A DNA stretch of 64,000 bases from a virus: positions 19,535 through 83,534 of the IMG/VR virus record IMGVR_UViG_3300042561_001059, one strand, 5' to 3'. Under the pieces are notes generated by a model. That model was given only the letters and a program-made list of their open reading frames with translations, was not told the DNA's origin and did not search any database. Below are positions 1 through 64,000 of the stretch, piece after piece; the first letter of the stretch is position 1, and each line of letters begins with the position of its first letter. The position numbers and the translations under genes are program-made.

Positions 1-1374
1 TACTGTAGGCAAGACGTATCAGTTACCTACAAACTATTTCAGCACATTCAAAAACAAAACTATCCAGAACCAGCGCTTAAGTTGGAACATGACTTTGCTT
101 TGGCAATTGAAAGACAAATTAGATCAGGTTTTCCTTTTGATGTTGATGCATGTCTTGATCTGGTGGATGATCTCCGAACAAAAGAAACAGAACTTGCAAC
201 ACACTTAAAACAAATCTTTCCACCTATTGAACATAAAGAAGTATTTGTACCCAAGGTAAATAACAAAACTCGTGGTTATGTTAAAGGCGTACCATTTGAA
301 AAAATTCGTATAGAAGAATTTAACCCTGGATCCAGGCAACAAATTACAGATCGATTAAAACAAAAGTACAATTGGCAACCTGAAAAATTAACAGCAAAAG
401 GTAATCCAATTCTTGATGATGAAGTCATTGAGAAGTTGCCATATCCAGAAGCTAAACCGTTAGCAGAATATATGTTGATTGAGAAACGTCTTGGTCAAAT
501 TGCTGATGGCAACAATGCTTGGCTCAAACTTGTTAACAATGACACCGGTTGTATCCACGGTGATCTTATTACTAACGGTTGCATTACTGGGCGTTGCGCA
601 CACCGCAATCCAAATATGGGTCAAGTCCCTGCTGCTTACTCCCCATATGGAAAGGAATGTCGAAGTTTATTCCATGCTCCTGACGGGTGGTCTCTCATTG
701 GTGTTGACGCTAAAGCACTTGAGTTACGTTGCCTTGCTGGATACCTTGCCCTCTGGGATAATGGAGAGTATGCCTCTGTTGTGACTAATTCAGATGTTGA
801 CATTCATACTTATAACCAAGAAAAGTTTGGTGTTGCTACCAGGGACATTTCAAAGCGACTTTTATATGGGCTTCTATATGGATGTGGATCTTTGAAGGCT
901 GGAACAATTATTAATCCAGATGAAAAAGATGTAGAAGTTCTGCGTCACTTAGGAAGTAATGCAATCAATTCATTCATGCGTGGACTGCCAGCTTTGAAGC
1001 GATTAAAAAATGAAATCGCTTTATCTATTCAACAGCGTGGTTGGTTGTATGGATTAGACAAACGTATTCTTTATTGCAGATCTGACTTTAAAGGATTGAA
1101 TGTATTATTACAATCTTCTGGTGCATTAATTATGAAACAAGTTGTTATTAACTTGCATCAATTAATGGAAGAGGCTGGTTATCAATATGGAGTTGACTGG
1201 CAACAACAAGGCATGATCCATGACGAAATCCAGTTGAGTTGTAAACCAAACCTTGTGGAAACATTAAAAGAGCATGCGTTAAATGCATTTCCTGCAGCGC
1301 AACAATTCTTTGGATTTCGTTGTCCCATTGAGGGCGATGCCAAAGTAGGATACACCTGGCTTGATACTCATTAA
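1..1374 (+). CDS. DNA polymerase, family A (T7 gp5-like), 5' end cut by window
   Basis: Replicative DNA polymerase with 3'-5' proofreading. The frame is open from base 1, so the gene starts outside the window. The visible start encodes YCRQDV, the Tyr-x-x-x-Asp motif that ends a DnaQ-type exonuclease domain. The polymerase motifs follow in order: motif A DAKALELRCLAGYL (Asp codon 706-708), motif B RDISKRLLYGLLYG (841-882) and motif C HDEIQLSC (His codon 1219-1221). Motif A and its NGEYAS tail closely match T7 gp5. The residue equivalent to E. coli Phe762 and T7 Tyr526 is Tyr (codon 865-867). It leads an early replication run with the SSB gene next. Assignment is secure; the N-terminal part cannot be judged. 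Confidence 0.95.
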   Translation, partial: YCRQDVSVTYKLFQHIQKQNYPEPALKLEHDFALAIERQIRSGFPFDVDACLDLVDDLRTKETELATHLKQIFPPIEHKEVFVPKVNNKTRGYVKGVPFEKIRIEEFNPGSRQQITDRLKQKYNWQPEKLTAKGNPILDDEVIEKLPYPEAKPLAEYMLIEKRLGQIADGNNAWLKLVNNDTGCIHGDLITNGCITGRCAHRNPNMGQVPAAYSPYGKECRSLFHAPDGWSLIGVDAKALELRCLAGYLALWDNGEYASVVTNSDVDIHTYNQEKFGVATRDISKRLLYGLLYGCGSLKAGTIINPDEKDVEVLRHLGSNAINSFMRGLPALKRLKNEIALSIQQRGWLYGLDKRILYCRSDFKGLNVLLQSSGALIMKQVVINLHQLMEEAGYQYGVDWQQQGMIHDEIQLSCKPNLVETLKEHALNAFPAAQQFFGFRCPIEGDAKVGYTWLDTH

Positions 1375-1390
1375 TAAAATATTAACTATT

Positions 1391-1417
1391 CGTCCTAGGC
1401 ATGACGCTAAACTGCCT
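1391..1417 (+). promoter_or_regulatory. RNA pseudoknot element, copy 1, leader of SSB gene
   Basis: The RNA can form an H-type pseudoknot. Stem 1 is CGTC (1391-1394) with GACG (1403-1406). Stem 2 is AGGCA (1398-1402) with TGCCT (1413-1417). It starts 16 nt after the polymerase stop and ends 21 nt before the SSB start codon. The 21-nt spacer is pyrimidine- and A-rich and has no AGGAG-like sequence. Two further copies (2496 and 5707) keep both stems while stem-2 bases change in pairs, which supports a selected RNA fold. Function is inferred to be translational control. Confidence 0.75.
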
Positions 1418-1438
1418 TACCACCTGACTTCTGATCCA

Positions 1439-2251
1439 ATGAATCTTTCATTTCTTTGTGCACAAACGGTTGGCGTACCAAAAGAAAAAGCTATTAGCGA
1501 AAATTCTTTTGCAACTGTTTGTGATTTGTTGTTGCCTCCTGTAGGTAACAAAGCTCCAACACCTATTCAACTTAATGTTTATGGCAAAGCTGCTGAGCGT
1601 TTTGCTCGTGTACCAGCGGGTGCACAGATTTACATCCATGGTTCAAAGCTTCGGTACGATTTGAATTCAAAGACTTATTCATTGCAAGGGGGAATTGTTA
1701 CCCAGGTTGATACTGCATTTCCAATTTTGAACACTGTTGTTCTTAGTGGTCGTTGCGTTAAAGACATCGATCAAGAAGATGCACGTGCATTCAAAACAAC
1801 CGCAGATGGTTTGATGATCTGCAATCAAACTCTTTCTGTTAATACAGGAAGAAACCAAGCAGATTTGTTTAACTTCTATGCAATTAATACAGCAGAAGAT
1901 AAGTTAAACAATGCAGAACTTCTGGTTAACTTTACACGCAAAGGAACGGGTCTTAGCATCCAGGGTAAGTTGGTTACTGATTCTTGGGTTGATAAAGAAA
2001 CCAAAGAAAAAAAGAATCTGACCAAGATTCAATTGGTGTCAATGACCTTGGCTCCCAAGGGAAATACAGAGTCAAAGCCAATTACATCGCAGACAACCGT
2101 TGCATCTTCTACAGATGTTGGGAGTTTGTGGGGTGGCAAGGTTGCAGAAGATCTTGCGGAACCATGGGGATCTCAACATGGTGCATCTCTTCCTGACCTC
2201 CCTGGCTATGCTATGGCTGGCGCTAACGACGACTCTGACCCTCCGTTCTGA
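1439..2251 (+). CDS. ssb: Single-stranded DNA-binding protein (two OB-fold regions)
   Basis: This 270-residue protein probably coats single-stranded DNA at the replication fork. The second half has an SSB-type OB-fold strand pattern (GLSIQGKLVTDSWVDKET, then KIQLVSMTLAPKG). The protein ends DDSDPPF, matching the acidic, Phe-terminated tip with which bacterial SSBs recruit partner proteins. The N-terminal ~110 residues look like a second OB-like region, making it longer than E. coli SSB (178 aa). I chose ATG 1439 because it follows the pseudoknot leader; the open frame extends upstream to 1361 only through that element. It lies directly after the polymerase gene. A T7 gp2.5-type protein is the alternative, but the VTDSW strand favours bacterial-type SSB. 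Confidence 0.8.
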   Translation: MNLSFLCAQTVGVPKEKAISENSFATVCDLLLPPVGNKAPTPIQLNVYGKAAERFARVPAGAQIYIHGSKLRYDLNSKTYSLQGGIVTQVDTAFPILNTVVLSGRCVKDIDQEDARAFKTTADGLMICNQTLSVNTGRNQADLFNFYAINTAEDKLNNAELLVNFTRKGTGLSIQGKLVTDSWVDKETKEKKNLTKIQLVSMTLAPKGNTESKPITSQTTVASSTDVGSLWGGKVAEDLAEPWGSQHGASLPDLPGYAMAGANDDSDPPF

Positions 2252-2256
2252 ATCCA

Positions 2257-2490
2257 ATGACTATTTACAATCATTACGAATTTAAACATGTTGATGATTC
2301 CACCACTTACTTGGTTTCGTTTAACGCCGATCTTGGATCAAGTATTATTGATTCTTTTATTAACTTCATGAGCGGCTGTGGGTTTGCAAAATCATTTGTA
2401 ATTAATTACATGGAAGAACTTGTTGAAGAATACAGAGATGCGCAAAAAACACTTGCAAAAATTGAAGACGAACTTATTGGTCTTGATTGA
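2257..2490 (+). CDS. Hypothetical protein, 77 aa
   Basis: I do not recognise this family. The protein is acidic and probably alpha/beta in its first half, with a helical charged C-terminus (EELVEEYRDAQKTLAKIEDEL) that could form a coiled coil. It starts 5 nt after the SSB stop, so it is probably translationally coupled to SSB. It ends 5 nt before the second pseudoknot copy. A small partner of the replication proteins is possible from position alone. Confidence 0.75.
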   Translation: MTIYNHYEFKHVDDSTTYLVSFNADLGSSIIDSFINFMSGCGFAKSFVINYMEELVEEYRDAQKTLAKIEDELIGLD

Positions 2491-2495
2491 TTAAC

Positions 2496-2522
2496 CGTCC
2501 TGGGCATGACGTTAAACTGCCT
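2496..2522 (+). promoter_or_regulatory. RNA pseudoknot element, copy 2
   Basis: Second copy of the pseudoknot. Stem 1 is CGTC (2496-2499) with GACG (2508-2511). Stem 2 is GGGCA (2503-2507) with TGCCT (2518-2522), including one G-T wobble. It begins 5 nt after the preceding stop and ends 21 nt before the next ATG, the same spacing as copy 1. The spacer is C/A-rich with no Shine-Dalgarno sequence. Confidence 0.75.
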
Positions 2523-2543
2523 ATCACTCAACAACAAACCATC

Positions 2544-3635
2544 ATGACTTCTATTCTTGATGCTCTGAGACAACCTGATCCTGACACTGAACAAACCTCT
2601 GAACCTACTACTAAAACATCTGCAAAAATCATGACTACTAAGAAGACATCTGCATTGGCTACTCGTGGACTGGAATCGTTCAAACTTTTTCAAGATAAGA
2701 AGTTTGTTTCCGGGTACCAAAATCTCGTCACCATCCAGCCCCTTAACAAGTCAAAGACAAGAGGTTGGTTCGTGCGGAACTCAGACTTGGATACTTGCGG
2801 ATGGAGTGCCACTGAAACTGACTTTGCTAAAGGTTCAGTTCTCTGGAACTACAAGCAAACTTTTGGTATGGCTCCCAACACTTCAGTGGAAGAAGGACTC
2901 AATTTTGTTGAGCCTCGCATTCAAATCCTTTTACGTTCTCCCCTCATGGTTGAGGAAACTACTGGGATGAGGCAGACGATTGGAACCTTTGAGGATCCAG
3001 ATGTTAAAGAATTGTTTGAAGCAGATAAAATTGCGTCGGACCTTGCTAATAGCAAAGGTGAGATGTACAAGCGTAAGTACAGTGTACGTACAAAGTATCT
3101 TGTTTATATTCTGACCCAGGAAAACAAGCGTGCGCATAAGATTCCAATGGTTCTTACCCTGAAGGGATTGAATGGCACAGATGTTTCCGACAAGGTCAAG
3201 ATGTATGAAAAAGAAATGTCCAAGTGTTTGAGCAAGGCTTTGGATTCGGAGGTGCCTCTTGCATTCAATGAAAAGTTTTACGCAACTACCGTATTTGCTC
3301 CGATACTTGCCAACGAAATGCGTGGCGCCAACAACGTTGAGATCTGCGCAATTGAATCTTTTAACATCCCTGATTACAGCAGCCAAGAAACCGCAATCGA
3401 ATCACTAAATCAGATGTCAATTCCTGATGAAGATCGGGAATCAACTTGGAAGTATCAAGACATGTTTGCGGATTATATTAATCAGCATGCACGTCAAGAC
3501 GCTGAAAAACTTGGTGGTGCTTATGGAATTAAAGAAGGTGTTGAAATTCTTCCGGCATCCAGGAGCATTGATGTAGAAGCAAAGCTTTTAACTTCTGCAC
3601 AAGATCCTGATACGGGTGAGAACTTTAGTTTCTAA
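2544..3635 (+). CDS. Hypothetical replication-region protein, 363 aa
   Basis: Function not recognised. The first ~45 residues are polar and Thr/Lys-rich and probably disordered. The remainder looks globular, with no membrane segment or obvious enzyme motif. ATG 2544 follows the second pseudoknot copy; the longer open frame from 2487 runs back through that element and is unlikely to be translated. Position between SSB and a SWIM protein, under the same leader type as SSB, suggests a DNA-transaction role. That is inference only. Confidence 0.85.
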   Translation: MTSILDALRQPDPDTEQTSEPTTKTSAKIMTTKKTSALATRGLESFKLFQDKKFVSGYQNLVTIQPLNKSKTRGWFVRNSDLDTCGWSATETDFAKGSVLWNYKQTFGMAPNTSVEEGLNFVEPRIQILLRSPLMVEETTGMRQTIGTFEDPDVKELFEADKIASDLANSKGEMYKRKYSVRTKYLVYILTQENKRAHKIPMVLTLKGLNGTDVSDKVKMYEKEMSKCLSKALDSEVPLAFNEKFYATTVFAPILANEMRGANNVEICAIESFNIPDYSSQETAIESLNQMSIPDEDRESTWKYQDMFADYINQHARQDAEKLGGAYGIKEGVEILPASRSIDVEAKLLTSAQDPDTGENFSF

Positions 3636-3919
3636 GACTTAAGTTCAGGGTTGGCAATTTCATTTGCATCAATCAACACATTGTTGAATAAGTGAATGTC
3701 TTTAACCAACCCTTTTATTACACCTTGACGTTGTGTGGCGATTCTTGCTAAAAGAGTCGCCATTTCTTTTAATGCATTTACGGAGTTACAATCTTGAATT
3801 GCACGTTTAATTTTTTCTTCCCAAAATAAATCATCAATTGATGGTTCAATATCAAACTTACTAAGTGGCACGTAATGCTCTTCCATAAATAACCATGGAG
3901 GATAATCAATTCTACACAT
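3632..3919 (-). CDS. Hypothetical protein, 95 aa, on opposite strand
   Basis: Not recognised. A helical stretch with motif DDLFWEEKIKRAI and a C-terminal half (ALKEMATLLARIATQRQ) look like a compact helical bundle. It is convergent with the upstream gene (4-nt overlap at the stops). I place the start at ATG 3919, since the longer frame to 3994 would run into the divergent gene at 3930; ATG 3886 is also possible. It is the only minus-strand gene in the first 10 kb, so it may be separately regulated. Confidence 0.6.
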   Translation of the reverse strand: MCRIDYPPWLFMEEHYVPLSKFDIEPSIDDLFWEEKIKRAIQDCNSVNALKEMATLLARIATQRQGVIKGLVKDIHLFNNVLIDANEIANPELKS

Positions 3920-3929
3920 AACTAAACAA

Positions 3930-4121
3930 ATGAAACATGAAGAAAAAGTTGCGTTGGCTACAGGAACAGCAGTTATGTTGATTGCTGGTCCCATAGCTCT
4001 TGCACTGGGAACACCAGTTGCCTTTGGTGCCCTTGCTTTTGGTACGTATCGAACTGCAAAGTCTGCCTATGATCGAGCCTTGTTTCGTAGTAAAGTGAAG
4101 CCGCCCCACGGGGAACTTTAA
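3930..4121 (+). CDS. Small membrane protein, 63 aa
   Basis: A short protein with a charged N-terminus (MKHEEK) and a long hydrophobic stretch at residues 7-40, enough for one or two membrane segments, then a basic tail. No family recognised. Its start lies 10 nt from the divergent gene at 3919. A role in the host membrane is plausible from composition only. Confidence 0.65.
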   Translation: MKHEEKVALATGTAVMLIAGPIALALGTPVAFGALAFGTYRTAKSAYDRALFRSKVKPPHGEL

Positions 4122-4144
4122 TTAACTCAACTTTTAATCAAACC

Positions 4145-5113
4145 ATGGAAAACCAATTAGTAACGCAACTCAACACAGCACAACAATTTATTTACTCTCG
4201 TTCAAATATTAGGAGAGCTTATTTAGATTTTGATGATACTGACATTGCAGGAATTAATCTTTCTGATAAAGATATTATTGTTATTCGCAATGACGGTACA
4301 AATCAAAAGTATGACAAGCAATTGGTTTGTAGTGCGTACCAGGCATATACAGGACGCTTAAAAGACTTCTTTGCTTACTTGGGACCTAACTATCGTGGAC
4401 CATCAATCTGGCGAAACAATGCCTACATCATGTTTAAAGGTTGGCACTACAACCATAAGCTGGGATACCTTACGCAATCTGCACAAATACAACGTGCGTG
4501 GGCTGATAAATTCATTCACATATCAGATCGAACCAAGTTGGTTCAATTACTTCAATCAGATCAAACTGACCTTGGGCACCTGGTTGCCCCTGATGGTTTC
4601 CACGAAATTAATGATGCCATTGACTTTGATGCTCCTGAACCAGAATCGGATGTTGAGGCTAGTAGCTTACAAAAACTTCAGGCAAGTCCATACTGCTCTT
4701 GCGGTTCGTTCCAAAAACAACTGAATAATCTATCTGAGTTCCAGGCTGAGATTGAAGGTTACAAGCCTTGGTGTATTCATTTAACATGGATGCAACGTTA
4801 TCGTCAGCTCCTTGTTAAACGTGGTGAAGTCCGTTCGCAATGCCGTGGTCAAGTTGCAGAACATGCTGTGGCTTGGTGGTACGCACCACCAGAAGGCAAG
4901 TCTGATGAAGGGAGGTTTGTTGTTTTATACACCAAGCAAGGCTCTATGGCTTCACTTAAGTCTTGGCGTACCTACAAACCAAAAGAAGTCTTTACTCAAA
5001 AACATGTTTGGGATTTATTTGATAACATGTTAGATAATGGCTTTGTTCCGTTTCCAGGTACTTCTCTTCCTCAATTAAAAAACGCATGGAAAACAACGCC
5101 AAAGAATACATAA
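4145..5113 (+). CDS. SWIM zinc-finger protein, 322 aa
   Basis: Contains a SWIM-type zinc-binding pattern: CSC at about residue 184 and CIH at about residue 210, a CxC...CxH arrangement. SWIM domains occur in DNA- and protein-binding factors across bacteria. The flanking sequence is aromatic-rich (WWYAPP) and not assignable. It overlaps the next gene by 28 nt. A DNA-binding role is inferred from the finger and the replication-gene neighbourhood. Confidence 0.75.
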   Translation: MENQLVTQLNTAQQFIYSRSNIRRAYLDFDDTDIAGINLSDKDIIVIRNDGTNQKYDKQLVCSAYQAYTGRLKDFFAYLGPNYRGPSIWRNNAYIMFKGWHYNHKLGYLTQSAQIQRAWADKFIHISDRTKLVQLLQSDQTDLGHLVAPDGFHEINDAIDFDAPEPESDVEASSLQKLQASPYCSCGSFQKQLNNLSEFQAEIEGYKPWCIHLTWMQRYRQLLVKRGEVRSQCRGQVAEHAVAWWYAPPEGKSDEGRFVVLYTKQGSMASLKSWRTYKPKEVFTQKHVWDLFDNMLDNGFVPFPGTSLPQLKNAWKTTPKNT

Positions 5114-5343
5114 CTCAAATGCAGTTTGAATGTGCTGACCCTGCTTCTGTATTTAAACTTGACATTAAATACATTGAAGAAGAAAATGGAGGCGGTACTA
5201 TTCAAATTGAATGGGACGAAGAAGATGCTGATCTCCAATGGTGGAATAACCTTGGAGAAGAAAAGCAACAACAATTTATTCTTGATGCTTTAACTGCTGC
5301 TATTTCTAATGCACTTGATGAGGATGAATCTGATGGGATTTGA
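5086..5343 (+). CDS. Hypothetical acidic protein, 85 aa
   Basis: Not recognised. It is strongly acidic with a DEDESDG end. Its start lies inside the last codons of the SWIM gene in another frame, and its stop lies just past the next gene's start, so the three genes form a tightly overlapping, probably coupled run. Confidence 0.7.
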   Translation: MENNAKEYITQMQFECADPASVFKLDIKYIEEENGGGTIQIEWDEEDADLQWWNNLGEEKQQQFILDALTAAISNALDEDESDGI

Positions 5344-5701
5344 AACTTACGGCTTGCCTGAAACTGAGTACTACAAAATTTTAAGTAGTAAGTCTCAGTT
5401 TATTCTTAACTGTTTAGCAGTTATGACAACTGAAGCTTCTAATAAAGGCATTAACCTTCAAGGGTTTAACGACAAATTTCTTTGGGATATGTTTATGGAA
5501 TGTGTGTATTCTGCTGATGAGGAAGCACGCATCATTCAAAAAGAAAACAACCCAGATGAAATTAAAGCTAGATCGTGGGATCCAGGCCCTAGTCGAGATG
5601 AGCTAATGGAAGAAATTAAATCTGTCAACGCTAAAACAGAAGCATTGACTGATTACATTGCAGAGTTAATAACTAAATTTTTTCCTAAAGTTACAGATTA
5701 A
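5333..5701 (+). CDS. Hypothetical protein, 122 aa
   Basis: Not recognised. It is mostly helical, with a Pro/Ser break followed by a coiled-coil-like tail (ELMEEIKSVNAKTEALTDY). ATG 5333 is preferred because a GAGG sequence lies about 10 nt upstream and the start overlaps the previous stop region; upstream in-frame Met codons at 5309-5324 are alternatives. The third pseudoknot copy begins 5 nt after its stop. Confidence 0.7.
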   Translation: MGFETYGLPETEYYKILSSKSQFILNCLAVMTTEASNKGINLQGFNDKFLWDMFMECVYSADEEARIIQKENNPDEIKARSWDPGPSRDELMEEIKSVNAKTEALTDYIAELITKFFPKVTD

Positions 5702-5706
5702 TTAAA

Positions 5707-5733
5707 CGTCCTAAGCATGACGTTAAACTGCTT
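5707..5733 (+). promoter_or_regulatory. RNA pseudoknot element, copy 3
   Basis: Third copy. Stem 1 is CGTC (5707-5710) with GACG (5719-5722). Stem 2 is AAGCA (5713-5717) with TGCTT (5729-5733). Compared with copies 1 and 2, the outer stem-2 pairs have changed on both sides (GG/CC to AA/TT), a compensatory change. It ends 22 nt before the ATG of a 37-residue ORF and again has no Shine-Dalgarno sequence in the spacer. Confidence 0.75.
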
Positions 5734-5755
5734 GCAACACAACTTATTACCACTC

Positions 5756-5869
5756 ATGTTTGAAAGCATTTTGTCTGCTGTTCTTCCGATTGTTAAAGAT
5801 TTACTTTGGACAGCATGCGCAGCACTGCTGGCCTATATGGTAAACAAACTAACCAATCAATTTACTTGA
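5756..5869 (+). CDS. Predicted small membrane peptide, 37 aa
   Basis: A short ORF with a central hydrophobic helix (ILSAVLPIVKDLL, then WTACAALLAYM) and a polar end. It could be a single-span membrane peptide or an amphipathic inhibitor. Support for being real: it sits 22 nt behind the third pseudoknot, as two larger genes do behind theirs, and its TGA lies one base before the next gene's ATG. Function unknown. Confidence 0.6.
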   Translation: MFESILSAVLPIVKDLLWTACAALLAYMVNKLTNQFT

Positions 5870-5870
5870 C

Positions 5871-6590
5871 ATGAAACCAACTCAAATTACTAAAACAAAT
5901 CTCAAAGAACTGACCATTTTTAAACTCTATGAACATTATGCTGCCCTGGACAAGTCTATTCCTTTATTGGTTTCTGAGTCCCAAGAGTTGGTCAAGGCTG
6001 AGCTTGAACAATGCCTTGAGCTCAGGTCTGAAAAAATAGACCGGTTGTATTACGCATGGGCACATCATGAAGATGCTGTTGAGCGTGCCAAGAAAGAGCA
6101 AGAGCTTTTGTTGGTAGCACGCAAGCACCATGAGTCACAAGTTGCCAAGATTAAGGGTCTGGTTAATTGGTTAAGACGTGCCGCACCACTGGACTCCAAT
6201 CGTATTGTTGGTAAGAACTATGAGTTTGTTCTTAGTAAAAAACGTGAGTTGACTGTAGAAATTTCTATTCCAGTAGAGGAATGGGAAGAAGCAGACATCA
6301 ATGAATTTTGCTTGCAACAAACCGTTACCACAACAAAAGAAACTGTGGTAACTTCTATGAGTGGTGACGTAATCGAACGCACTACAACACCAGTTACAAA
6401 AACAGAAATTATTCCAAATGCCGACAAGCTCCGCCGTGCTTACCAAGAAGGACAACGAATCCCACAAGGTGTCAAAATCCAACAAGACTACAACATCAAA
6501 CGGAATCGAGTCGTCCACACAAGGGGAATGGACAATCTTCCATCCAAATATTCAGAAGAGTTTCTACCAGAACTTGAAGCCGCCGACTGA
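5871..6590 (+). CDS. Siphovirus Gp157-like protein, 239 aa
   Basis: Resembles the Gp157 family of phage early proteins: a long helical N-terminal half (residues ~25-100, Glu/Lys/Leu-rich with LVKAELEQCLELRSEKID), then a shorter beta-rich part with a LSKKRELTVEI strand. That family is linked to phage resistance and recombination regions but its biochemistry is unclear. Residues ~150-175 are Thr/Val-rich and low in complexity. The family call is by recognition, not a search. Confidence 0.6.
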   Translation: MKPTQITKTNLKELTIFKLYEHYAALDKSIPLLVSESQELVKAELEQCLELRSEKIDRLYYAWAHHEDAVERAKKEQELLLVARKHHESQVAKIKGLVNWLRRAAPLDSNRIVGKNYEFVLSKKRELTVEISIPVEEWEEADINEFCLQQTVTTTKETVVTSMSGDVIERTTTPVTKTEIIPNADKLRRAYQEGQRIPQGVKIQQDYNIKRNRVVHTRGMDNLPSKYSEEFLPELEAAD

Positions 6591-6831
6591 TCTTGATGAT
6601 GCGCATGTCATGTGCCGTTGTCATGAACAAGCTGTAGATGACTTCCAACTACAGATTGAAATGGTAGATCTTGAGTTGGCAATGCTTTGTGATAACGGAG
6701 ATACTCTTCCGTATAACGAAGCAAAGGCGCAAGAGCTTGAGGAAAAAAAACTTAAGCTTCTTGGTGGCAAACGTTTTCATCTCAACTCCAGGAATGCGTA
6801 CTGGTTTTATCTGATGAAAAGCAAAAACTAG
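6418..6831 (+). CDS. Hypothetical protein, 137 aa or shorter
   Basis: Not recognised. The first ~60 codons overlap the Gp157-like gene in another frame (173 nt). The C-terminal part has an acidic coiled-coil-like region and a Lys-rich end. ATG 6418 gives the full length; ATG 6610 would avoid the overlap and give 73 residues beginning MCRCHEQ. Neither start has a clear ribosome-binding site. The part after 6590 is likely coding. Confidence 0.6.
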   Translation: MPTSSAVLTKKDNESHKVSKSNKTTTSNGIESSTQGEWTIFHPNIQKSFYQNLKPPTDLDDAHVMCRCHEQAVDDFQLQIEMVDLELAMLCDNGDTLPYNEAKAQELEEKKLKLLGGKRFHLNSRNAYWFYLMKSKN

Positions 6832-6863
6832 GGAGTATAAACTGAAGAAAAGATTAGGGTGCC

Positions 6864-7124
6864 ATGACTGACGACGGTTTGACGCGTTTGTTTGATTCGT
6901 TCACGCAGGGTGGCACCCCCCTTCCTGCGTTGATTGGAAACAAGATGGAGTGGCAAGTCACCGTACTTACCGCTGCCATGATCGCTAATGAAAACTTAGC
7001 TGCATCCATGACCGCAGAGGAAATGGTTGATGCCTCTATTAACTACACTCATGTCATTCAAGAAAGGCTTGGTTACTACCAGCAAAACCAAATGCATTCT
7101 TTAGAAAGACTGCTAGAAAAATAA
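6864..7124 (+). CDS. Hypothetical protein, 86 aa
   Basis: Not recognised. Helical, Met- and Gln-rich, with the pattern LPALIGNKMEWQVTVLTAAM followed by a polar tail. It follows a 32-nt gap that contains an A-rich stretch (TATAAACTGAAGAAAAG), which may hold a weak promoter or ribosome site. No membrane segment. Confidence 0.65.
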   Translation: MTDDGLTRLFDSFTQGGTPLPALIGNKMEWQVTVLTAAMIANENLAASMTAEEMVDASINYTHVIQERLGYYQQNQMHSLERLLEK

Positions 7125-7161
7125 AAACCTGCTATTGTTTCAGGGTTCCACACTTCTAGTA

Positions 7162-7356
7162 ATGGAAGCACCCCCTAAGACTCTTGTAACAATCAACGTT
7201 TCATTTAACATTGATCTGGAGTATGACTCATTTACAGGTCGTACTCTTAGTGAATTCTTAACCTTGATTGAAGACGATCTCTTTGATGCTGTCAATGAGT
7301 TGCGTCCTGAGATCCAGGATATTTACCACATGCAAACCAGACTCGTCAATGACTAA
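7162..7356 (+). CDS. Hypothetical protein, 64 aa
   Basis: Not recognised. An N-terminal beta strand (TLVTINVSFNIDLEY) is followed by an acidic helical part. ATG 7162 is preferred to the TTG at 7135. Its stop overlaps the ATG of the next gene (ATGACTAA arrangement), implying coupled translation. Confidence 0.6.
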   Translation: MEAPPKTLVTINVSFNIDLEYDSFTGRTLSEFLTLIEDDLFDAVNELRPEIQDIYHMQTRLVND

Positions 7357-7585
7357 TTCATTTGATTACCAAGAGATTTTGAATAGTTGGGATGTAAATC
7401 TCGAACAACAAAAAGCAGACTTTCAAGAACATTTGTACAATGTGTATCGGCCTAGTAGTCAGACATACACCGGCCTATGGGAACGTTTCTGTATTACGGA
7501 AGCTGGTCCGTTGGCTCGTTCGCAATTCTTTGAAGCTCTTAAAGCAATTAAAGAGTATGAAGAATTGCAAAAACAAAATAAATAA
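7349..7585 (+). CDS. Hypothetical protein, 78 aa
   Basis: Not recognised. A soluble helical protein with the segment ITEAGPLARSQFFEALKAI and a Lys/Glu-rich end. ATG 7349 overlaps the previous stop; the frame is open further upstream to 7268, but that stretch lies over the previous gene and is likely a shadow. Confidence 0.65.
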   Translation: MTNSFDYQEILNSWDVNLEQQKADFQEHLYNVYRPSSQTYTGLWERFCITEAGPLARSQFFEALKAIKEYEELQKQNK

Positions 7586-7597
7586 TTGACATTATTA

Positions 7598-7620
7598 AGG
7601 CCCACTGCCAAAGTGGGTCT
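7598..7620 (+). promoter_or_regulatory. Hairpin in leader of next gene
   Basis: An 8-bp stem (AGGCCCAC with GTGGGTCT, one wobble) closes a 7-nt loop between two early genes. No T run follows, so it is unlikely to be an intrinsic terminator. It ends 16 nt before the next ATG and could influence translation or transcript stability. Confidence 0.5.
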
Positions 7621-7636
7621 GACTAAAACATTTGTT

Positions 7637-7855
7637 ATGGACAAAGAAGAAGTTGAAGCCTTATTAAAAAAAGTGCTTTGGTTTTTAGATCTGGGCTTGC
7701 TATCACACATTGGGTATCCACCTGATGAAGATGTGCCAAATCCAGAAGATTTTATTGAAGGCTACGGCAAATGTATTGAAGATTTTCTTTATGAAACTCA
7801 ACGACTCGGATTTGATCTCAGATTACAACTCAACCAAGAGACTGGGGAATCCTGA
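7637..7855 (+). CDS. Hypothetical protein, 72 aa
   Basis: Not recognised. An acidic protein with a PPDEDVPNPEDFIEGYGKC centre, probably helical at both ends. ATG 7637 follows the hairpin. Its last 65 nt overlap the likely start of the next gene. Confidence 0.6.
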   Translation: MDKEEVEALLKKVLWFLDLGLLSHIGYPPDEDVPNPEDFIEGYGKCIEDFLYETQRLGFDLRLQLNQETGES

Positions 7856-8120
7856 TACTCCAGCCGCTGGTGACTCCAAACAACTACGTGAAAACATGCA
7901 CAACACTACCAACGTTGCTATTTCGGAATTTGATTCGTTAATGGAGCAACGTGCTTATAAAGAATTTATTGATCACTTTTCAGATACTGTTGTATCTGCT
8001 GAAGACTTGTTAAGTCCAGATCGTTTAGCAAAAGCAATTATTGAAGTGCTCCAAGAACAACAAACATATCACTTAAAACAAGCTGAGCACTATAGCAACA
8101 TCATTAAAGCTATCCAATGA
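7791..8120 (+). CDS. Hypothetical protein, 109 aa
   Basis: Not recognised. The C-terminal half is a long Gln/Leu-rich helix. ATG 7791 overlaps the previous gene by 65 nt; ATG 7896 (MHNTTNV) would avoid overlap and leave 74 residues. The stop overlaps the next gene's ATG by 4 nt. Confidence 0.6.
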   Translation: MKLNDSDLISDYNSTKRLGNPDTPAAGDSKQLRENMHNTTNVAISEFDSLMEQRAYKEFIDHFSDTVVSAEDLLSPDRLAKAIIEVLQEQQTYHLKQAEHYSNIIKAIQ

Positions 8121-8317
8121 AACCTAAAAAATTTCAATGGGTATGTCATGATTGTGGTCTGAAATATGGTAGGTGGTACCAGGGGCGTGTGTACTCTGGT
8201 CCACCAAATCACTGTGCTACTTACCACATGGGTACATGTGATGTTTGTAATGAAATCAATGTGTCTGTGACTGAAACCAGGGACTACGGTCAGTTGGTTA
8301 CTTCGAAAATACCTTGA
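8117..8317 (+). CDS. Zinc-ribbon protein, 66 aa
   Basis: A small protein with CHDC at residues ~10-13 and CDVC at ~41-44, two CxxC knuckles spaced as in a zinc ribbon, with further His and Cys between them. Such small ribbons are common in cyanophages. Nucleic-acid or protein binding is inferred. It ends the early run; a promoter-like motif follows its stop. Confidence 0.75.
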   Translation: MKPKKFQWVCHDCGLKYGRWYQGRVYSGPPNHCATYHMGTCDVCNEINVSVTETRDYGQLVTSKIP

Positions 8318-8318
8318 A

Positions 8319-8334
8319 TAGAATAAAAGAAATG
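8319..8334 (+). promoter_or_regulatory. Promoter-like motif TAGAATAAAAGAAATG
   Basis: Member of a repeated motif, TAG(A/G)ATAA followed by A/G-rich bases, found just upstream of several start codons on both strands (also 18643, 25911, 45391, 51695, 58544). It lies at a change from early-type genes to a virion gene. TAGAAT resembles a -10 box; no matching -35 is evident, so a phage-modified or phage-specific promoter is inferred. Confidence 0.45.
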
Positions 8335-8344
8335 AATTAAGTCA

Positions 8345-9664
8345 ATGCCGTTATACAGAGATCCAGGTACAAGCAATCTTTACGAAGTTGTTAAAGTACA
8401 AACATGTAGCGGTAATCCGCTTGAAGTAACAACTGCAAGTGGTAGTACTGTTTATATCCAGCCAGCTACAACAGCAGGTGATGCGTTCGGTAGATTACGT
8501 ACGTCATCACCTTTAACTCTTTTCGATTCAAGCCATCGTTATCGTGACAACGGGCTGTGGGCTACAGCTACAGGAACAGGCGGTACTTATACATTTAGCA
8601 GTGGCGAAGGTCTTGTAAACCTTAATGTCAATACAGTATCTGGTGCAAAAGTTCTTAGAGAAACAACAAAAGTTTGTTCATATCAACCAGGGAAATCCTT
8701 GCAGATTATGAATACTTTTGTTATGGCTTCTGGTAAAACAAATCTGCGACAACGTGTTGGATATTTTGGAGCTGATAATGGCATCTACTTGGAAGTAAGC
8801 GGTACTAGCTCACCAACTTTTGTTGAGCGCAATTCGGTTTCAGGTTCTCTTGCAGAAACGCGAGTAGCCCAAGCTAATTGGAACATTGATAAATTAGATG
8901 GTAATGGCCCTTCTGGGTTTACTCTTGACATTGCTAAAGCTCAAATCCAGTGGGCAGATATTGAATGGCTTGGCTTGGGAACGGTGCGTATTGGATTTGT
9001 TATTAATGGTCAACTTGTTCATTGTCATTCTTTTCATCACGCTAATTTAATTACATCTACTTATATGACAACAGCATCTTTGCCGTTGCGTTATGAAATT
9101 GAAAATCTTGGAACTACAGCAAGTAGCAGCACATTAAAACAAGTGTGTTCAACTGCAATATCTGAAGGTGGCTATGAATTGCGTGGTGCTCAAAACGCTG
9201 TAGGTATCCCTGTTAATACGCCGTATACATTAACAACTGCACCAACTGTTTACCCTCTTGTTTCTCTTCGTCTTAAGTCCACGCGGTTAGATGCCATTGT
9301 TATTTTGACTGCACTGTCCCTTATGGGGATTACCAACAATGCAAGTTATAACTGGAAAGTTGTTCTTGGTGGTACCACGACGGGTGGTACTTGGTCGAAC
9401 TTAGGAGATGATTCATCTGTTGAGTACAAGATTGACGGTTCTTCCTTTACGCAAGGTACTGGACGTATCCTTGCTAGTGGGTTTACCAACGGTTCAAACC
9501 AGGGTTCTGCTGTAGTTGATATCCTTAAAGAAGCTTTGTTTAAGTTTCAATTAGAACGAAATAGTTTTACTGGAACAACAACTGAATTAACTCTAGTTTG
9601 CAGTAGTGAAGATAATAATGCACAAGTGTTAGCTGCTATGGACTGGGAAGAAATTAGCCGTTGA
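8345..9664 (+). CDS. Virion structural protein, 439 aa
   Basis: The N-terminal region contains DAFGRLRTSSPLTLFDS, a motif I recall from phage structural or receptor-binding proteins. The rest is Ser/Thr/Gly-rich and beta-rich, as expected for a fibre or tail-associated protein, with no signal peptide. It follows a promoter-like motif and begins a late-type unit that continues with the Dps-like gene. Confidence 0.65.
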   Translation: MPLYRDPGTSNLYEVVKVQTCSGNPLEVTTASGSTVYIQPATTAGDAFGRLRTSSPLTLFDSSHRYRDNGLWATATGTGGTYTFSSGEGLVNLNVNTVSGAKVLRETTKVCSYQPGKSLQIMNTFVMASGKTNLRQRVGYFGADNGIYLEVSGTSSPTFVERNSVSGSLAETRVAQANWNIDKLDGNGPSGFTLDIAKAQIQWADIEWLGLGTVRIGFVINGQLVHCHSFHHANLITSTYMTTASLPLRYEIENLGTTASSSTLKQVCSTAISEGGYELRGAQNAVGIPVNTPYTLTTAPTVYPLVSLRLKSTRLDAIVILTALSLMGITNNASYNWKVVLGGTTTGGTWSNLGDDSSVEYKIDGSSFTQGTGRILASGFTNGSNQGSAVVDILKEALFKFQLERNSFTGTTTELTLVCSSEDNNAQVLAAMDWEEISR

Positions 9665-9705
9665 GGTGTTAACGGCTGATAAACTGGAAGTACTGATAGA
9701 AACTT

Positions 9706-10257
9706 ATGTATACCCCTGGTCCTCAAACAGTTCCTGTGCCCCAGGCTCCTGTGGTACAAGAGGTTCCTCAACCACAAGAGAAGCCCAAGACACCTGCTAA
9801 ATCCAAAGGCAATGATGTTGGTGGGTTCATCCAGCAGGTGATTGGACTGGCTGCGTACGTGCATCAACTGCAGGTGCAATCACACTTACTTCATTTCAAC
9901 TATGAAGGATCAAACTTTTTAGGTGTTCATAAGTTTTTAGGTAAACAATATGAAGCCCATCAAGAACAATTTGACAAGTTAGGTGAGTTTATTCGTTCGA
10001 TGGATTATTTGCTTCCACAGTGTTACAACGGTTTGATAGATGCAAGCCCTGAGTTTAAACATGTATCTAGTTATAAAGGTACAGAAATGCTTGGCGTGTA
10101 CTATAAAAACCTTGAAGAGCTTGGCATGAAAACTAAAAAGTTAGAACCTATTGCCGCTAAAGTTGGTGCAATTGATATTCAAAACTATATGGCTGAGTTA
10201 TGTGGTGAAGCATTTAAAGCAGCCTGGATGATTAAAGCAACACTTAGAAACGGTTAA
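9706..10257 (+). CDS. Dps-like ferritin-fold protein, 183 aa
   Basis: Resembles Dps, the iron-storing and DNA-protecting mini-ferritin. After a Pro/Gln-rich extension (residues 1-35), the sequence has HFNYEGSNFLGVH. His63, His75, Asp90 and Glu94 have exactly the spacing of E. coli Dps ferroxidase residues His51, His63, Asp78 and Glu82; the fifth ligand (Asp67) falls on Gly79. Length is near the family norm once the extension is removed. Protection of DNA from iron-driven oxidation during infection is the natural reading. A ferritin-like structural protein without iron chemistry is the alternative. Confidence 0.65.
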   Translation: MYTPGPQTVPVPQAPVVQEVPQPQEKPKTPAKSKGNDVGGFIQQVIGLAAYVHQLQVQSHLLHFNYEGSNFLGVHKFLGKQYEAHQEQFDKLGEFIRSMDYLLPQCYNGLIDASPEFKHVSSYKGTEMLGVYYKNLEELGMKTKKLEPIAAKVGAIDIQNYMAELCGEAFKAAWMIKATLRNG

Positions 10258-10505
10258 TCGCTCCAGTGTTCAAGTCTGTGGCAGTTACAACAAAGTGGAA
10301 TGCATTTACTAATCTCTTCTTCTATTCTTTCCCAGCCATAGCCGTGATTGACCATATTTGATATATTGTGATCCTTGTCACCAATGTGATGAAACTCAAG
10401 GACACGATGATCGACTATGCCGCATTTGTTGCAGGACAAAGTCTTTTTATATTCCAAGAACTTGTTACGATTTTTTTGAAGTTTTTGCTTAGAAGTTGGC
10501 AACAA
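10254..10505 (-). CDS. HNH endonuclease, 83 aa
   Basis: A compact HNH nuclease. It has CNKCG near residue 25, LEFHHIGDK (the first His pair) near residue 37, and CIPLCCNCHRLEH near the end, giving the Cys4 zinc site and HNH catalytic His residues. Convergent with the Dps-like gene, overlapping its stop by 4 nt. Free-standing HNH genes of this size are often mobile (homing) elements in phages. Confidence 0.85.
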   Translation of the reverse strand: MLPTSKQKLQKNRNKFLEYKKTLSCNKCGIVDHRVLEFHHIGDKDHNISNMVNHGYGWERIEEEISKCIPLCCNCHRLEHWSD

Positions 10506-10536
10506 GTAAACAAATAACTTGCGTAAGTATAGTCAA

Positions 10537-11076
10537 TTAATTGTTGAAATATTGTTTGACTGTGTCGATAGACACAGGCGTAAAATCATTGCGTTCTACA
10601 CATGCGTTGAAATATCTTTTATCGGGTTCATCTCCATCCATCACAAGATGGCAATGGGTATGACCGTGAACATTTCCTCGATAGTGACCAGATAAACAAG
10701 AAGGGTGGACAGGGATGTGTGTAAAGATCAGGCCACCAAGAAAGTCAGAGCCTGGCCTGAAGAAAAATGCACCGCGTACATCTTCAAAGTACTGAGAGAA
10801 ATCTTTTAATTGACCCTGGTCATGGTTACCACGGATCAAAATCTTTCTGCCGTTTAGGCGGGTGAGTAATTTAAGGCTTGGTCTAGGTATAACAACATCG
10901 CCTAGGTGATACACAGTGTCATGGTTACCCACGGTGTTGTTCCAGTTGGTAACTATGGTTTCATCCATTTCTTCTACGCAAGAGAATGGACGCAACAACT
11001 CACCATTAGGGTCAACAAAAGAAAGACTTTTGGCGTGACCAAAGTGTGTGTCTGCAATAACAAAGATATTTGCCAT
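10537..11076 (-). CDS. Calcineurin-like metallophosphoesterase, 179 aa
   Basis: All five metallophosphoesterase blocks are present in order: DTHFGH (residues 9-14), GDVV, GNHD, a late TH pair and GHTH. These coordinate two metal ions. The compact length fits small phage and bacterial phosphodiesterases. The substrate cannot be told; cyclic nucleotide or nucleic-acid 3' phosphate are options. The start is 17 nt downstream of a tRNA-like element on the same strand. Confidence 0.9.
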   Translation of the reverse strand: MANIFVIADTHFGHAKSLSFVDPNGELLRPFSCVEEMDETIVTNWNNTVGNHDTVYHLGDVVIPRPSLKLLTRLNGRKILIRGNHDQGQLKDFSQYFEDVRGAFFFRPGSDFLGGLIFTHIPVHPSCLSGHYRGNVHGHTHCHLVMDGDEPDKRYFNACVERNDFTPVSIDTVKQYFNN

Positions 11077-11092
11077 GCATCTAGTTTAGAGT

Positions 11093-11192
11093 CGTCTGTA
11101 TGGGATTTGAACCCACATCGCTTATCCCACTGAAAGCGCTGCGTCCAGCACCCAGGTGAAAGGCCGCCTTATCCGTTAGTTCGCAACAGACG
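11093..11192 (-). ncRNA. tRNA-like element, 100 nt
   Basis: On the minus strand a perfect 7-bp acceptor-type stem (CGTCTGT with ACAGACG) closes the element. A canonical T-arm with the GGTTCAAATCC core precedes the 3' strand. A D-loop-like GGATAAGG is present, and a 5-bp stem CGCTT/AAGCG could be a long variable arm. The middle does not give a normal anticodon arm: the best candidate has a mismatch and lacks T at position 33. It may be a decayed or interrupted class II tRNA, or a tRNA mimic. Confidence 0.5.
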
Positions 11193-11202
11193 AAAGTTGT
11201 AG

Positions 11203-11235
11203 CAATAAAAATTCCTGGTTGCTCAAGCCAGGAAC
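11203..11235 (-). terminator. Intrinsic terminator
   Basis: On the minus strand a 7-bp stem (TTCCTGG with CCAGGAA) is followed at once by TTTTTATT. It ends transcription of the Lys-rich small-protein operon and separates it from the tRNA-like element. The loop contains TTGAGCAA, complementary to an 8-nt stretch 41 nt upstream (11267-11274). Confidence 0.8.
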
Positions 11236-11285
11236 AGCAATCTCGGAATCCCATCCTAATGGATAGTTGAGCAATGTGATTATAA

Positions 11286-11456
11286 CTACTTTTTCTTGGC
11301 CGCAGCTTCTTTCTTTTTAGCGATCATCTCTTTGAACTTGTCACGAGCGGCAGCTTGTTTGTCGGTAGCGCCAGCCTTGCCTTTAGCAGGAGCGGCCTTA
11401 CCTTTCATCTCAGGCTTCATTTTGCCTTTGGCGGCAGGAGCTTCTTTCTTTTTCAT
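11286..11456 (-). CDS. Lys/Ala-rich basic protein, 56 aa
   Basis: A highly basic protein made of Lys, Ala, Gly and Pro (starts MKKKEAPAAKGK and ends EAAAKKK), like the tails of histone H1-type proteins. DNA or RNA compaction is the simplest guess. It is the last gene before the terminator in a four-gene minus-strand operon. No distinct fold is predicted. Confidence 0.65.
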   Translation of the reverse strand: MKKKEAPAAKGKMKPEMKGKAAPAKGKAGATDKQAAARDKFKEMIAKKKEAAAKKK

Positions 11457-11485
11457 GATGTTTTAGGAGCTATTACAATTTTAAC

Positions 11486-11680
11486 TCACTTCTTTTTGCG
11501 GGCAGCTTTACTAGCTTTCTTTGCTGCTTCTGTATTAGGAACAAACTGCTTGCCTTGTTTGCTGCCAGCTTTTTTCTTGGCATCTGTTTTGATACGTTCC
11601 TCTTTTGAAAGAGCAGCCCATGCTTTCTCTGGGAGGTAACGTTTGGTTTGTCCTTTCTCAATCGCTTTATCGGCTGCCAT
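11486..11680 (-). CDS. C-terminal half of a DUF5872-like protein, 64 aa
   Basis: Contains KRYLPEKAWAALSKEER and GSKQGKQFVPNT, which I recall as the C-terminal block of the DUF5872 family. The N-terminal block of the same family is encoded by the gene at 12642-12926. A 319-residue ORF lies between the two. Very basic; function of the family is unknown. Either the two halves work as separate chains or this is a broken gene kept open. Confidence 0.65.
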   Translation of the reverse strand: MAADKAIEKGQTKRYLPEKAWAALSKEERIKTDAKKKAGSKQGKQFVPNTEAAKKASKAARKKK

Positions 11681-11682
11681 TG

Positions 11683-12642
11683 TTAACGAATGTTAATGGG
11701 ATATGTAAATGATTTATCAGGCATTTTCATTACAATTGAACGACCAAAAAAAGTAAGTGGATGACTTGTTGTTGAAACTGTTTGCTCTTTTTTGTTAGAT
11801 AGTTGTATTTCTTTTGCAGCATTTAAAGCCATTTCTTGAGAAGGATCTGGAAGAATAACACCCCCAGGAAGTGGTCCAATAGGAGCTTTTGCATCTGCAG
11901 CTCCATAAACAAAATCGTATTTTTCATTTGCGGTATATCCGTCTTTAGTTGGGTTAAACCATAAACTTCCAAAAGAAGTAGCAGGGGAAGTTAAAGGATT
12001 ATTATCAAGAGCAGAGTATGCATAAAAAGGAACGTCTCCTTGCTTAATCCTATTTAACTTGCTTTTTTCTTGAGCAAGTGCATTATTTATCTCTTGCGGC
12101 TGTGGTACATACCCACCAAATGGACCTGATGCAGTTGCTTGTTGTAGTGGAAATTTATTATTACGCAATGCATCCAGCATTGAAGATAAATTTTCTACAA
12201 GTGATTGGGATTCTTTAATTCTTTTGCCGGTATTAACAACAGATGTATCTAAAATTTCTTTAATGCCACGTGTTGCGCGTTCAGGTATTTGAAGATTTTT
12301 ATTACCTAAACCTGTGTAATATCTACTAAATAAATTAACGCTAAAAGGAAGTGCGTTTAATCCAGAAGCAATTGCATCTTGTACTGGTTCTGGAGATGTT
12401 TTAATAGTTCTCTCAACAAAAGGCTGGGCATTGGCTATGCCAGTAGCTGCTGAATCAATTAAAGCTGCTTTCCTCCGTTCAAAACCACTAGGTTGTTGAT
12501 TTTTAGGAATACTCGATCTTTGGAAAGCTGCTCCAATAGGTGTTGCTGCACCGCCAGGAAGAAATCCTCCAAAAACATTTTTATCTACCTGACCGTAACT
12601 ACGGTTTACGCGATTAAGAAACTGTTGAAATAAATCGCTCAT
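11683..12642 (-). CDS. Hypothetical protein, 319 aa
   Basis: Not recognised. It is Asn/Ser/Pro-rich with many short helices and no membrane segment, similar in character to the internal or minor virion proteins in the right part of the window. It sits with 1-3 nt spacing between two genes that look like halves of one family, so it may be an insertion. Confidence 0.75.
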   Translation of the reverse strand: MSDLFQQFLNRVNRSYGQVDKNVFGGFLPGGAATPIGAAFQRSSIPKNQQPSGFERRKAALIDSAATGIANAQPFVERTIKTSPEPVQDAIASGLNALPFSVNLFSRYYTGLGNKNLQIPERATRGIKEILDTSVVNTGKRIKESQSLVENLSSMLDALRNNKFPLQQATASGPFGGYVPQPQEINNALAQEKSKLNRIKQGDVPFYAYSALDNNPLTSPATSFGSLWFNPTKDGYTANEKYDFVYGAADAKAPIGPLPGGVILPDPSQEMALNAAKEIQLSNKKEQTVSTTSHPLTFFGRSIVMKMPDKSFTYPINIR

Positions 12643-12926
12643 TATTTTGACTCCTTATACTTTTTGGCCGCTGATTTAGCTTTAGATCTTTTTTCATACT
12701 CTTCTCGAGTGCTCCATTTTTCCTTGCCCCACTTCTCTAAATTTTTTTGCTTCTCACCCTTACCACCCTTGTATCCGCCACCAGCTTTCTCATATTCCTG
12801 AGCAACCAGTTGAGCCTTACGTGCGCTCCACTGACCTGCTTTCCCGCCACGGGTGCCAGCTATAACGCGATCTTTAATTCGTTCACGCAACTCTGGTTTT
12901 GAATACTTGCTATCGTCTTGCGCCAC
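12642..12926 (-). CDS. N-terminal half of a DUF5872-like protein, 94 aa
   Basis: Contains KPELRERIKDRVIAGTRGG, GQWSARKAQLVAQEYEKAGG and GYKGGK, matching my recollection of the first block of DUF5872. Basic and helical. It stops where the family normally continues into the KRYLPKKAW block, which is found two genes downstream. The stop overlaps the next start by one base. Confidence 0.65.
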   Translation of the reverse strand: MAQDDSKYSKPELRERIKDRVIAGTRGGKAGQWSARKAQLVAQEYEKAGGGYKGGKGEKQKNLEKWGKEKWSTREEYEKRSKAKSAAKKYKESK

Positions 12927-12970
12927 ACGCAGTACTGTTGACCGTACTAACTATTTTAAGTCAACAGTAT

Positions 12971-13192
12971 TTAACCCATAAAGAATGGGGGTTTGCTGCC
13001 AGGGTTCTTGGATTTTTCTTCCATGTGACGCATTACATCCTCAAGAGATTCAACTGCTTCAAGCCTCATCAACATGTCGGTAAGACTTGAAATAACAATG
13101 GGATGCTCAGATCTTGCAGCGAAAGCAAGTGCATCACGCAGATTGTTCGTTGCTTGAGTAATTGATTCCTTGACTTGACTGCTCAAAGCCAT
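12971..13192 (-). CDS. Hypothetical helical protein, 73 aa
   Basis: A helical protein with NNLRDALAFAARSEHPIVIS and a polar tail, of a kind I recall in cyanophages without a function. ATG 13192 is preferred because the 16 upstream codons overlap another likely gene. It overlaps that gene by 59 nt. Confidence 0.65.
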   Translation of the reverse strand: MALSSQVKESITQATNNLRDALAFAARSEHPIVISSLTDMLMRLEAVESLEDVMRHMEEKSKNPGSKPPFFMG

Positions 13193-13331
13193 TTGAGATT
13201 CCTTGGGTTTCGTTGTCAGTATAAACATTGTTTTTTGCATTTTGTTTGGATAAGGTCAAACTTTGAAGCAACGCATCGTGTTGATTCAAGAATTCAAGGC
13301 CTTGTGCCAGGGTCTCTTGATATTGTTGCAT
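13134..13331 (-). CDS. Hypothetical protein, 65 aa
   Basis: Gln/Ser/Asn-rich small protein with an N-terminal helix (QETLAQGLEFLNQHDALLQS). Not recognised. Its tail overlaps the next gene in a different frame. It could be a scaffold- or virion-associated peptide; evidence is only the open frame and operon position. Confidence 0.5.
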   Translation of the reverse strand: MQQYQETLAQGLEFLNQHDALLQSLTLSKQNAKNNVYTDNETQGISNGFEQSSQGINYSSNEQSA

Positions 13332-13388
13332 ATTCAGTGACCTTACAAAATACGGGAAACTTTAATTAATTGTAGTGGTTTAATCCTT

Positions 13389-14126
13389 TTAAGACAACTT
13401 GTGTAGCACTGGAATGTTGTACATACCAATGTTTCCGTAGCCGCTATCTTCAAAGGCAAAGCAGATGTTTGTGGTATCGCAATCCCAGGTGAGAGTGCGG
13501 GGGTTTACACCTGAGAAACGCAATCCCTGAGCAAACGGAAGTGCTTTGTAAACACAAAAACAATTAAAGGTGGAAGCAACGGGAAGAAGATCAGGAAGTT
13601 CTGAGACTTTGGGGCCTTTATATTCGGAATCATCTGGGTTGACACGTGTTGCCCAACTGTCATAAATCCAGTCAGCCACACCAAATCCATGGGGGAGAAC
13701 ACTGTAACCAGAAGCAATATCTAAGTCTGAATACAGAAGAGGACTGATTTGCTCTGGGCTATACAAGATGTCTGGCTCGATGCACACAACCTTGTCGAAT
13801 AAAGCAAGTCCATAAAGATCATTGATTTGATCCAGGGTTTTGTTTCTAGCTTCTGCCAAATAGCGAACCCTTTCTTCTGCTTTGATTGAACCGAAGTATG
13901 GCCAACCAAGATCAGAGGTCGTCACTTTTACGGCCTCAAAATGGTTCTGAAATTTTTTTTCGACTAAACGCAGGACTTGTTTGGTGTTATCCTCTGAGTC
14001 ATTCTCAAATACAGATAAGTAAAATTTAATGTCTGGGTTCTGTTTGATAAGTAAAATTAATTGATCACACCATGTTGGTACATGTGGGCCACGGTTGCGG
14101 ATGATGGTTGAGATCAGGCAGCGCAT
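13389..14126 (-). CDS. Glycosyltransferase, CMT1/GT69-like, 245 aa
   Basis: Contains FENDSEDNT near residue 41, RVRYLAEARN, and an acidic CIEPDILY stretch, an arrangement I recall from alpha-mannosyltransferases related to the CMT1 family. A second protein with the same blocks is encoded at 16368. The start overlaps the stop of the ColD-like gene by 13 nt, so the two are co-translated. Predicted to transfer a sugar, perhaps from the GDP-sugar made next door, to a phage or host glycan. The acceptor is unknown. Confidence 0.7.
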   Translation of the reverse strand: MRCLISTIIRNRGPHVPTWCDQLILLIKQNPDIKFYLSVFENDSEDNTKQVLRLVEKKFQNHFEAVKVTTSDLGWPYFGSIKAEERVRYLAEARNKTLDQINDLYGLALFDKVVCIEPDILYSPEQISPLLYSDLDIASGYSVLPHGFGVADWIYDSWATRVNPDDSEYKGPKVSELPDLLPVASTFNCFCVYKALPFAQGLRFSGVNPRTLTWDCDTTNICFAFEDSGYGNIGMYNIPVLHKLS

Positions 14127-15298
14127 TTGTAAAGCTCCTTTGCCATACGGATGATTTGAGATTCAGTTACGAAATGGTTGTTGCCAATATAAAAAGAGTT
14201 CGTGTGAATCTCTTCGCTATTGGGAAGGTAAGGATCTTGTTGGTAATCATGCATAAATGGTTGCTTTAATAGGTTACCAACGAGGAATGGACGTGTTTCT
14301 ACGCCAAGAAAATTGAGTTTGTCTTTGAGAACTTGTTTTGTTCTTTCGGTACTGCAATGAAATGGTAGGGTCATGGCACTGTTTCCTGTGGGACATGGCA
14401 TGTATTTGATCCAAGGGTGTCCTACCAGCTCATGGAAGAACGTTGTGTAATTACGGTTGCGCTGTTTGATAAAGCTATTGAGTTTCTTGAGTTGGACCAG
14501 GCCCAAGACTGCGCCTAACTCCGTGTTCCTGAAGTTGTAGCCTTCGGTTGGGAACAGGAATGAAGGGTCAATATCAGGTGCCAAATCTTCTTCTAGCTTG
14601 CGATAACGAGGAAGCATCTCCCTTGCTAAACCATGAGAACGTTTGGCACGCATCAAATTGTATAAATCGATACTATCAGTGGAGACCATGCCACCCTCAA
14701 TGGTTGTCATGTGGTGACCAAAGTAGAAGGAGAAGGTTGAGCCAAGGCCTTCATTTCCTACTTTTTTGTTGCTGCCATTGAGAGCGCCATGTGATTCACA
14801 GCAGTCTTCCAGGATGTGGGCATGCGGCCAATACTGTTTGATCTGTTTCAAGTTGTTGGCAAACCCCATGATGTGTGTTACATACACAATGTCAGGTTCA
14901 AAGCCAACTTCTCTGAGGCGTTTTAGAGATTCGTAGGTTGGGCTGTAGGTTGCATAGTCAATGTCGTAAAAGAAAATTGAATGGCCCTGTTGCCGGAACG
15001 TTGAGATGTTGGTTGCCCAGTTGACGGCAGGGCAAAGAATTTTTAGCTTTTTGTTCTTGTTGAAATATAAGTCTCGTACTGCGTCCAAGAGAAGGGTGTT
15101 GGCAGTTGATCCACTACTTACAAACAAAGAATATTTTCTTCCCTGCCAGGAGGACCACTCTTTTTCAAGTTGGAGACACTTGGGACCGTTGGTGAAACGG
15201 TCACTGGTAAGAATAAATTTGATTAGGGCAAACTTTTCGTCAAAACCAATGGTGTTTTTTTGAAGCGGCCATTTGAATTTCGACATACTGCACCACAT
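14114..15298 (-). CDS. ColD-like sugar dehydratase (DegT fold), 394 aa
   Basis: A PLP enzyme of the DegT/DnrJ/EryC1/StrS fold with SSGSTANTLL (cofactor phosphate site), EDCCESHGA, and FYFGHHMTTIEGG. The PLP lysine of aminotransferases is replaced by His195 (first of HH), as in ColD (GDP-4-keto-6-deoxymannose 3-dehydratase, His188). The EGYNFRNTELGAVLGLVQLKKL block also follows ColD. Expected reaction: removal of the C3 hydroxyl of GDP-4-keto-6-deoxymannose. That substrate is the product of the divergent neighbour gmd, 39 nt away. The start may instead be ATG 15286. Confidence 0.75.
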   Translation of the reverse strand: MWCSMSKFKWPLQKNTIGFDEKFALIKFILTSDRFTNGPKCLQLEKEWSSWQGRKYSLFVSSGSTANTLLLDAVRDLYFNKNKKLKILCPAVNWATNISTFRQQGHSIFFYDIDYATYSPTYESLKRLREVGFEPDIVYVTHIMGFANNLKQIKQYWPHAHILEDCCESHGALNGSNKKVGNEGLGSTFSFYFGHHMTTIEGGMVSTDSIDLYNLMRAKRSHGLAREMLPRYRKLEEDLAPDIDPSFLFPTEGYNFRNTELGAVLGLVQLKKLNSFIKQRNRNYTTFFHELVGHPWIKYMPCPTGNSAMTLPFHCSTERTKQVLKDKLNFLGVETRPFLVGNLLKQPFMHDYQQDPYLPNSEEIHTNSFYIGNNHFVTESQIIRMAKELYKCAA

Positions 15299-15337
15299 AA
15301 ATTCTTGGTTATAGTGTCAGTATAAGGAATAATTTCC

Positions 15338-16378
15338 ATGAAAAAAGCAATTATTACTGGAATTACTGGCCAAGATGGCGCATATCTTGCCAGGTTGCTT
15401 TTCGATCAAGGGTACGAAATCCTTGGCCTGGTTAGGAATAATGCCAATCCAGGAAGTAAAAATAAATTGAAGTGGATATTTAATGGCTACATCCCAGAAC
15501 AGATTAAGTTTGAATACTCGGACATGATGGATGCTACATCCATGCATCGGGCAGTAGATAACTTTGGTCCAGATGAGGTTTATAATCTGGCGGCCCAGAG
15601 TCACGTAGGTGTCAGCTTTAAATCTCCAGGGAGTACTGCACACATCAATGCACTGGGCGTACTGAACATCTTGGAAGCATGTAGGAATGCAGGTAAAATG
15701 CCCAAGTTTTATCAGGCATCTACATCAGAAATGTTTGGCAAGGTCCAGGAGGTGCCGCAGTGTGAATCAACGTACTTCTATCCGAGGAGTCCTTATGGTG
15801 TCGCCAAGTTATTTGGGTACTGGCTGACGGTCAATTACAGGGAAAGTTACGGATTGTTCGGTTGTAATGGCATCCTCTTTAACCATGAATCTCCGGTGAG
15901 GGGAGAAGAGTTTGTGACACGGAAGATCACGAAGGGTGTTGCACGCATTGCCAACGGGAAACAAGACTGTATTGAGTTGGGAAACCTGGATGCACGCAGG
16001 GATTGGGGCCATGCACGTGACTATGTGGAAGCCATGTACTTGATGTTGCAACAACCAAAGGCTAAAGACTATGTGATCTCGTCTGGTATCCAGACCAGTG
16101 TTAGGAGGTTTTGTGAGATGGCATTTAAAGCTGCAGATCTTCCCATCATTTGGAAAGGGTCTGGCATTGATGAAGTTGGGTATTGCCCCAGGTTGGAGGA
16201 AATTGTGGTCCGTATTAATCCTGAGTACTACCGTCCGGCAGAAGTAGACATGCTTTTAGGTGACGCAAGTGCAGCTCAAGTAGATCTTGATTGGCAGCCA
16301 CGGACTACACTGAATCAGTTAGTAGAAGAAATGGTTGCACATGATTTGCGTCAAGAGTGGGATGCCACTACTTGTTAA
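15338..16378 (+). CDS. gmd: GDP-mannose 4,6-dehydratase
   Basis: An extended short-chain dehydrogenase converting GDP-mannose to GDP-4-keto-6-deoxymannose. The NADP-binding glycine motif GITGQDG is at residues 8-14, the catalytic STSEMFG region near 128-134, Tyr153 and Lys157 in the YGVAK motif, and NHESPVRGEEFVTRKI near 190-205. Length (346 aa) is normal. Divergent from the ColD-like gene. The leader holds TATAAGGAATA (15321-15331), in which AAGGAA lies at ribosome-site distance. The product feeds fucose, rhamnose, perosamine or dideoxyhexose routes; the neighbour argues for the last. Confidence 0.95.
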   Translation: MKKAIITGITGQDGAYLARLLFDQGYEILGLVRNNANPGSKNKLKWIFNGYIPEQIKFEYSDMMDATSMHRAVDNFGPDEVYNLAAQSHVGVSFKSPGSTAHINALGVLNILEACRNAGKMPKFYQASTSEMFGKVQEVPQCESTYFYPRSPYGVAKLFGYWLTVNYRESYGLFGCNGILFNHESPVRGEEFVTRKITKGVARIANGKQDCIELGNLDARRDWGHARDYVEAMYLMLQQPKAKDYVISSGIQTSVRRFCEMAFKAADLPIIWKGSGIDEVGYCPRLEEIVVRINPEYYRPAEVDMLLGDASAAQVDLDWQPRTTLNQLVEEMVAHDLRQEWDATTC

Positions 16379-17219
16379 TAAAGGTTGCCATTTGTGCTTC
16401 CTTGAGTCGTTTGCGATGTAGCTCAATGACGCTTGGGTGAGGAACAACTTCTTTTTTGTGGATGATTTCAGCGTGAAGCGTGGGGTCTGCAATGACCAGG
16501 TAACCATTGTCTCGGATTCCACGACAGAATTCCCAATGCTCCACGCCATTAATGACAGCCCAACTCACATCGTCCAAGGCCTCTTCTTTGATCATGGCCA
16601 TTGAACCGAATGCACTATTGCAGACCACTGGTTCTTGATTGTCCCAGGCTTGGCGATCTTCTGGATTCAAGAATGGGTTGGCGGCAAACGTCATTGCCTG
16701 TTCACCATTGGAATCAAGAAGGGACCAACTATCAAAGTAAGAAGAACGCTCCGTATCCTCAATAAAATCACGAACGTTCTGCACAGTATTTGGTGAGACC
16801 ATCCCCCAATTTTCATTGGTATCCAGGCGGTCGATCATATCAATGATGAGGGTTGGCTCCCAGTGCACATCGCTGTCTGCGGCTAAGAGATAGTCAAAGT
16901 GGTAATAATTGTTAAGAAAGTCAAGAGCAATGTTTCGGTACCTGGCTTGATAACGGACTCGATCCAGGGATGCAACACTTCCCCATTTAGGAGCACCGAT
17001 GCGTTCTGAAATGACAAAACCTAGGCGTTCGGAGAGCCAGGACTGGAGAAGTTGTGGGGTCTTGTCTTGAGAATCATTCTCGAAAAAAGCGTATACGCAG
17101 TTGATTCCTTTTTCGAGAAGAGCTTCTTCCATGGCTTCAAATTGAGCCAACGAATACTTGAGGTAAGAAGAACTGTCCCGCCAGAGGGAGAGAATGGCTA
17201 AAGTCTTGGTGCTCATCAC
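16368..17219 (-). CDS. Glycosyltransferase, GT-A type, 283 aa
   Basis: Related to the enzyme at 13389: FENDSQDKT, RVRYQARYRNIAL, and an AADSDVHW acidic motif of the DxD type that would bind the metal-sugar nucleotide. It converges on gmd, overlapping its last 11 nt, and begins MM within 4 nt of the upstream small gene's stop. Donor and acceptor are unknown. Confidence 0.75.
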   Translation of the reverse strand: MMSTKTLAILSLWRDSSSYLKYSLAQFEAMEEALLEKGINCVYAFFENDSQDKTPQLLQSWLSERLGFVISERIGAPKWGSVASLDRVRYQARYRNIALDFLNNYYHFDYLLAADSDVHWEPTLIIDMIDRLDTNENWGMVSPNTVQNVRDFIEDTERSSYFDSWSLLDSNGEQAMTFAANPFLNPEDRQAWDNQEPVVCNSAFGSMAMIKEEALDDVSWAVINGVEHWEFCRGIRDNGYLVIADPTLHAEIIHKKEVVPHPSVIELHRKRLKEAQMATFINK

Positions 17220-17392
17220 AGATCCACGCGAATATAATCAATGCTTTTTTGCTGGAGACTCTTTTCGTATGCATCGGCCTCAAGAGTTTCAACGTCTTGG
17301 ACCACGGCGGACGAGTACTCTTCCCAATCATCCTCATCTGTTTGTAATCCTGTTGATGGTTCCAGGTAAAAACGCGTGAGATTTGAGGTCAT
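17216..17392 (-). CDS. Hypothetical acidic protein, 58 aa
   Basis: A short acidic ORF beginning MTSNLTRFYLEPSTG and ending SIDYIRVDL. Its stop overlaps the glycosyltransferase start, as expected for a coupled gene. Its composition is that of a natural soluble protein. No function is suggested by the sequence. Confidence 0.6.
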   Translation of the reverse strand: MTSNLTRFYLEPSTGLQTDEDDWEEYSSAVVQDVETLEADAYEKSLQQKSIDYIRVDL

Positions 17393-17470
17393 TAGTAAGA
17401 AATCTCTGAAGAAAGACTAGCGCATTAACAGTAAAAAAGATTAAAATATAAGGAATATACACAATCTTTC

Positions 17471-18322
17471 ATGGTTGTTGCTGATATTCCGACTGAACCT
17501 TGGTATAAAAAATACTCAGAAGAGCCGGAGCTTTTTGATGAGCTGAACTCAAAACCGGCCAGAGTCACAATCAATGGTAAGCGCCATTACCATACTCCGT
17601 TCCTGACGGGTCCAGCGCCATCAGTAACAACCATAATTTCTGAGACCGCATCAGAAGCCAACAAAAAGAAGTTAGAGATGTGGTCCAAGAATAATCCAGG
17701 CATGAAGGAGGCGGCAGCAGAGAGAGGAACTGCTATCCACTCATGTATGGAGCATTACCTCAAGAAAGAAATTGTTGATGTGCCGGAAGAATATGAAGAG
17801 TTTTGGTCCGGGATGCCACAGATTTTAGACCAGTTTCAAGAAGTAGTTTGGGCTGAGACTCCTTTGTGGGAAAAACATAAATTTGCTCTGTCGGAAGATG
17901 GTGTGGGAAGAGTGTGGGGATGTGATGAAGAAGGGCGAGCATGGTCTGGATCTCCAGATATTATTGGGGTAGCCGGTAACAAACTGACGCTTGCCGACTT
18001 AAAGACATCGAATGGACCCTATTACAGACGATGGCCCAAGAACCTAGAGAAAGGGTCGCCTGAATGGAGAGCTAATCTAGCAGGGTATATGAAATTTTCC
18101 AAGTGTTGCTTACAATTGGGAGCATACGACTTGGGAATTGAACAGACTTTAGGGATGAGGGTCCAGCAGGGGGCCATCATTGTTTCGACGAAAGATAAGA
18201 CGCAACTCTTCTTAATTACTAGGAATCACCTCAACATCATGAGAGAAAAGTGGTTGAAGGTGGTACAAGAGTACTATGAACAAATCAAGGTGATGGACGA
18301 TTATGACCCCGATCTTGTCTGA
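17471..18322 (+). CDS. PD-(D/E)XK exonuclease, Cas4/RecB-like, 283 aa
   Basis: A nuclease probably used for host DNA breakdown or recombination, replacing T7 gp6. The expected blocks appear in order: RGTAIHSCMEHYL (His at ~90), SPDIIGV (Asp at ~162), LADLKTS (Asp-x-Lys at ~175) and QLGAYDLGIE (~215). No Cys cluster for an iron-sulphur centre is evident, unlike Cas4 proper. The leader carries TATAAGGAATA (17447-17457). It opens the primase-helicase operon, overlapping the next gene by 20 nt. Confidence 0.85.
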   Translation: MVVADIPTEPWYKKYSEEPELFDELNSKPARVTINGKRHYHTPFLTGPAPSVTTIISETASEANKKKLEMWSKNNPGMKEAAAERGTAIHSCMEHYLKKEIVDVPEEYEEFWSGMPQILDQFQEVVWAETPLWEKHKFALSEDGVGRVWGCDEEGRAWSGSPDIIGVAGNKLTLADLKTSNGPYYRRWPKNLEKGSPEWRANLAGYMKFSKCCLQLGAYDLGIEQTLGMRVQQGAIIVSTKDKTQLFLITRNHLNIMREKWLKVVQEYYEQIKVMDDYDPDLV

Positions 18323-18602
18323 GATTTGGAAAGAACTGATCAAATGGTGGAAGAAGGTTTGGTTTGAAGCCAGGCTGAAGGCTAGGCTGCAGATGATCGA
18401 ATGGCAGACGCAAGTAGAGGCTGAGCTTGAAAGGAAGGAAAGGTTTGAGCCTGTCTACCAGGAGAAGCCGGTAGATGAAGAGTTGCAAACAGGAGAGTCT
18501 CAACTGCTTGGTGGTGAGATGAGATTGGCGGCCAAGTGGGTGATTGAAGAAGAGAATGTAAGAAAAAGTAATGAACAGGATAGGTCTAATGAGACCAACT
18601 GA
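18303..18602 (+). CDS. Hypothetical protein, 99 aa
   Basis: Not recognised. Trp- and Arg-rich amphipathic N-terminus (IWKELIKWWKKVWFEARL), then a Glu/Arg-rich helical region. It might bind nucleic acid or membrane. Its start overlaps the exonuclease C-terminus, so coupling with that gene is likely. Confidence 0.6.
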   Translation: MTPILSEIWKELIKWWKKVWFEARLKARLQMIEWQTQVEAELERKERFEPVYQEKPVDEELQTGESQLLGGEMRLAAKWVIEEENVRKSNEQDRSNETN

Positions 18603-18642
18603 TCTTTGGAAAGTGATAAGAATTGGTCAGGGTTGGGGACAT

Positions 18643-18658
18643 TAGGATAAAAGAAATA
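18643..18658 (+). promoter_or_regulatory. Promoter-like motif TAGGATAAAAGAAATA
   Basis: Close variant of the TAGAATAA motif, 13 nt before the next ATG. It sits in a 69-nt gap inside the exonuclease-primase run and could drive the primase-helicase gene separately. Confidence 0.4.
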
Positions 18659-18671
18659 CAACCTCACTCTC

Positions 18672-18860
18672 ATGGAGATTCCGGTCTCGGTCGGGGAGTG
18701 GATGCAAGACCTTTGTTTTCGCATGGATAATGCGGAAGAGGGGGATTGTTTTCTTCTCCCATCACCAATGCACCTTCACGCTTATGAGCTAGTTAAGGAA
18801 GCGCAATTTCCGGAAAAGAATTTTAGAGTTAAGGTAGGGAACCTGGAGTGTCTGCTGTGA
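18672..18860 (+). CDS. Hypothetical protein, 62 aa
   Basis: Not recognised. A soluble protein with SVGEWMQDLCFRMDNAEEGD, reading like a small regulator or partner. Overlaps the primase-helicase start by 13 nt. Confidence 0.6.
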   Translation: MEIPVSVGEWMQDLCFRMDNAEEGDCFLLPSPMHLHAYELVKEAQFPEKNFRVKVGNLECLL

Positions 18861-21538
18861 CCAGTGCAAATTTACTAACCTTGAAACCGGGCGAAATTAA
18901 CCTCCAGTGGATCCCGATCGAGTGGCCTCTTACTCCACTGGGGGAGAATAAAAATCCATATCTGACTGGTTGGCAGAACAAACCCTGCACTCCACATGAG
19001 ATTGCAAATGAGATCCAGGGGGGAGAGTGTAAAGCTGTTGGCCTCATTTCAGGTCCTTGCTACAACGAACCATATGGTCACGTTTGGGTTGACGTTGACG
19101 GACCCAGTGTTTACCAGTTGGTAGAAGAAGTTTCGGGGCATCAATTTGAGCAGGCACTCCCTGCTACCTTGACAATCTGTAGCGGTAAGAAGGGTAGGGA
19201 ACGTCGCCTATACCGCATCAATAAAAAAGATTGGGGTCATTTTGTACGTAATAAATATGTATGGCATGCATCGGCGGAAAAGGAGAAACTTGAGATCCTT
19301 TGGCAAAAGCACCAGGGTGTCTTGATGGGGTCTCACCCTGAGACTGATGGTTACTACACGCCTGAAGGGTTGGGATTTGAGTGGGTGCTAAGCATTCCCT
19401 ACTTACCTGCTTGGATTCTCGAAGGAATTAAAGATAAAAACAAGAAGCAAGGTAAGCCTTCCACTGAGCAGGGCAGGGTTGTTGGCCCAGGGTTTGCAAT
19501 TAATACGCGCATTTCACTTGAAAGGGACATGCAACTTGCTGTTGAAGCAACGTGGGCTATGCCTCCAGAAGCTGCAGATGATTACGATATTTGGATTATG
19601 GCGGGCCAAGCTCTCCATGAATTGGACGAATCGCTTCTTGATGTTTGGGATGATTGGTCTAAGCAGAGCGATAAGTACAAGCCAGGAGAATGTCAGAGGA
19701 GGTGGCAATCCTTTTCGAAGGGTGGTGGCAGAAGCATTGGATCGCTAATTCATATTGCCAAAGAGAATGGTTGGAAGCCAAGTGAGAACTATAAAGCGAT
19801 GAACGTTGATGATGAAACACTTGAACACGTATCCAAAGTCCTTGAGGAAATTGAAGAAGACATGGAACTCACCATTGAACCAGAGCGTGAATTAGTTGAG
19901 CTGAAGAGAGCTGATGTAAATATCCAGGCAAAGACAAAGAGTAAGAAAGGGAAGGATGGAAGTAACGTAACTCGCAACGCATCATCTGATGTCATTGCCG
20001 ATTTGTTGCTTCAGATGTACAGGGGCAACCTTTTGTACAGCCTTCCTCACGGTCAATTTTTTCTTTATGAGAAAGAAGGAAAAGGGCTCTGGTCTCCCAT
20101 GCAGAAGGTTGAGATCCTTGGTGACATCCGCGATAAGTTAAAAGAAATTAAAGAGTCTGGTGATTTGTTGCCAATGGGCTTCAGCTCCAGGCTGATGACC
20201 GATATGAGTGAACATCTTCAGTCGGCACTTTGTTTTAACGGTTGGTATGAAAGTGGTGATCTCCTCCTTTTCACCAATGGTATTTTGAATGTTGAGACCA
20301 GGGAGCTTCTTCCATTTAAGAGGGAGAAGTACATGACTCAGCAGATGCCATATGACTATGATCCTGCGGCTACCTGTGAAGATATTGTTGTTTGGTTAAA
20401 GCACACTCAATACAACAACTGGCAACGTGCTCAGGTACTCAGGGCTTGGTTAAGGGCCACATTGTTGGGTCGCTATGAATTGCAAAAGTTTCTTGAAATT
20501 GTTGGCCCAGGTAAGTCTGGTAAGTCAACGTATGCAAACCTGGCAGTTGCCTTGGTTGGCAAGAGGAATGTGTACTCAACTGACTTTGAGAACCTGGAGA
20601 AGAATAGATTTGAAGCCGCTGGTTACATGGGTAAAAAGCTGTTGCTGTTCCAGGATGCAGATCGTTGGGGTGGCTCTGTTTCGAGATTGAAAGCAATCAC
20701 CGGTAACGACTGGATTCGTTCTGAACGTAAGTATCAGCATGAAAATAATGAACCATTTCAATTCAAAGGGTTGGTGATGATTACTGCCAACGAAGCTATT
20801 CAGACAACAGACTACACCTCTGGTTTGGCCAGGCGGAGACTGACGATTCCATTTGATCGTCCTTTTACTGGATCACAGAAAGAACAAAAAGAACTCATCA
20901 AATTCAATACGAAAGGTGAGCCGCAAGGTGAGTTTGCTCCGCTGTTACCAGGGCTGGTTAATTGGTTGTTGGATATGAGTGAGGATGAAATGAGGGAATA
21001 CCTGATGGAAACCAATAAAAAAGTTGAGTTCTTTGGTAAGTATGCACACGTTCAAAACCTGAGGTCAAACCCAATCCTGGACTGGATGGAACACAAGATT
21101 GTTTTTGATCCGGGCGTTAAGTCGTGCATTGGTTTCTTGACTGGTAGCGCCAGTAATCAGTCATATGACAACCACACGCGTTGGCTGTACGCAAGCTATG
21201 CCGAATTCTGTAAACGGTGTAACGTTCACTCCATGAGCAGGAGCAGGTTCGAGGTTGTGTTCCTTGATATCTGCAGAAACCAGTTGAGTTTAAACGTATT
21301 TAATAGGAGGAATAGCAAAGGGTTGTTGTTCTTTAATGTGGCCGTTCGTGAATCTGATGGGAAGTACGATAACTATCCAAGTATCGTGACGGTTGCATCC
21401 GATAAAGAAAAGTATGAAATTGAATATGGCGTAAAGATTTCTGTGAATAGAGATGCGAGAATTGAAGATCAAGAAACTGTACTAGAAGCTGATGAACAAT
21501 ACGGGTCGACACCTGATCCTGGACCTTTATCGATGTGA
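18848..21538 (+). CDS. Primase-helicase (prim-pol, PriCT-2, D5/SF3 helicase), 896 aa
   Basis: Primes and unwinds DNA at the fork. The N-terminus has an archaeo-eukaryotic primase-polymerase core (HVWVDVDG near residue 77). A PriCT-2-like linker follows (IWIMAGQALHELDE near 247). The C-terminal half is a superfamily 3 helicase of the D5/P4 type: Walker A GPGKSGKST near 552, Walker B LLLFQDAD near 597, sensor VMITANE near 643 and an Arg finger in LARRRLTIPF. GTG 18848 is the likely start, inside the previous gene. T7-type polymerases usually pair with a gp4 helicase, so this pairing is mosaic. The end overlaps speD by 47 nt. Confidence 0.9.
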   Translation: MSAVTSANLLTLKPGEINLQWIPIEWPLTPLGENKNPYLTGWQNKPCTPHEIANEIQGGECKAVGLISGPCYNEPYGHVWVDVDGPSVYQLVEEVSGHQFEQALPATLTICSGKKGRERRLYRINKKDWGHFVRNKYVWHASAEKEKLEILWQKHQGVLMGSHPETDGYYTPEGLGFEWVLSIPYLPAWILEGIKDKNKKQGKPSTEQGRVVGPGFAINTRISLERDMQLAVEATWAMPPEAADDYDIWIMAGQALHELDESLLDVWDDWSKQSDKYKPGECQRRWQSFSKGGGRSIGSLIHIAKENGWKPSENYKAMNVDDETLEHVSKVLEEIEEDMELTIEPERELVELKRADVNIQAKTKSKKGKDGSNVTRNASSDVIADLLLQMYRGNLLYSLPHGQFFLYEKEGKGLWSPMQKVEILGDIRDKLKEIKESGDLLPMGFSSRLMTDMSEHLQSALCFNGWYESGDLLLFTNGILNVETRELLPFKREKYMTQQMPYDYDPAATCEDIVVWLKHTQYNNWQRAQVLRAWLRATLLGRYELQKFLEIVGPGKSGKSTYANLAVALVGKRNVYSTDFENLEKNRFEAAGYMGKKLLLFQDADRWGGSVSRLKAITGNDWIRSERKYQHENNEPFQFKGLVMITANEAIQTTDYTSGLARRRLTIPFDRPFTGSQKEQKELIKFNTKGEPQGEFAPLLPGLVNWLLDMSEDEMREYLMETNKKVEFFGKYAHVQNLRSNPILDWMEHKIVFDPGVKSCIGFLTGSASNQSYDNHTRWLYASYAEFCKRCNVHSMSRSRFEVVFLDICRNQLSLNVFNRRNSKGLLFFNVAVRESDGKYDNYPSIVTVASDKEKYEIEYGVKISVNRDARIEDQETVLEADEQYGSTPDPGPLSM

Positions 21539-21851
21539 TCCGGAGGTTTTGGATGATTATGAGAAGTTGGTTGATGTGCTGACCCAGGCATTGGTGTTGT
21601 CTAGGGCAACGGTGCTTCAGGTTGTTGGTCATCGGTTTCAGCCGCAGGGCGTGACTCTGTTGGTACTACTGGCAGAATCACACGCTTCCATTCATACCTG
21701 GCCGGATGAACGGTATGCGGCAATTGATTTTTATACCTGTAACTCCATGACGGATACGGAGGGGATCAAAGCATTGTTGAAGAAAGAATTGAAGGCGGAA
21801 AGTTTTATAGAGAGGGAAATTACTAGATCAATTAATGAAAACATTCGTTAA
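21492..21851 (+). CDS. speD: S-adenosylmethionine decarboxylase proenzyme
   Basis: Makes decarboxylated AdoMet for spermidine synthesis. The self-cleavage and active-site block ESHASIHTWPDERYAAIDFY is complete: Ser63 (pyruvoyl source), His68 and Cys83 are at the positions known from the Thermotoga enzyme. Length (119 aa) matches the short bacterial class. It overlaps the primase-helicase gene in another frame. SpeD is a known cyanophage auxiliary metabolic gene. No speE is visible here, so the host aminopropyltransferase would be needed. Confidence 0.9.
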   Translation: MNNTGRHLILDLYRCDPEVLDDYEKLVDVLTQALVLSRATVLQVVGHRFQPQGVTLLVLLAESHASIHTWPDERYAAIDFYTCNSMTDTEGIKALLKKELKAESFIEREITRSINENIR

Positions 21852-21887
21852 TTAATTGGATATAATCGGACAAGTTCTGATTTTCCA

Positions 21888-23150
21888 ATGACTAAACCAA
21901 AGCTTTTGTGGATTGGCGATATTATCGCTCGCACCGGATTTGCTCGTGTAACAGAAAATGTTCTTGAGCGAATCAAAGAAGAATATGAAGTGGTTGTATT
22001 GGGATGTAACTGGCATGGTGACCCACATCCTCTTCAGAACACATACAAAATTTTTCCAGCTACCAACAGGTTTCAGCAGGCTCCGTTTGGAGAGGACCGT
22101 ATTCGTGAAGTAGTGGAGGGCGAAAAGCCTGACGTTATCTTTACGATTAATGACATCTGGATTGTTAATGAACAGTACCGACGTATCGAGGATCTGCATA
22201 AGGCTGGTCGGTTTAAGTTTGTTGGCTACTGCCCCATGGATTCGTATGGCTGGATTGGGGGCATCAGCGATACTGCTAATGAATGGGATGCGTTGATTTC
22301 CTATACGGAATTTGGTGCATACGAATTTATTAAGGGTGGTATTCGTAAGCCGATTACTGTTATCCCCCACGGGATTACTGATGGTCAGTTTTATCCCAAG
22401 GATAAAGCGCAATGCCGAAAGGAGTTGGGCCTGAAGGAAGAAGACTTTATTGTTTTCAACGGGAATAGGAATCAGTTCAGGAAAAGGATTGATATCACTA
22501 TTTCTGCGTTTGCTGAGTTTGCGAAGGAAAGGCCTAATGCAAAGTTGTATTTGCATATGGGTACCAAGGATCAGGGCTGGGATGTGATGCAGGTGTTCGG
22601 TAGGGAGATGGTTCGTAGGGGACTTGATCCCAACGGAAGGATCATCATGACCGCCCAGACGCCTAACCCTCCTGCTGTCGAAGTTGAGCTGCTTAACACG
22701 ATTTATAACGCGGTTGACGTTGGTGTCAATACGTGTAAAGGGGAAGGATGGGGGCTCGTCAATTTTGAGCACGCTGCCTGCAGGGTGGCTCAGGTGGTGC
22801 CAGACCATACGTCCTGTAAAGAGATCTTTGAGGGCTACGGGAAGCTGATTCGGTGCGACCACGTGGATGTGGACGTGAACTTCGCCAGGGAGATGCCATG
22901 CCCCTCTGACGCCCACCTGGCCGAGATTCTGGCTGAGCTGTACGAAAGTCCCGAAGAGCTGCTTCAGACGGCTGAGAAGTGCTACCAGAGGGCTACGGAC
23001 GTTGCCTTCCAGTGGGACACCGTTGCTGCCGAATTCCACAAGGTGTTTCAAGAGGTGCTTTCTGATACGTATGAACTAGAGCAGAAGGAAGTCTCACCTG
23101 TCGCAATTGAGAAGAAAAGTAAGAAGGGAAAAGGGAAGAAAACTGCTTAA
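21888..23150 (+). CDS. Glycosyltransferase, GT-B fold (GT4-like), 420 aa
   Basis: A retaining-type glycosyltransferase with two Rossmann-like halves: an N-terminal start GDIIARTGFARVTENVL, a middle VIPHGITDGQFYPKD linker and a C-terminal FNGNRNQFRKRID donor-site region with GEGWGLVNFEHAA. The C-terminal ~25 residues are Lys-rich. Third-position GC rises in the last third (from about 22700), unlike the AT-rich first part, suggesting a recombination joint. A -10-like TATAAT lies 22 nt upstream. A strong terminator follows. Confidence 0.8.
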   Translation: MTKPKLLWIGDIIARTGFARVTENVLERIKEEYEVVVLGCNWHGDPHPLQNTYKIFPATNRFQQAPFGEDRIREVVEGEKPDVIFTINDIWIVNEQYRRIEDLHKAGRFKFVGYCPMDSYGWIGGISDTANEWDALISYTEFGAYEFIKGGIRKPITVIPHGITDGQFYPKDKAQCRKELGLKEEDFIVFNGNRNQFRKRIDITISAFAEFAKERPNAKLYLHMGTKDQGWDVMQVFGREMVRRGLDPNGRIIMTAQTPNPPAVEVELLNTIYNAVDVGVNTCKGEGWGLVNFEHAACRVAQVVPDHTSCKEIFEGYGKLIRCDHVDVDVNFAREMPCPSDAHLAEILAELYESPEELLQTAEKCYQRATDVAFQWDTVAAEFHKVFQEVLSDTYELEQKEVSPVAIEKKSKKGKGKKTA

Positions 23151-23178
23151 CCTTTTCTTAGCCAAAGTCCTACCACCC

Positions 23179-23238
23179 ATCCCCAAGACCAGGCCCATCA
23201 CCAAAACGTAGTGGTGGCAATGGTTTTGGGGATTTTTA
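23179..23238 (+). terminator. Intrinsic terminator with long loop
   Basis: A 12-bp stem (ATCCCCAAGACC with GGTTTTGGGGAT, one G-T pair) is followed by five T. The 31-nt loop holds smaller self-complementary segments. It lies 28 nt after the GT4 gene and ends the exonuclease-primase-speD-glycosyltransferase transcript. Confidence 0.75.
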
Positions 23239-23320
23239 CCAGGGATGAGAGGGTGGAGAAGGGCGGACTTTGGGGGGAATTGGGCTACTTGACCCCCCCC
23301 TTCAAACAACCCTTCACAAT

Positions 23321-23383
23321 ACGTGAACGTTTTGGTGCGAATGTACACAGGTTGTGTGTACAATTGGACTAAATCATTCACGT
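23321..23383. repeat. Nested inverted repeat in gene-free stretch
   Basis: An inner 8-bp inverted repeat (TGTACACA/TGTGTACA, 5-nt loop) lies inside an outer 7-bp one (ACGTGAA/TTCACGT). The two arms between them are each 14 nt and about 10 of 14 positions can pair. The whole can fold as one 63-nt hairpin. The gap 23239-23472 otherwise holds only C-rich and G-rich tracts. An open frame continues through it from GTG 23323, but the structure argues for non-coding leader or operator. Confidence 0.55.
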
Positions 23384-23472
23384 GCTACGAAAAGAAATTA
23401 AAAGGGGGGTATTCTCGTCAAACTCCGACCAAGTCCTACCAAAAGCCTTTCCACCCATCGCAACTGAGTCTC

Positions 23473-24126
23473 ATGTTGAAACTGCTATTTCGTTACATCC
23501 CGAACATTGATGAGCTGGATGTCGAGCAACTAGATCGTTTGAACTACTATCGTGGGTTCCCATGTGCTCACGGCCATACCATTCGTGACTCGAAGAAGCA
23601 CTGGTGTTATCACTGTGCCCTTAAGATCCAGACCAACGTCTGTGGGTTTGACATCAACTACCTGCACCGCGACTACAAGATCAGATATGAGACTCTCTGG
23701 AGGAGCATCCCCCAGGGTCCTTTTGATGAGTGCTGGGAGGTCGAGGAAAAAAAGAGTAGGATCACCTTCCCGTCCTACAGGTCCCTGTACAGCCAGCGAT
23801 TCACGGAGTACGTCAACGTTCACAAGCTGATCTATCAGTGCGCCTGGGGAGACATAGGCAGTACATGGGTGACAAGGACATGTAAGAACCCCAAGTGTTT
23901 CAATCCCCTACACATGAGGTCTGCCTGGAACCAAGCCAACCCACCTAAGTCAATCTCACCATTCGCAACTGAGTTTCAATATGAGAAATTAATGTTGGCT
24001 GGCAATCGAGATCGTTTGAATCTTCCAACTGATGGACCAGTGTCAGCTCAGTTCAAAATGCCGATAACTAATCCACAACACAATAAAAAACTAAAGAAGC
24101 TGAGGAGTAAAATAGAAAAAAAGTAG
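23473..24126 (+). CDS. Zinc-finger HNH-type endonuclease-like protein, 217 aa
   Basis: Cys/His pairs are arranged as in zinc-finger His-Me endonucleases: CAHGH, CYHC, and a late CKNPKCFNPLHM with the NP-x-H pattern. The segment CGFDINYLH is familiar from cyanophage proteins of unknown role. ATG 23473 is preferred; GTG 23323 would add 50 poorly conserved-looking residues over an inverted repeat. The C-terminal 20 residues are very basic. A homing or nicking nuclease is the best guess. Confidence 0.65.
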   Translation: MLKLLFRYIPNIDELDVEQLDRLNYYRGFPCAHGHTIRDSKKHWCYHCALKIQTNVCGFDINYLHRDYKIRYETLWRSIPQGPFDECWEVEEKKSRITFPSYRSLYSQRFTEYVNVHKLIYQCAWGDIGSTWVTRTCKNPKCFNPLHMRSAWNQANPPKSISPFATEFQYEKLMLAGNRDRLNLPTDGPVSAQFKMPITNPQHNKKLKKLRSKIEKK

Positions 24127-24134
24127 ATAGATAA

Positions 24135-25058
24135 ATGGCACGAGCTAGTTCTCGCTCTTCTGTTTCTCAACGCCAAAGAACTGTAAACAACCCTCTTTCC
24201 CTGGGTACCTTTAGCGAAACTTCTTTGCGCTATCTGCAGGGAACACTGCAGGCAACTTATCAATTACAAGAGAATGGCTTTGGTGGAGGTTCATATAACC
24301 ACTGGTTCTCCGTTGAAATTACTTCACCTGCCTGGATAATCCTGACTAAAGATGGAGATCGTTCCAAGTATGTGCAGATTTCTTGCTATGACTTGAATTT
24401 GATTCCAATCGAAGGGCGTTCTATTTTCCAGGCCGATAGTGTACCTGAGACTTTTTTGACGGGAGGTCAAGAAGAAATTTTTTATCCGTTTGTTGGGCAC
24501 GTAATGTCTGCCCAATCGGATCTCTATAACACCTTTAGTCAATACAGTCTTTTCAAGGGCGACGACAGATATTATCCCCTGGGTGCAGGAAGATATTTGA
24601 TTTGTGTTTCCAGCACGCGAAACGAACCTATTGATTACAACGTTGGACTTGTTATTGAATTTCCTTCTGAAGATTTGTTTATTCTTCTTGAGGATCTAGA
24701 TGGTAGCAAGCTTGCCCTTGAGGATGCTGTTGACCCAAGTAACACTAACCTTATCGGCCCGACGTTCTCTGTTGATTACATTATTCCATCAGGCGTGAAT
24801 GCGGCAACTTCATTTGTCGCACAAATTGATGCTGGTGTGACTGTAACTGTGTCCGCTGGTTCAACTTGGCTAATCGGATCGTTCGAACCAGGCAATAGCA
24901 TTCCGCAGAATATCTTTCTTTTAGACCCAACTTCGACTTATGACTTCTATAGTGATCATGAACACTCAAGGGCTGAGTGGGTAAATGCCTGGAACAGGGA
25001 ACATCAAGACACTGACAAATTCCCAGCGGTATTTGAACCCTTACTTACAGGCCCGTAG
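24135..25058 (+). CDS. Putative virion protein, 307 aa
   Basis: Beta-rich, with an early GGSYNHWFSVEI block and a jelly-roll-like composition. I recall similar proteins as cyanophage virion components. It starts 8 nt after the HNH gene and is followed by another virion-type protein 21 nt on. No catalytic motif. Confidence 0.55.
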   Translation: MARASSRSSVSQRQRTVNNPLSLGTFSETSLRYLQGTLQATYQLQENGFGGGSYNHWFSVEITSPAWIILTKDGDRSKYVQISCYDLNLIPIEGRSIFQADSVPETFLTGGQEEIFYPFVGHVMSAQSDLYNTFSQYSLFKGDDRYYPLGAGRYLICVSSTRNEPIDYNVGLVIEFPSEDLFILLEDLDGSKLALEDAVDPSNTNLIGPTFSVDYIIPSGVNAATSFVAQIDAGVTVTVSAGSTWLIGSFEPGNSIPQNIFLLDPTSTYDFYSDHEHSRAEWVNAWNREHQDTDKFPAVFEPLLTGP

Positions 25059-25079
25059 CTTTTAGACTGAACAAAAACT

Positions 25080-25886
25080 ATGACTACTCTAGTTGCTAAC
25101 GTACCACCTGTAAAAGTGTGGGTCAGAAAAGAATATTTGTATGACCTTCAAAAAGGACATGGAGAATATACGCCTGGTTATTGGGTGACATGCAAATCTC
25201 TTACTGGAAGGGCTTTGTATTTTGAAACGTACCTGACTGAGTACGGCGCTTTATACGACAAACTGCCTATCAGTGCCTTTTTATCGTGGGACTCTGACCA
25301 TCCAAATGAACCCGTTCCGCCCACACCTGATTTGGAACTAACCGATCTTCAGTTTTGGAACGGCTTTGATCATGGTCTTACGGTGGTAGAAAAGAATCTT
25401 ATTTTTAATATGCGTTTTGAGGTCCTGACAAGATCTCAAGGTGTAATGCAGGGCACATACTTATTCACAGTTGACAATTACCATCCTCATCGTAACGAGC
25501 CTGACTTTTATTTCTCGGAGTTTCCAGATGAGCACAAATCGCACAACATTGTGGCTTTGGACAATGGCCAAATTGGGGCTTATCCTAACAATCGTTGCCG
25601 AATGGTCGACCCATCATTGACAAACAATGATCTAAAGACGCCTGACTTTAAGGTTTCAACTAGATACTTCGATGTCGAAAGTGCACCTAAATGGGGACGC
25701 CTAGGCGAGTGTGACGATTATTTTTGGAAAACACCTAATGAAAAAGAAGTAGAAACAGAAGAAATTACCTGTCGCTCTCAGGGGCAATGGGAATCTTTTT
25801 TTGATACTGATGATTCTCTACTTGAAAAACAATGTGGAGACGACATGGCTTGCCTGATTGCAAACAGGAAAAAACAAAAGATGTAA
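25080..25886 (+). CDS. Conserved phage protein, 268 aa
   Basis: Function unknown. It is aromatic-rich with FNMRFEVLTRSQGVMQGTYLF, and a Cys pair near the C-terminus (KQCGDDMACLI). No membrane segment or signal. Operon position after a virion-type protein suggests a structural or assembly role. Confidence 0.6.
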   Translation: MTTLVANVPPVKVWVRKEYLYDLQKGHGEYTPGYWVTCKSLTGRALYFETYLTEYGALYDKLPISAFLSWDSDHPNEPVPPTPDLELTDLQFWNGFDHGLTVVEKNLIFNMRFEVLTRSQGVMQGTYLFTVDNYHPHRNEPDFYFSEFPDEHKSHNIVALDNGQIGAYPNNRCRMVDPSLTNNDLKTPDFKVSTRYFDVESAPKWGRLGECDDYFWKTPNEKEVETEEITCRSQGQWESFFDTDDSLLEKQCGDDMACLIANRKKQKM

Positions 25887-25910
25887 ATAAAGAACTTAAA
25901 TTGAGATACG

Positions 25911-25926
25911 TAGAATAAAAGAAGAG
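25911..25926 (+). promoter_or_regulatory. Promoter-like motif TAGAATAAAAGAAGAG
   Basis: Identical to the motif at 8319 for its first 13 bases, 13 nt before the next ATG. Its trailing GAAGAG could also serve as a ribosome site. Confidence 0.45.
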
Positions 25927-25939
25927 TTACCGAATACTC

Positions 25940-26104
25940 ATGGACAAACTTAGCCATTACATTGAGATCGCTCTGGCCATTCACGCCGCTGCGTCAATTA
26001 TCTGCGCCTTAACTCCAACCAGGAAAGACGATGATTTTCTTGGTAAAGCCTACAAGGTACTTGAATTTCTTGCTTTGAATATTGGTCGCGCTAAGGATCG
26101 CTGA
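25940..26104 (+). CDS. Small single-span membrane protein, holin candidate, 54 aa
   Basis: A hydrophobic helix spans residues ~7-27 (YIEIALAIHAAASIICALTP), followed by a charged DDDFLGKAYKVLEFLALNIG segment. Size and layout suit a small holin-type protein, and the endolysin gene lies next to it on the other strand. Holin function is inference from position and a single helix. Confidence 0.6.
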   Translation: MDKLSHYIEIALAIHAAASIICALTPTRKDDDFLGKAYKVLEFLALNIGRAKDR

Positions 26105-26263
26105 TTATTCAACTGGTTGAAACCACATTACGATTCCGCCTTCACGTTCGGCCCATTCTCTTGTTGCGTACGCTTCCTCTTTTGGAAGTGTTGCGCATTT
26201 TTTTTCATCACCTACATGCCAACAGATATTTACCCTGATCTTCGGGTCTCTTTTTGCTTTCAT
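26105..26263 (-). CDS. Hypothetical protein, 52 aa
   Basis: A charged small protein with two Cys (VNICWHVGDEKKCATL) and a Trp-rich end. Its ATG overlaps the endolysin TGA, so it is co-translated with the endolysin. Its stop abuts the convergent holin-like gene. Possibly a lysis accessory protein; no motif supports this. Confidence 0.6.
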   Translation of the reverse strand: MKAKRDPKIRVNICWHVGDEKKCATLPKEEAYATREWAEREGGIVMWFQPVE

Positions 26264-27354
26264 TTCTCAACAAGAATTGCCCATCCTGTATTTGGCCCGT
26301 CTACTTCCCAGCGACGCAACCAATTTTTGCGGCTGTATTTAATACCTTGTCCAGATTTTGGTTTTGTACTCACATAACCACCATTGCTCATATCTGCTTC
26401 TCCGTAAGGATCGTTAAAAACAAAATGCGTTGGTGTAATCCCTTTGATTACAGACCAATGTCCTCCACCGGAAGGTTTGGCAATGGATCCTTGGTGCAGC
26501 CAACCGACAGCAAGTGGCTTGCCACTATTGATTTCACTTTCAATTAATTTTGTATTTCCATTGGAAACAAACCTTGCATTGAGTCCCAGGTGTCTCAGTG
26601 TTTTTAGCTGAGCCATTGAATCAGTTGTATCACCAAAATTTACACGAATCTTGTTGTATTCATCATCAGAAGCTACCTTCCCATAGAAAGCTGCAATCAT
26701 TGCACAGCTAGAGGAAAAGCATTCCCTAAACCCTTTACCAGACTTATTGTCTAGTTGATAAAAATATGGAACCGTCAATATTTTTTCATTGCTGGTAATC
26801 GGTAATGATCCCAGCTTTTCATTCATAATATTAATTAATTTTTTTGCGTATTCTGGATCTGTAGCATATTGCTCTGTGACTAAAAGCTGGGCGCATTCAT
26901 TTCTATTACTTGCTCTATTTACACCTTTATAAGTGTTGTAGTCTTTATACCAACGATCTACCAGATACTGAACACACGATTCAAGATCTGGAAAATCCAT
27001 GAAATCATCTTTGATTTCAATCCATTTGTTATTGATAAATTCTTTTGTGCCTGCCGTACTTCCTTTACCTTTTAATCCAAAAAAATTGTTTGTGCCAGAG
27101 GTGAACTTACCGTATCCACTTTCTAGCGCCCATTGAGCAGCAACAACTTCTGGAAATTTGGCACCTGCTTTCTTTGCAATTTTTACTAGGTCGTCCCAGG
27201 TGTTGGTTGAGTTTTCTTTTGTTCCTTGTCGGTACTGGGTGGCAAATTCCTCTAAAATTTCAGGTGAAATATTTTTTTGCAGCCACTCCCATGCATCAAT
27301 TTGATGCTTTAAGTCCTTGAAGTTCTTAGCGGCATCAATAAGTTTTATTGACAT
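26260..27354 (-). CDS. Two-domain endolysin: glucosaminidase plus C39-like peptidase, 364 aa
   Basis: Cell-wall lytic enzyme. Residues ~55-175 form a FlgJ-type (GH73) glucosaminidase with AAQWALESGYG (Glu78) and FFGLKGKG. Residues ~195-355 form a papain-like C39-family domain with ECFSSSCAM (Cys217), GGGHWSVIKG (His299) and FNDPYG (Asp315). One chain would cut both the glycan and the peptide part of peptidoglycan. No signal peptide, consistent with release through a holin. The start is 14 nt from the upstream gene's stop. Confidence 0.85.
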   Translation of the reverse strand: MSIKLIDAAKNFKDLKHQIDAWEWLQKNISPEILEEFATQYRQGTKENSTNTWDDLVKIAKKAGAKFPEVVAAQWALESGYGKFTSGTNNFFGLKGKGSTAGTKEFINNKWIEIKDDFMDFPDLESCVQYLVDRWYKDYNTYKGVNRASNRNECAQLLVTEQYATDPEYAKKLINIMNEKLGSLPITSNEKILTVPYFYQLDNKSGKGFRECFSSSCAMIAAFYGKVASDDEYNKIRVNFGDTTDSMAQLKTLRHLGLNARFVSNGNTKLIESEINSGKPLAVGWLHQGSIAKPSGGGHWSVIKGITPTHFVFNDPYGEADMSNGGYVSTKPKSGQGIKYSRKNWLRRWEVDGPNTGWAILVEK

Positions 27355-27368
27355 TTTATTTAAACAAA

Positions 27369-27968
27369 CTAGTTCTCAACTGTTTCAACAAGGTCCCACT
27401 GTTGTGCTTCTTCGTTCCATTCATATTCACCAGTCTCAACTGGTTTAGCAACAGGTGCTTCCCATTTACCAGTCATTGCAACCTGGATCCAACTTGGATA
27501 AGGTTGGGTTGCATCTGAAAGTTGCGGCCAGACTGGATATTCAGGCCCGGTGATAAATGCTGCTAACTCGTCGGTTGTCGTCGTTGCTTCAATAGCCGTA
27601 ATTTTGGTGGTACATGCAAGCCGAATTGCTTGACGCCAATTCTTTGTTTCTGTATCTATTGCAATTCCTTCGTCAACTTGCCTGACGATCATCCAATCGG
27701 TTGGCAACAAAAGAGTGTATGCAGTTTGATTTGTGTTTTGGTCCCAAGTGGAAACCAATTGTGTGTGATCTTTCGGAATTAAGTGCCCTTCCGAATCGTA
27801 CCCCCAATAGAACCTTTGGTCCCAAGTCGGGGGATCTGGAACTTCTTGAATGCCAATAGCTTGTTTTTCTTCCCAAGTACTAAGCTTTAGCCAATTGGCA
27901 GGATAATTAATGCCATTATGACTAAAAGCTGAGTCGGGCGCCAAGGGCCTACCATCTAAAACAAACAT
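27369..27968 (-). CDS. Tail-fibre-assembly-like protein, 199 aa
   Basis: Trp/Pro-rich protein with FVLDGRPLAPDSAF at the start and a RQAIRLACTTKI segment, typical of the DUF4376-type proteins that accompany fibre genes. It probably helps fibre folding or attachment. Upstream lies AGAATAGAAAAG, a weak version of the repeated promoter motif, divergent from the integrase promoter. Confidence 0.5.
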   Translation of the reverse strand: MFVLDGRPLAPDSAFSHNGINYPANWLKLSTWEEKQAIGIQEVPDPPTWDQRFYWGYDSEGHLIPKDHTQLVSTWDQNTNQTAYTLLLPTDWMIVRQVDEGIAIDTETKNWRQAIRLACTTKITAIEATTTTDELAAFITGPEYPVWPQLSDATQPYPSWIQVAMTGKWEAPVAKPVETGEYEWNEEAQQWDLVETVEN

Positions 27969-28009
27969 TGCTTTTCTATTCTGTATATTTATTTTAACCT
28001 AGTTTCTTA

Positions 28010-28038
28010 TTGACTTCATCTCTAACAGCTATTAAAAT
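28010..28038 (+). promoter_or_regulatory. Sigma70-type promoter of integrase
   Basis: TTGACT (28010-28015) and TAAAAT (28033-28038), five of six matches to each consensus box, at the ideal 17-nt spacing and 23 nt before the integrase ATG. It suggests transcription by unmodified host RNA polymerase. Confidence 0.7.
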
Positions 28039-28061
28039 TTTGACACTTAATATTTCAAACT

Positions 28062-28916
28062 ATGTCAACTTCGATCCAAGAAGCCTGGGCCAACTTTAAA
28101 ACAGAGCGCTCAATCGTCCTTTGCCCTACAAGTTTAACTTCTGATTATGTGGTGGTTGACAAGTGGTTAAAAAAATGTCCGATAACTGATCTTACTCAAG
28201 GAAGACAATTAATGACCTGGGTGCTCCAGCAGAAGCCAACCAAAACAAGTAGGCGAGTGGCTATGTATGTCAAAAGCCTTTATCGATGGGCAACCAACGA
28301 AGATATTGCATTGGTAGAAAGAAATCCAATTTTGTCTTTTAAAATGCCCAAGGCGCCCCAGGAGGATGAAGAAATTATTGTCATTCCTCGTAATGAGGTT
28401 TCAATTGTTATTTCAGCCCTGGAAGGAAAGTTAAGAAAACCTAAATACAATTGGGCCTTCTATTCAGAATTCATGCTGCAAACTGCCATGAGAACTGGTG
28501 AAGTAAGAGCGTTGCGCTGGGAGGACATTAAAGACAACAAGATTCTTGTCCATTCAAACTACACTCTTACTCATGGACACAAAGATTCAACAAAAACAAA
28601 TCGTAAACGATGGGTTCCTCTCAACCAGCGTTGCCAAGAAATCCTAGACAAAACACCAAGAGAAGATTCCTACATCTTTCCTTACAACAGATATGCATTT
28701 CAAAGTTATTTTTACGATCGCATGAAAGAGTTAAAGAAAGAAAACGTAATTACACATCGTTATCGTCCTTATGATTTAAGGCATACCGCAATCTCTCGTT
28801 GGATTGAATCACAAATTCCTGTTGCGCAAGTTGCTTCATGGGCTGGCAACAGCTCAGAAGTTATTTGGAAACATTATTGCAATGTGACCCAGGAATACGA
28901 AATGCCTGTTCTTTAG
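28062..28916 (+). CDS. int: Tyrosine recombinase / phage integrase, 284 aa
   Basis: Catalyses site-specific recombination. The catalytic set is readable: Arg144 (MRTGEVRALRWEDI), Lys178, Arg240 (YDLRHTAIS), and Tyr272 (WKHYCNV). The box II His is Tyr237 and the His/Trp position is Asn263, substitutions tolerated in this family. The N-terminal ~100 residues look like a SAM-like core-binding domain. It has its own promoter. No clear cI-type repressor or tRNA attachment site flanks it, so a temperate life cycle is possible but unproven. Confidence 0.9.
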   Translation: MSTSIQEAWANFKTERSIVLCPTSLTSDYVVVDKWLKKCPITDLTQGRQLMTWVLQQKPTKTSRRVAMYVKSLYRWATNEDIALVERNPILSFKMPKAPQEDEEIIVIPRNEVSIVISALEGKLRKPKYNWAFYSEFMLQTAMRTGEVRALRWEDIKDNKILVHSNYTLTHGHKDSTKTNRKRWVPLNQRCQEILDKTPREDSYIFPYNRYAFQSYFYDRMKELKKENVITHRYRPYDLRHTAISRWIESQIPVAQVASWAGNSSEVIWKHYCNVTQEYEMPVL

Positions 28917-28925
28917 TGGAAGCGA

Positions 28926-29078
28926 CTACTGGGCTTTACCAGCAAGCGCCATTGCTCGGTTTTCTTCGTCTTTGACTGCTTGTCGGATCTGGCAAAGCAC
29001 ATGCTCTTCAGCCTTGGCGTTGCCGGAATCAATGGCAATCAAAAGCCTGATACAGAGTGAACGGTAATCAGCAGGCAT
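28926..29078 (-). CDS. Small cyanophage-type protein, 50 aa
   Basis: Begins MPADYRSLCIRLLIAIDSG and ends with an Ala/Lys-rich helix. Similar short LC-L-L proteins occur in Synechococcus phages. It converges on the integrase with a 9-nt gap. Function unknown. Confidence 0.55.
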   Translation of the reverse strand: MPADYRSLCIRLLIAIDSGNAKAEEHVLCQIRQAVKDEENRAMALAGKAQ

Positions 29079-29092
29079 AAAAGTTGGAATGA

Positions 29093-29320
29093 CTACTGGG
29101 CTTCAAGCTCGGTGGCGATGGCGAGGAGTTCTTCGCGAGTGTCTTGCTGAGCGATCCAAGTTGCCTCTTCCCAGTTATCCGCGTCCATGGGCTTCCGACG
29201 CTGCGGCACCACCTCATCCGCAACAGCTCGCAGGGCGGCGGCAATCTCGTCAGCAGGTGCAGGGCAGATTTCACGCACAGCATCCAACACCGCCTGCGCG
29301 GCGGGGGAGAGGTCAGTCAT
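29093..29320 (-). CDS. Small cyanobacterial/cyanophage protein, 75 aa
   Basis: Begins MTDLSPAAQAVLDAVREI followed by EIAAALRAVADEV, a sequence type I recall from marine Synechococcus and its phages. Helical and acidic. ATG 29320 overlaps the upstream gene's stop by 8 nt; codons upstream to 29377 are a shadow. GC content is clearly higher than in the early region. Confidence 0.65.
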   Translation of the reverse strand: MTDLSPAAQAVLDAVREICPAPADEIAAALRAVADEVVPQRRKPMDADNWEEATWIAQQDTREELLAIATELEAQ

Positions 29321-29666
29321 TGATCTGCTCAAGGGCACGGAGAAGGATGTTGTAGTGAGCTGCGTCCAGTTCAGCATCTTCCAGCACTGCGATGGCCTGC
29401 TCCTTCAAGCTCTGCGGCTTGGGGCGGCGGGCGGCGCGGAGTTGCCGAGATTCACCAGACCAGCCTTCTTTATCCAGCCACTCACAGCACGCCTCCAGCT
29501 CCTGGTCGGCAGCGGCCTGGATTTCAGGTTCGCGTCGCCACCAACCCCATTGGGCAGCGCAACGGGCAATGTGATGAGCATATGGAATCGAACGATCGTC
29601 ATACGCTGTGGTTTCCCACTGATGCACCAGCTCTGGCGGCGGGGTGGTGGGGTGTTGGTTAGTCAT
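29313..29666 (-). CDS. Small cyanophage-type protein, 117 aa (paralogue of next)
   Basis: Starts MTNQHPTTPPPELVHQW and includes DQELEACCEWL and LRAARRPKPQSLKEQA, a family common in Synechococcus phages with no known function. Paralogous to the gene at 29659. Starts and stops overlap within the cluster, so the four genes form one minus-strand operon. Confidence 0.7.
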   Translation of the reverse strand: MTNQHPTTPPPELVHQWETTAYDDRSIPYAHHIARCAAQWGWWRREPEIQAAADQELEACCEWLDKEGWSGESRQLRAARRPKPQSLKEQAIAVLEDAELDAAHYNILLRALEQIND

Positions 29667-29994
29667 CGAGTTGCTCCAGGGCGAGGCCAATGATCTGAAC
29701 GGCTTCAGTTGTGTCCATCTGAGATGCAGTGGCATCATCCAAATGCTCTAGCGCAGCCAGCGCCTGCTCCTTTAAGGTCAGCGGTTTAGGGCGACGGGTT
29801 TTGCGCAGGTCACGAGCCAGACTTTCGCCTTCGTGGAACTTAACGAACGTCACGCACGCCTCCAGCTCCTGGTCGGAACCCCATTGAGCAATAGAGGCAA
29901 AGACATCCGCGATGCCATGAGGCTCGACAAGCGAAGCCCATGCTCGTACCAGCTCTTCTGGTGGCGTGATCGGGTGCTTGTAATCTTGGGTCAT
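29659..29994 (-). CDS. Small cyanophage-type protein, 111 aa (paralogue of previous)
   Basis: Shares ITPPEELVRAW, DQELEACVTF, LRKTRRPKPLTLKEQALAAL and the LEQLDD end with the 29313 gene, so the pair arose by duplication. Function unknown. The upstream gap to the fibre gene (30.0-30.2 kb) holds repeats but no gene. Confidence 0.7.
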   Translation of the reverse strand: MTQDYKHPITPPEELVRAWASLVEPHGIADVFASIAQWGSDQELEACVTFVKFHEGESLARDLRKTRRPKPLTLKEQALAALEHLDDATASQMDTTEAVQIIGLALEQLDD

Positions 29995-30076
29995 CGTCGA
30001 TCCTCCAATCGGCGGTCACAGGGGCAGGGTGTTAGCGCACCGCTGCTCCACCACCTTACCACCCTGCCAAGCCAGC

Positions 30077-30100
30077 TAACACGTCCAGCACCACGTGTTA
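30077..30100. repeat. Inverted repeat TAACACGT / ACGTGTTA
   Basis: An 8-bp perfect inverted repeat with an 8-nt loop in the 206-bp gap between the fibre gene and the small-gene cluster. No T run follows on either strand, so it is more likely an operator, recombination arm site or transcript-end hairpin than a classical terminator. Confidence 0.5.
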
Positions 30101-30133
30101 AGAAATTGGCGTTTTGTTAACTTCAGGGGCTTG

Positions 30134-30156
30134 TATTGTCAACCCTATTGTCAACC
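30134..30156. repeat. Direct repeat TATTGTCAACC, two copies
   Basis: Two identical 11-bp repeats one base apart, that is a 12-bp periodicity placing them roughly on the same face of the helix. It lies 45 nt past the end of the fibre gene. Could be protein-binding sites; nothing else in the gap explains them. Confidence 0.5.
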
Positions 30157-30200
30157 TCGTCATCGTGCGCGGGCAGTAGAAGGCTTGTTCTCTAGTGGGG

Positions 30201-33200
30201 TCAGCGGGCGCGGGCGTATTGGAAGGGCGATTCGGCGAAGGCGGCGTAAATAAAAGTTGCTCCAGATGCGTTGACGCGAGTGTCTGATGAGCGAGCTTTA
30301 AATCCATTGGAAACAATGTCAAAAGGCCATATATCTGCATCCGCCTGCGAGGAATTGAATAGCAGGTCGTTGCCTGCTGTGTTGTACGGACTCCGCGCAG
30401 CGTCGTAAACACGCCAATCGCCGGTTGAGTCGGACCTCTTGATAAAGAAATACCTCGGCCTAAACCCGGTGTACACAAACGGCCCATCCGCGCTGCCGTT
30501 GCCGGTGTAGCTGCCGAAACTAGAGTACCCGGCTACTGGGGTAAAACAGTAGCAAATATGGTCAAAGCTGTTGCCCCACCATGAGAGATCACCTCCTGTA
30601 AATACTGTTGATGTTGGTTCTGTGTTGTTCCAAGGGTATGTTTGCGTGTCTGCAGCGTTTGTCAGGTTTAACCGCAGGAATTTTGTAGCTCCTAGTGCAG
30701 AGTGGTAAACAGACCATGCGCCGCCAGCCCCTGTCGCCTTGTCGATAATCAGAGCCGGTTTGGCGCCCAAACCATGCCCCACGGTGAACGGTGATGACGT
30801 TCCCGTGTTGAACTTGACAATTGAAAATCCCGCCGTCGTGTTGGCCCTGACACTAGAAGTGATGGAGCCTTGTGTGTTCGTGACGGTGGAGCTTCCGGCG
30901 TCCCAGGTCCAGGCGACGTAGGTATTACCAGAAGCATTGACGTCACCGTCAGGATTAGAGCCCAAGGAAAACCCGCCTGAATCAAAAGACGTAAGGGAGT
31001 TGGTAAATGTCGCTTCTGCGCTTGTAGTGCTGCTGGCTAAGCGCTGTGTGGCACCTCTAACAATGTCATAAAGGGAATGGTTGCCAGTAGTATTTCTGAC
31101 CTTTGCCCACACCAAATCAGGGCTAAACGCAAGCCCGGTGATGTTTTGTGTTGCCCCTGTGCCCGTATACAGCTTCACGTCCATCACCGTATTAGGCTTT
31201 GTGACTAATGGCGCGGGCAAGTTTGTCGTGCAGAGCGCTTTGAAGCCGCTGGGGGCCGTGTAGGCGAAGGGGCGGGCACCTGCGTTAAAGACCGCACTTG
31301 TGCTGCCACCATTTCCTGTGGCGAACGTATACGGCCCGTTTGTTAGACCCGAATACGCCTGCCCTTGACTCGCGCCGTTTTTGTAAAAAGTAAGTGTTCC
31401 AGCGTCGGCATCAAAAGCAACACCGATAACATCGTTTGTAGTGTATGAGGCGCCGTAAGATGTTGCGCTGTTATTTGTGTACTTGTTCCCGTTGTCTGCG
31501 TAGTAACCCCAGCTATCAGCGTTGCCACCGATAAAAGTTGTTGCAACCGTGCCCGCGGCTCGCTGTAAGCCGAACATATTAGAGACGCTAGTGGCCGTAA
31601 ATTCGCAGTACCATTTGCCACTGCTAATAGCGATAGTGCTCTGAGCGATGACCGACCCAGTGCTAGTGGCGGTCCAGTCGAGGTTTCCGTTGCTCAACGT
31701 GCAGTTGGCTTGCTTGCTGAGGGGATTGAGCGTCGCATAATTCCCCCTAACCTCACCCCCCACGCCCGTATCCGTCTGCGCCCCATTAGTGGGAACGTCT
31801 ACGAGGGAATCGTTAGCCGCTGCAACCGAGCCGATAACGGTGGAACTGGGCGGGTTGAAATTGCCGGTGTACTTAGCTGCACCTACATACACACGGAAAT
31901 CCTGCAGCGAACCATTGAAGTTTTGAGCTGCACCGCCATCAGTGGCGCCAATACGAATGGTAATTGAGCCTGAATCTCCGACGCTGCTTGCACTGCTGTA
32001 GGTGGATGTTTGCAGACCATTGATGTACATCGCCCAGGATGAGCCAGATCTCACAACAGCGAAGTGGCTCCACGCTCCTTGGGTCAGGTTTGTGTTTGAG
32101 CTAAGGATTGCTGAGCCGCCGCCAATTGAGTTCACAAACCAACCAAGAATTGTGTTGGCGCCTTGGCCGCAGGTCAGGTTGTAACGCCCAGCTTGCCATG
32201 TATCAGTGTTGCTGAAGATTGAACCGCCGGTTGAAGCGTTTGGATAAATCCAGCCTTCAATCGTAAAGTCAGATGAGCCAAAAACTATGTCATGCGTACC
32301 TGCAATACTCAGGAAATCGCCTGAGCCATCAAGCAAACCGCTGCTGCCATAAAACTTGCTTAGCCCGGTATTGGTCTTGGCATTACCGTTTGCCGTTACC
32401 GTTTTGGCGCTTCCACTGCCTTTGATCGTTGCGCTCTCGTCGGTAAATGTAGTCCCGTTATTAGCGCCATCCATTGGAAGCGCTAGACGAATCGAGCTGC
32501 TGTTGCTGTCTGTGCGGGTGCCGGTGCCTTTGGTTGTGCCGTAGGTGTCGGTGGTGTTGTAGATCGGCAGCGCACCAGATGCTGCAGCAACGGAAGTTGG
32601 GCCACCAGTGTTAATGCTGACGTTAAACGGGGTCCAGTTGTTCCCGTTGCCACTAGTGTCCTTCCCTAATGTGGTCGCGGTATTGCTGCTGTTGTCCGCG
32701 AACTCCAGATGCCAGCCTTGCGAGCCGTAGCTGCCGGTGTACGCCTTGGGGATAAGCTGGCCGGTAGTGGCGTCGGTTTCGGTGAAGCTGCTGGGGGTCA
32801 GCGCTTGGCCGTCGATGAAGTAGATGTCGGCTAGGTAGCCGGGGAAGAAGTTAGAAGAATTGAAAGTGTTTCTTCCAATATTGTGTGAAAGGGTAGAGTT
32901 TACGGCTGTATCTAAATTCAGTGTTGGAGCTGCGTTCGTGTCAAAGACGGTAATCTCTTCTCCGTTGACGTACATTTTTACTCTATTAGATGCGGTCGCC
33001 TGTGTGGTATCTACTGCAACCATTACATGATACCAAGCGGAAACATCCCTATAAACAGCAGTTGTACGCCTTAGCTCAGCCGATCCAGTGCCGCATGAAA
33101 ATTTATCGTTGGTAAAAGAAACCTGAAAATAGGTTCCTTCCGCCAAAGACGTTCCAACAATAAATAGTGCGTGCTCTCCTGATGCTTGGAGCCCACTCCG

Positions 33201-33374
33201 CTTCACCCATCCCGCCCAGGTCCAGGTGGTGCGGTTGCCCGCAGATGCGGGGGTGCGGGACAAGTAGGCACTGTCACTACTATTGAATCTGAGACTTCTG
33301 GAAATAGAGTATCCTCCAGCACCGCCTCCTTGTCCAGACGCGCCAATAAGACCGTTGTTGTGGAAGATACTCAT
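30201..33374 (-). CDS. Large adhesin/tail fibre with LamG and SPRY domains, 1057 aa
   Basis: Probable receptor-binding protein. Residues ~25-200 form a concanavalin-like LamG domain (WTWAGWVKRS, DVSAWYHVMVAVD). A second follows at ~345-520 (FTIEGWIYP, GAWSHFAVV, YINGLQTSTY). A SPRY-like domain lies at ~565-700 (GKWYCEFTA, GVAFDADAGTLTFYKNG). The C-terminal ~330 residues resemble DUF7483 with DLVWAKVRNT and RPRYFFIKRSD. These are glycan-binding or adhesive modules. The gene is GC-richer than most of the window, as expected of recently exchanged host-range genes. Confidence 0.85.
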   Translation of the reverse strand: MSIFHNNGLIGASGQGGGAGGYSISRSLRFNSSDSAYLSRTPASAGNRTTWTWAGWVKRSGLQASGEHALFIVGTSLAEGTYFQVSFTNDKFSCGTGSAELRRTTAVYRDVSAWYHVMVAVDTTQATASNRVKMYVNGEEITVFDTNAAPTLNLDTAVNSTLSHNIGRNTFNSSNFFPGYLADIYFIDGQALTPSSFTETDATTGQLIPKAYTGSYGSQGWHLEFADNSSNTATTLGKDTSGNGNNWTPFNVSINTGGPTSVAAASGALPIYNTTDTYGTTKGTGTRTDSNSSSIRLALPMDGANNGTTFTDESATIKGSGSAKTVTANGNAKTNTGLSKFYGSSGLLDGSGDFLSIAGTHDIVFGSSDFTIEGWIYPNASTGGSIFSNTDTWQAGRYNLTCGQGANTILGWFVNSIGGGSAILSSNTNLTQGAWSHFAVVRSGSSWAMYINGLQTSTYSSASSVGDSGSITIRIGATDGGAAQNFNGSLQDFRVYVGAAKYTGNFNPPSSTVIGSVAAANDSLVDVPTNGAQTDTGVGGEVRGNYATLNPLSKQANCTLSNGNLDWTATSTGSVIAQSTIAISSGKWYCEFTATSVSNMFGLQRAAGTVATTFIGGNADSWGYYADNGNKYTNNSATSYGASYTTNDVIGVAFDADAGTLTFYKNGASQGQAYSGLTNGPYTFATGNGGSTSAVFNAGARPFAYTAPSGFKALCTTNLPAPLVTKPNTVMDVKLYTGTGATQNITGLAFSPDLVWAKVRNTTGNHSLYDIVRGATQRLASSTTSAEATFTNSLTSFDSGGFSLGSNPDGDVNASGNTYVAWTWDAGSSTVTNTQGSITSSVRANTTAGFSIVKFNTGTSSPFTVGHGLGAKPALIIDKATGAGGAWSVYHSALGATKFLRLNLTNAADTQTYPWNNTEPTSTVFTGGDLSWWGNSFDHICYCFTPVAGYSSFGSYTGNGSADGPFVYTGFRPRYFFIKRSDSTGDWRVYDAARSPYNTAGNDLLFNSSQADADIWPFDIVSNGFKARSSDTRVNASGATFIYAAFAESPFQYARAR

Positions 33375-33380
33375 TTCAAA

Positions 33381-33689
33381 TCACCAAGGAACGCCTGCTG
33401 CTTTGCTGGGACGACGCTGTTCTTCAAGTTGTGACTGAAGTGCGTCTTCAATTTCAGCCACTTTTTCGTCGCCAAATTTTTCTTTCACCCAACCAATGAC
33501 CATGTCTTCGGTCAGATTGGCGAAAGAAACCATAGGAGTTTCAGGGCGCTCCAGGCCAATGGAGCCATAAGCACCAGCGGAGTAGGTATCGTCTTTGGCG
33601 TCGACGGTGTAGTGGACGGTAAACACATAACCGTCACTGGTTTCGCGCTCAAGCTGAGCAACTTTCCAGGTAAAAGCAGTAGTCGTCAT
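33381..33689 (-). CDS. Fibre-associated small protein, 102 aa
   Basis: Acidic protein with YVFTVHYTVDAKDDTYSAG and an ENLTEDMVIGWVKEKFG-like segment. I recall this type next to cyanophage fibre genes (DUF7936-like). Overlaps the upstream fibre gene by 4 nt. It may be a fibre cap or chaperone. Confidence 0.6.
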   Translation of the reverse strand: MTTTAFTWKVAQLERETSDGYVFTVHYTVDAKDDTYSAGAYGSIGLERPETPMVSFANLTEDMVIGWVKEKFGDEKVAEIEDALQSQLEEQRRPSKAAGVPW

Positions 33690-35080
33690 GAGTAGTTGGC
33701 AGTAAAGACCGTGTGGATAGACGTGGAACTACGAACAATATAGTCCACCCTATCTACAGCGTTGGCAGCGGTACTTAGCGTGGGCGCCGTGCCACCAGGG
33801 AAGTCCCAGTAAGAACCCCAAGAAGCTGTCCTACCACCAGTTCCATCTTGAACGAGGAAGATACTTCCGCTTTGACCGGCGGTAATATTCGTGGGGTTTG
33901 CGATTGTACGTGCTCCACCCAATGTGACTGTAAAGTTACAATCTGCTGCTAAATCGGGGGTTATCGTTGCGCCATCGGTCAGTGTACCAATGACAGCAAC
34001 AGCGCCATTTTGAATAGTGACAACACCATTCTGTGCAATCCTCATCCTTTCTGTTGGAGAAGAAGCGCCGTCAGCAGTAGTGGAGAACACTAGTCTGCCC
34101 GGCATATCGTTAGTGCCGGGGGTGCCGTCTACACGGCATTCAATAAGTGCAGCTCGGATGTAACCAGTTCCGTCCGCACCCGCAAATCGAATATCTCCAA
34201 GGAAATCACCATCTACAACGGAAGCAAATCCACCCGCCGTTGTTGAGCGTGTCTTTTTAAAATAAACTGCGCCAGCAAAAGCGTCATTTGAAAAATGCCC
34301 AAAGTCCGCTGTGTAATAGTTGCTGCTGTTGGTTGTTACTTGAAGCCTTGCATCTCCTTGACCATTGGTAACGCTACTAGACGTGCCAACTAAGAGCCTG
34401 CCGGAGTTGTCGATGCGGGCGCGTTCTGATGCGGCGTTAGCCCCTCCGGTATGGATAGCAAGTGCTCCGTTGCTTCCCGAAGGTACAAGCAGTTTGGCAT
34501 AATTAGAGCCCGTGATATTAAAGTTAAACGCTCTGGCTGAGTCCGCTGCTGCACCAGGGTCAAATTCAATAGTTCCCCCAACCACATCAAGGCGCCCTAC
34601 AGGGCTCGTAGTGCCAATCCCTAGTCGGTTATTGGTCGCATCAAAGAAGACGCCACTTGACCCGCCAAGCTGAATATCACCGTCCGCTTGTATCTCTAGT
34701 CTCTTGGTCCCATTAGTTGAGATGGCTACTTGGTCAGCGCCTGGAGAGTAAAGACCGGTGTTGGAATCGCCGGTAAATGAAATCGAAGGGCTTGCTGCTG
34801 AACCAGCCGCAAAAACACCAGAAGTAATGGTATATGTGCCGCCACTGATATTGGTAAAGTTACCGCTCGTAAAGGTTGCCGTGGTGCCAGTTACGGTAAT
34901 ACCGCTAACAGTTGTAAATGCTCCAACGGTTCCGGTAACTGTTACGCCGGAAATAGTTCCGGTACAAGTTACGTTTCCACTAAATGTTGGGTTTTGAACT
35001 AATCCAGAAATCTGAATGCTTTTGTCGACACCAGCATCTGTAAATGTGATGGTATCAACTTTAATAATTCCGTACGGCAT
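33686..35080 (-). CDS. Tail fibre protein, 464 aa
   Basis: The N-terminal part (MPYGIIKVDTITFTDAG, residues 1-100) carries short Gly/Thr/Val repeats like those of the neighbouring 603-aa protein. The centre has GLYSPGADQVAISTNG and LGIGTTSPVGRLDVVGG, familiar from phage fibre shafts and intramolecular-chaperone heads. The C-terminal ~80 residues are a beta-rich tip (ATWGSYWDF-type). No cleavage motif could be confirmed. An AATAATAAAAGAAAAAG stretch precedes the start. Confidence 0.8.
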   Translation of the reverse strand: MPYGIIKVDTITFTDAGVDKSIQISGLVQNPTFSGNVTCTGTISGVTVTGTVGAFTTVSGITVTGTTATFTSGNFTNISGGTYTITSGVFAAGSAASPSISFTGDSNTGLYSPGADQVAISTNGTKRLEIQADGDIQLGGSSGVFFDATNNRLGIGTTSPVGRLDVVGGTIEFDPGAAADSARAFNFNITGSNYAKLLVPSGSNGALAIHTGGANAASERARIDNSGRLLVGTSSSVTNGQGDARLQVTTNSSNYYTADFGHFSNDAFAGAVYFKKTRSTTAGGFASVVDGDFLGDIRFAGADGTGYIRAALIECRVDGTPGTNDMPGRLVFSTTADGASSPTERMRIAQNGVVTIQNGAVAVIGTLTDGATITPDLAADCNFTVTLGGARTIANPTNITAGQSGSIFLVQDGTGGRTASWGSYWDFPGGTAPTLSTAANAVDRVDYIVRSSTSIHTVFTANYS

Positions 35081-35116
35081 GGCAGTTCTTTTTCTTTTAT
35101 TATTTTACTTTAAGTA

Positions 35117-36928
35117 TTAAGGCAAAATAATTAACGGTCCTTTGATAATAAATCCGCTGGTGCTACCAGAAACAACACCTGAGCATGTAATCGCTACTGT
35201 TGAACCAGAAGGCTGCGTAATATGAAGCGTTTGTCCCGTTATGTTTGTAAATAAACCCGCAGTTCCTGTAATTGTTTGACCAGATACGGTTCCGGTGACA
35301 CTTATACCAGAACCAAAAAATCCAGATCCAAGGGTAAATGTATTACCGGAGAAAGTAAAGTCTCCAGAAAAACTTTGATTTGCAGCTTGTAGATATTCAA
35401 ATACGCCTGAAGTACCTCTAATAATATTGCCGGTGATTGTTTGACCTGAGACTTGAGTTGTGAAGATGCCAGAAACACTGGTAAGAGTGGTGCTGTTAAT
35501 TGTGTTACCAGTGATCGTGTTGCCGCTTATCTGTGTAGTAAATACGCCGCTTACACCGCTAATCGCTTGGAAATTAATTGTTCCACCAGTGATCGTGGCA
35601 CCTGTAATGCTATTGAATCCAGCAGACTGACCAGTTAACGTCGTGAACTGTCCGGTATTGCCGGTAATTGTGGCACCTGAAATCTGAGTAGTGAAGACGC
35701 CTGATTGAAAATTTGCTATTGTTCCGGTAACGGAAGCACCTGAGATTTGAGAAGTAAATACTCCAGAAACTCCAGTGATTGTGGTGGCACGTACCGTATT
35801 TCCTGTAATGACCAGGCCGCTTAACTGACTGGTAAATACACCAGATACTCCTGTAATAGTTGTTGCATTTACCGTATTTCCGGTAATTGCGGCGCCAGAG
35901 ATTTGGCTGGTAAAGACTCCTGAAACAAAATTAGCAGTTGTACCGGTAACCGTAGTTCCAGTTACAGTAGTAAACCCTGCTGTATCACCCGTAATAACCG
36001 TGCCACTTAACCGAGTAAAAACACCGGAAGTGAAATTAGACGTGGTTCCTGTAACCGTTACTCCACTTAAAGTTCCACTGATATTGACGCCTGACGAAAA
36101 GAATCCAGATCCAAGTACAGAAAGATTGCCTGAAACGGTCAGGTTGTTTTGAACGGTATGGCCACTGGTAACCAGAGTTCCAAAGGTTCCCGTTGTTGCG
36201 TTTACTGTATTTCCAGTGATTGTGGCCCCTGAAATACGATCGGTAAACGTACCGCTAACAGCAACAACGTTGGTAAATCCACCGAGACTTCCGGTTACAA
36301 GCGTTCCGGAAACCTGGGTAGTAAAAACGCCTGATTGGAAATTAGCCGTAGTTCCGGTAATGGTTGTACCAGTTACGGTTGTAAATCCGGCCGTATTTCC
36401 TGTTAAAGTACCAAACTGACCAGTGGTGCCAGTAATTGTCGTTCCTGTTAACGTCCCACTTACCGTTACGCCAGACGTAAAGAAAGAGTTGCCGCGTGCA
36501 AATAAAGTTCCACTGACAGTTAAATTATTTTGAACGTTGTGTCCACTGGTGGTTAGTGTTTGGAACGTTGCGTTTGTAGCGTTTACATTAGTTCCGGTCA
36601 GCGTGGTACCACTGATCGTACCTGTGACTGTTAAATTATTTTGTACAAAAACGGCATTGAAGTTAGCAATGCCATTGACATTAGCAGCACCAAGGGTAGT
36701 TGTTCCAGTAACTTCAAGAGTGCTGTTGATTAAAAGTGGTCCAGTCAGTACACCGCCTGTGAAAGTTAAATATTTTGTATTTAAGTAGTTTGCAAATTCA
36801 GTTAAGGTAATTTTTTTATTTTTAAGCGTCGGGTCAACTTCGAATACGTGAACAATCGTCAGCAAATCGTCCTCTGCTAACGACCCGCCCTGAATTGAGG
36901 GCAATTCCGTAATCCTTCTATTTGACAC
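35117..36928 (-). CDS. Repetitive beta-helical fibre protein, 603 aa
   Basis: After an N-terminal attachment-like domain (MSNRRITELPSIQGG, LAEDDLLTIVHV, ~80 residues) nearly the whole chain is short repeats such as VSGTLTGTTITGT and QSGVFTTQISGATITGNT. This composition fits a trimeric beta-helix or beta-prism shaft. It probably forms the rod of a tail fibre with the two proteins downstream. Start is GTG 36928; a TATAAT palindrome (36955-36964) lies upstream. Confidence 0.85.
   Translation of the reverse strand: MSNRRITELPSIQGGSLAEDDLLTIVHVFEVDPTLKNKKITLTEFANYLNTKYLTFTGGVLTGPLLINSTLEVTGTTTLGAANVNGIANFNAVFVQNNLTVTGTISGTTLTGTNVNATNATFQTLTTSGHNVQNNLTVSGTLFARGNSFFTSGVTVSGTLTGTTITGTTGQFGTLTGNTAGFTTVTGTTITGTTANFQSGVFTTQVSGTLVTGSLGGFTNVVAVSGTFTDRISGATITGNTVNATTGTFGTLVTSGHTVQNNLTVSGNLSVLGSGFFSSGVNISGTLSGVTVTGTTSNFTSGVFTRLSGTVITGDTAGFTTVTGTTVTGTTANFVSGVFTSQISGAAITGNTVNATTITGVSGVFTSQLSGLVITGNTVRATTITGVSGVFTSQISGASVTGTIANFQSGVFTTQISGATITGNTGQFTTLTGQSAGFNSITGATITGGTINFQAISGVSGVFTTQISGNTITGNTINSTTLTSVSGIFTTQVSGQTITGNIIRGTSGVFEYLQAANQSFSGDFTFSGNTFTLGSGFFGSGISVTGTVSGQTITGTAGLFTNITGQTLHITQPSGSTVAITCSGVVSGSTSGFIIKGPLIILP
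35150..36760. repeat. Degenerate coding repeats in fibre gene
   Basis: Many copies of a short degenerate unit encoding (T)ITG(N/T)T...SGVFT recur through the gene, at intervals of about 39-90 bp. Units differ mainly at synonymous sites, so the protein pattern is kept while DNA identity is lowered. Such arrays expand and contract by recombination. Confidence 0.75.
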
Positions 36929-36981
36929 CTATATCAAGCCAGTGCGTTACTTATGATTATAATCGGCACAATTTTGAAAAC

Positions 36982-37284
36982 TTATTTTATTCTGATTTCA
37001 ATCTTGGGAAGATTTTCGGAAGCCACCTTCCATGCGAACTGAAAGCCTGTTACAATTCCGGTTGAAATACAAAGAATTAATAAAAGTTCTGCAACAGTCA
37101 GATTGCGCCTAACGTAAACAACTTGCGGGGCTGGTCCCAGGGGGCGTTGAATGCGTCCTTCTTCTAACAAGGTTTGTTGGATAGCAAGCTCTCGTGCTTT
37201 CGCCTTCATTGCTTCAAGTTGTTCAGGTGTGATCTGAGGGGGCAGCGGGGGCTGGCTGGTAGGAACTTGTTCTTCCATAATCAT
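36982..37284 (-). CDS. Single-span membrane protein, 100 aa
   Basis: Pro/Gln-rich cytoplasmic-type N-terminus with a helix (EQLEAMKAKARELAIQQ), then one membrane segment at residues ~66-86 (LLLILCISTGIVTGFQFAW) and a short basic end. ATG 37278 is an alternative start. Located between fibre genes and a divergent HTH gene. No known family. Confidence 0.65.
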   Translation of the reverse strand: MIMEEQVPTSQPPLPPQITPEQLEAMKAKARELAIQQTLLEEGRIQRPLGPAPQVVYVRRNLTVAELLLILCISTGIVTGFQFAWKVASENLPKIEIRIK

Positions 37285-37332
37285 GCAAAACGTTTACAAA
37301 AAGACTAGCATCTAAACAGATTAATTGTTGTA

Positions 37333-37818
37333 ATGACTCAAGGATTAAGAAAAGGATTGCTAGACATTGCACATGAATTGAAGGGAATTAGGAATATCCT
37401 TTCAAGTATGTGGCATTCACGTTACCAAGACGGAGAAACGGACCGCATCAATCCTGAAGTTTACGCAGATGAATACATCTCTACTGATGAGTGCGCCCGA
37501 AGGCTGGGCGTATCTGATCAGACGATTAGGAACTGGATTCTTACAGGAAAAAAACGACCGGATTCTGGCTGGGTGTACGGGTTACACTACATCAATATCA
37601 GTCCTGTCGGTGGAAACAAACAGATTATTCGTATTCCTTGGAATAATTTGATCCAAAGTTTCACAAAGGATACCATTCCTGGGTACAGGAGCTTTATGGA
37701 GAAAGATGTTGTCAAATATAGCTCTCAAATTCGAGAAGAAAAAGATTCTCACATCCCCAACCCCTCTGTTCCCAAGACTCCTGACTTTGACGACCCGGAT
37801 ATTACAGAGGAGTTGTGA
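37333..37818 (+). CDS. Helix-turn-helix DNA-binding protein, 161 aa
   Basis: Residues ~48-68 carry a winged-helix/excisionase type motif: YISTDECARRLGVSDQTIRN, followed by a beta wing (GLHYINISP, IIRIPW). The C-terminal third is polar and disordered. It could act as a regulator or excisionase. First gene of a four-gene overlapping run ending in the methylase-like gene. Confidence 0.75.
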   Translation: MTQGLRKGLLDIAHELKGIRNILSSMWHSRYQDGETDRINPEVYADEYISTDECARRLGVSDQTIRNWILTGKKRPDSGWVYGLHYINISPVGGNKQIIRIPWNNLIQSFTKDTIPGYRSFMEKDVVKYSSQIREEKDSHIPNPSVPKTPDFDDPDITEEL

Positions 37819-38276
37819 TGACGCACCGATTTGACGGCTGGTCTATAGAAGATGTAACAATTGAAAACTTCACGGATCTACTTCCGGCCTCCCTTTCGGT
37901 GCAAATAGAAATTTTTTTGCCTCCTTCTGGGTCCTTTGATACTCCCATCCTGCGCAGATACCTCGAAAACTTAAAAAATTATGAAGAAGAAGACCCTACT
38001 TTTGCTATGACACTAGCAAACAGATTGCGTGTGGCTTTCCAGGACATGGGACCAGATACAATCTGTGGTAAATTCCCCAACGCAGATTTGCCTTTGAAAC
38101 GTAGGCTCAGATGTGTTGCCGAATATTTGATTAGAGCCGGAGAATTTGATAAGCTTCGGGATGAGAACGGCAAACTAATTAAAAAACGGGGAATTCTCGG
38201 AAAACTTGTCGTTATCTACCAGCCGCTACCTAAAATGCGGGAAACCCTAGTTCGTCAAGGATTGATAAAGAAATGA
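37818..38276 (+). CDS. Hypothetical protein, 152 aa
   Basis: Not recognised. N-terminal mixed alpha/beta and a basic C-terminus (KKRGILGKLVVIYQPLPKM). ATG 37818 overlaps the previous TGA and has GAGG about 10 nt upstream, favouring it over the preceding GTG. Stop overlaps the next start by 4 nt. Confidence 0.7.
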   Translation: MTHRFDGWSIEDVTIENFTDLLPASLSVQIEIFLPPSGSFDTPILRRYLENLKNYEEEDPTFAMTLANRLRVAFQDMGPDTICGKFPNADLPLKRRLRCVAEYLIRAGEFDKLRDENGKLIKKRGILGKLVVIYQPLPKMRETLVRQGLIKK

Positions 38277-38659
38277 ACCGACGCGAAAAATTGATTGCCT
38301 CTGTGATTGGTCCGGAGCTTGATCAAGATAAAGCAAAGATGCTGGATACGACGCTTAAATTAATCCTTGGCGATATGGGCCAGATGTTTTCTAAGTTCTG
38401 GGAAGCTGAAGGGCCTGGCGTTATGTGCTTTCAGCCTGAGCAAGTTGAGAAATCAATGTTTTATTTGACATTGAAAGAGCTTCACAGTGCACAAGAGGAG
38501 TGCGAGCGAGAAAATAATGGTGATCTTGCTGAAACTTTTGGGCGCATTCTCCAGGCTGCACAAAAAATTGACCCAGAAGAAAGCGCTGGTTACATCTTGA
38601 ACGACAAAGACGGCATTCGTTTTCTTGCTGTTGATTACAACAAGGTCTCTGAGTCCTGA
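38273..38659 (+). CDS. Hypothetical protein, 128 aa
   Basis: Not recognised. Helical and acidic (ELHSAQEECERENNGDLAET). Tightly coupled on both sides. No motif or membrane segment. Confidence 0.7.
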   Translation: MNRREKLIASVIGPELDQDKAKMLDTTLKLILGDMGQMFSKFWEAEGPGVMCFQPEQVEKSMFYLTLKELHSAQEECERENNGDLAETFGRILQAAQKIDPEESAGYILNDKDGIRFLAVDYNKVSES

Positions 38660-39252
38660 TGGCTGCTTTTATTGGGAACAAATTAGTTGAAGACTATGAG
38701 TGGATCAGCTCAAGAGATATGATTGACTCTGCTCATCTCGTGATGGGTGGCGTTGATTTGGATCCGGCTAGTTCAACTAAAGCAAATGAATACGTCAACG
38801 CAAAAAAATACTACACTCCCCTTGAAGACGGATTAAATGAACAGGAGTGGTTTGGAAATGTTTATTTATTTCCACCAAAACACTCTTATTTCTGGCATAG
38901 CAAATCTCAACGATGGAAAATGACGCGTGGTTTGTCTCCTACGTTGACTTCTAGCTATTCCATTTGGTGGAGAACGCTGAAAAGAAAGTGGCTATCTGGT
39001 GAAGTTGAGCAAGGTATTTATTTTGCTAATGCACCAGACATGTTTATGTATTGCCAGGACATATTCGATCACCCCATTTGCATCTTCAGAACTCGTCCAA
39101 TGTTGACGCAACATTTTCACCACACTGGTGAAATAAAAACACGTACGACTTGTACTTCGTTTGCAATCTTTTTGCAGCCCAGAAGGAATGTAGAGGATGC
39201 CAGGCAACATTTTGTTGAAGTCTATGGCGAAATGGGTCGCATTCTTATTTAA
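38659..39252 (+). CDS. Phage DNA N6-adenine methylase-like protein, 197 aa
   Basis: The block GGVDLDPASSTKANEYV (residues 30-46), KYYTPLEDGL and WFGNVYL follow the phage Dam-type family. The catalytic (D/N)PPY motif expected next reads LFPPKH (residues 70-75): the first residue is Phe, not Asn or Asp, and Tyr is replaced. The enzyme may be inactive, use another geometry, or serve as a DNA-binding decoy. Start overlaps the previous stop by one base. Confidence 0.7.
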   Translation: MAAFIGNKLVEDYEWISSRDMIDSAHLVMGGVDLDPASSTKANEYVNAKKYYTPLEDGLNEQEWFGNVYLFPPKHSYFWHSKSQRWKMTRGLSPTLTSSYSIWWRTLKRKWLSGEVEQGIYFANAPDMFMYCQDIFDHPICIFRTRPMLTQHFHHTGEIKTRTTCTSFAIFLQPRRNVEDARQHFVEVYGEMGRILI

Positions 39253-39285
39253 ACAAGCTAAGATCTTAAAGCTTCAGTCAAATTT

Positions 39286-39873
39286 ATGAGCATTCTCTCT
39301 GATCGTGAAATCAAAGAACTTTCGATTGAGCGGGGGATGATCCAGCCGTTTCAGGATCGTCTCATCAATGAAAGTAATGGACGCAAATTACTGAGCTATG
39401 GGCTCAGTTCTTATGGGTATGACATTCGTTTGTCGCCCAAACAGTGTCTAATCTTTGGTCGCACGCAATCAGGTGATTGTGATCCTAAAGATTTTGATCA
39501 AAGTATTCTTCGTCCAGCCGAATTACTGGAAGATGAGAAGGGCCAATACTTTCTTTTGCCTCCATATGGCTACTGTCTTGGCGTTGCAGAAGAATACTTG
39601 GATCTCCCAGAAGATGTGACCGTTGTTGCAGTTGGGAAAAGTACTTATGCCCGATCGGGAATTCTCGCCAACATTACTCCGGCGGAGTCTACGTGGGCCG
39701 GGCACTTAACACTGGAGATCAGTAACTGTACTGGGCTCTTTAATCGTATTTATGCCAACGAAGGCATCTGTCAACTCCTCTTCTTCCGTGGCGAGAAGTG
39801 CGACGTGAATTATAAAATGCGCAAAGGTAAGTACCAGGATCAACCCAAAGAGGTTGTCTTCAGTAAGGTTTAA
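39286..39873 (+). CDS. dcd: dCTP deaminase
   Basis: Converts dCTP to dUTP, supplying dTTP precursor. Clear signature: SYGYDIRLSP (42-51), GKSTYARSGI (118-127), a catalytic Glu144 in LTLEISNCTG, and GICQLLFFRGE. Length (195 aa) is that of the E. coli-type enzyme. Whether it also has dUTPase activity cannot be told. Converges with the following minus-strand gene, 4-nt overlap. Confidence 0.9.
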   Translation: MSILSDREIKELSIERGMIQPFQDRLINESNGRKLLSYGLSSYGYDIRLSPKQCLIFGRTQSGDCDPKDFDQSILRPAELLEDEKGQYFLLPPYGYCLGVAEEYLDLPEDVTVVAVGKSTYARSGILANITPAESTWAGHLTLEISNCTGLFNRIYANEGICQLLFFRGEKCDVNYKMRKGKYQDQPKEVVFSKV

Positions 39874-40262
39874 GCAAAACCTCTAAAGGTACCAGAGAAT
39901 CGCTGGGGCTTGCGTGCGTAGCTAACGGCGCCCGTAGGCCCGGCAGTATCTCCTTGGCTTGGTAGAGACACGCCGTCAAGAACAGCCTCGTTCCTGGGCG
40001 TCCTACCCCTGATCTGTGGCTCATCAATAGATGCTCTTTGTCTGTATGCTCCAGCAGTCTTTGCTGCTGACATAAATTTTGCTACACGATCTTGTTGCCT
40101 GATGTTGCGAATATCAACTTCATCAGCAATGCGCCTCTCTTCTTCATCAAGACGCCTTATATCTGTGTCGTAAGCCTGTTCTGGATTTAAGTCCGAGACT
40201 TCAGCGCCGGAAGTACCAGAGCGCTGTCCACTGTTATATGTGGGGTCGAAAAATCTTGCCAT
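39870..40262 (-). CDS. Hypothetical protein, 130 aa
   Basis: Not recognised. Arg/Asp-rich and likely disordered at both ends, with a central charged helix (DTDIRRLDEEERRIADEVD). The Gly/Arg/Phe end (RFSGTFRGFA) resembles the tails of several minor virion proteins here. Isolated between plus-strand genes. Confidence 0.65.
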   Translation of the reverse strand: MARFFDPTYNSGQRSGTSGAEVSDLNPEQAYDTDIRRLDEEERRIADEVDIRNIRQQDRVAKFMSAAKTAGAYRQRASIDEPQIRGRTPRNEAVLDGVSLPSQGDTAGPTGAVSYARKPQRFSGTFRGFA

Positions 40263-40298
40263 GATATTATTTTAAATGAAGGAAACCCGAGGAAAATA

Positions 40299-40658
40299 AT
40301 GATGCATGCGGCGATGACACCAGATGCATTCTTAAATCAATTTGTCATTAATGACGAAGTTATCAATCGTTGCCTCTGTGAAAGCGACTTTGGTCAGCCT
40401 TTGGACAACGAAAAGCACGACGTTCCCCTTCAAGATATGTACAATAGGGGTTTAGTGCTCACACAACAAGGTCGTGAGCGCACAAACCTACAAATTGAAG
40501 GAGCAGAACGATGTGGTATGACGGGTTACATTCCGAGTATGGAACAGGGACTTGCGATGGGGGCATCACCCAAGCCGAAAGCATTAGTTTTGGATCTGGG
40601 GGAAGTGGACGAGGAGGAGATGGAGCAATCTCGCAAAAGACGTGGTTTGAGCCGGTAG
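40299..40658 (+). CDS. Hypothetical protein, 119 aa
   Basis: Not recognised. Acidic centre and a basic end (EQSRKRRGLSR). Its last 148 nt overlap the start of the DUF3310 gene in a different frame. Both frames are open and have natural-looking composition. Confidence 0.55.
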   Translation: MMHAAMTPDAFLNQFVINDEVINRCLCESDFGQPLDNEKHDVPLQDMYNRGLVLTQQGRERTNLQIEGAERCGMTGYIPSMEQGLAMGASPKPKALVLDLGEVDEEEMEQSRKRRGLSR

Positions 40659-40969
40659 ATTCGACACTGGACTCAATTGTCTTTTTAGACTCACCTACTG
40701 TTTTTTCTGGGTGCACGGATGGGTTTTGTCCCATGCCCACCCCAAAAATTGATTCAGTTAATCATCCTCCTCATTACACTTCTGGTCGGTTTGAAGCAAT
40801 TGACGTGATCGAGGATGCCGTGCAACACGCTCCTGATTCGGTTCTTGGCGCTCTCCAGTGGCAAACGCTCAAGTATCTGCTACGTATGTGGACCAAGGGG
40901 AACTCTTTGGAAGACGCTAAAAAAAGCATGTGGTATTTAAATCGCCTTATTCAAAAACTAGAAGACTGA
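40511..40969 (+). CDS. DUF3310 protein, 152 aa
   Basis: The C-terminal ~75 residues match the DUF3310 pattern (VNHPPHYTSGRFEAIDVIED, then LRMWTKGNSLEDAKKSMWYL), a phage family often annotated as nucleotide kinase-like with weak support. The N-terminal ~70 residues are Gly/Ser-rich and overlap the previous gene. Converges with the next minus-strand gene. Confidence 0.8.
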   Translation: MWYDGLHSEYGTGTCDGGITQAESISFGSGGSGRGGDGAISQKTWFEPVDSTLDSIVFLDSPTVFSGCTDGFCPMPTPKIDSVNHPPHYTSGRFEAIDVIEDAVQHAPDSVLGALQWQTLKYLLRMWTKGNSLEDAKKSMWYLNRLIQKLED

Positions 40970-41260
40970 AAACTCTCTATCGTCATCTTCATCATCCTCA
41001 TCATCTTCATCTCCTTCGCACATCATTGCCAGCTCAACTAATTCCAGTTGGGTTGGCAAATCAAATTCAAGTTCAATATTTTCATCAGCAAGAATATCCT
41101 TAACAGCAGCCCACTCGATCAAACGGCGCTGATAAAGGTTTAAAAGAGCAGCGTAAAGTTGATCCCAAGTCATTTCTTGGGCTTCCAGCTCTGCTTTACG
41201 CATTGCAAACTGCAATTGAAGCGGTAGCTCTAATTCGCGGGGACGAACTGTCTCTTCCAT
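40958..41260 (-). CDS. Helical acidic protein, possibly NblA-like, 100 aa
   Basis: Residues ~10-60 form two helices (LQLQFAMRKAELEAQEMTW, then LYAALLNLYQRRLIEWAAV) that recall the NblA phycobilisome-degradation fold: LxLxxQF, a polar turn, then a long helix. NblA is about 60 aa; here an acidic tail with Asp/Glu runs follows. ATG 41260 is preferred. If right, it could divert phycobilisome protein to phage use, but the similarity is weak. Confidence 0.4.
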   Translation of the reverse strand: MEETVRPRELELPLQLQFAMRKAELEAQEMTWDQLYAALLNLYQRRLIEWAAVKDILADENIELEFDLPTQLELVELAMMCEGDEDDEDDEDDDREFSVF

Positions 41261-41285
41261 TTCTGTTTGCTGATCTCCAAATATT

Positions 41286-41951
41286 CTAATCCCAAGAAGC
41301 AAACTCGGTATCGGTTTCTTCGTAGTCGATGTCTGATTCTAAGAAATGCTCCTTACTAAAACAGTTTGAGAACTCTGCCAAAATATAGGGATTGCTGTTT
41401 GCTTCCAGGTTTCTGATCGCCTGTATTTGATGTTTGGCACCCGAATAAGTTCTGAATGCGTTAAGCAAAATCTCACCAGGTTGACAAACAGGCTTCTTGA
41501 CTTCCAGGAGAAACAGGTGGGCTTCTTCTCTACGTCTATCTACCAGGCCGCCAATCACCTTGTGGTACGGATCAAAAATCCAATGGGTGATTTCTTCTGC
41601 CGCCTGGCCCCAATTTTCGTTTTCAATTGCGTCAATAATTTCACTATATAAGAATGGTTCCCATCCAATGGAATGAATGAAAGAAATAAGAGCTTCCTTC
41701 ATGGAAGGGTCAAGACCTAGATTTAAACGTGTCAGTTCATCATCGATAAGCTCTACTTCGTGAAGCAAATATTCAAGAGCTTTGTGTTGTGTACAGCGAT
41801 GTCCTTGTTTTACTGGGGAACCGTCTGGGTAATACTGTGTTCCATAACCAAAAGTATAGGGAGCGCAACCTGTGCTTACATCCGGGTATGCTTTTTCGCT
41901 ATACCCCTCATATTTTTTGATGATATTAATGGCACGCAAAAAATCGGCCAT
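41286..41951 (-). CDS. GH24 phage lysozyme, 221 aa
   Basis: Muramidase of the T4 type. The catalytic triad region reads KKYEGYSEKAYPD (Glu15, Asp24, nine apart as in T4 lysozyme Glu11/Asp20) and YTFGYGT (Thr33, after a short insertion). GGLVDRRREEAHLF is the typical C-terminal helix. About 60 extra residues follow the domain. It is the second muralytic gene besides the endolysin at 26260 and may be virion-associated. Confidence 0.85.
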   Translation of the reverse strand: MADFLRAINIIKKYEGYSEKAYPDVSTGCAPYTFGYGTQYYPDGSPVKQGHRCTQHKALEYLLHEVELIDDELTRLNLGLDPSMKEALISFIHSIGWEPFLYSEIIDAIENENWGQAAEEITHWIFDPYHKVIGGLVDRRREEAHLFLLEVKKPVCQPGEILLNAFRTYSGAKHQIQAIRNLEANSNPYILAEFSNCFSKEHFLESDIDYEETDTEFASWD

Positions 41952-42000
41952 GGAAAGTACAGCAATTACTCTCCATAATAGTGTTAATTAAATTAAAGTG

Positions 42001-42129
42001 TTAACCTTTGCCTTGCCCTCTGGACTTTTTACGTCCATGAGAAGGTTTGGAATTCTGTCCTTGACCTTGCCTCGTGAGCTTGGGTTGTGATTCTTTTTTC
42101 TGAATCGTGTTGCCTTTTACTTTACCCAT
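42001..42129 (-). CDS. Small basic protein, 42 aa
   Basis: Lys/Gln/Gly-rich peptide (MGKVKGNTIQKKES..., ending GRKKSRGQGKG). Lies 5 nt after the next gene upstream in the same run. Likely a nucleic-acid-binding peptide; evidence is composition only. Confidence 0.5.
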   Translation of the reverse strand: MGKVKGNTIQKKESQPKLTRQGQGQNSKPSHGRKKSRGQGKG

Positions 42130-42134
42130 TTAAG

Positions 42135-42434
42135 TCACCATTTTTCACGATTTGCCCAATAGGCAGCGGACATTTTTCCTTTGGCAATATTTTTGGAGTG
42201 CCTAGCTTTAAAACTTTCTCTGCGTTTGCGATATGATTCTGATTCACCTTCTTTTTTGGGACTGCCACTAACTCCTTGTTGGCCAAAGCGAATAATTTTT
42301 TCTTTTCCACTCTCACACGCTTTAACTACATGGGATTTTGTGGGGTGCCCAGGGGTTTTCTTTGGTTTGTTGCAAGGCATTGAGTCCTTGTGTAATTTTG
42401 CCGCAGTAGCAGCTTTTTTACGTTTATCAGGCAT
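42135..42434 (-). CDS. Basic DUF6321-like phage protein, 99 aa
   Basis: The core KEKIIRFGQQGVSGSP and FKARHSKNIAKGKMSAAYWA is a pattern I recall from many large DNA phages (DUF6321-like), function unknown. Strongly basic with a Cys in MPCNKP. ATG 42434 overlaps the stop of the upstream giant gene. Confidence 0.75.
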   Translation of the reverse strand: MPDKRKKAATAAKLHKDSMPCNKPKKTPGHPTKSHVVKACESGKEKIIRFGQQGVSGSPKKEGESESYRKRRESFKARHSKNIAKGKMSAAYWANREKW

Positions 42435-45013
42435 CAACCAAATCCCTTAAATAAAGAAGTGAACTCATCCAGGAAGCCTTGACCAGATTTAGATTTTCCT
42501 GGTAGTTCTTCATCTAAGTCAATTGTAAAATAACTTGTACTTGGCTCAGACGTTTCTTCTGTATCTTCTGTGCCTGTATCAAAGAAACTTTCAAGAGTCT
42601 CAAGAGAGGCATATGGGTTTTCAAGATCTAGACCTGTAGTTTTTAACGCTTCATCCCTACCTGCTTTTGTTAAGGCAATTTGTTCGGACCTATCTATATC
42701 AGGGAAAAAGTTTTCGTAAAACTCATCTTCTGTTCCCTGGAACCCAGAGGATTGAAATATTTTATAAAGTTCAGTATCTGCTTTAATTGTGGCATCAGGT
42801 TTGTAATCTTCTGGTCGCTCAATATAAGTAACACCCAAAAGTTCTTGGGTGGGTTTTTGTCTTTTTTCATTAAGATACTTGATGTTCTCACGGATTTCCT
42901 GTGCTGATCCCGTTCTTAATGCTTCAACAATATATGCGCGTAAGTCATCGATTGTTCCTTTGAAATCAGTAAGTCCATATCTTTTTAATACGTCTTCCCA
43001 TGTTGTCTTGTCGTCTGGATTCAAGCCTTTTAACATCTCATCTGCAAACTCTTCAGGCAAGAGGAAAGGTCCAAACACTAACTCAGTATTCTCAACTTTA
43101 TTTTTTACAGCCGGAAGAATATCGTTATAAATAAAGTCATTGATTTTACCAGCATTTAAATAATCTTCAGCGGAATCATACCCTCGCCCTTGACCTCTGA
43201 TCTGATAATGCATCTTCGCAAACTGCTCTTTATTATTAACATCTACACCAAAACGATACGCCTGAGAGGTCCAATAAGGATCTCCACGCTTTGCTGCTTC
43301 CCAATCTCCTTGAACAGTTCTAGCTTGTTCTGAATAAACTTCTTGCTTGCCAATGTTACCCGTTGGGTTGATATAAAAATCAGCATTAAAATAACGAGTG
43401 GCAGCATTTTGAATTTCATTAAGATATTGTGTTGCTTTAAGATCGGCAATCTGCTTGGCAGCGTTAGCAAGATCTTGTGTTTGAAATGGGTTCTGTTCAT
43501 CTTCTTTAACGTCAATGTAATCAACAAATTCGTTCATTGATTTCGATTGATTAAAGCGAGGAATCAGATAAGTATCTAAAAACTTTCTGGCAAACTGCCC
43601 TTCAATTTTTAAGTTTTCACTTGCCGTTCCAGCATCAAGACCGAGTTGTATCTCTTCGTCGTAACGTGTTTTCAACGCATTATCAAACCACTGTTGCCAG
43701 TTGTAAGTAACAGAGTTATTTATTCCACTGATTCCTTGGAGCGACTTCTCTAAAGACTCTTGTCCCTTGTTGCCACCAAGAAAAGACCATACGCCACCAA
43801 CTCCGGAATCGCCCAGAATTGAATTGGCTAGATCCTTGTTTAAATTTGTAATTTCACCAAAAGCACCAAAGCCCGAGAACATTGCTAATTCTTGTTCTTT
43901 TGCTTTTGCTTTCTTCATTTCAGCAATTGTTTCTTTTAAAACATCTTGCGTCAATGCTTTAAATTTTTTAACGTCTCTAAGTGTTCTTTCTCCAATTGCT
44001 AATTCAACTTCACCTTCTAATCCTTCGCCAAGCTGAAGATCCCTAGCTTGTTGCATCTCGAGATCTGTTGGTCTTTTCTCCGTATAAGAATTAGCAGCAG
44101 AGAGTTGTTCCGCTGGATTGGCGCGTCTATTCTCGTATCTACCAGTAGCAGTGTAATGATATAAATAAAAACTACCTTCGCTATCAAATCGACCAAGAAT
44201 ATCTAAGTCGTCATTTCTTGCTGCGTTACGCCAGGCATCAGCTACGTCTGGGTATGTGTTCCGGTAAAAGTTTGAATCAAAGTCTCCATAGGGTGGCTTA
44301 GCCCCTAAAGATGTGCTCCAGGGTTGGAGCTTTTCAGTTGAGTAGTATCTTTTGAAGTTATCTTCAATTGATCTTTTTAAATCATCGCTAACTCCCGAAA
44401 TACCTCTAATTAAATTTCTTTGCTGTACATAGTCACCGCCGCGAGTAGAGTTAACGGCTTGCATTGTACGATCGTAAGCCGCATTCTTCGCTCTATTTTC
44501 ATTTTCTTCCTTTTGTACTTTTTCATTTTCAACTCTATTTCTTTCATTTAAATCTCTATTTCGATTACTGTAATAAGTAATTTCATATGCTTTTTGATTA
44601 ACTGGATTTGCAATGCCACTTAAAGCGGACTCAAGATCTTGAGTTTCTACATTTCCTCCATAAACATTGGTGTCAACATTGACGCCAAGAGAGCGTAGAG
44701 CACCAGCAATAGCCCAAGTCGCCCCATTCCTATCAACGTCTCTAGGATCTACGTTAAACCTGATTTCTCTAGTTGGATAAAGAGGATTACCCGATTCATC
44801 AGTTGGTATTCCATAGTCTACCAATCTGGTAATCGTTGTCCCAGGCTGGTATGGGTCGTCTATAAATGAAAATGGAGGAGGTGAATCATAAACAGATACC
44901 GTCACTGGTATTGGCTGATCTGCCGTTGGATAATCGGTTCTTAGGCGTGGAATATTTTCCCGCTCGCGAATAACATTCCATCTGCGGGCACCAGCATCAT
45001 ATGAAATTCCCAT
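42434..45013 (-). CDS. Large internal virion-type protein, 859 aa
   Basis: The largest gene of the right half after the fibre. Long helical, charged stretches (ENEKVQKEENENRAKNAAYD) and many YxxxxPDxxxxW-type segments; FYRNTYPDVADAW...YHYTATGRYENR resembles a short domain repeated in secreted and virion proteins. No tape-measure-like coiled coil or membrane span. Could be an internal core or ejection protein. Shares style with the 318-aa protein at 62714. Confidence 0.6.
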   Translation of the reverse strand: MGISYDAGARRWNVIRERENIPRLRTDYPTADQPIPVTVSVYDSPPPFSFIDDPYQPGTTITRLVDYGIPTDESGNPLYPTREIRFNVDPRDVDRNGATWAIAGALRSLGVNVDTNVYGGNVETQDLESALSGIANPVNQKAYEITYYSNRNRDLNERNRVENEKVQKEENENRAKNAAYDRTMQAVNSTRGGDYVQQRNLIRGISGVSDDLKRSIEDNFKRYYSTEKLQPWSTSLGAKPPYGDFDSNFYRNTYPDVADAWRNAARNDDLDILGRFDSEGSFYLYHYTATGRYENRRANPAEQLSAANSYTEKRPTDLEMQQARDLQLGEGLEGEVELAIGERTLRDVKKFKALTQDVLKETIAEMKKAKAKEQELAMFSGFGAFGEITNLNKDLANSILGDSGVGGVWSFLGGNKGQESLEKSLQGISGINNSVTYNWQQWFDNALKTRYDEEIQLGLDAGTASENLKIEGQFARKFLDTYLIPRFNQSKSMNEFVDYIDVKEDEQNPFQTQDLANAAKQIADLKATQYLNEIQNAATRYFNADFYINPTGNIGKQEVYSEQARTVQGDWEAAKRGDPYWTSQAYRFGVDVNNKEQFAKMHYQIRGQGRGYDSAEDYLNAGKINDFIYNDILPAVKNKVENTELVFGPFLLPEEFADEMLKGLNPDDKTTWEDVLKRYGLTDFKGTIDDLRAYIVEALRTGSAQEIRENIKYLNEKRQKPTQELLGVTYIERPEDYKPDATIKADTELYKIFQSSGFQGTEDEFYENFFPDIDRSEQIALTKAGRDEALKTTGLDLENPYASLETLESFFDTGTEDTEETSEPSTSYFTIDLDEELPGKSKSGQGFLDEFTSLFKGFG

Positions 45014-45014
45014 A

Positions 45015-45377
45015 TCACACAGCCGGTTTCAATACTGAAGATTGGTAGTAACAGATATCAACAACTTCTTGTGACATCCATGCTTTTATTTTTTCCATCC
45101 TAACCTGAGTAAAGAATTCTTGCTGCTTGTACCACTCTTCAACCTCAGTACTTCCTTTATTGCTATTGCAGCGTCTACATGCAGGAATTAAGTTATTTCT
45201 ATTACTTGACCCAGACTTAAATCTAGGGACAATATGATCAAGGCTCGTTGCAAAATCTTCGCAATAAGCACACTTGCTTTCCCATTCTTCGTAGATAGAT
45301 TCTCTAAACTTTCTTTTTGCTAACCTTGGAGTTAATTCGACCAGCAGAGCAAGAGGCGCGTGCTCGTCATGGAACAT
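45015..45377 (-). CDS. HNH endonuclease, 120 aa
   Basis: Complete HNH domain: CAYCEDFATSLDHIVPRFKS, NNLIPACRRCNSNKG. The two CxxC pairs bind zinc, and the DH and N residues form the active site. A WYKQQEFFTQVRMEKI tail is typical of the cyanophage members. In virion gene clusters HNH proteins can support packaging, but homing is equally possible. One base separates it from the 859-aa gene. Confidence 0.9.
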   Translation of the reverse strand: MFHDEHAPLALLVELTPRLAKRKFRESIYEEWESKCAYCEDFATSLDHIVPRFKSGSSNRNNLIPACRRCNSNKGSTEVEEWYKQQEFFTQVRMEKIKAWMSQEVVDICYYQSSVLKPAV

Positions 45378-45390
45378 ACTCTTTAGTTGC

Positions 45391-45405
45391 CGTTACCTTA
45401 TTCTA
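45391..45405 (-). promoter_or_regulatory. Promoter-like motif TAGAATAAGGTAACG
   Basis: Minus-strand copy of the TAGAATAA motif, 13 nt before the HNH gene's ATG (spacer CAACTAAAGAGT). It would drive the HNH and 859-aa genes. Confidence 0.45.
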
Positions 45406-45449
45406 AGATTCCTAAGCCAATCTTAAATTTTAAAATTTCATAAAGACCC

Positions 45450-45477
45450 TTGACAGAACCTTTTATATCGGTAGTGT
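45450..45477 (+). promoter_or_regulatory. Possible promoter of the 45502 regulator gene
   Basis: A perfect -35 box TTGACA (45450-45455) is followed 16 nt later by TAGTGT (45472-45477), a poor -10, and TATATC slightly further on. The position, 25 nt before an HTH gene, is right for a host-type promoter, though the -10 is weak. Confidence 0.4.
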
Positions 45478-45501
45478 ATATCTGAACACGCCCTGATTTT
45501 T

Positions 45502-45774
45502 ATGGCGGCATCAACAGGTTGGGTTTCAGCCAACAAAGCGTGCGAGTCCCTGGGACTGGACAAAAAAACGCTCTTCAAAATGCGCGATGATGGAACCCTT
45601 CGTTTGGGACCCCATTATGCCGCATTTAAAGATACGTTCTCCCGTGACTCCTATCGCTGGAACCTTAATAGCGTGCGGAAAGAACTAAGGAAAAAGGGGA
45701 TTGCGTTTGCTGATCCTCTTTCTTCGGTAGGTACAACCCTTTCCTCAACTGATACGCAAGCTGTAAATCAGTAA
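45502..45774 (+). CDS. Helix-turn-helix regulator / excisionase-like, 90 aa
   Basis: Residues ~6-40 fit an excisionase/MerR-like HTH: WVSANKACESLGLDKKTLFK followed by MRDDGTL. The tail after residue 70 is Ser/Thr-rich and overlaps the convergent gene by 110 nt. It could be an early regulator or directionality factor for the integrase. No target is known; a palindrome at 46179 and AAACCTT repeats at 46130 are nearby candidates. Confidence 0.7.
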   Translation: MAASTGWVSANKACESLGLDKKTLFKMRDDGTLRLGPHYAAFKDTFSRDSYRWNLNSVRKELRKKGIAFADPLSSVGTTLSSTDTQAVNQ

Positions 45775-46105
45775 GGTTCAAGGAAACCTTTTGTGTTTCA
45801 ATAGCCTTATTCAATTTGCTCTTAATCTTTTCAAAGCAGTCTTCAATATCTGAAGGCTGCTTTTCTTTTAGCTGAAATAAAAATGTCCACTGAGGATGTA
45901 TTGGTTTGATTTCTTTCTTTTTGGTACAGATTTTAATTGTGTTATTTAAATTCCATTTAAAATCTTTTAACTCTTTCGGATGAACGCCGTAGGTAGCGAT
46001 CATCCCATAGAGCCAGGCTGCCGAACCAAAACCTTTAATTCTAGATAGCTGAAAGTAGTCGTCTACTATCGCCTGATCAGGCGGCGGGGGATGGATTGGT
46101 TTCAT
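45665..46105 (-). CDS. Possible tyrosine-recombinase remnant, 146 aa
   Basis: The segment AAWLYGMIATYGVHPKEL with a later KKKEIKPIHPQWTFLF recalls the catalytic core of small cyanobacterial integrase-like proteins. The box I Arg is His and no HxxR or Tyr box is seen, so it would be inactive. Its last 110 nt overlap the convergent HTH gene. It could also be an unrelated DNA-binding protein. Confidence 0.45.
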   Translation of the reverse strand: MKPIHPPPPDQAIVDDYFQLSRIKGFGSAAWLYGMIATYGVHPKELKDFKWNLNNTIKICTKKKEIKPIHPQWTFLFQLKEKQPSDIEDCFEKIKSKLNKAIETQKVSLNLTDLQLAYQLRKGLYLPKKEDQQTQSPFSLVLSARY

Positions 46106-46129
46106 TGGTCTCTGGCGTGTAGGCCAATC

Positions 46130-46143
46130 AAACCTTAAACCTT
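46130..46143. repeat. Tandem repeat AAACCTT x2
   Basis: Two adjacent 7-bp copies in the leader of the 45665-46105 gene, about 25 nt before its ATG. Possible protein-binding half-sites. Confidence 0.35.
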
Positions 46144-46178
46144 ACCAGGCCCAGGGACGCATATAAAGGAAAATCTTT

Positions 46179-46198
46179 TTGAGTCTTAATAGACTCAA
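46179..46198. repeat. Palindrome TTGAGTC-TTAATA-GACTCAA
   Basis: A 7-bp inverted repeat with a 6-nt AT-only centre, lying between two minus-strand genes. No T run follows on the minus strand (A run instead). Size and symmetry suit a dimeric repressor operator. On the plus strand, T bases precede it rather than follow. Confidence 0.5.
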
Positions 46199-46210
46199 TA
46201 CAAGTATACA

Positions 46211-47737
46211 CTAATTCAACATTGTAAAGTTTTCTATTAATATTTTATTTGTTGCAATGTTAAACAATTTTTGAATTACGGGAAACAAAATAGGAGACTG
46301 AGCATTATAAGGAGGAACATCCATAACAGAAAGAGAACGAACAGTTTTTAAATATTCTCTATCTTTTTGAATTTTAATTTCTGTTTGTTTTACAAGTTTT
46401 TGCTCCCATTCAACCATGCCAGTAATTCCTACAGGAAAATCAGACGGTTCTGGAGGGAATAATTTATCTCTAAATTTAAGGGCGTAAATATGTTTGCAAT
46501 ACCTCAACTCGTCTAGTAGTGGTGTCCAGTTATCTGAAATCGAAAGAATAACGTCTTGGGGAATTGAGTTGCCATCAGTCACTGATAAAAATGAACTGTA
46601 ATCATCGTATCCAGGCATACCTTCTGCTGTAGATCCAGGAGTAGAAATGTTAGAGGTACTTCTTTTATAGATTGAACCAAACTCTCTATATACTCCAGGG
46701 TTATCTCGTGTTGCCTTTAAATCTGTGTTAGATGCATTAGTAACCGTGTAATCTAATTCAAATCCTTTAGGTGCATAAATATCTAAATTACGATTTACAC
46801 CTGGTTCGGTCATTGCACTGTTATCAACAACACCGTCAACTTGAGTAACCTCAAAACGACCCGGCTTAATAACAGATGCTCTTGTTCGGGGAAATTGCTT
46901 TTGATTTGAATTTGATTGACCCATTACAAATGAATAATCTCTTCTTGTAAAATCTTGACAAGTGCATGCGTACCTCGAACCTGTGATCAAGAATCTTCCC
47001 GGAGTAAAGCCAACGGGAGAGGGTGAAATAAATTGTTTATCCGGTGATACATAAACAGATCCAGCTTTTTTAAATGTCAAAACACCTGTATCTTGATTAA
47101 TTGCAACAACTACAGCTTGAACATATCCATATCTAGTTTGTGTTTGCGGGTTAATTGTATTACTTGTAATAATAATCCCATCTTCAACAAGAATGCGATC
47201 TTCAAAAATCTCTGTATTAGCAGGTTTTAAACCATTAATTTCCCCTGAAACTGGTATATAAAATGGAGCTGGAAGTGGGTTTGCAGAACTCCAAGTTCCT
47301 GCTAACTTTATATACCAATAAATTAAATCTTCTGTAACACTTTCAACGAATAGTTTTTGAGTGCTAACTGGGTCTGTTAGTTTATCTGTACGAACAGAAC
47401 CCGCATAACGCCAAATTGCCCAGTGCATCCCAAGTTCTTTATTACTTGTTGGAAAACCAACGAATGCGCCAGAAATTACAGTGTTTGGATTTCCAGGACT
47501 TGCGGTATTTGGTGCTTCATAATTAAATGAAAATGTATATTCGTTGTTATATGTGTAAGCATTTGCAAGTTCGTATCCTTTTCTCCACCTAGACCAAGCC
47601 GACTCTCTATTGGCAGCGTAGATTGAATCTGGAACACTACCCTTAGAGAATTCCGTTGTAATTGGCTTAATAATACCAGGATTAAATGGCTTTACTTTTT
47701 GGAAATCACCAAAGTTATTACCACTTTTTTTGGCCAT
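46211..47737 (-). CDS. Virion structural protein, 508 aa
   Basis: Large beta-rich protein with CTCQDFTRRDYSFVM and ELRYCKHIYALKF, which I recall from cyanophage structural proteins. No signal peptide or membrane span. It sits 3 nt after another structural gene. A tail-tube, tail-completion or neck role is likely but undetermined. Confidence 0.6.
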   Translation of the reverse strand: MAKKSGNNFGDFQKVKPFNPGIIKPITTEFSKGSVPDSIYAANRESAWSRWRKGYELANAYTYNNEYTFSFNYEAPNTASPGNPNTVISGAFVGFPTSNKELGMHWAIWRYAGSVRTDKLTDPVSTQKLFVESVTEDLIYWYIKLAGTWSSANPLPAPFYIPVSGEINGLKPANTEIFEDRILVEDGIIITSNTINPQTQTRYGYVQAVVVAINQDTGVLTFKKAGSVYVSPDKQFISPSPVGFTPGRFLITGSRYACTCQDFTRRDYSFVMGQSNSNQKQFPRTRASVIKPGRFEVTQVDGVVDNSAMTEPGVNRNLDIYAPKGFELDYTVTNASNTDLKATRDNPGVYREFGSIYKRSTSNISTPGSTAEGMPGYDDYSSFLSVTDGNSIPQDVILSISDNWTPLLDELRYCKHIYALKFRDKLFPPEPSDFPVGITGMVEWEQKLVKQTEIKIQKDREYLKTVRSLSVMDVPPYNAQSPILFPVIQKLFNIATNKILIENFTMLN

Positions 47738-47740
47738 TTA

Positions 47741-48520
47741 TCAGAAGAATCCACCCTGAGCAGTTACGTGAGCACCAGGAATATATCCGGAAATGTTAGG
47801 GCCGTCAGGGAAAACGCCAACGTAAATGCGATCGCCACGCTCTAAATAAATTCCTTTATTTCGTAAAGGAGAAGCATTACCAAGACCAGTGGTATTGCCA
47901 GCAGAAACAGTAGGGGCACTCAACTCAGGCATAACGTCTGAGCAGTCTACTCGCTGGGTATTTGCAGGGACTTGTTTTGCGAAGATAACTTTGTAATCAC
48001 CAGATGCGGGCACCGGGTTGGTCGTACCCCTGGTCTGATAGAAAACAAAAGTTACCTCAGGTTGATACGCATAATTAACCCCGTTAAACACAAAGCCACT
48101 ACTGGTACCACCCGAATAAACAAGCGAAGTATTAATTCCAGTTAATGTTGTTGCGCCTGTGTAAGTGTAGTAACCAAACCCACTTGCTGCTGGGGTAGAT
48201 AAAACGCCCGTTTGAAAAATTAAAACGACTTGACCACTGACAAATGAAACGACAGTTCCAGAGGTTGTAGAAGAAACAACGTAATCAGCATCCCTGTAGT
48301 AGTCGTTCCTGACAATAGAGATTGAATCAATTACGCCGCCATTATTATTATCTTCACTTAAAGAAGCATCCATGTCAACCAGGATTGCCGGGACCTGACC
48401 ACCCTGCACAAAGAGAGTGTTATTGGTTGCACTGCCAGCAATCTGAGTTGTCACCCTGACCGAATCGTAAAGCGGCCTGTCAATAAAGAGGGGACTTTTG
48501 TTGGTAGCGGTTGACGACAT
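47741..48520 (-). CDS. Virion structural protein, 259 aa
   Basis: Ser/Thr/Gly/Val-rich beta protein with LFVQGGQVPAILVDM and RGDRIYVGVFPDGPN, ending AHVTAQGGFF. Composition like capsid decoration or tail proteins. GC and codon use are slightly richer than neighbours, like the capsid gene, hinting at high expression. A TATAATAAAAC stretch lies upstream. Confidence 0.55.
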   Translation of the reverse strand: MSSTATNKSPLFIDRPLYDSVRVTTQIAGSATNNTLFVQGGQVPAILVDMDASLSEDNNNGGVIDSISIVRNDYYRDADYVVSSTTSGTVVSFVSGQVVLIFQTGVLSTPAASGFGYYTYTGATTLTGINTSLVYSGGTSSGFVFNGVNYAYQPEVTFVFYQTRGTTNPVPASGDYKVIFAKQVPANTQRVDCSDVMPELSAPTVSAGNTTGLGNASPLRNKGIYLERGDRIYVGVFPDGPNISGYIPGAHVTAQGGFF

Positions 48521-48556
48521 GTAGCCTTACCTGATATTAGTTTTATTATAGGTTAT

Positions 48557-48820
48557 TTAGATGCCTGCGTATCCACTTAAATTCCCAAAAGGAGTATCGG
48601 GCATTTTTGCTGTTGAGCGGAAGAGTCTTTCTGGATCTCCTTGTAGAGCTAAAAAGTTTTGGAATAAATTAATATTTTCCTTCGGTTGAAATTTAAATCT
48701 TTTATTTCGTATATATTCTGTAGCTAACTGTGGATATTGTTGATATTCACTTAGACCAGCACGAGCCACGTCCCCAGGAAGATAGCCGTCGTAGTCAAGG
48801 TATTCAGAATAACGTGCCAT
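48557..48820 (-). CDS. Hypothetical virion-region protein, 87 aa
   Basis: Tyr/Gln-rich small protein (ARYSEYLDYDGYLPGD, YQQYPQLATEYIRNK). Not recognised. Starts on the last base of the gene upstream. Confidence 0.6.
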   Translation of the reverse strand: MARYSEYLDYDGYLPGDVARAGLSEYQQYPQLATEYIRNKRFKFQPKENINLFQNFLALQGDPERLFRSTAKMPDTPFGNLSGYAGI

Positions 48821-49491
48821 TATGCAAACTCCTCATCTTCAAAGAATTTACGATACGTATTTAAAAAAGTTTGGCTATCAGGAAGTGGCATGTCTTCTAC
48901 AGAAGAGAGACTTGGCATTGTTCCAACCATAGGTATATACTTCAAAATATTTTGAAGCAACGACTGCCCCTGCTGGTTCCCCTTCTCAACTTGAGTTGCA
49001 GCTACAGGTGCTACTGATTGCCCTGGTGCACCGCCAAGTTTTTCAAGAAGAGATTTTGCCGCCTTTGGATCTTTAGCAAAATAAAAGTTTCCGCGAGGAT
49101 CAAACATTACATCCTCGGGTCTTTTATTCTTCAGAAGAGATTGTCCCCTGAACTGAAGTGCGCCCCCATGCTTTTCAAGCACAGGACGCAACTTAGAAGG
49201 ATCTTCAAACTTCTGAAGCATCTGATCGTAACGAGACCCGTAAACCTTGCGGCCAAAACTAGGATCTGCTACTTGAGATGCGCTATAAGGATCGTTCGCA
49301 ACAAATTGAGAGGGAGCCTTAACAATGTCTACGATATTTTTACCGTATTTTCCCGTTTGTTTTCTTGAAAGAATTGTAGAAAAAACACCATAGGGATCTT
49401 GTCCAGGACCAGCCTCACCCAATGCTGTAAAAGCTGCAGCATAAAGTTCGGGGCTGGATAAACCTAAGAGCTGCGAAGTCTTTGGCGCCAT
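48820..49491 (-). CDS. Cell-wall hydrolase (SleB-like), virion-associated candidate, 223 aa
   Basis: Residues ~14-62 fit the SleB/Hydrolase_2 pattern: AAAFTALGEAGPGQDPYGVF (Glu26), ILSRKQTGKYG, and SQFVAND. These enzymes cut peptidoglycan. The C-terminal part is low-complexity and may anchor the protein in the virion. Placement among virion genes fits a role at DNA entry. Similarity is partial. Confidence 0.55.
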   Translation of the reverse strand: MAPKTSQLLGLSSPELYAAAFTALGEAGPGQDPYGVFSTILSRKQTGKYGKNIVDIVKAPSQFVANDPYSASQVADPSFGRKVYGSRYDQMLQKFEDPSKLRPVLEKHGGALQFRGQSLLKNKRPEDVMFDPRGNFYFAKDPKAAKSLLEKLGGAPGQSVAPVAATQVEKGNQQGQSLLQNILKYIPMVGTMPSLSSVEDMPLPDSQTFLNTYRKFFEDEEFA

Positions 49492-49504
49492 TTCAGTTTT
49501 TTCC

Positions 49505-49690
49505 TTATTCTCCTACCCAATTCGAATCTGCCTTAAGACCAGGGACGAATACTGCTTGAAGAGCCACAACTAAACTCAGTTTGGCAGTAAGACGGCGAAG
49601 GAAATTACGGCAAATAATCATTAGGTTAATGCAAGAACACTGGTCTCCGCAGATCAAAAGATCAATTACCCAGCAGGTGGACTTACCCAC
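49505..49690 (-). CDS. Hydrophobic small protein, 61 aa
   Basis: Cys-rich hydrophobic N-terminus (VIDLLICGDQCSCINLMII) and a hydrophobic LSLVVALQAVFVPGL segment, suggesting membrane association. It starts with GTG 49690 and ends 13 nt before the next ATG, after an AGGAGAATAAGG sequence that may serve both as ribosome site and promoter-like motif. An overlapping plus-strand frame is less convincing. Confidence 0.45.
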   Translation of the reverse strand: MGKSTCWVIDLLICGDQCSCINLMIICRNFLRRLTAKLSLVVALQAVFVPGLKADSNWVGE

Positions 49691-49726
49691 GAATGTGGCG
49701 CCAAGTAACCTTAGTTTACCAAAGGG

Positions 49727-50509
49727 TTATTTTAAGCGTCCTTCAAACGCACGCTTAAGCAACGCAAGTTGCGTCTGTGTTAAATCTTCAGAGGAAGGTG
49801 GTTTAATGCCGCGCTTAAACACATCCTCTCCAATCATTGTTGGAGGAATCTGACCTGGTGCACTTACGCCAAGTTGCTGTGCGTTTGCACCAAGGCCAAA
49901 GGCATTTATACTTGCGCCCTGAGCTGCTCCAGGGAATGGAACACCTGCTTGCTCACTGGCTTGTTGATAAAAGGTTTGCGTGATTCCAGGGATGTCCTTA
50001 CCAAAGACCTGAGAACCTGACATTGCTGCCGATGTTTGGTAACCTGTCTGCCCTGGACGTAAGCGAGAAGCAAGGCTTGGGTTTGTGGTGGCCCAGATCT
50101 GCAAACCAATCCGTTCTTTTTCTTCTGGTGTTGTAGCCGTGTTATATGCCTTTGTTAAGTCTGCAACTTGATATTTTTTAAAGAGCGGATCTTGCTCTGT
50201 CATCTGAGCGATACGAGAACGCTCTTGGCTTTCTGCTCTTTGCTCTGGGGCACTCATGGGCGGAGAAGCTGCTTGTGCAGGTGCTTTTCCCATCTCTTGA
50301 TATTGAGCAAACCTTTTATTGCGATCAGCTTCACCAGAAGGATTTCTTTGAAGAAACTCTGGGTTGACAACGGGACGATTTTGAATATTTGATATGTTCC
50401 CTCCAAATTCAGTTGTAATACCTGTACGTGGTAACAAACCAAACCTACGAAGCTGGCTCGTGATTCCCGTCGAAACGTTTAAAAGAGGATCAAAAGCAAT
50501 CATCGCCAA
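49727..50509 (-). CDS. Hypothetical virion-region protein, 260 aa
   Basis: Not recognised. Gln/Ala/Pro-rich with charged helices, like minor head or internal proteins. Overlaps the upstream gene by 10 nt. Confidence 0.65.
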   Translation of the reverse strand: MAMIAFDPLLNVSTGITSQLRRFGLLPRTGITTEFGGNISNIQNRPVVNPEFLQRNPSGEADRNKRFAQYQEMGKAPAQAASPPMSAPEQRAESQERSRIAQMTEQDPLFKKYQVADLTKAYNTATTPEEKERIGLQIWATTNPSLASRLRPGQTGYQTSAAMSGSQVFGKDIPGITQTFYQQASEQAGVPFPGAAQGASINAFGLGANAQQLGVSAPGQIPPTMIGEDVFKRGIKPPSSEDLTQTQLALLKRAFEGRLK

Positions 50510-50961
50510 ACCTGGTGTAAATAGATGCGAGAACCTACACTTGTATCGGCAGGACCTGGAAGCGCCTGAATAAATTCAGCACCAGATCTTTCATACCGAT
50601 AGCGTGCTTGAAAAGGATCTTTGTAGTTGGGAACGTAAAGAATATGTGCTAAACGATTTGTTTCGTACAGATAAATTTCATCCCAAACTTTTAATGCCTC
50701 TTTGGCATTACTAGAACGAATCGTACGATCAACGTCGCCTACGATATTCTCAACGCGAGTAGAAGGCGTGAGTGCAACTTCGGTTTTCTTTTCAGCCGTA
50801 TCACAACGACCTAATTGAATAACGATTTTGTCATAGAAGTACGAATCAGGAACTGTATTCATAGCTTCTTCCAGACGAGCGTAGTCACCCGCTGGAACAG
50901 AAACCACGTAGTAACCTAGATGGTACCTGACTCTACTTTTTTCAAAATCACTGAGCTGCAC
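50500..50961 (-). CDS. Probable head-tail connector-region protein, 153 aa
   Basis: A compact alpha/beta protein (RVRYHLGYYVVSVPAGDYARL, WDEIYLYETNRLAHILYV) of a kind placed between capsid and tail genes in phages. Position and size suit an adaptor or completion protein, but no fold signature is decisive. A TATAATAAAAATTAAAT stretch lies upstream. Confidence 0.5.
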   Translation of the reverse strand: MQLSDFEKSRVRYHLGYYVVSVPAGDYARLEEAMNTVPDSYFYDKIVIQLGRCDTAEKKTEVALTPSTRVENIVGDVDRTIRSSNAKEALKVWDEIYLYETNRLAHILYVPNYKDPFQARYRYERSGAEFIQALPGPADTSVGSRIYLHQVWR

Positions 50962-51001
50962 AGCTTGCGCCCTATTTAATTTTTATTATAAGTTGACGTA
51001 A

Positions 51002-51688
51002 TCAAGCAAATAGTTGCATTGCCTGTTCTGGACTAATTCCCATGGAAGAATAAGGAGTTAAAGTATCAAGCAATGATTGCTGTCTGTTTTGCTTTGCTTG
51101 ATTAAGTGCATTAGAAATTAAAACATCTTTTAAGGTCTGTTGCTTACCAAATAAAGCATCCATCAACCTATCATTTCTTTCTTTATTTTGTTGCGTATTG
51201 TCACCAGGGAGAGCTAGTGGGTTAGGTACTGCAGAAGAACCAACTGCTGCTTTCTGACCAGGTTCTGTGTGTAAAAATCTAATTTCGTAAGGATTACCTT
51301 GGGTATCTGTGGTTTGCAGTGATCCAAACCCTGCATCTGGTCTGTATGTTCCATAGCCTTTATAGGCGAGTGGTGTACCAGCGCTTAAGCTGATATCAAT
51401 ACCCTCATGAAAGGTTGAAGCTCCTGCCGTAGGTGCAGCCCTCTTACCGTATTCAGACGTAACTGGAAAATTCCACTTCCAATCTTGGCCTTGCTGTTGA
51501 ACTAAAGGGATTTGATCTTTACCAACTAAAACATTCTGAAGCAGAGTCTTAGCTGTTCGTGGATCAATCTTTTTACCTTTCTGAGCCCCAAACTGAGGTA
51601 TAACCCTTACGTCCAGGTGAGCACCAGTAGATGGAAATATGTCTTTACTTGGATCAACAATCCTACCCGCTGGAATTAAACCTGCCAT
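51002..51688 (-). CDS. M23-type metallopeptidase-like protein, 228 aa
   Basis: Residues ~75-142 follow the M23 endopeptidase pattern: FPVTSEYGKR, FHEGIDIS (His94 and Asp98 as zinc ligands), GTPLAYKGYG, and FLH (His140). It would cut peptidoglycan cross-bridges, probably as a virion-carried enzyme. The C-terminal 70 residues are Gln-rich. It has its own promoter-like motif just behind a terminator. Confidence 0.65.
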   Translation of the reverse strand: MAGLIPAGRIVDPSKDIFPSTGAHLDVRVIPQFGAQKGKKIDPRTAKTLLQNVLVGKDQIPLVQQQGQDWKWNFPVTSEYGKRAAPTAGASTFHEGIDISLSAGTPLAYKGYGTYRPDAGFGSLQTTDTQGNPYEIRFLHTEPGQKAAVGSSAVPNPLALPGDNTQQNKERNDRLMDALFGKQQTLKDVLISNALNQAKQNRQQSLLDTLTPYSSMGISPEQAMQLFA

Positions 51689-51694
51689 TATCTT

Positions 51695-51711
51695 GTTTTC
51701 TTTTTATTCTA
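51695..51711 (-). promoter_or_regulatory. Promoter-like motif TAGAATAAAAAGAAAAC
   Basis: Minus-strand copy of the repeated motif, 6 nt before the M23 gene's ATG and directly after the terminator's T run. Confidence 0.45.
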
Positions 51712-51740
51712 AAACTAAAAACCCCTGGTTTCCCAGGGGC
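51711..51740 (-). terminator. Intrinsic terminator after HhH gene
   Basis: On the minus strand a 7-bp GC-rich stem (CCCCTGG with CCAGGGG, GAAA loop) is followed by TTTTTAGTTTT. It ends the capsid-side transcript after the 51757 gene. Confidence 0.85.
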
Positions 51741-51756
51741 GAACAGGAGATGTAGT

Positions 51757-52188
51757 TTAGACTCGAATTAAATCAGCGGCAAAAACCGAATCCCAATCAA
51801 CTCTTTTAATTTGGCGTAACTGTTCGAGGTTACTGAATCTTTCACCGGAAAGTGACAGTTGCAAATCTTTAATTTCTCGAGCAGTCTTGAGACCAATTCC
51901 CTTAATATGGTCTGCAATCATCTGTGCAGTAGCACCGTTGATATTAAGACGTGTATCGGGAGGGAAGTTGCGTGGCTCTTCGTTAGCCGCCTTATCTTTT
52001 ACCTGAAGAGTTTTTACTTTCTTTGTTGCAGGTTCGTCAGGCGAAAGTTCGGTTCTATAAGCGGTGTAAAGACGACCGTCCTGGTCTTCAACCATAAACC
52101 AATCGCCGTTATCCCATTCGCTAATGATTCGAACTCTCGCACCTGTTTTACAGTGACGATGTAAGATTTCTTCAGAAAGAATTGACAT
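51757..52188 (-). CDS. Helix-hairpin-helix protein, ComEA-like, 143 aa
   Basis: N-terminal ~45 residues form a small beta domain (RVRIISEWDNGDWFMVEDQD, SH3-like). The C-terminal half has two HhH-type units, LNINGATAQMIADHIKGIG and LSGERFSNLEQLRQIKRVD, as in ComEA-type DNA-binding proteins. It probably binds DNA non-specifically in assembly or after entry. Its start codon directly abuts a 9-bp hairpin. Confidence 0.7.
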   Translation of the reverse strand: MSILSEEILHRHCKTGARVRIISEWDNGDWFMVEDQDGRLYTAYRTELSPDEPATKKVKTLQVKDKAANEEPRNFPPDTRLNINGATAQMIADHIKGIGLKTAREIKDLQLSLSGERFSNLEQLRQIKRVDWDSVFAADLIRV

Positions 52189-52213
52189 GGGACCAGAAAA
52201 TATGTCTGGTCCC
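52189..52213 (-). promoter_or_regulatory. Hairpin abutting a start codon
   Basis: A perfect 9-bp inverted repeat (GGGACCAGA/TCTGGTCCC, 7-nt loop) whose 3' end touches the ATG at 52188. It fills the intergenic gap after the capsid-side gene. It leaves no room for a ribosome site, so it should limit translation of the HhH gene or mark the 3' end of the upstream message. No T run follows. Confidence 0.7.
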
Positions 52214-52225
52214 AGTTTAGCCTAA

Positions 52226-53017
52226 TCAGCTAACAGTGCGACCCAGGAGGTAATCTTCGATGTCCTCGTAGCCAGGGGCTTCATCAGGTTGGATGTAGCA
52301 CACTTCAACAACGAAGTAGCCAGTGCGACCGGCGTTCTTGTCATCAGAAGAAATGTACCAACCACCAGAAGTGACGATACCAGTGGCAGTATCACGGGAC
52401 AGCACTTTATAAGTTGCTGCACCAGTGAGCTGCTTGTAGACGTTGCCAGCGTTAACACCAGCAGCACCAGTAGCAGTCAGAGCAGGAACTGCGCTAACAG
52501 AAGCCGAACCACCGGCAAAGAAGATTTCACCAGCTTGACTACCCGCAACAGTAGAAGTCAGGTTAGCTTGTGAAACAGCTTCACCGACGCCACCGCTGGA
52601 GGTCAGGCCAGTAGCAAAGGTCATGGTGTTACCAGTGGCAGCATAGATGCCAGAAGCAACACGACCGTCACCCCAACCGGAGGCAACCGAAATGGTAGCG
52701 CGATAAACGTAAACGGGAAGAGTGGAAGAACCGCTAATCACCATTCCAGTGATATCGGTACGGGTGTCATCGTTCCTGTAAGGGGAGGGAACAATAACAT
52801 TACCGGAAGCAATGGCGCCATCACCAGAGATATTGGTAACGGCAACATAACCACGCTGTTGGAAATAACGATAGCCAGGGATAGCCAGCACCGAAGTGGG
52901 GCCACCTTTCGAACCATCATTGCTGCCGCTGCCATCGGTATCAATGTTCTTGTACCAACCGTTCAGCGGTTCTGCCCAGTTGCCGGGGAAGATTTTTTTA
53001 GACGAGAGATAGGTCAT
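52226..53017 (-). CDS. Putative capsid decoration/structural protein, 263 aa
   Basis: Gly/Ala/Ser/Thr-rich beta protein (SGSSTLPVYVYRATISVASG, GWYISSDDKNAGRTGYFVVE), 34 nt downstream of the major capsid gene. Position and composition suit a capsid head-decoration or immunoglobulin-like protein. Codon use is GC-richer than neighbours, like the capsid gene, consistent with high expression. Confidence 0.6.
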   Translation of the reverse strand: MTYLSSKKIFPGNWAEPLNGWYKNIDTDGSGSNDGSKGGPTSVLAIPGYRYFQQRGYVAVTNISGDGAIASGNVIVPSPYRNDDTRTDITGMVISGSSTLPVYVYRATISVASGWGDGRVASGIYAATGNTMTFATGLTSSGGVGEAVSQANLTSTVAGSQAGEIFFAGGSASVSAVPALTATGAAGVNAGNVYKQLTGAATYKVLSRDTATGIVTSGGWYISSDDKNAGRTGYFVVEVCYIQPDEAPGYEDIEDYLLGRTVS

Positions 53018-53051
53018 TTATTTCTCCGTATGGTTTATTTATGTTTACTTA

Positions 53052-54215
53052 TCAAACAGTGCCGTCGTCAGAAACGAAGCTGTAGGCAGTAGTGATGAAG
53101 TCTTTGTTAAGAACTTCGAAGCCAGCATACAGTTGCCAGATCAGAATAATAAAGCGACTGAAGTCGTCGTTATTGTTGATCAGCACCTGAGCGTTAGGAC
53201 CACCAATGCCAACACCAACGGCCTGGGGACCGAAGAAGAAACCTTGAGCAACTTCCTGGGCGCTGTAAGAAGCGATATCAGTGAAAGAAGCTTGAATGGT
53301 TTTGCTGGGGAAGTTGGTCGACTCGAAAAACTTCACGCCTTCAAACTGGACGCCAGTCGGCATGACGGGTTCACCAGCCAGGAAGTAGGCCTGACCAGCC
53401 TGCGGACCCATATAGAAGCTGGCATTGTTAGGCATCATGGGGTTGCCCATGTACATGCCTTGACCAGGGTTACCGGCGTAACGAGCGATCTCACGGAAGT
53501 CAGGATCACGACGCAGATGCATCATGAAAGTAGGATCGCAGATGCAACGATACAGACCATCAGTAAAGGTCGGAACGTTACGCTTACGCATATCCTTAAC
53601 AACAGTCAGCAGGTCGGTACGAACCGAAAACTGTTGAATATCTGCAGTGTATTGAGCGGCGGTGTAAGCGATTTGACCAGAAGAGTTTTTGGTCTTACCA
53701 CCAGGGAAGTAGTAACCACCTTGGCTGGTAGAAGCAGCGCCATTAGCTTCGGCTTTGGCAAGTTCGTCAATGAAGACGCGGTCACGCCAACGGCGATAGT
53801 CGTCAAGCAGAGTCAGGCTGCCGATCGACTGGTGGAACATGTTCAGGTTGCCGGTATCCAGCAGCAGGCGCTGGGCGGTAACCAGAGTTTCACGAGCAAT
53901 CTTAAAGGTAGAAGGCTGGGTCGGGTCGCCCGGATCAGCGGGGCCAGTGTATTCCTTAAGCACCACCAGGACTTTCTCCTTGGTGATGTTACGGCTATTG
54001 GCAGTACCAATGGTTTGGTCAGCAATACGCTCACGGCTGTCCTTAGTACCAGGGGTACCCCAGAACTTATAGCGATCGAGCTGAACGGTTTGACCAGGTT
54101 GACGAGTGAAGTCGTGAACAACAACAGGCTCTACGGCCATTTCGCAGATGTATGCCGGGTGGGGGCGATACAGTTCTGCACCCAAAATCTTGGGGAAATC
54201 GGTATCAAGAAACAC
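53052..54215 (-). CDS. Major capsid protein, 387 aa
   Basis: Forms the head shell. Identified by position (portal, scaffold, capsid order), length and the N4-gp56/HK97-fold-like profile: N-terminal arm with MAVEPVVVHDFTRQPGQTV, a central RWRDRVFIDELAKAEANG, and a C-terminal RFIILIWQLYAGFEVL strand region. Starts with GTG 54215, with GGAGGA 10 nt upstream. GC-rich codons suggest high expression. A 94-nt leader with several hairpins precedes it. Confidence 0.8.
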   Translation of the reverse strand: MFLDTDFPKILGAELYRPHPAYICEMAVEPVVVHDFTRQPGQTVQLDRYKFWGTPGTKDSRERIADQTIGTANSRNITKEKVLVVLKEYTGPADPGDPTQPSTFKIARETLVTAQRLLLDTGNLNMFHQSIGSLTLLDDYRRWRDRVFIDELAKAEANGAASTSQGGYYFPGGKTKNSSGQIAYTAAQYTADIQQFSVRTDLLTVVKDMRKRNVPTFTDGLYRCICDPTFMMHLRRDPDFREIARYAGNPGQGMYMGNPMMPNNASFYMGPQAGQAYFLAGEPVMPTGVQFEGVKFFESTNFPSKTIQASFTDIASYSAQEVAQGFFFGPQAVGVGIGGPNAQVLINNNDDFSRFIILIWQLYAGFEVLNKDFITTAYSFVSDDGTV

Positions 54216-54261
54216 TTTAGTTTATCCTCCAGTACGCAGGACTTTGTCGGGTGAAAGATTC

Positions 54262-54314
54262 AGACAAGAAATGTCTTATCTAAAACAAATTTTAGCAGTT
54301 GATAATTTATCAAC
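54262..54314 (-). promoter_or_regulatory. Structured leader of the capsid gene
   Basis: Three consecutive inverted repeats: a 17-nt perfect palindrome GTTGATAATTTATCAAC (54298-54314, overlapping the upstream stop codon), CTAAAA...TTTTAG (54280-54295) and GACA...TGTC (54263-54275). Together they precede the GGAGGA ribosome site of the most highly expressed gene. They may stabilise or process the message. Confidence 0.5.
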
Positions 54315-54942
54315 TAATGTAACGCAAAGTAGGAGTACTTGCGCGTGCCATAGGTGTATTACTAGACCCCGCAAGTTCGGGATCAGTAATTACATTTTGA
54401 TTGAATCCAGGGAGACCAGTCATCTGTGCGATGTTTGAAACACCGCCACCAACCATGCCACCTAAGGCTCCAGCTCCTAATAGATAGCTGGGAATACCAA
54501 CGGCATTTTGAGCTGTCTGCATTCTTCGCAAACCGGTTTTCATGTCTGCTCTCATTTGAGCGGGATCGCCTCCTTCGCGCACAGCAGAGTTTAAAAAGTC
54601 TCTTACAATTTCAGCTTGTTTAATTTCTTGAGGAGACATTTCGGCCTTGCGTGCAACAGCTCCGGGATTCTGCAGGCTAACATTGCCAATGTTTCTCAAA
54701 GCACTTGTTGCGCTAGTGCGAAATCTAGGAATTTGACTTCCTAAGGCCGCTCCGAGTGCACCAGCACCAATAGCTTCAGTAAGTAAACGACCTTGTTCTT
54801 CTTTATTTGCCTCACCAGTTAACACATTACCGGCGGTTGCTAAACCACCGGCAAGTGCAGCACCAGCTAAGGCTGAAGGGATGGGTCGTTTGCCAATAGA
54901 AGCAGCGATATCGCTGGCATATTTACCGGCTAAATTGAACAT
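54310..54942 (-). CDS. Gly/Ala-rich hydrophobic virion-region protein, 210 aa
   Basis: Two hydrophobic Gly/Ala-rich stretches (SALAGAALAGGLATAG near residue 23; YLLGAGALGGMVGGG near residue 153) separated by a charged helical part. Glycine-zipper-like segments suggest membrane insertion, as in ejection proteins, though the position between scaffold and capsid genes is unusual. No family recognised. Confidence 0.6.
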   Translation of the reverse strand: MFNLAGKYASDIAASIGKRPIPSALAGAALAGGLATAGNVLTGEANKEEQGRLLTEAIGAGALGAALGSQIPRFRTSATSALRNIGNVSLQNPGAVARKAEMSPQEIKQAEIVRDFLNSAVREGGDPAQMRADMKTGLRRMQTAQNAVGIPSYLLGAGALGGMVGGGVSNIAQMTGLPGFNQNVITDPELAGSSNTPMARASTPTLRYIS

Positions 54943-54943
54943 C

Positions 54944-55909
54944 TCACTCCATCACAAACAGTTTGTTAGCCAGGACTTGAGGCTGAGCTTGGTTGATGAC
55001 GCGCCAGGCATTCTGGGGATCGCGTGCCATCACTTCGTTAAAGGTGCCCCAGAAATTTTCAGGTTGCTGAGGAGTGGCGGCAGTAGGGGGAGCAGGGAGT
55101 TGGCCGTATTGGGGATTAACGGGTTCCGTGCGGTAACCAGGAGTTTCCAATTGTTGTTCGTTTTCGTAAACGGGATAGGGACCTTCAGGACCGAAGAACT
55201 TCAGCGTGTAATCGCTGAGAACATCGGGGTTGGTCAGAATTTCGTTATAAGCTAGGTTCTCTTGATGCTCGTTGACTGCGAACTGAGCGTATCCCTGGAT
55301 CGTCTCACTTGCGCGGCTTCCCCACGCGACGGCGCTGTCCAGCATTTGCTCCAGGTTCAGAGCGTAGTTGTTCAGAATTGCCGGAGCTTCGACCCCGAAC
55401 GCGTCCATCACCTGACGGCTTTCCTGGCTCATTCCCACCAAGTCGGCTACCTGCTCCAAGGACGGAGCTGAGGAGGTTTGGGAAGAGTTGGGCGAGTAAG
55501 CCTGGTTGGGCGACCATGTCTGCGGAGCCGATTGTTGCGTAACTTGGCTGCTGACCTGACCGTAATTCGCCGGGGTAAACTGAGTCGTCGGCGCGGAGGA
55601 CTGACCCTGGAACGGGGATTGAACTGGTGCGCTCAGTAGATTCACCACCTTGTTGAACGCCGATTCCCACGGGTTGCCCTGGGCTTCCGCTGGTTGGGAT
55701 TGGGGGGCGTACTGAGTAGGGGCGGATTGGTAGCTGGGGCTCGCCTGGGGTACCGCTTGGGGGTAACTCGTACCCACCTGATACGCTTGAGGCGCCACCT
55801 GGTAGCTGACCTGTTGGTTGGACGGAGCCGGAGTCACGTAACTGCTGGGAGCTACGGCCACTGGTGCTTGGCTCGTCTGTGGGATCGATTGGACGGTAGC
55901 GTCCTGCAT
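54944..55909 (-). CDS. Capsid scaffolding protein candidate, 321 aa
   Basis: A Pro/Gln/Ser/Ala-rich disordered first half (residues 1-165), then a helical region (LNLEQMLDSAVAWGSRASET) and a Pro-rich acidic end, as in T7-like scaffolds. The place between portal and capsid genes supports this. A GGAG ribosome site lies 7 nt before ATG 55909. Its first 605 nt are also read as the portal C-terminus in another frame. Confidence 0.7.
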   Translation of the reverse strand: MQDATVQSIPQTSQAPVAVAPSSYVTPAPSNQQVSYQVAPQAYQVGTSYPQAVPQASPSYQSAPTQYAPQSQPAEAQGNPWESAFNKVVNLLSAPVQSPFQGQSSAPTTQFTPANYGQVSSQVTQQSAPQTWSPNQAYSPNSSQTSSAPSLEQVADLVGMSQESRQVMDAFGVEAPAILNNYALNLEQMLDSAVAWGSRASETIQGYAQFAVNEHQENLAYNEILTNPDVLSDYTLKFFGPEGPYPVYENEQQLETPGYRTEPVNPQYGQLPAPPTAATPQQPENFWGTFNEVMARDPQNAWRVINQAQPQVLANKLFVME

Positions 55910-57659
55910 AACTCATCTCCTTTTGTAAAGCTTCGAGAGTTCGATACAGATAAGGGGTTAAATCCAGTCTTGGATCCGCAGCCATCGGTAAGTCCGGTGA
56001 TTGCGGGTGAGGGGTCTGCATCATGCCTCCCACCAAGCGAGCGAATGAAGAATATGCATTCTGCAATTCACCCACCATCCTGAACGGGAACCCAGATAAC
56101 ATCTCGGCCCGCTCCTCATCCGTTTTTGACGGGAAGAGGTATTTCAGTGCTTCAATGCTATCAACACCTAATTCTTGTAAGTTGCGTACCACGATGGAGT
56201 TGTTAAGGATGTCCTGAGTGGAATCCTCGTAAACGGGACCAAGCCAACGCCACTGAATCGTGATGTCACCATCGGGAATAAGGCCCAACACTCCTGGTGG
56301 AATTTGTTGGGTCTTAACGCAAGCCATCATCAGACGTTTGATTTGTTCATCAAACCCACTAAGAGCGGCTCGATATAGCTGCACTTCATCTGATGACGCG
56401 TCATCGGGTGGCTCGATGGGTTTTTCAAGTCCTGCAGCGGCAGCAAGTGTTTCCTTAAATAAGCGCTCTTCTTGGAAAATGATTAGCTCAAGGCAGCGGC
56501 AAATACCGTACGTATAAACGGCAGTTGCTTTTTTCTTTGATGTAGCAGCTACACGACCAAATAACGATTTGTATTCCGTTGCTGTGACACCAGCAGAAAT
56601 TGAAAGCTCGTCAACACCACCCAGGGCGGTACGTATCTCTTCTCGATACTGACGAGCAAATGCGTTTTGATCTCCAGTAATGGCATCTGGAACGATATAA
56701 CCAACTCGATCGTTTGGTTCCAGGTTTGCAATAATGCGTGGAACCCTGATCTGACCATCAACACCTCGACTGATGGGATCAGATTTAAAGGTTGACCGAC
56801 TCAATGCGGAGCCACTAGCAAAGCCTGAGTTGGCTGCAATGGAAGGACGCTGGACGACACCATCCCCACCTGACTCAATCAGATCAGTCTTGGGACGGGA
56901 AGAAAGAAGAGTTGGGTTGCCAAAGAATTGAACGTTTTTCCGCATCGTGCGGATCATTTCATCGTGCGTAACAATGTGATTGGCAAGAGCATCAAACTCA
57001 CCAATACCTTCTGTAGAGAAGCCTTTAGGATTGTTAAAGATTTCTACACAGGGAATAAACCCGAGGGTATTTCTATAGGTCTTTGTTTTACCAGGGGCAA
57101 TGCCCATTGGTTGGTCAAAAGAAATCTCACCTTCAGAATGAGTTTCTTCAATGGATTTTCTTTTGATTGACAATCGAATATATCGTTTAGTGCCTTGACC
57201 GCCTAACGTTTCAAGACCAGAGACTGAAGACTGATTAATGTCTTGATTAAAACCAAAACCATTTTTGACTTTATAGCTGTATATGATGACGACCTCATCA
57301 AGCTCTCCATCGATGTTGTAATAGGAACGATACTCGTGTTTACGAAAGAAGTAAAGACGGTAATTATTTTGAGTAGGCCGAATATAAAACAATCCCTGGC
57401 CGTCGCACAAAAAGTAGTCCCAAATTGAATCGAGATGAGTGTCGATCTGATTGTATTTAATTACACGATCAATAAAATCTTTTCGTTGATTACCAAAATT
57501 GTCCTGAGCTGGAAAAAATTCGACACCCTGCCGGATGCCGAACATTTTCATTTGCGCCAGGTGGGCCGCAACAACGCCAGTATCTACGCCAATTCCACCG
57601 TCTTTTTCAAGGTAGGAATCAACAATTTCTTTGAGACGAGATTTAGCGTCGACAGCCAT
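55305..57659 (-). CDS. Portal protein with overprinted C-terminal extension, 784 aa
   Basis: The dodecameric connector through which DNA enters. Residues 1-~580 have the portal character: ANHIVTHDEMIRTMRKNVQFF (stem helix), GGVDELSISAGVTATEYKS, and WRWLGPVYEDS (wing). The last ~200 residues are Arg/Gly/Ser/Pro-rich and encoded by DNA that is also the start of the scaffold gene in another frame. The portal ORF has no stop there. Without it the length (~583) is normal for short-tailed phages. Confidence 0.75.
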   Translation of the reverse strand: MAVDAKSRLKEIVDSYLEKDGGIGVDTGVVAAHLAQMKMFGIRQGVEFFPAQDNFGNQRKDFIDRVIKYNQIDTHLDSIWDYFLCDGQGLFYIRPTQNNYRLYFFRKHEYRSYYNIDGELDEVVIIYSYKVKNGFGFNQDINQSSVSGLETLGGQGTKRYIRLSIKRKSIEETHSEGEISFDQPMGIAPGKTKTYRNTLGFIPCVEIFNNPKGFSTEGIGEFDALANHIVTHDEMIRTMRKNVQFFGNPTLLSSRPKTDLIESGGDGVVQRPSIAANSGFASGSALSRSTFKSDPISRGVDGQIRVPRIIANLEPNDRVGYIVPDAITGDQNAFARQYREEIRTALGGVDELSISAGVTATEYKSLFGRVAATSKKKATAVYTYGICRCLELIIFQEERLFKETLAAAAGLEKPIEPPDDASSDEVQLYRAALSGFDEQIKRLMMACVKTQQIPPGVLGLIPDGDITIQWRWLGPVYEDSTQDILNNSIVVRNLQELGVDSIEALKYLFPSKTDEERAEMLSGFPFRMVGELQNAYSSFARLVGGMMQTPHPQSPDLPMAADPRLDLTPYLYRTLEALQKEMSYAGRYRPIDPTDEPSTSGRSSQQLRDSGSVQPTGQLPGGASSVSGGYELPPSGTPGEPQLPIRPYSVRPPIPTSGSPGQPVGIGVQQGGESTERTSSIPVPGSVLRADDSVYPGELRSGQQPSYATIGSADMVAQPGLLAQLFPNLLSSVLGAGSRLGGNEPGKPSGDGRVRGRSSGNSEQLRSEPGANAGQRRRVGKPRK

Positions 57660-57700
57660 TAACTATTTTCAACCCAATGGAATTAGTTTAACAGTTTTGA

Positions 57701-58033
57701 TTAGAAAATATATTTATTTTGAAATCCTGCTGGAAGTTGCTGACCAAGTTGAGGTCCCATGTAAAATCCTGCATTGCCCATGGGATTCATACCTTGTGAT
57801 CCCATCGCAAGAGGAAGTTGTGGACCGGCTCCTGGCATAATTCCACGGCGCATTAGCTCGTCGTTTAGCTGTTGATTTTGTTGTGTTCCTCCTTCATAAA
57901 GGCGTTTGAGCTGCTCTCCTGATCTTCCTCCTAAAGCGCCTCTACCTTTATTAATATCAAAACTTGGATTACCAGCAACGAGCCTACCTGCGTTACCTAA
58001 ATAACCACCTTGAACACCTGGAGTACCAAACAT
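57701..58033 (-). CDS. Hypothetical Gly/Gln-rich protein, 110 aa
   Basis: Gly, Met and Gln-rich with a short charged helix (RSGEQLKRLYEGGTQQNQQL) and a low-complexity PMGNAGFYMGPQLG end; the last block resembles GNPMMPNNASFYMGPQAG in the capsid protein. No function known; a minor capsid or head-binding peptide is possible. Confidence 0.6.
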   Translation of the reverse strand: MFGTPGVQGGYLGNAGRLVAGNPSFDINKGRGALGGRSGEQLKRLYEGGTQQNQQLNDELMRRGIMPGAGPQLPLAMGSQGMNPMGNAGFYMGPQLGQQLPAGFQNKYIF

Positions 58034-58058
58034 ACGACTAACTTTTTCTGTTTCTATT

Positions 58059-58247
58059 TTACTCTTCTATTACTTCGTATCCGCTTTCGTCGTTAACACG
58101 AGAAAGAACAATGCCGTTTCCTTTCAAATCCCACGAAAGGATGTCGCCTTCAACCCAGCCAAGCTCTTCGATTAAATCATCTGGAAGTTCAATAAAGCAA
58201 TCGCCGTCACTACCTTCTTGAACTTCAATAATGTAATTGGCGCTCAT
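58059..58247 (-). CDS. AbrB/MazE-like protein, 62 aa
   Basis: A swapped-hairpin AbrB-type domain: IELPDDLIEELGWVEGD followed by a short strand pair. These bind DNA or serve as antitoxins. Stop-start overlap (4 nt) with the next gene upstream. No toxin partner is visible, so regulation is the likelier role. Confidence 0.7.
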   Translation of the reverse strand: MSANYIIEVQEGSDGDCFIELPDDLIEELGWVEGDILSWDLKGNGIVLSRVNDESGYEVIEE

Positions 58248-58534
58248 TTGAAAAGTCGTTCCATCATTTTGTCCAGCTTACTATTAATCTGCTTGAAGTT
58301 GTCATGCATCTGTTGAATTTCTCTAAGAAAGTCAACTTTTAATACGTATTCCAACGGCATGCGATTGATTTGATCTTCAAAATGGTCAAGCTTAGTTCCT
58401 TGATTTTTGGTGAGGTCTGATAGTTGTTTCATTCGTTCGTGGAACCTAGAAAGAATCTTGTTCGCAGTCCAGGTTCCGCCAGAAACACCAGCAACAATTG
58501 CTGTTACTGTAAGAGCAAGATACTCTGGTCCCAC
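58244..58534 (-). CDS. Membrane/coiled-coil protein, spanin- or holin-like, 96 aa
   Basis: One hydrophobic helix at residues ~5-25 (LALTVTAIVAGVSGG) and a long coiled-coil C-terminus (KLDHFEDQINRMPL, DNFKQINSKLDKMM). This layout suits an inner-membrane lysis protein such as an i-spanin, or a holin with a long tail. Start GTG 58534 behind a promoter-like motif. Confidence 0.6.
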   Translation of the reverse strand: MGPEYLALTVTAIVAGVSGGTWTANKILSRFHERMKQLSDLTKNQGTKLDHFEDQINRMPLEYVLKVDFLREIQQMHDNFKQINSKLDKMMERLFK

Positions 58535-58543
58535 GGGCGTAAA

Positions 58544-58559
58544 CTTTTTTCTTATTCTA
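58544..58559 (-). promoter_or_regulatory. Promoter-like motif TAGAATAAGAAAAAAG
   Basis: Minus-strand copy of the repeated motif between the terminase stop and a GTG start, 9 nt before it. Confidence 0.45.
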
Positions 58560-58563
58560 CGAT

Positions 58564-60090
58564 TCAGTAATCAACCTGCAAATTACCCTTCTTAGCCAAG
58601 CCATTGACAAGCCACACCAAGGCGTCAACGCAATCATCGTGTCCGCTAACACCAAAATTAGTAAGCTCATCAAACATGGCGGTAAAATTTCGATAACGAT
58701 TAAAGATAATTTTTCGGTCTTCAAACATACCCATGATGCCCCTAAACCTTGCCAACTTGTCCGCTCTAAAGCCTTTGACGGGGTGCCAAATTAAATTATA
58801 GAGATTGTCTCCGTTCAAACAAATTCTTTTAAAGTCTGCCTCCAAGGAAGCCTGATACTGAACAGCTTCCCCCCAAATATCACACGTATTGTAAGTTGGG
58901 AAATAATTACCGTTAGCGTCTCGCCCAACAATCGACCAATCATTAAGTAATTCTTTAAGTGCATCTAATTTTTCTAAGTTGCCCATGACTCGCATGCGGC
59001 GATAATCAATAATATGAACCTTGTCTCCAATTCGTCCACCGAGAACAAAGACGGTGTAATCGTTCTTTTCTTTAGTTCCAGCAGACAAGTCCACTCCAAC
59101 ACCCAGAGCATCAAACTCAGTTGCAATCTCTGCTTTGACAACAAGTTCAGGCGCAAGAGACAACTCATTTTGCCTGACGATTTGATTCATGTACTGGAAA
59201 GAAAAAGCAATTGGTGCTTGCCGTTTCTTCTCTTTTAGATAATCAAGAGACCACATCTCTGGCCAATAGGATTCTTCATCTCCTGTTTCGGGATTGTTTT
59301 GAATTGCTGGAAGAACAATTTGCGTCCAATTGTTTTGTGAATTAAACGTGGTTGCGTGAATATCATCATGCCTAAAGCGAGTGCCAAGACAAATGGCCCT
59401 GGCACCTTCAAACATAGTTGGTGAAATAACAGCATTCCAGTTATCCTGCATCATTTTCCTGATGTCAGGATTAGCTATGTCCGCTGAACTTTTGATCGGG
59501 TCATCGACCAACACTAGCTGACTACGCTTGGATGTAACTGAACCCTTTAGACCTGCTGCACAAAGAGTAAATTGTTCGTCACCAGTAACATCAATACCTG
59601 CAAAGCGGTGATCAATTGACCAATATTCATTACTGGTCACATTCTTAAGAAGTTTAACTACCGGAAAAACCTCTTGGTATTTTTTACTTTCAATAATTCG
59701 TTTAATGGTTGCAGATTTAGAGCGTGCAATATCAACTGTATATGACAAGTAAAGAATTTGAAGAGGCTTTTTTGCTGTGGTGTGGATGCCTATAGCCCAA
59801 GCAGTAAACAAACCAAGTACGCTCGACTTGGCTGAACCACGAGGTGCCAATAAATCAATATTTGGACCAGCGATCTTAAGAAGACAAGAGCTGTCTTGAT
59901 TTGTTATTAATTGACGATGCCATTCAATATGGTGTTTAGCCGGAGGTTTATCTGCTACGTAATCACAAAAGAAACCAAAGTCTTCCCTAGCTCTTTCAAG
60001 AAGATCTTCATCTTTATGCTTCTTAACGCGATGTTTCTGTGCTGCTGCTTGAGCATTGCGTCGATAAGCTTGATGAAGGTATGCAGGCAC
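58564..60090 (-). CDS. terL: Terminase large subunit, 508 aa
   Basis: Packaging motor ATPase and nuclease. Walker A APRGSAKSS at residues 82-90, Walker B QLVLVDDP at 191-198, then the RNase H-like nuclease with first Asp in GVGVDLSAGTKEKND (near 333) and late HDDCVDAL. N-terminal AKHHIEWHRQL adds the adenine-binding region. Length normal. Starts at GTG 60090. The portal gene follows after three small genes. Confidence 0.92.
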   Translation of the reverse strand: MPAYLHQAYRRNAQAAAQKHRVKKHKDEDLLERAREDFGFFCDYVADKPPAKHHIEWHRQLITNQDSSCLLKIAGPNIDLLAPRGSAKSSVLGLFTAWAIGIHTTAKKPLQILYLSYTVDIARSKSATIKRIIESKKYQEVFPVVKLLKNVTSNEYWSIDHRFAGIDVTGDEQFTLCAAGLKGSVTSKRSQLVLVDDPIKSSADIANPDIRKMMQDNWNAVISPTMFEGARAICLGTRFRHDDIHATTFNSQNNWTQIVLPAIQNNPETGDEESYWPEMWSLDYLKEKKRQAPIAFSFQYMNQIVRQNELSLAPELVVKAEIATEFDALGVGVDLSAGTKEKNDYTVFVLGGRIGDKVHIIDYRRMRVMGNLEKLDALKELLNDWSIVGRDANGNYFPTYNTCDIWGEAVQYQASLEADFKRICLNGDNLYNLIWHPVKGFRADKLARFRGIMGMFEDRKIIFNRYRNFTAMFDELTNFGVSGHDDCVDALVWLVNGLAKKGNLQVDY

Positions 60091-60115
60091 AATAAAACCA
60101 ATCAGTTAGTTAATA

Positions 60116-61285
60116 CTAACCGAAAGCAGAAGTTCTGAACGGATCTTCTGATTGCGAAGAACGTCGATATTCATCTGCTGCTTTAGAGGCAACCAGGGCA
60201 CGTTGCTTATCAAACTCCGGTTTAGTTTCTTCTTCTTGATTTTGAGAAAGACCGGGTCCTGTTTGAGGAGAACGGTTAAACGGATTTTGAATCATCCAAC
60301 CCTCTCCTGGACGCCACTTTGATCCAGGCGTCTGTAAAGGCATAATATTACGTGGGTTATTAGTGCCTGGGGCTCTCTCCATTCCACGGGGACCCGAAGG
60401 AAGAGGATCTAAAGGAAGTATCTGTGCAATATCCTCTCCTCTGGGCCCAAACTGAGACTGTGCGACCGCTTCTCCCCTGGGACCCGTCTTTGCTTGCTTT
60501 AAGATTTCTAATAAAACTTTTCCAGGTTCTACGTTCGGTACATATTGCTTCATCACCGGATCGTATTTGACTGGTGTTGAAGGGCCACTAGGTTTCTGAG
60601 GTGTATCAGAAGAAGCAATTAAAGTTTCTGTTTCTTGTGGAGCATTATTTAAACTTGTTTCTTTGTATTGGTCTAGAAAAGACTGCGGTTCTTTAGTTTC
60701 TAGTGTAGTTTGACTTTCAACGATTGGAAGGTTTTTTTCTGGTTCGGCAAATGTTTTTGGAATGGGGTCGGCACTCTCTTTATATTGATCCAAAAAAGCT
60801 TGTGCTTCTTCGCTGCCTGATGCTGCTTGGTCTTCAACGATTGAAAGATTTTTTTCTGATTCAGGAGATTTTCTTAACGTAGAGGTATCACTTTGGATAT
60901 CAGTAAAATCTAGTTCTTCTTCTTTTGCAGGTTCAACGGGACCAACGGCTTGAATTGAAGAATAACTAACTGGCGGCGCTACAGATTCATTTTGAGTTGC
61001 TTGTGGTTGAACCGTATTTACAGGTTTATCAGTTGCTGTTCCTTGTTCTGTTTTTGATTTAAATTCATTTAAATAACTAGTTAAATAATCAATTTCCTTC
61101 TGTCTTTCAAGTACTGGAACATCTGGTCCTTTAGGTCTTAGATCAGGACCACCTCTCGCAATAATGTCTGCATACATTGGCTCCATTTGAAGCCTTTGTT
61201 GCCGAATGGTCTCTATTTCTTTTTGTAAAATTTTAATTTTTTCTTGAAGGCCTTGTTGCGTTTGTCCGTATAGTATTGTGGCCAT
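60116..61285 (-). CDS. Pro/Gln-rich protein with internal duplication, 389 aa
   Basis: N-terminal coiled coil (IKILQKEIETIRQQRLQM), a disordered middle and a Gly/Pro/Arg-rich C-terminus with GPRGE repeats. Residues ~145-225 hold two copies of a 39-residue unit (EKNLSIVEDQ...FLDQYKES and EKNLPIVESQ...FLDQYKET), a 117-bp tandem duplication. Located next to the terminase genes. It could be a head assembly or internal protein. Not recognised. Confidence 0.6.
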   Translation of the reverse strand: MATILYGQTQQGLQEKIKILQKEIETIRQQRLQMEPMYADIIARGGPDLRPKGPDVPVLERQKEIDYLTSYLNEFKSKTEQGTATDKPVNTVQPQATQNESVAPPVSYSSIQAVGPVEPAKEEELDFTDIQSDTSTLRKSPESEKNLSIVEDQAASGSEEAQAFLDQYKESADPIPKTFAEPEKNLPIVESQTTLETKEPQSFLDQYKETSLNNAPQETETLIASSDTPQKPSGPSTPVKYDPVMKQYVPNVEPGKVLLEILKQAKTGPRGEAVAQSQFGPRGEDIAQILPLDPLPSGPRGMERAPGTNNPRNIMPLQTPGSKWRPGEGWMIQNPFNRSPQTGPGLSQNQEEETKPEFDKQRALVASKAADEYRRSSQSEDPFRTSAFG

Positions 61286-61443
61286 TATTTTGATTCTTTA
61301 CGTTTTTGTTCTTGATATTTACGAGCTTTATCTAGTGCAGCTTTACGCTTCTCCTTATCGTTCATTTCTGAACCGTCTTCTTTCTTTGCTTCTTTTTTAT
61401 TAAAATATTCCACCAACTGCGGCGGCATCTTGCCCTTCGTCAT
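61285..61443 (-). CDS. Small charged protein, 52 aa
   Basis: Begins MTKGKMPPQLVEYFNKK and ends KYQEQKRKESK; Lys/Glu-rich and helical. Stop overlaps the next ATG and start overlaps the previous stop, so it is translated in the same unit. No function known. Confidence 0.65.
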   Translation of the reverse strand: MTKGKMPPQLVEYFNKKEAKKEDGSEMNDKEKRKAALDKARKYQEQKRKESK

Positions 61444-61589
61444 TTGTTATTCTCCACAACGCCACGCATCCGCTCAACAAGCTGCTTATATTCAGGAGTA
61501 CCAGGATCTGGTAAACGGGCTGCTCTTCCTGGACCAAAAATGATTCCAGAACGAACAGGAATATTCTCAGGCTGTTTTTGTGGTTGCAT
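61440..61589 (-). CDS. Small hypothetical protein, 49 aa
   Basis: Begins MQPQKQPENIPVRSGIIFGPG, ends with helix PEYKQLVERMRGVVE. Its GIIFGPGRAARLPDPG segment resembles GPR-type segments of the next downstream protein. Stop overlaps the next start. Function unknown. Confidence 0.6.
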   Translation of the reverse strand: MQPQKQPENIPVRSGIIFGPGRAARLPDPGTPEYKQLVERMRGVVENNK

Positions 61590-61594
61590 CTGGT

Positions 61595-62113
61595 TTACTC
61601 ACTTAATTGCATTTTAGCCCATACAGACATTGATGCTTCTTGCAATGGGGCTTCAATTGGATCATCTTTAAAAATAGCCAATAACTCACGTATGGCTTGG
61701 TCAGCACCAGCCATCAGTAAGCCTTTGCGATCTTTTGCAGATGTATAGGATTCAACTTGGTTAATAGTTCCGCGCAACTCTTTTGTCATCGCTGCCAGAC
61801 GAGCAACACCTGCATCTCGTTTAACAGCAAAATTTTCAATATCTTCACGCAACTTTCTCATGTCTTCTTGAATTTCTTGGATCTCATTAATAAGAATTTT
61901 ACGATGGTCTGGTTTTTTATAATTAGCAGATGTCCAACCATTACAACTTGAAATAGATCCCCTGTAACCAAGGAATCTTGAATAGAGGTAAATTTCAATT
62001 ACAGAGTAAGTATTCTTAGCAAACTCAAGAAAACTTTCTTGGGTAGAGGAATCTAAATTGTCTACCCACTGATCAAATAACTCAATATCGATAAGCTCGT
62101 TGGGACTGAGCAT
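61595..62113 (-). CDS. Terminase small subunit candidate, 172 aa
   Basis: An N-terminal part (ELFDQWVDNL, then YSRFLGYRGSI) could form a DNA-binding helix pair. A long coiled coil follows (ILINEIQEIQEDMRKLREDI, TKELRGTINQVES). HTH plus oligomerising coil and the location two small genes and one larger gene upstream of terL fit TerS. ATG 62113 is preferred because the longer frame overlaps the 62082 gene. The call rests on layout only. Confidence 0.4.
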   Translation of the reverse strand: MLSPNELIDIELFDQWVDNLDSSTQESFLEFAKNTYSVIEIYLYSRFLGYRGSISSCNGWTSANYKKPDHRKILINEIQEIQEDMRKLREDIENFAVKRDAGVARLAAMTKELRGTINQVESYTSAKDRKGLLMAGADQAIRELLAIFKDDPIEAPLQEASMSVWAKMQLSE

Positions 62114-62330
62114 AGTCTCTTGCTTCGTCCGCTTGCTTAAACTCTTGCTGTTGTCCAGCAGAAGTTCGTTGCTCTCCTGCTCCTTTTCCAATAGTTTCTC
62201 GTTCTTGCTCACCAGCAGTCTCCATTTTCTTTTTGGAAAATTCGTAGGCAACACCAGCCGCCTGACGATATTTGTCTAGATCAAACCAATCGTCAATATC
62301 AGTTTGTCCAGCGGGTACACTGCTAGTCAT
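62082..62330 (-). CDS. Small virion-region protein, family of three, 82 aa
   Basis: First third reads MTSSVPAGQTDIDDWFDLDK, sharing a DDWFDLDKY-type motif with the two small proteins encoded just upstream (62341 and 62493). The rest is Gln/Glu/Ala-rich helix. Overlaps the next gene by 32 nt. Function unknown. Confidence 0.65.
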   Translation of the reverse strand: MTSSVPAGQTDIDDWFDLDKYRQAAGVAYEFSKKKMETAGEQERETIGKGAGEQRTSAGQQQEFKQADEARDYAQSQRAYRY

Positions 62331-62340
62331 GATAATAGAT

Positions 62341-62487
62341 TTATTCCGGTTGCTGTGGAGCAGTTAAGGGTGCGTTCTTATCCATCTGTTCTTGACGACG
62401 CTTGGATTGCTGCAAGCGGTCAAGGAGAACGCGATAGTCGTCAAGATTAAAACCTTGTCCTAAAGAAGAGGAATTAGCGGTTTGCAT
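62341..62487 (-). CDS. Small virion-region protein, family of three, 48 aa
   Basis: MQTANSSSLGQGFNLDDYRV then LLDRLQQSKRRQEQ. The FNLDDYRVLLDRLQQSKRRQ segment aligns with FDINKFEELLARLESSKGRQ of the next gene upstream. Probably paralogous. Function unknown. Confidence 0.6.
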   Translation of the reverse strand: MQTANSSSLGQGFNLDDYRVLLDRLQQSKRRQEQMDKNAPLTAPQQPE

Positions 62488-62492
62488 TTTAA

Positions 62493-62669
62493 TCAGAAGT
62501 TAGACATCATGCTTGCAAGGCCAGTGGCAAAGATGTCGCGACGACCTTCAAGAGATTTTTGACGTTGTTGACGACCTTTTGAAGATTCAAGGCGAGCAAG
62601 AAGTTCTTCAAACTTATTAATATCAAAATAGTCGTCAGCAGTCGACTGACCAACAGGAGTAGAAGTCAT
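62493..62669 (-). CDS. Small virion-region protein, family of three, 58 aa
   Basis: MTSTPVGQSTADDYFDINKF then ELLARLESSKGRQQRQ. Shares its start (MTS-PxGQ, DDYFD) with the 82-aa protein and its middle with the 48-aa protein, linking all three. Function unknown. Confidence 0.65.
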   Translation of the reverse strand: MTSTPVGQSTADDYFDINKFEELLARLESSKGRQQRQKSLEGRRDIFATGLASMMSNF

Positions 62670-62713
62670 TATGAAACAAAAACAGTTTCTTGATTAATTA
62701 TAGCAATCTTTAT

Positions 62714-63670
62714 TTATCCCCAGAATCCAGACACAAGATTGGAATAGAGGCTACCAGCAGCAGCAATCTTAGAAACTTCTTTAGTTCCTTCATTCTTTAA
62801 CTTCTGAGTTTCTTTGTCAATCTCACCTTGAAGATTAGTCAAACCAGCACTAAACAAATACTGCCTAGTATCACGAATATTTTGAACCTGTTCTTGAAGC
62901 TCAAAAGGAGTACCTGTAATCTCGCTTTGGAAATCAGGGGTGGCTACTTTAGTCCTACTGCCAAGATCTCCTGAGTATTGGGGAAGAAGCGACTTATCAA
63001 ATTTAAAAGTACGTTTACCACTTCGTTCGCCTTCAGCAGTAACGGTCTGCTTTCCGAACATTGTGTCATAGTAATTATCTAAATAACTTTGATTAAATTT
63101 CTTTTGATATTCCGGACTCTTGGAAAGAGAATCACGGAACTCATCAATAGAACCATAGACTTGATTCTTGAAACGCTCTTCTGCCTTAGAGATTTCTTCT
63201 TCCGAAGCCTGCCTGCCTAACGTCTCTTCATAAGCAGCCTGAATACCTGCTTTGCGCCTAGTGGGAAGCAGCCCACTGTAAGTTCTACTAAGTTCTGAAA
63301 TATCTGCTTCAATTCCTACGGGTGTATAACCCTCGCCAGAAACTACAGTATTGCCAGTAGCATCTTTGTAATCAACAGCAGCTTCTGCAGTACCAAGATC
63401 ATATTTACTTGCATAATCAGAAAGGCGCCTTTCTGCAACATCATACGTAATTAAACCTTGGTTAAGTTCTTCCAGGGTTCTTTGCTTTAAGGCGGGAAGA
63501 CCAGCAGCACCGGACTTCTTGCGAGCAATTGTTTGAATCCTTTCTTCTGCCTTGGTTTTTCCAGCCTGCTCAGTAATTCTGGCTTCTTTTTCTGTTTGTG
63601 ATTTTAAAAAGTCGGCAAAGGTTGTATCCGGCGGCGGCGGATTATATGTAACAGAAGTACCACCGTACAT
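62714..63670 (-). CDS. Virion-type protein with DUF4214-like segment, 318 aa
   Basis: Highly charged helices with AAYEETLGRQASEEEISKAE and DEFRDSLSKSPEYQKKF, the YxxxLGR...SxEY pattern of DUF4214-type repeats in phage and surface proteins. A C-terminal coiled coil and AAAGSLYSNLVSGF end may contact membrane. Similar in style to the 859-aa protein at 42434. Start has AGGAGA a few nt upstream. Confidence 0.6.
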   Translation of the reverse strand: MYGGTSVTYNPPPPDTTFADFLKSQTEKEARITEQAGKTKAEERIQTIARKKSGAAGLPALKQRTLEELNQGLITYDVAERRLSDYASKYDLGTAEAAVDYKDATGNTVVSGEGYTPVGIEADISELSRTYSGLLPTRRKAGIQAAYEETLGRQASEEEISKAEERFKNQVYGSIDEFRDSLSKSPEYQKKFNQSYLDNYYDTMFGKQTVTAEGERSGKRTFKFDKSLLPQYSGDLGSRTKVATPDFQSEITGTPFELQEQVQNIRDTRQYLFSAGLTNLQGEIDKETQKLKNEGTKEVSKIAAAGSLYSNLVSGFWG

Positions 63671-63671
63671 A

Positions 63672-64000
63672 TTATTCTCCTAGTTGTTTTTTAAACAACG
63701 AACGAACGGCAACATTTATTTCTTTCATTTTAAAATAACCTTGCGTTAATAGGGCCACTAAGGGGAGAACTTCGTTAATGTAATCCCTTAGAACATGGGC
63801 GTAAATTTTATCAACACTATCTCCTGACTCTAAAACGTTACTAATTTCCCATGCATTCCACATCGTAACATGCTGTGAAAATAACAAGTCTTTATGCTCG
63901 CAATAAAATTTGTTTGCTGGAAGCCTTACGAAAAAAATTTCTACAATAGTCAAAAGGTCTTGTTTGGTTATTGTTTCAAACTCATCAAAAATATCATCAA
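63672..64000 (-). CDS. Hypothetical protein, 5' end beyond window
   Basis: The frame is open to the right edge, so the start lies outside (the TTG at 63953 is only an internal codon). About 108 residues are visible, helical, with FEHKDLLFSQHV-like aromatic content. Not recognised; follows the virion gene order. Confidence 0.6.
   Translation of the reverse strand, partial: DDIFDEFETITKQDLLTIVEIFFVRLPANKFYCEHKDLLFSQHVTMWNAWEISNVLESGDSVDKIYAHVLRDYINEVLPLVALLTQGYFKMKEINVAVRSLFKKQLGE

Follow-up and report, generated by a model that had tools for sequence, protein, structure and literature searches.

The window analysed in this study (the whole stretch of 64,000 nt) comprises bases 19535–83534 of an 83534-base virus record. 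It begins with the 3′ part of a family A DNA polymerase gene (1..1374, + strand; PF00476, PHROG DNA polymerase), which is followed on the same strand by a single-strand DNA-binding protein (SSB) gene (1439..2251; PF00436, phrog_44), a small ORF of 77 aa (2257..2490) and the gene of a DUF5895 protein (2544..3635; PF19247). Further downstream, an ORF of 130 aa (5309..5701, +) precedes a hydrophobic ORF of 37 aa (5756..5869, +), which belongs to the family of MFE.. ORFs located behind pseudoknots in phage S-EIV1 and its relatives. The gaps in front of the SSB gene, the DUF5895 gene and the 37-aa ORF each contain a 27-nt element on the + strand, drawn as an H-type pseudoknot of two crossing stems. 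In copy 1 (1391..1417), stem 1 is formed by 1391–1394/1403–1406 and stem 2 by 1397–1401/1413–1417, and the loops are CT (loop 1, 1395–1396), T (loop 2, 1402) and CTAAAC (loop 3, 1407–1412). The corresponding segments are 2496–2499/2508–2511, 2502–2506/2518–2522 and TTAAAC (2512–2517) in copy 2 (2496..2522), and 5707–5710/5719–5722, 5713–5717/5729–5733 and TTAAAC (5723–5728) in copy 3 (5707..5733).

Copy 1 starts 16 nt past the stop codon ending at 1374 and leaves 21 nt to the ATG at 1439; copy 2 starts 5 nt past the TGA of the 77-aa ORF (2488–2490), with 21 nt to the ATG at 2544, and copy 3 starts 5 nt past the TAA of the 130-aa ORF (5699–5701), with 22 nt to the ATG at 5756. These positions and spacings are exactly those given in an earlier sequence-only reading of the DNA, and a scan of the window with the common 27-nt pattern (up to three mismatches) returned the copies at 1391, 2496 and 5707 only (0.00 matches expected). 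The same reading had noted that a Shine–Dalgarno (SD) sequence is absent from all three spacers between pseudoknot and ATG, which was borne out. Its claim that the bases of stem 2 change together on both sides was right, as regards these three copies, for one pair only (G–C to A–U in the copy at 5707); the change from AGGCA to GGGCA opposite TGCCT is one-sided (A–U to G–U). An ATG inside copy 3 (5717–5719) shares the reading frame of the 37-aa ORF, the translation of which could start within the pseudoknot. The ATG in each pseudoknot of this phage reads M-T/S-L-N-C; a conserved leader peptide was rejected because the frame ends at differing places and because A or C in loop 2 elsewhere removes the ATG.

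The whole record contains seven pseudoknots. They all belong to the + strand and fall within 9.9–25.3 kb in record coordinates, and the nearest called ORFs run in the same direction as each of them. Three of the four copies outside the window were retrieved by pattern search and the fourth, at 9866, by script. They are located at record positions 9866 (+, GGAC/GTCC), 12055 (+, GGACA/TGTCC), 12789 (+, GGTC/GACC and GAGCA/TGCTC) and 17731 (+, AGATA/TGTCT). Stem 1 thus occurs in the record as CGTC/GACG, GGTC/GACC and GGAC/GTCC, and stem 2 in six versions, all of them paired. The closest isolate, Synechococcus phage S-EIV1 (72.5% across the parts that align), carries the element at matching places, including the one before its SSB gene. 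When the seven copies of the record were combined with five from S-EIV1, 97.2% of the cells paired and five pairs displayed double-sided changes; the covariation score was 0.466, compared with 0.180 for shuffled alignments (0/500 reached the score) and at most 0.149 for slid ones.

A further alignment was anchored on a protein that we take to be DUF932-like: the loci were fetched by similarity of this protein, not by the motif, and aligned after its stop codon, five hairpin-type loci and one other being excluded. Here 97.8% of the cells paired, double-sided changes were found in 7/9 pairs, and the covariation score was 0.512 (0.172 when shuffled; 0/500 shuffles reached the score). The consensus reads stem 1 (4 bp), CU, stem 2 (RRNYA/UGNYY), U/A/C, the 3′ side of stem 1, NNAAAC and the 3′ side of stem 2. 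Analysis of the sequences confirmed the 27-nt element as a real, strongly selected H-type RNA pseudoknot, as had first been proposed, and established its fold, covariation, conserved loops, strand, position, phasing to stop codons, interchange with hairpins and wide distribution. A DNA promoter or a protein-binding site on DNA was rejected, the covariation of two crossing stems and the orientation of the genes pointing to RNA.

Homologues with both stems kept, on which the earlier proposal depended, were detected in a total of more than 200 phage contigs and bacterial genomes by scans in which either the stems or the loops were left free. With mainly the unpaired letters fixed, 132/132 viral matches had at least 7/9 pairs, several pairs being fixed by the pattern; all six free pairs were complete in 98/132. 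In the reverse scan (stems fixed, loops free), approximately 126 of 130 matches had CU or CC in loop 1 and NNAAAC or NNAAUC in loop 3. The pseudoknot is common to phages of cyanobacteria, Firmicutes, Actinobacteria and alphaproteobacteria and to gut crAss-like phages, named carriers being SIO1, ICBM1, crAss-like cr7_1, Lj771, StB12, D6E, Labelle, ParMal1, S-H35 and NMeng1. Bacterial genome contigs with the element were mostly from Bacillota, then from Omnitrophota and others. None of the 81 pseudoknot-bearing genome contigs was from Pseudomonadota, although alphaproteobacterial phages do carry the element, and one query variant gave no match in E. coli genomes. BLAST matches in Salmonella phages (weak, 18 nt only) and a match within an antisense gene of Erwinia phage Bue1 were taken as chance.

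Several side observations were made during these scans. A variant with a 4-nt loop 1 (CTTG/CTGG) and an otherwise identical core lies upstream of SSB genes (loci L455, L457–L460, L462, L463, L466, L469, L471, L472 and L498). In Saprospira grandis (L169:4554, − strand), the pseudoknot sequence makes up most of a spacer between repeat copies of an apparent CRISPR array, as if a pseudoknot-carrying phage had been targeted in the past. In Omnitrophota and some anaerobes (L132, L147, L165, L197, L235, L242 and others), a short ORF ending in ..VAHCKEGC.. is overlapped at its end, or followed, by the element; in several cases, as judged by eye, the gene of an Rrf2-like regulator begins shortly after the element.

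The pseudoknots lie almost always between tandem genes, and clear convergent or divergent placement was rare (simple ORF method). A stop codon ending 3–15 nt upstream was found for 54% of 391 pseudoknots, compared with 4.3% of random positions, with TAA, TAG and TGA all in use. The distance from this stop had its mode at exactly 5 nt (77 elements), followed by 6 and 7 nt; only 19/391 elements were nearer than 5 nt, several of them overlapping the stop. With each upstream protein family counted once, the spacing was 5–7 nt in 71/176 and 4 nt or less in 8. For ordinary hairpins that follow stops in these contigs, the distances were flat, with some excess at 0 and without a peak at 5 nt. The most general feature of the pseudoknot proved to be its distance from the stop upstream, which the sequence-only reading had listed and left unused. 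A substantial minority is located far from any stop.

On the other side, the next start was most often 20–35 nt away, and the flanking nucleotides (spacer and downstream) vary except for a preferred A at +1. The downstream genes fall into 194 families; in Firmicutes phages the element precedes scaffold–capsid genes. Adjacent tRNA genes lie downstream, at about 2–11 nt (the nearest upstream tRNA is 39 nt away), and in Arthrobacter phage Molivia the order is SSB, 6 nt, pseudoknot, tRNA-Gly. In crAss-like phage cr7_1 (L356:3848–3874), the pseudoknot is followed after about 4–5 nt by a tmRNA-like sequence; the tmRNA is annotated as starting at 3719, ahead of the pseudoknot, and this annotation may be wrong. 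Self-cleaving hatchet (L199:6822–6916) and pistol (L110:662–732) ribozymes (Rfam) are present in the same contigs as pseudoknots. Other phages carry the pseudoknot before SD-bearing ORFs as well, and in 3′ UTRs from which the next ORF is usually more than 100 nt away. Ribosome docking for SD-less genes, one of the roles suggested initially, fails as a general reading because of these ORFs, the tRNA genes and the 3′ UTRs; the suggested tie to the downstream gene stands in this phage family, with its fixed 20–22 nt.

Two sets of loci bear on the question to which gene the pseudoknot belongs. Among 62 distinct SSB loci, 46 strict copies and about 14 variants were found, and the pseudoknot keeps a distance of 20–22 nt to the ATG irrespective of the gene in front of it; ORFs inserted upstream of SSB likewise end 5–6 nt before the pseudoknot. 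Among 62 distinct DUF932-type loci, the pseudoknot was present in 53 (in 46 of these at 5–7 nt from the stop) and as variants in four more; in the other five, its place is taken by a strong hairpin of between −25 and −32 kcal/mol, in three cases with a U-tract. After DUF932-like genes the pseudoknot is kept 5–7 nt past the stop while the downstream sequence changes (tRNA-Asp or distant ORFs). Strict ownership by the upstream gene only or by the downstream gene only was rejected, as both kinds occur. In several loci (L361–L389) a short CCC..GGG-type hairpin directly follows the pseudoknot of the DUF932 gene, and in some a −35-like TTGACA lies further downstream.

The reading that we favour, tentatively and with a chance put somewhat below even, is that of a compact boundary element that would keep its fold in the space between a ribosome finishing one gene and a ribosome starting on the next, and would shield the flanking cistrons from decay. 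The RNA is predicted to fold into a compact two-stem knot, similar in plan to the BWYV frameshift pseudoknot. A ribosome on the upstream stop codon would have the knot immediately ahead of its mRNA entrance, and a ribosome initiating on a downstream gene close by would usually have it immediately behind; clear of both, the knot could stay folded during translation of both genes. As a roadblock to nucleases (perhaps to ribosome drift too), it would close the naked gap between the cistrons and protect either the upstream message at its 3′ end (order DUF932, pseudoknot, tRNA) or the downstream message on its 5′ side (before SSB and scaffold–capsid genes). The interchange with terminator-like hairpins and the placement between an mRNA and a tRNA suggest such shielding of message ends; protection of this kind, like any contact between knot and ribosome, is what we infer from the sequences. 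Neighbouring messages seem to be kept apart, and are probably protected, by this undescribed “punctuation mark”.

Some points do not sit easily with this boundary element. The pseudoknot is tied to the downstream gene in the case of SSB and to the upstream gene in the case of DUF932, so that one mechanism must serve both sides. A purely mechanical barrier would have no obvious need of such widely fixed CU and AAAC loops, and a specific partner may be involved; nor does a generic barrier predict the gaps in E. coli genomes (one query variant) and Pseudomonadota (81 contigs). Compactness of the genomes could lie behind part of the close spacing. RNase J was found above the cut-off in 16/24 genomes behind pseudoknot loci; some bins of Bacteroidota and Omnitrophota, perhaps incomplete ones, lacked it. 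An xrRNA-like barrier to RNase J as the only role is weakened by hosts without clear RNase J. A bolder reading, which we consider rather unlikely, would make the element a pan-phage RNA class that acts through the terminating ribosome, is phased to stops, senses or shapes termination and sets the fate of cistrons, with its CU/AAAC core recognised by conserved host machinery.

The exact 5-nt phasing to stops of unrelated genes, absent in ordinary hairpins, together with the inserted ORFs that end 5–6 nt before the pseudoknot in SSB loci, would also suit a device acting on translation itself. Abutting the terminating ribosome, such a device would block drift, readthrough or reinitiation, or promote recycling, so that neighbours are translated independently. 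It is rather unlikely, given the pseudoknots before tRNAs or in long 3′ UTRs, where there is no downstream start to insulate, and the substantial minority far from a stop. Stop-codon readthrough was rejected, TAAAAC in loop 3 giving an in-frame stop in some 5-nt cases, and recoding is unlikely because no consistent slippery heptamer was seen by eye before the stops and some loops 3 contain in-frame stops. For a processing site or mini-ribozyme making new RNA ends beside the knot speak the highly conserved loops and the gaps between genes that it occupies, which are like those of two known phage ribozymes (the hatchet of L199 and the pistol of L110); with only 27 nt and flanks that vary apart from the A at +1, this role is highly improbable.

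A signal for the end of transcription, as a pseudoknot-type intrinsic terminator or attenuator, agrees with the T5 runs within 12 nt downstream (18% compared with 0.26% at control positions) and with the terminator-like hairpins that replace the pseudoknot in some DUF932 loci. Most copies, however, including all seven of this phage, have no U-tract, the 20–22 nt before the SSB ATG leave no room for a new promoter, and some pseudoknots directly follow a terminator-like hairpin, which renders this role quite unlikely. We regard as similarly doubtful a translational operator of the downstream gene, to which a metabolite or a phage or host protein would bind, as in SSB autoregulation of the T4 gp32 kind. 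Copy 1 precedes an SSB gene, the 20–22 nt to the SSB ATG are kept across relatives, and an operator with a pseudoknot is known in the mRNA of T4 gene 32 (PMC3014915); the downstream products are nevertheless unrelated (DUF5895, scaffold, glutaredoxin, tRNAs; 194 families), and in DUF932 loci the pseudoknot belongs to the upstream gene.

A 27-nt fold that is absent from Rfam and yet present in phages of so many hosts would rank among the most widely spread cis-RNAs of phages. The phasing to stop codons hints at a rule by which the genes of dense phage operons are kept apart, the pseudoknot would be a small, designable part for the control of polycistronic messages, and a categorically new role is possible.

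The earlier statement that no published class fits was upheld in Rfam 15: no family matched in the window at or above the gathering score, and in eight loci no match was obtained at the elements with E up to 10, so that identity with a known ribozyme, riboswitch or ncRNA was rejected. No description was found in open full texts, subscription papers and preprints being largely outside this scope. H-type pseudoknots are a known kind; to our knowledge, the core, phasing and distribution of this one were not known before. Type III antitoxin RNAs (ToxI) are small H-type pseudoknots of similar plan with a UUUAAG-like loop 3; around the present element, unlike ToxI, neither a tandem repeat nor an associated toxin gene pattern was seen. 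The frameshift pseudoknots of BWYV and luteoviruses are H-type, with a short loop 1 beginning with C, a one-nucleotide loop 2 (U) and an A-rich loop 3 over stem 1. The element shares this plan and a similar spacing, but its stems have 4+5 pairs (5+3 in BWYV), and it follows stop codons between cistrons of bacteria and phages, with no slippery site seen. In −1 frameshift signals the structure begins about 5–9 nt after the A-site codon (PMC5009743), and the mode of 5 nt after the stop falls within this range. Intrinsic terminators and 3′ protective hairpins occupy the same site after some DUF932-like genes; they are simple hairpins without the 5-nt phasing in the same contigs, and the U-tract of an intrinsic terminator, lacking in this phage, accompanies 18% of pseudoknots elsewhere. 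The STAXI motif (RF01728) comprises 2–3 tandem pseudoknots, often with UUCG loops, near genes of SSB and other DNA-associated proteins (PMC2864571); the present pseudoknot, also near SSB genes, is single, its copies are spaced by genes, and it has a different core with CU and NNAAAC loops and no Rfam match. In T4 gene 32 mRNA, a phage H-type pseudoknot likewise lies upstream of an SSB gene, 67 nt away and with an AU-rich operator (PMC3014915), whereas the element described here is 21 nt upstream and occurs in many unrelated gene contexts.
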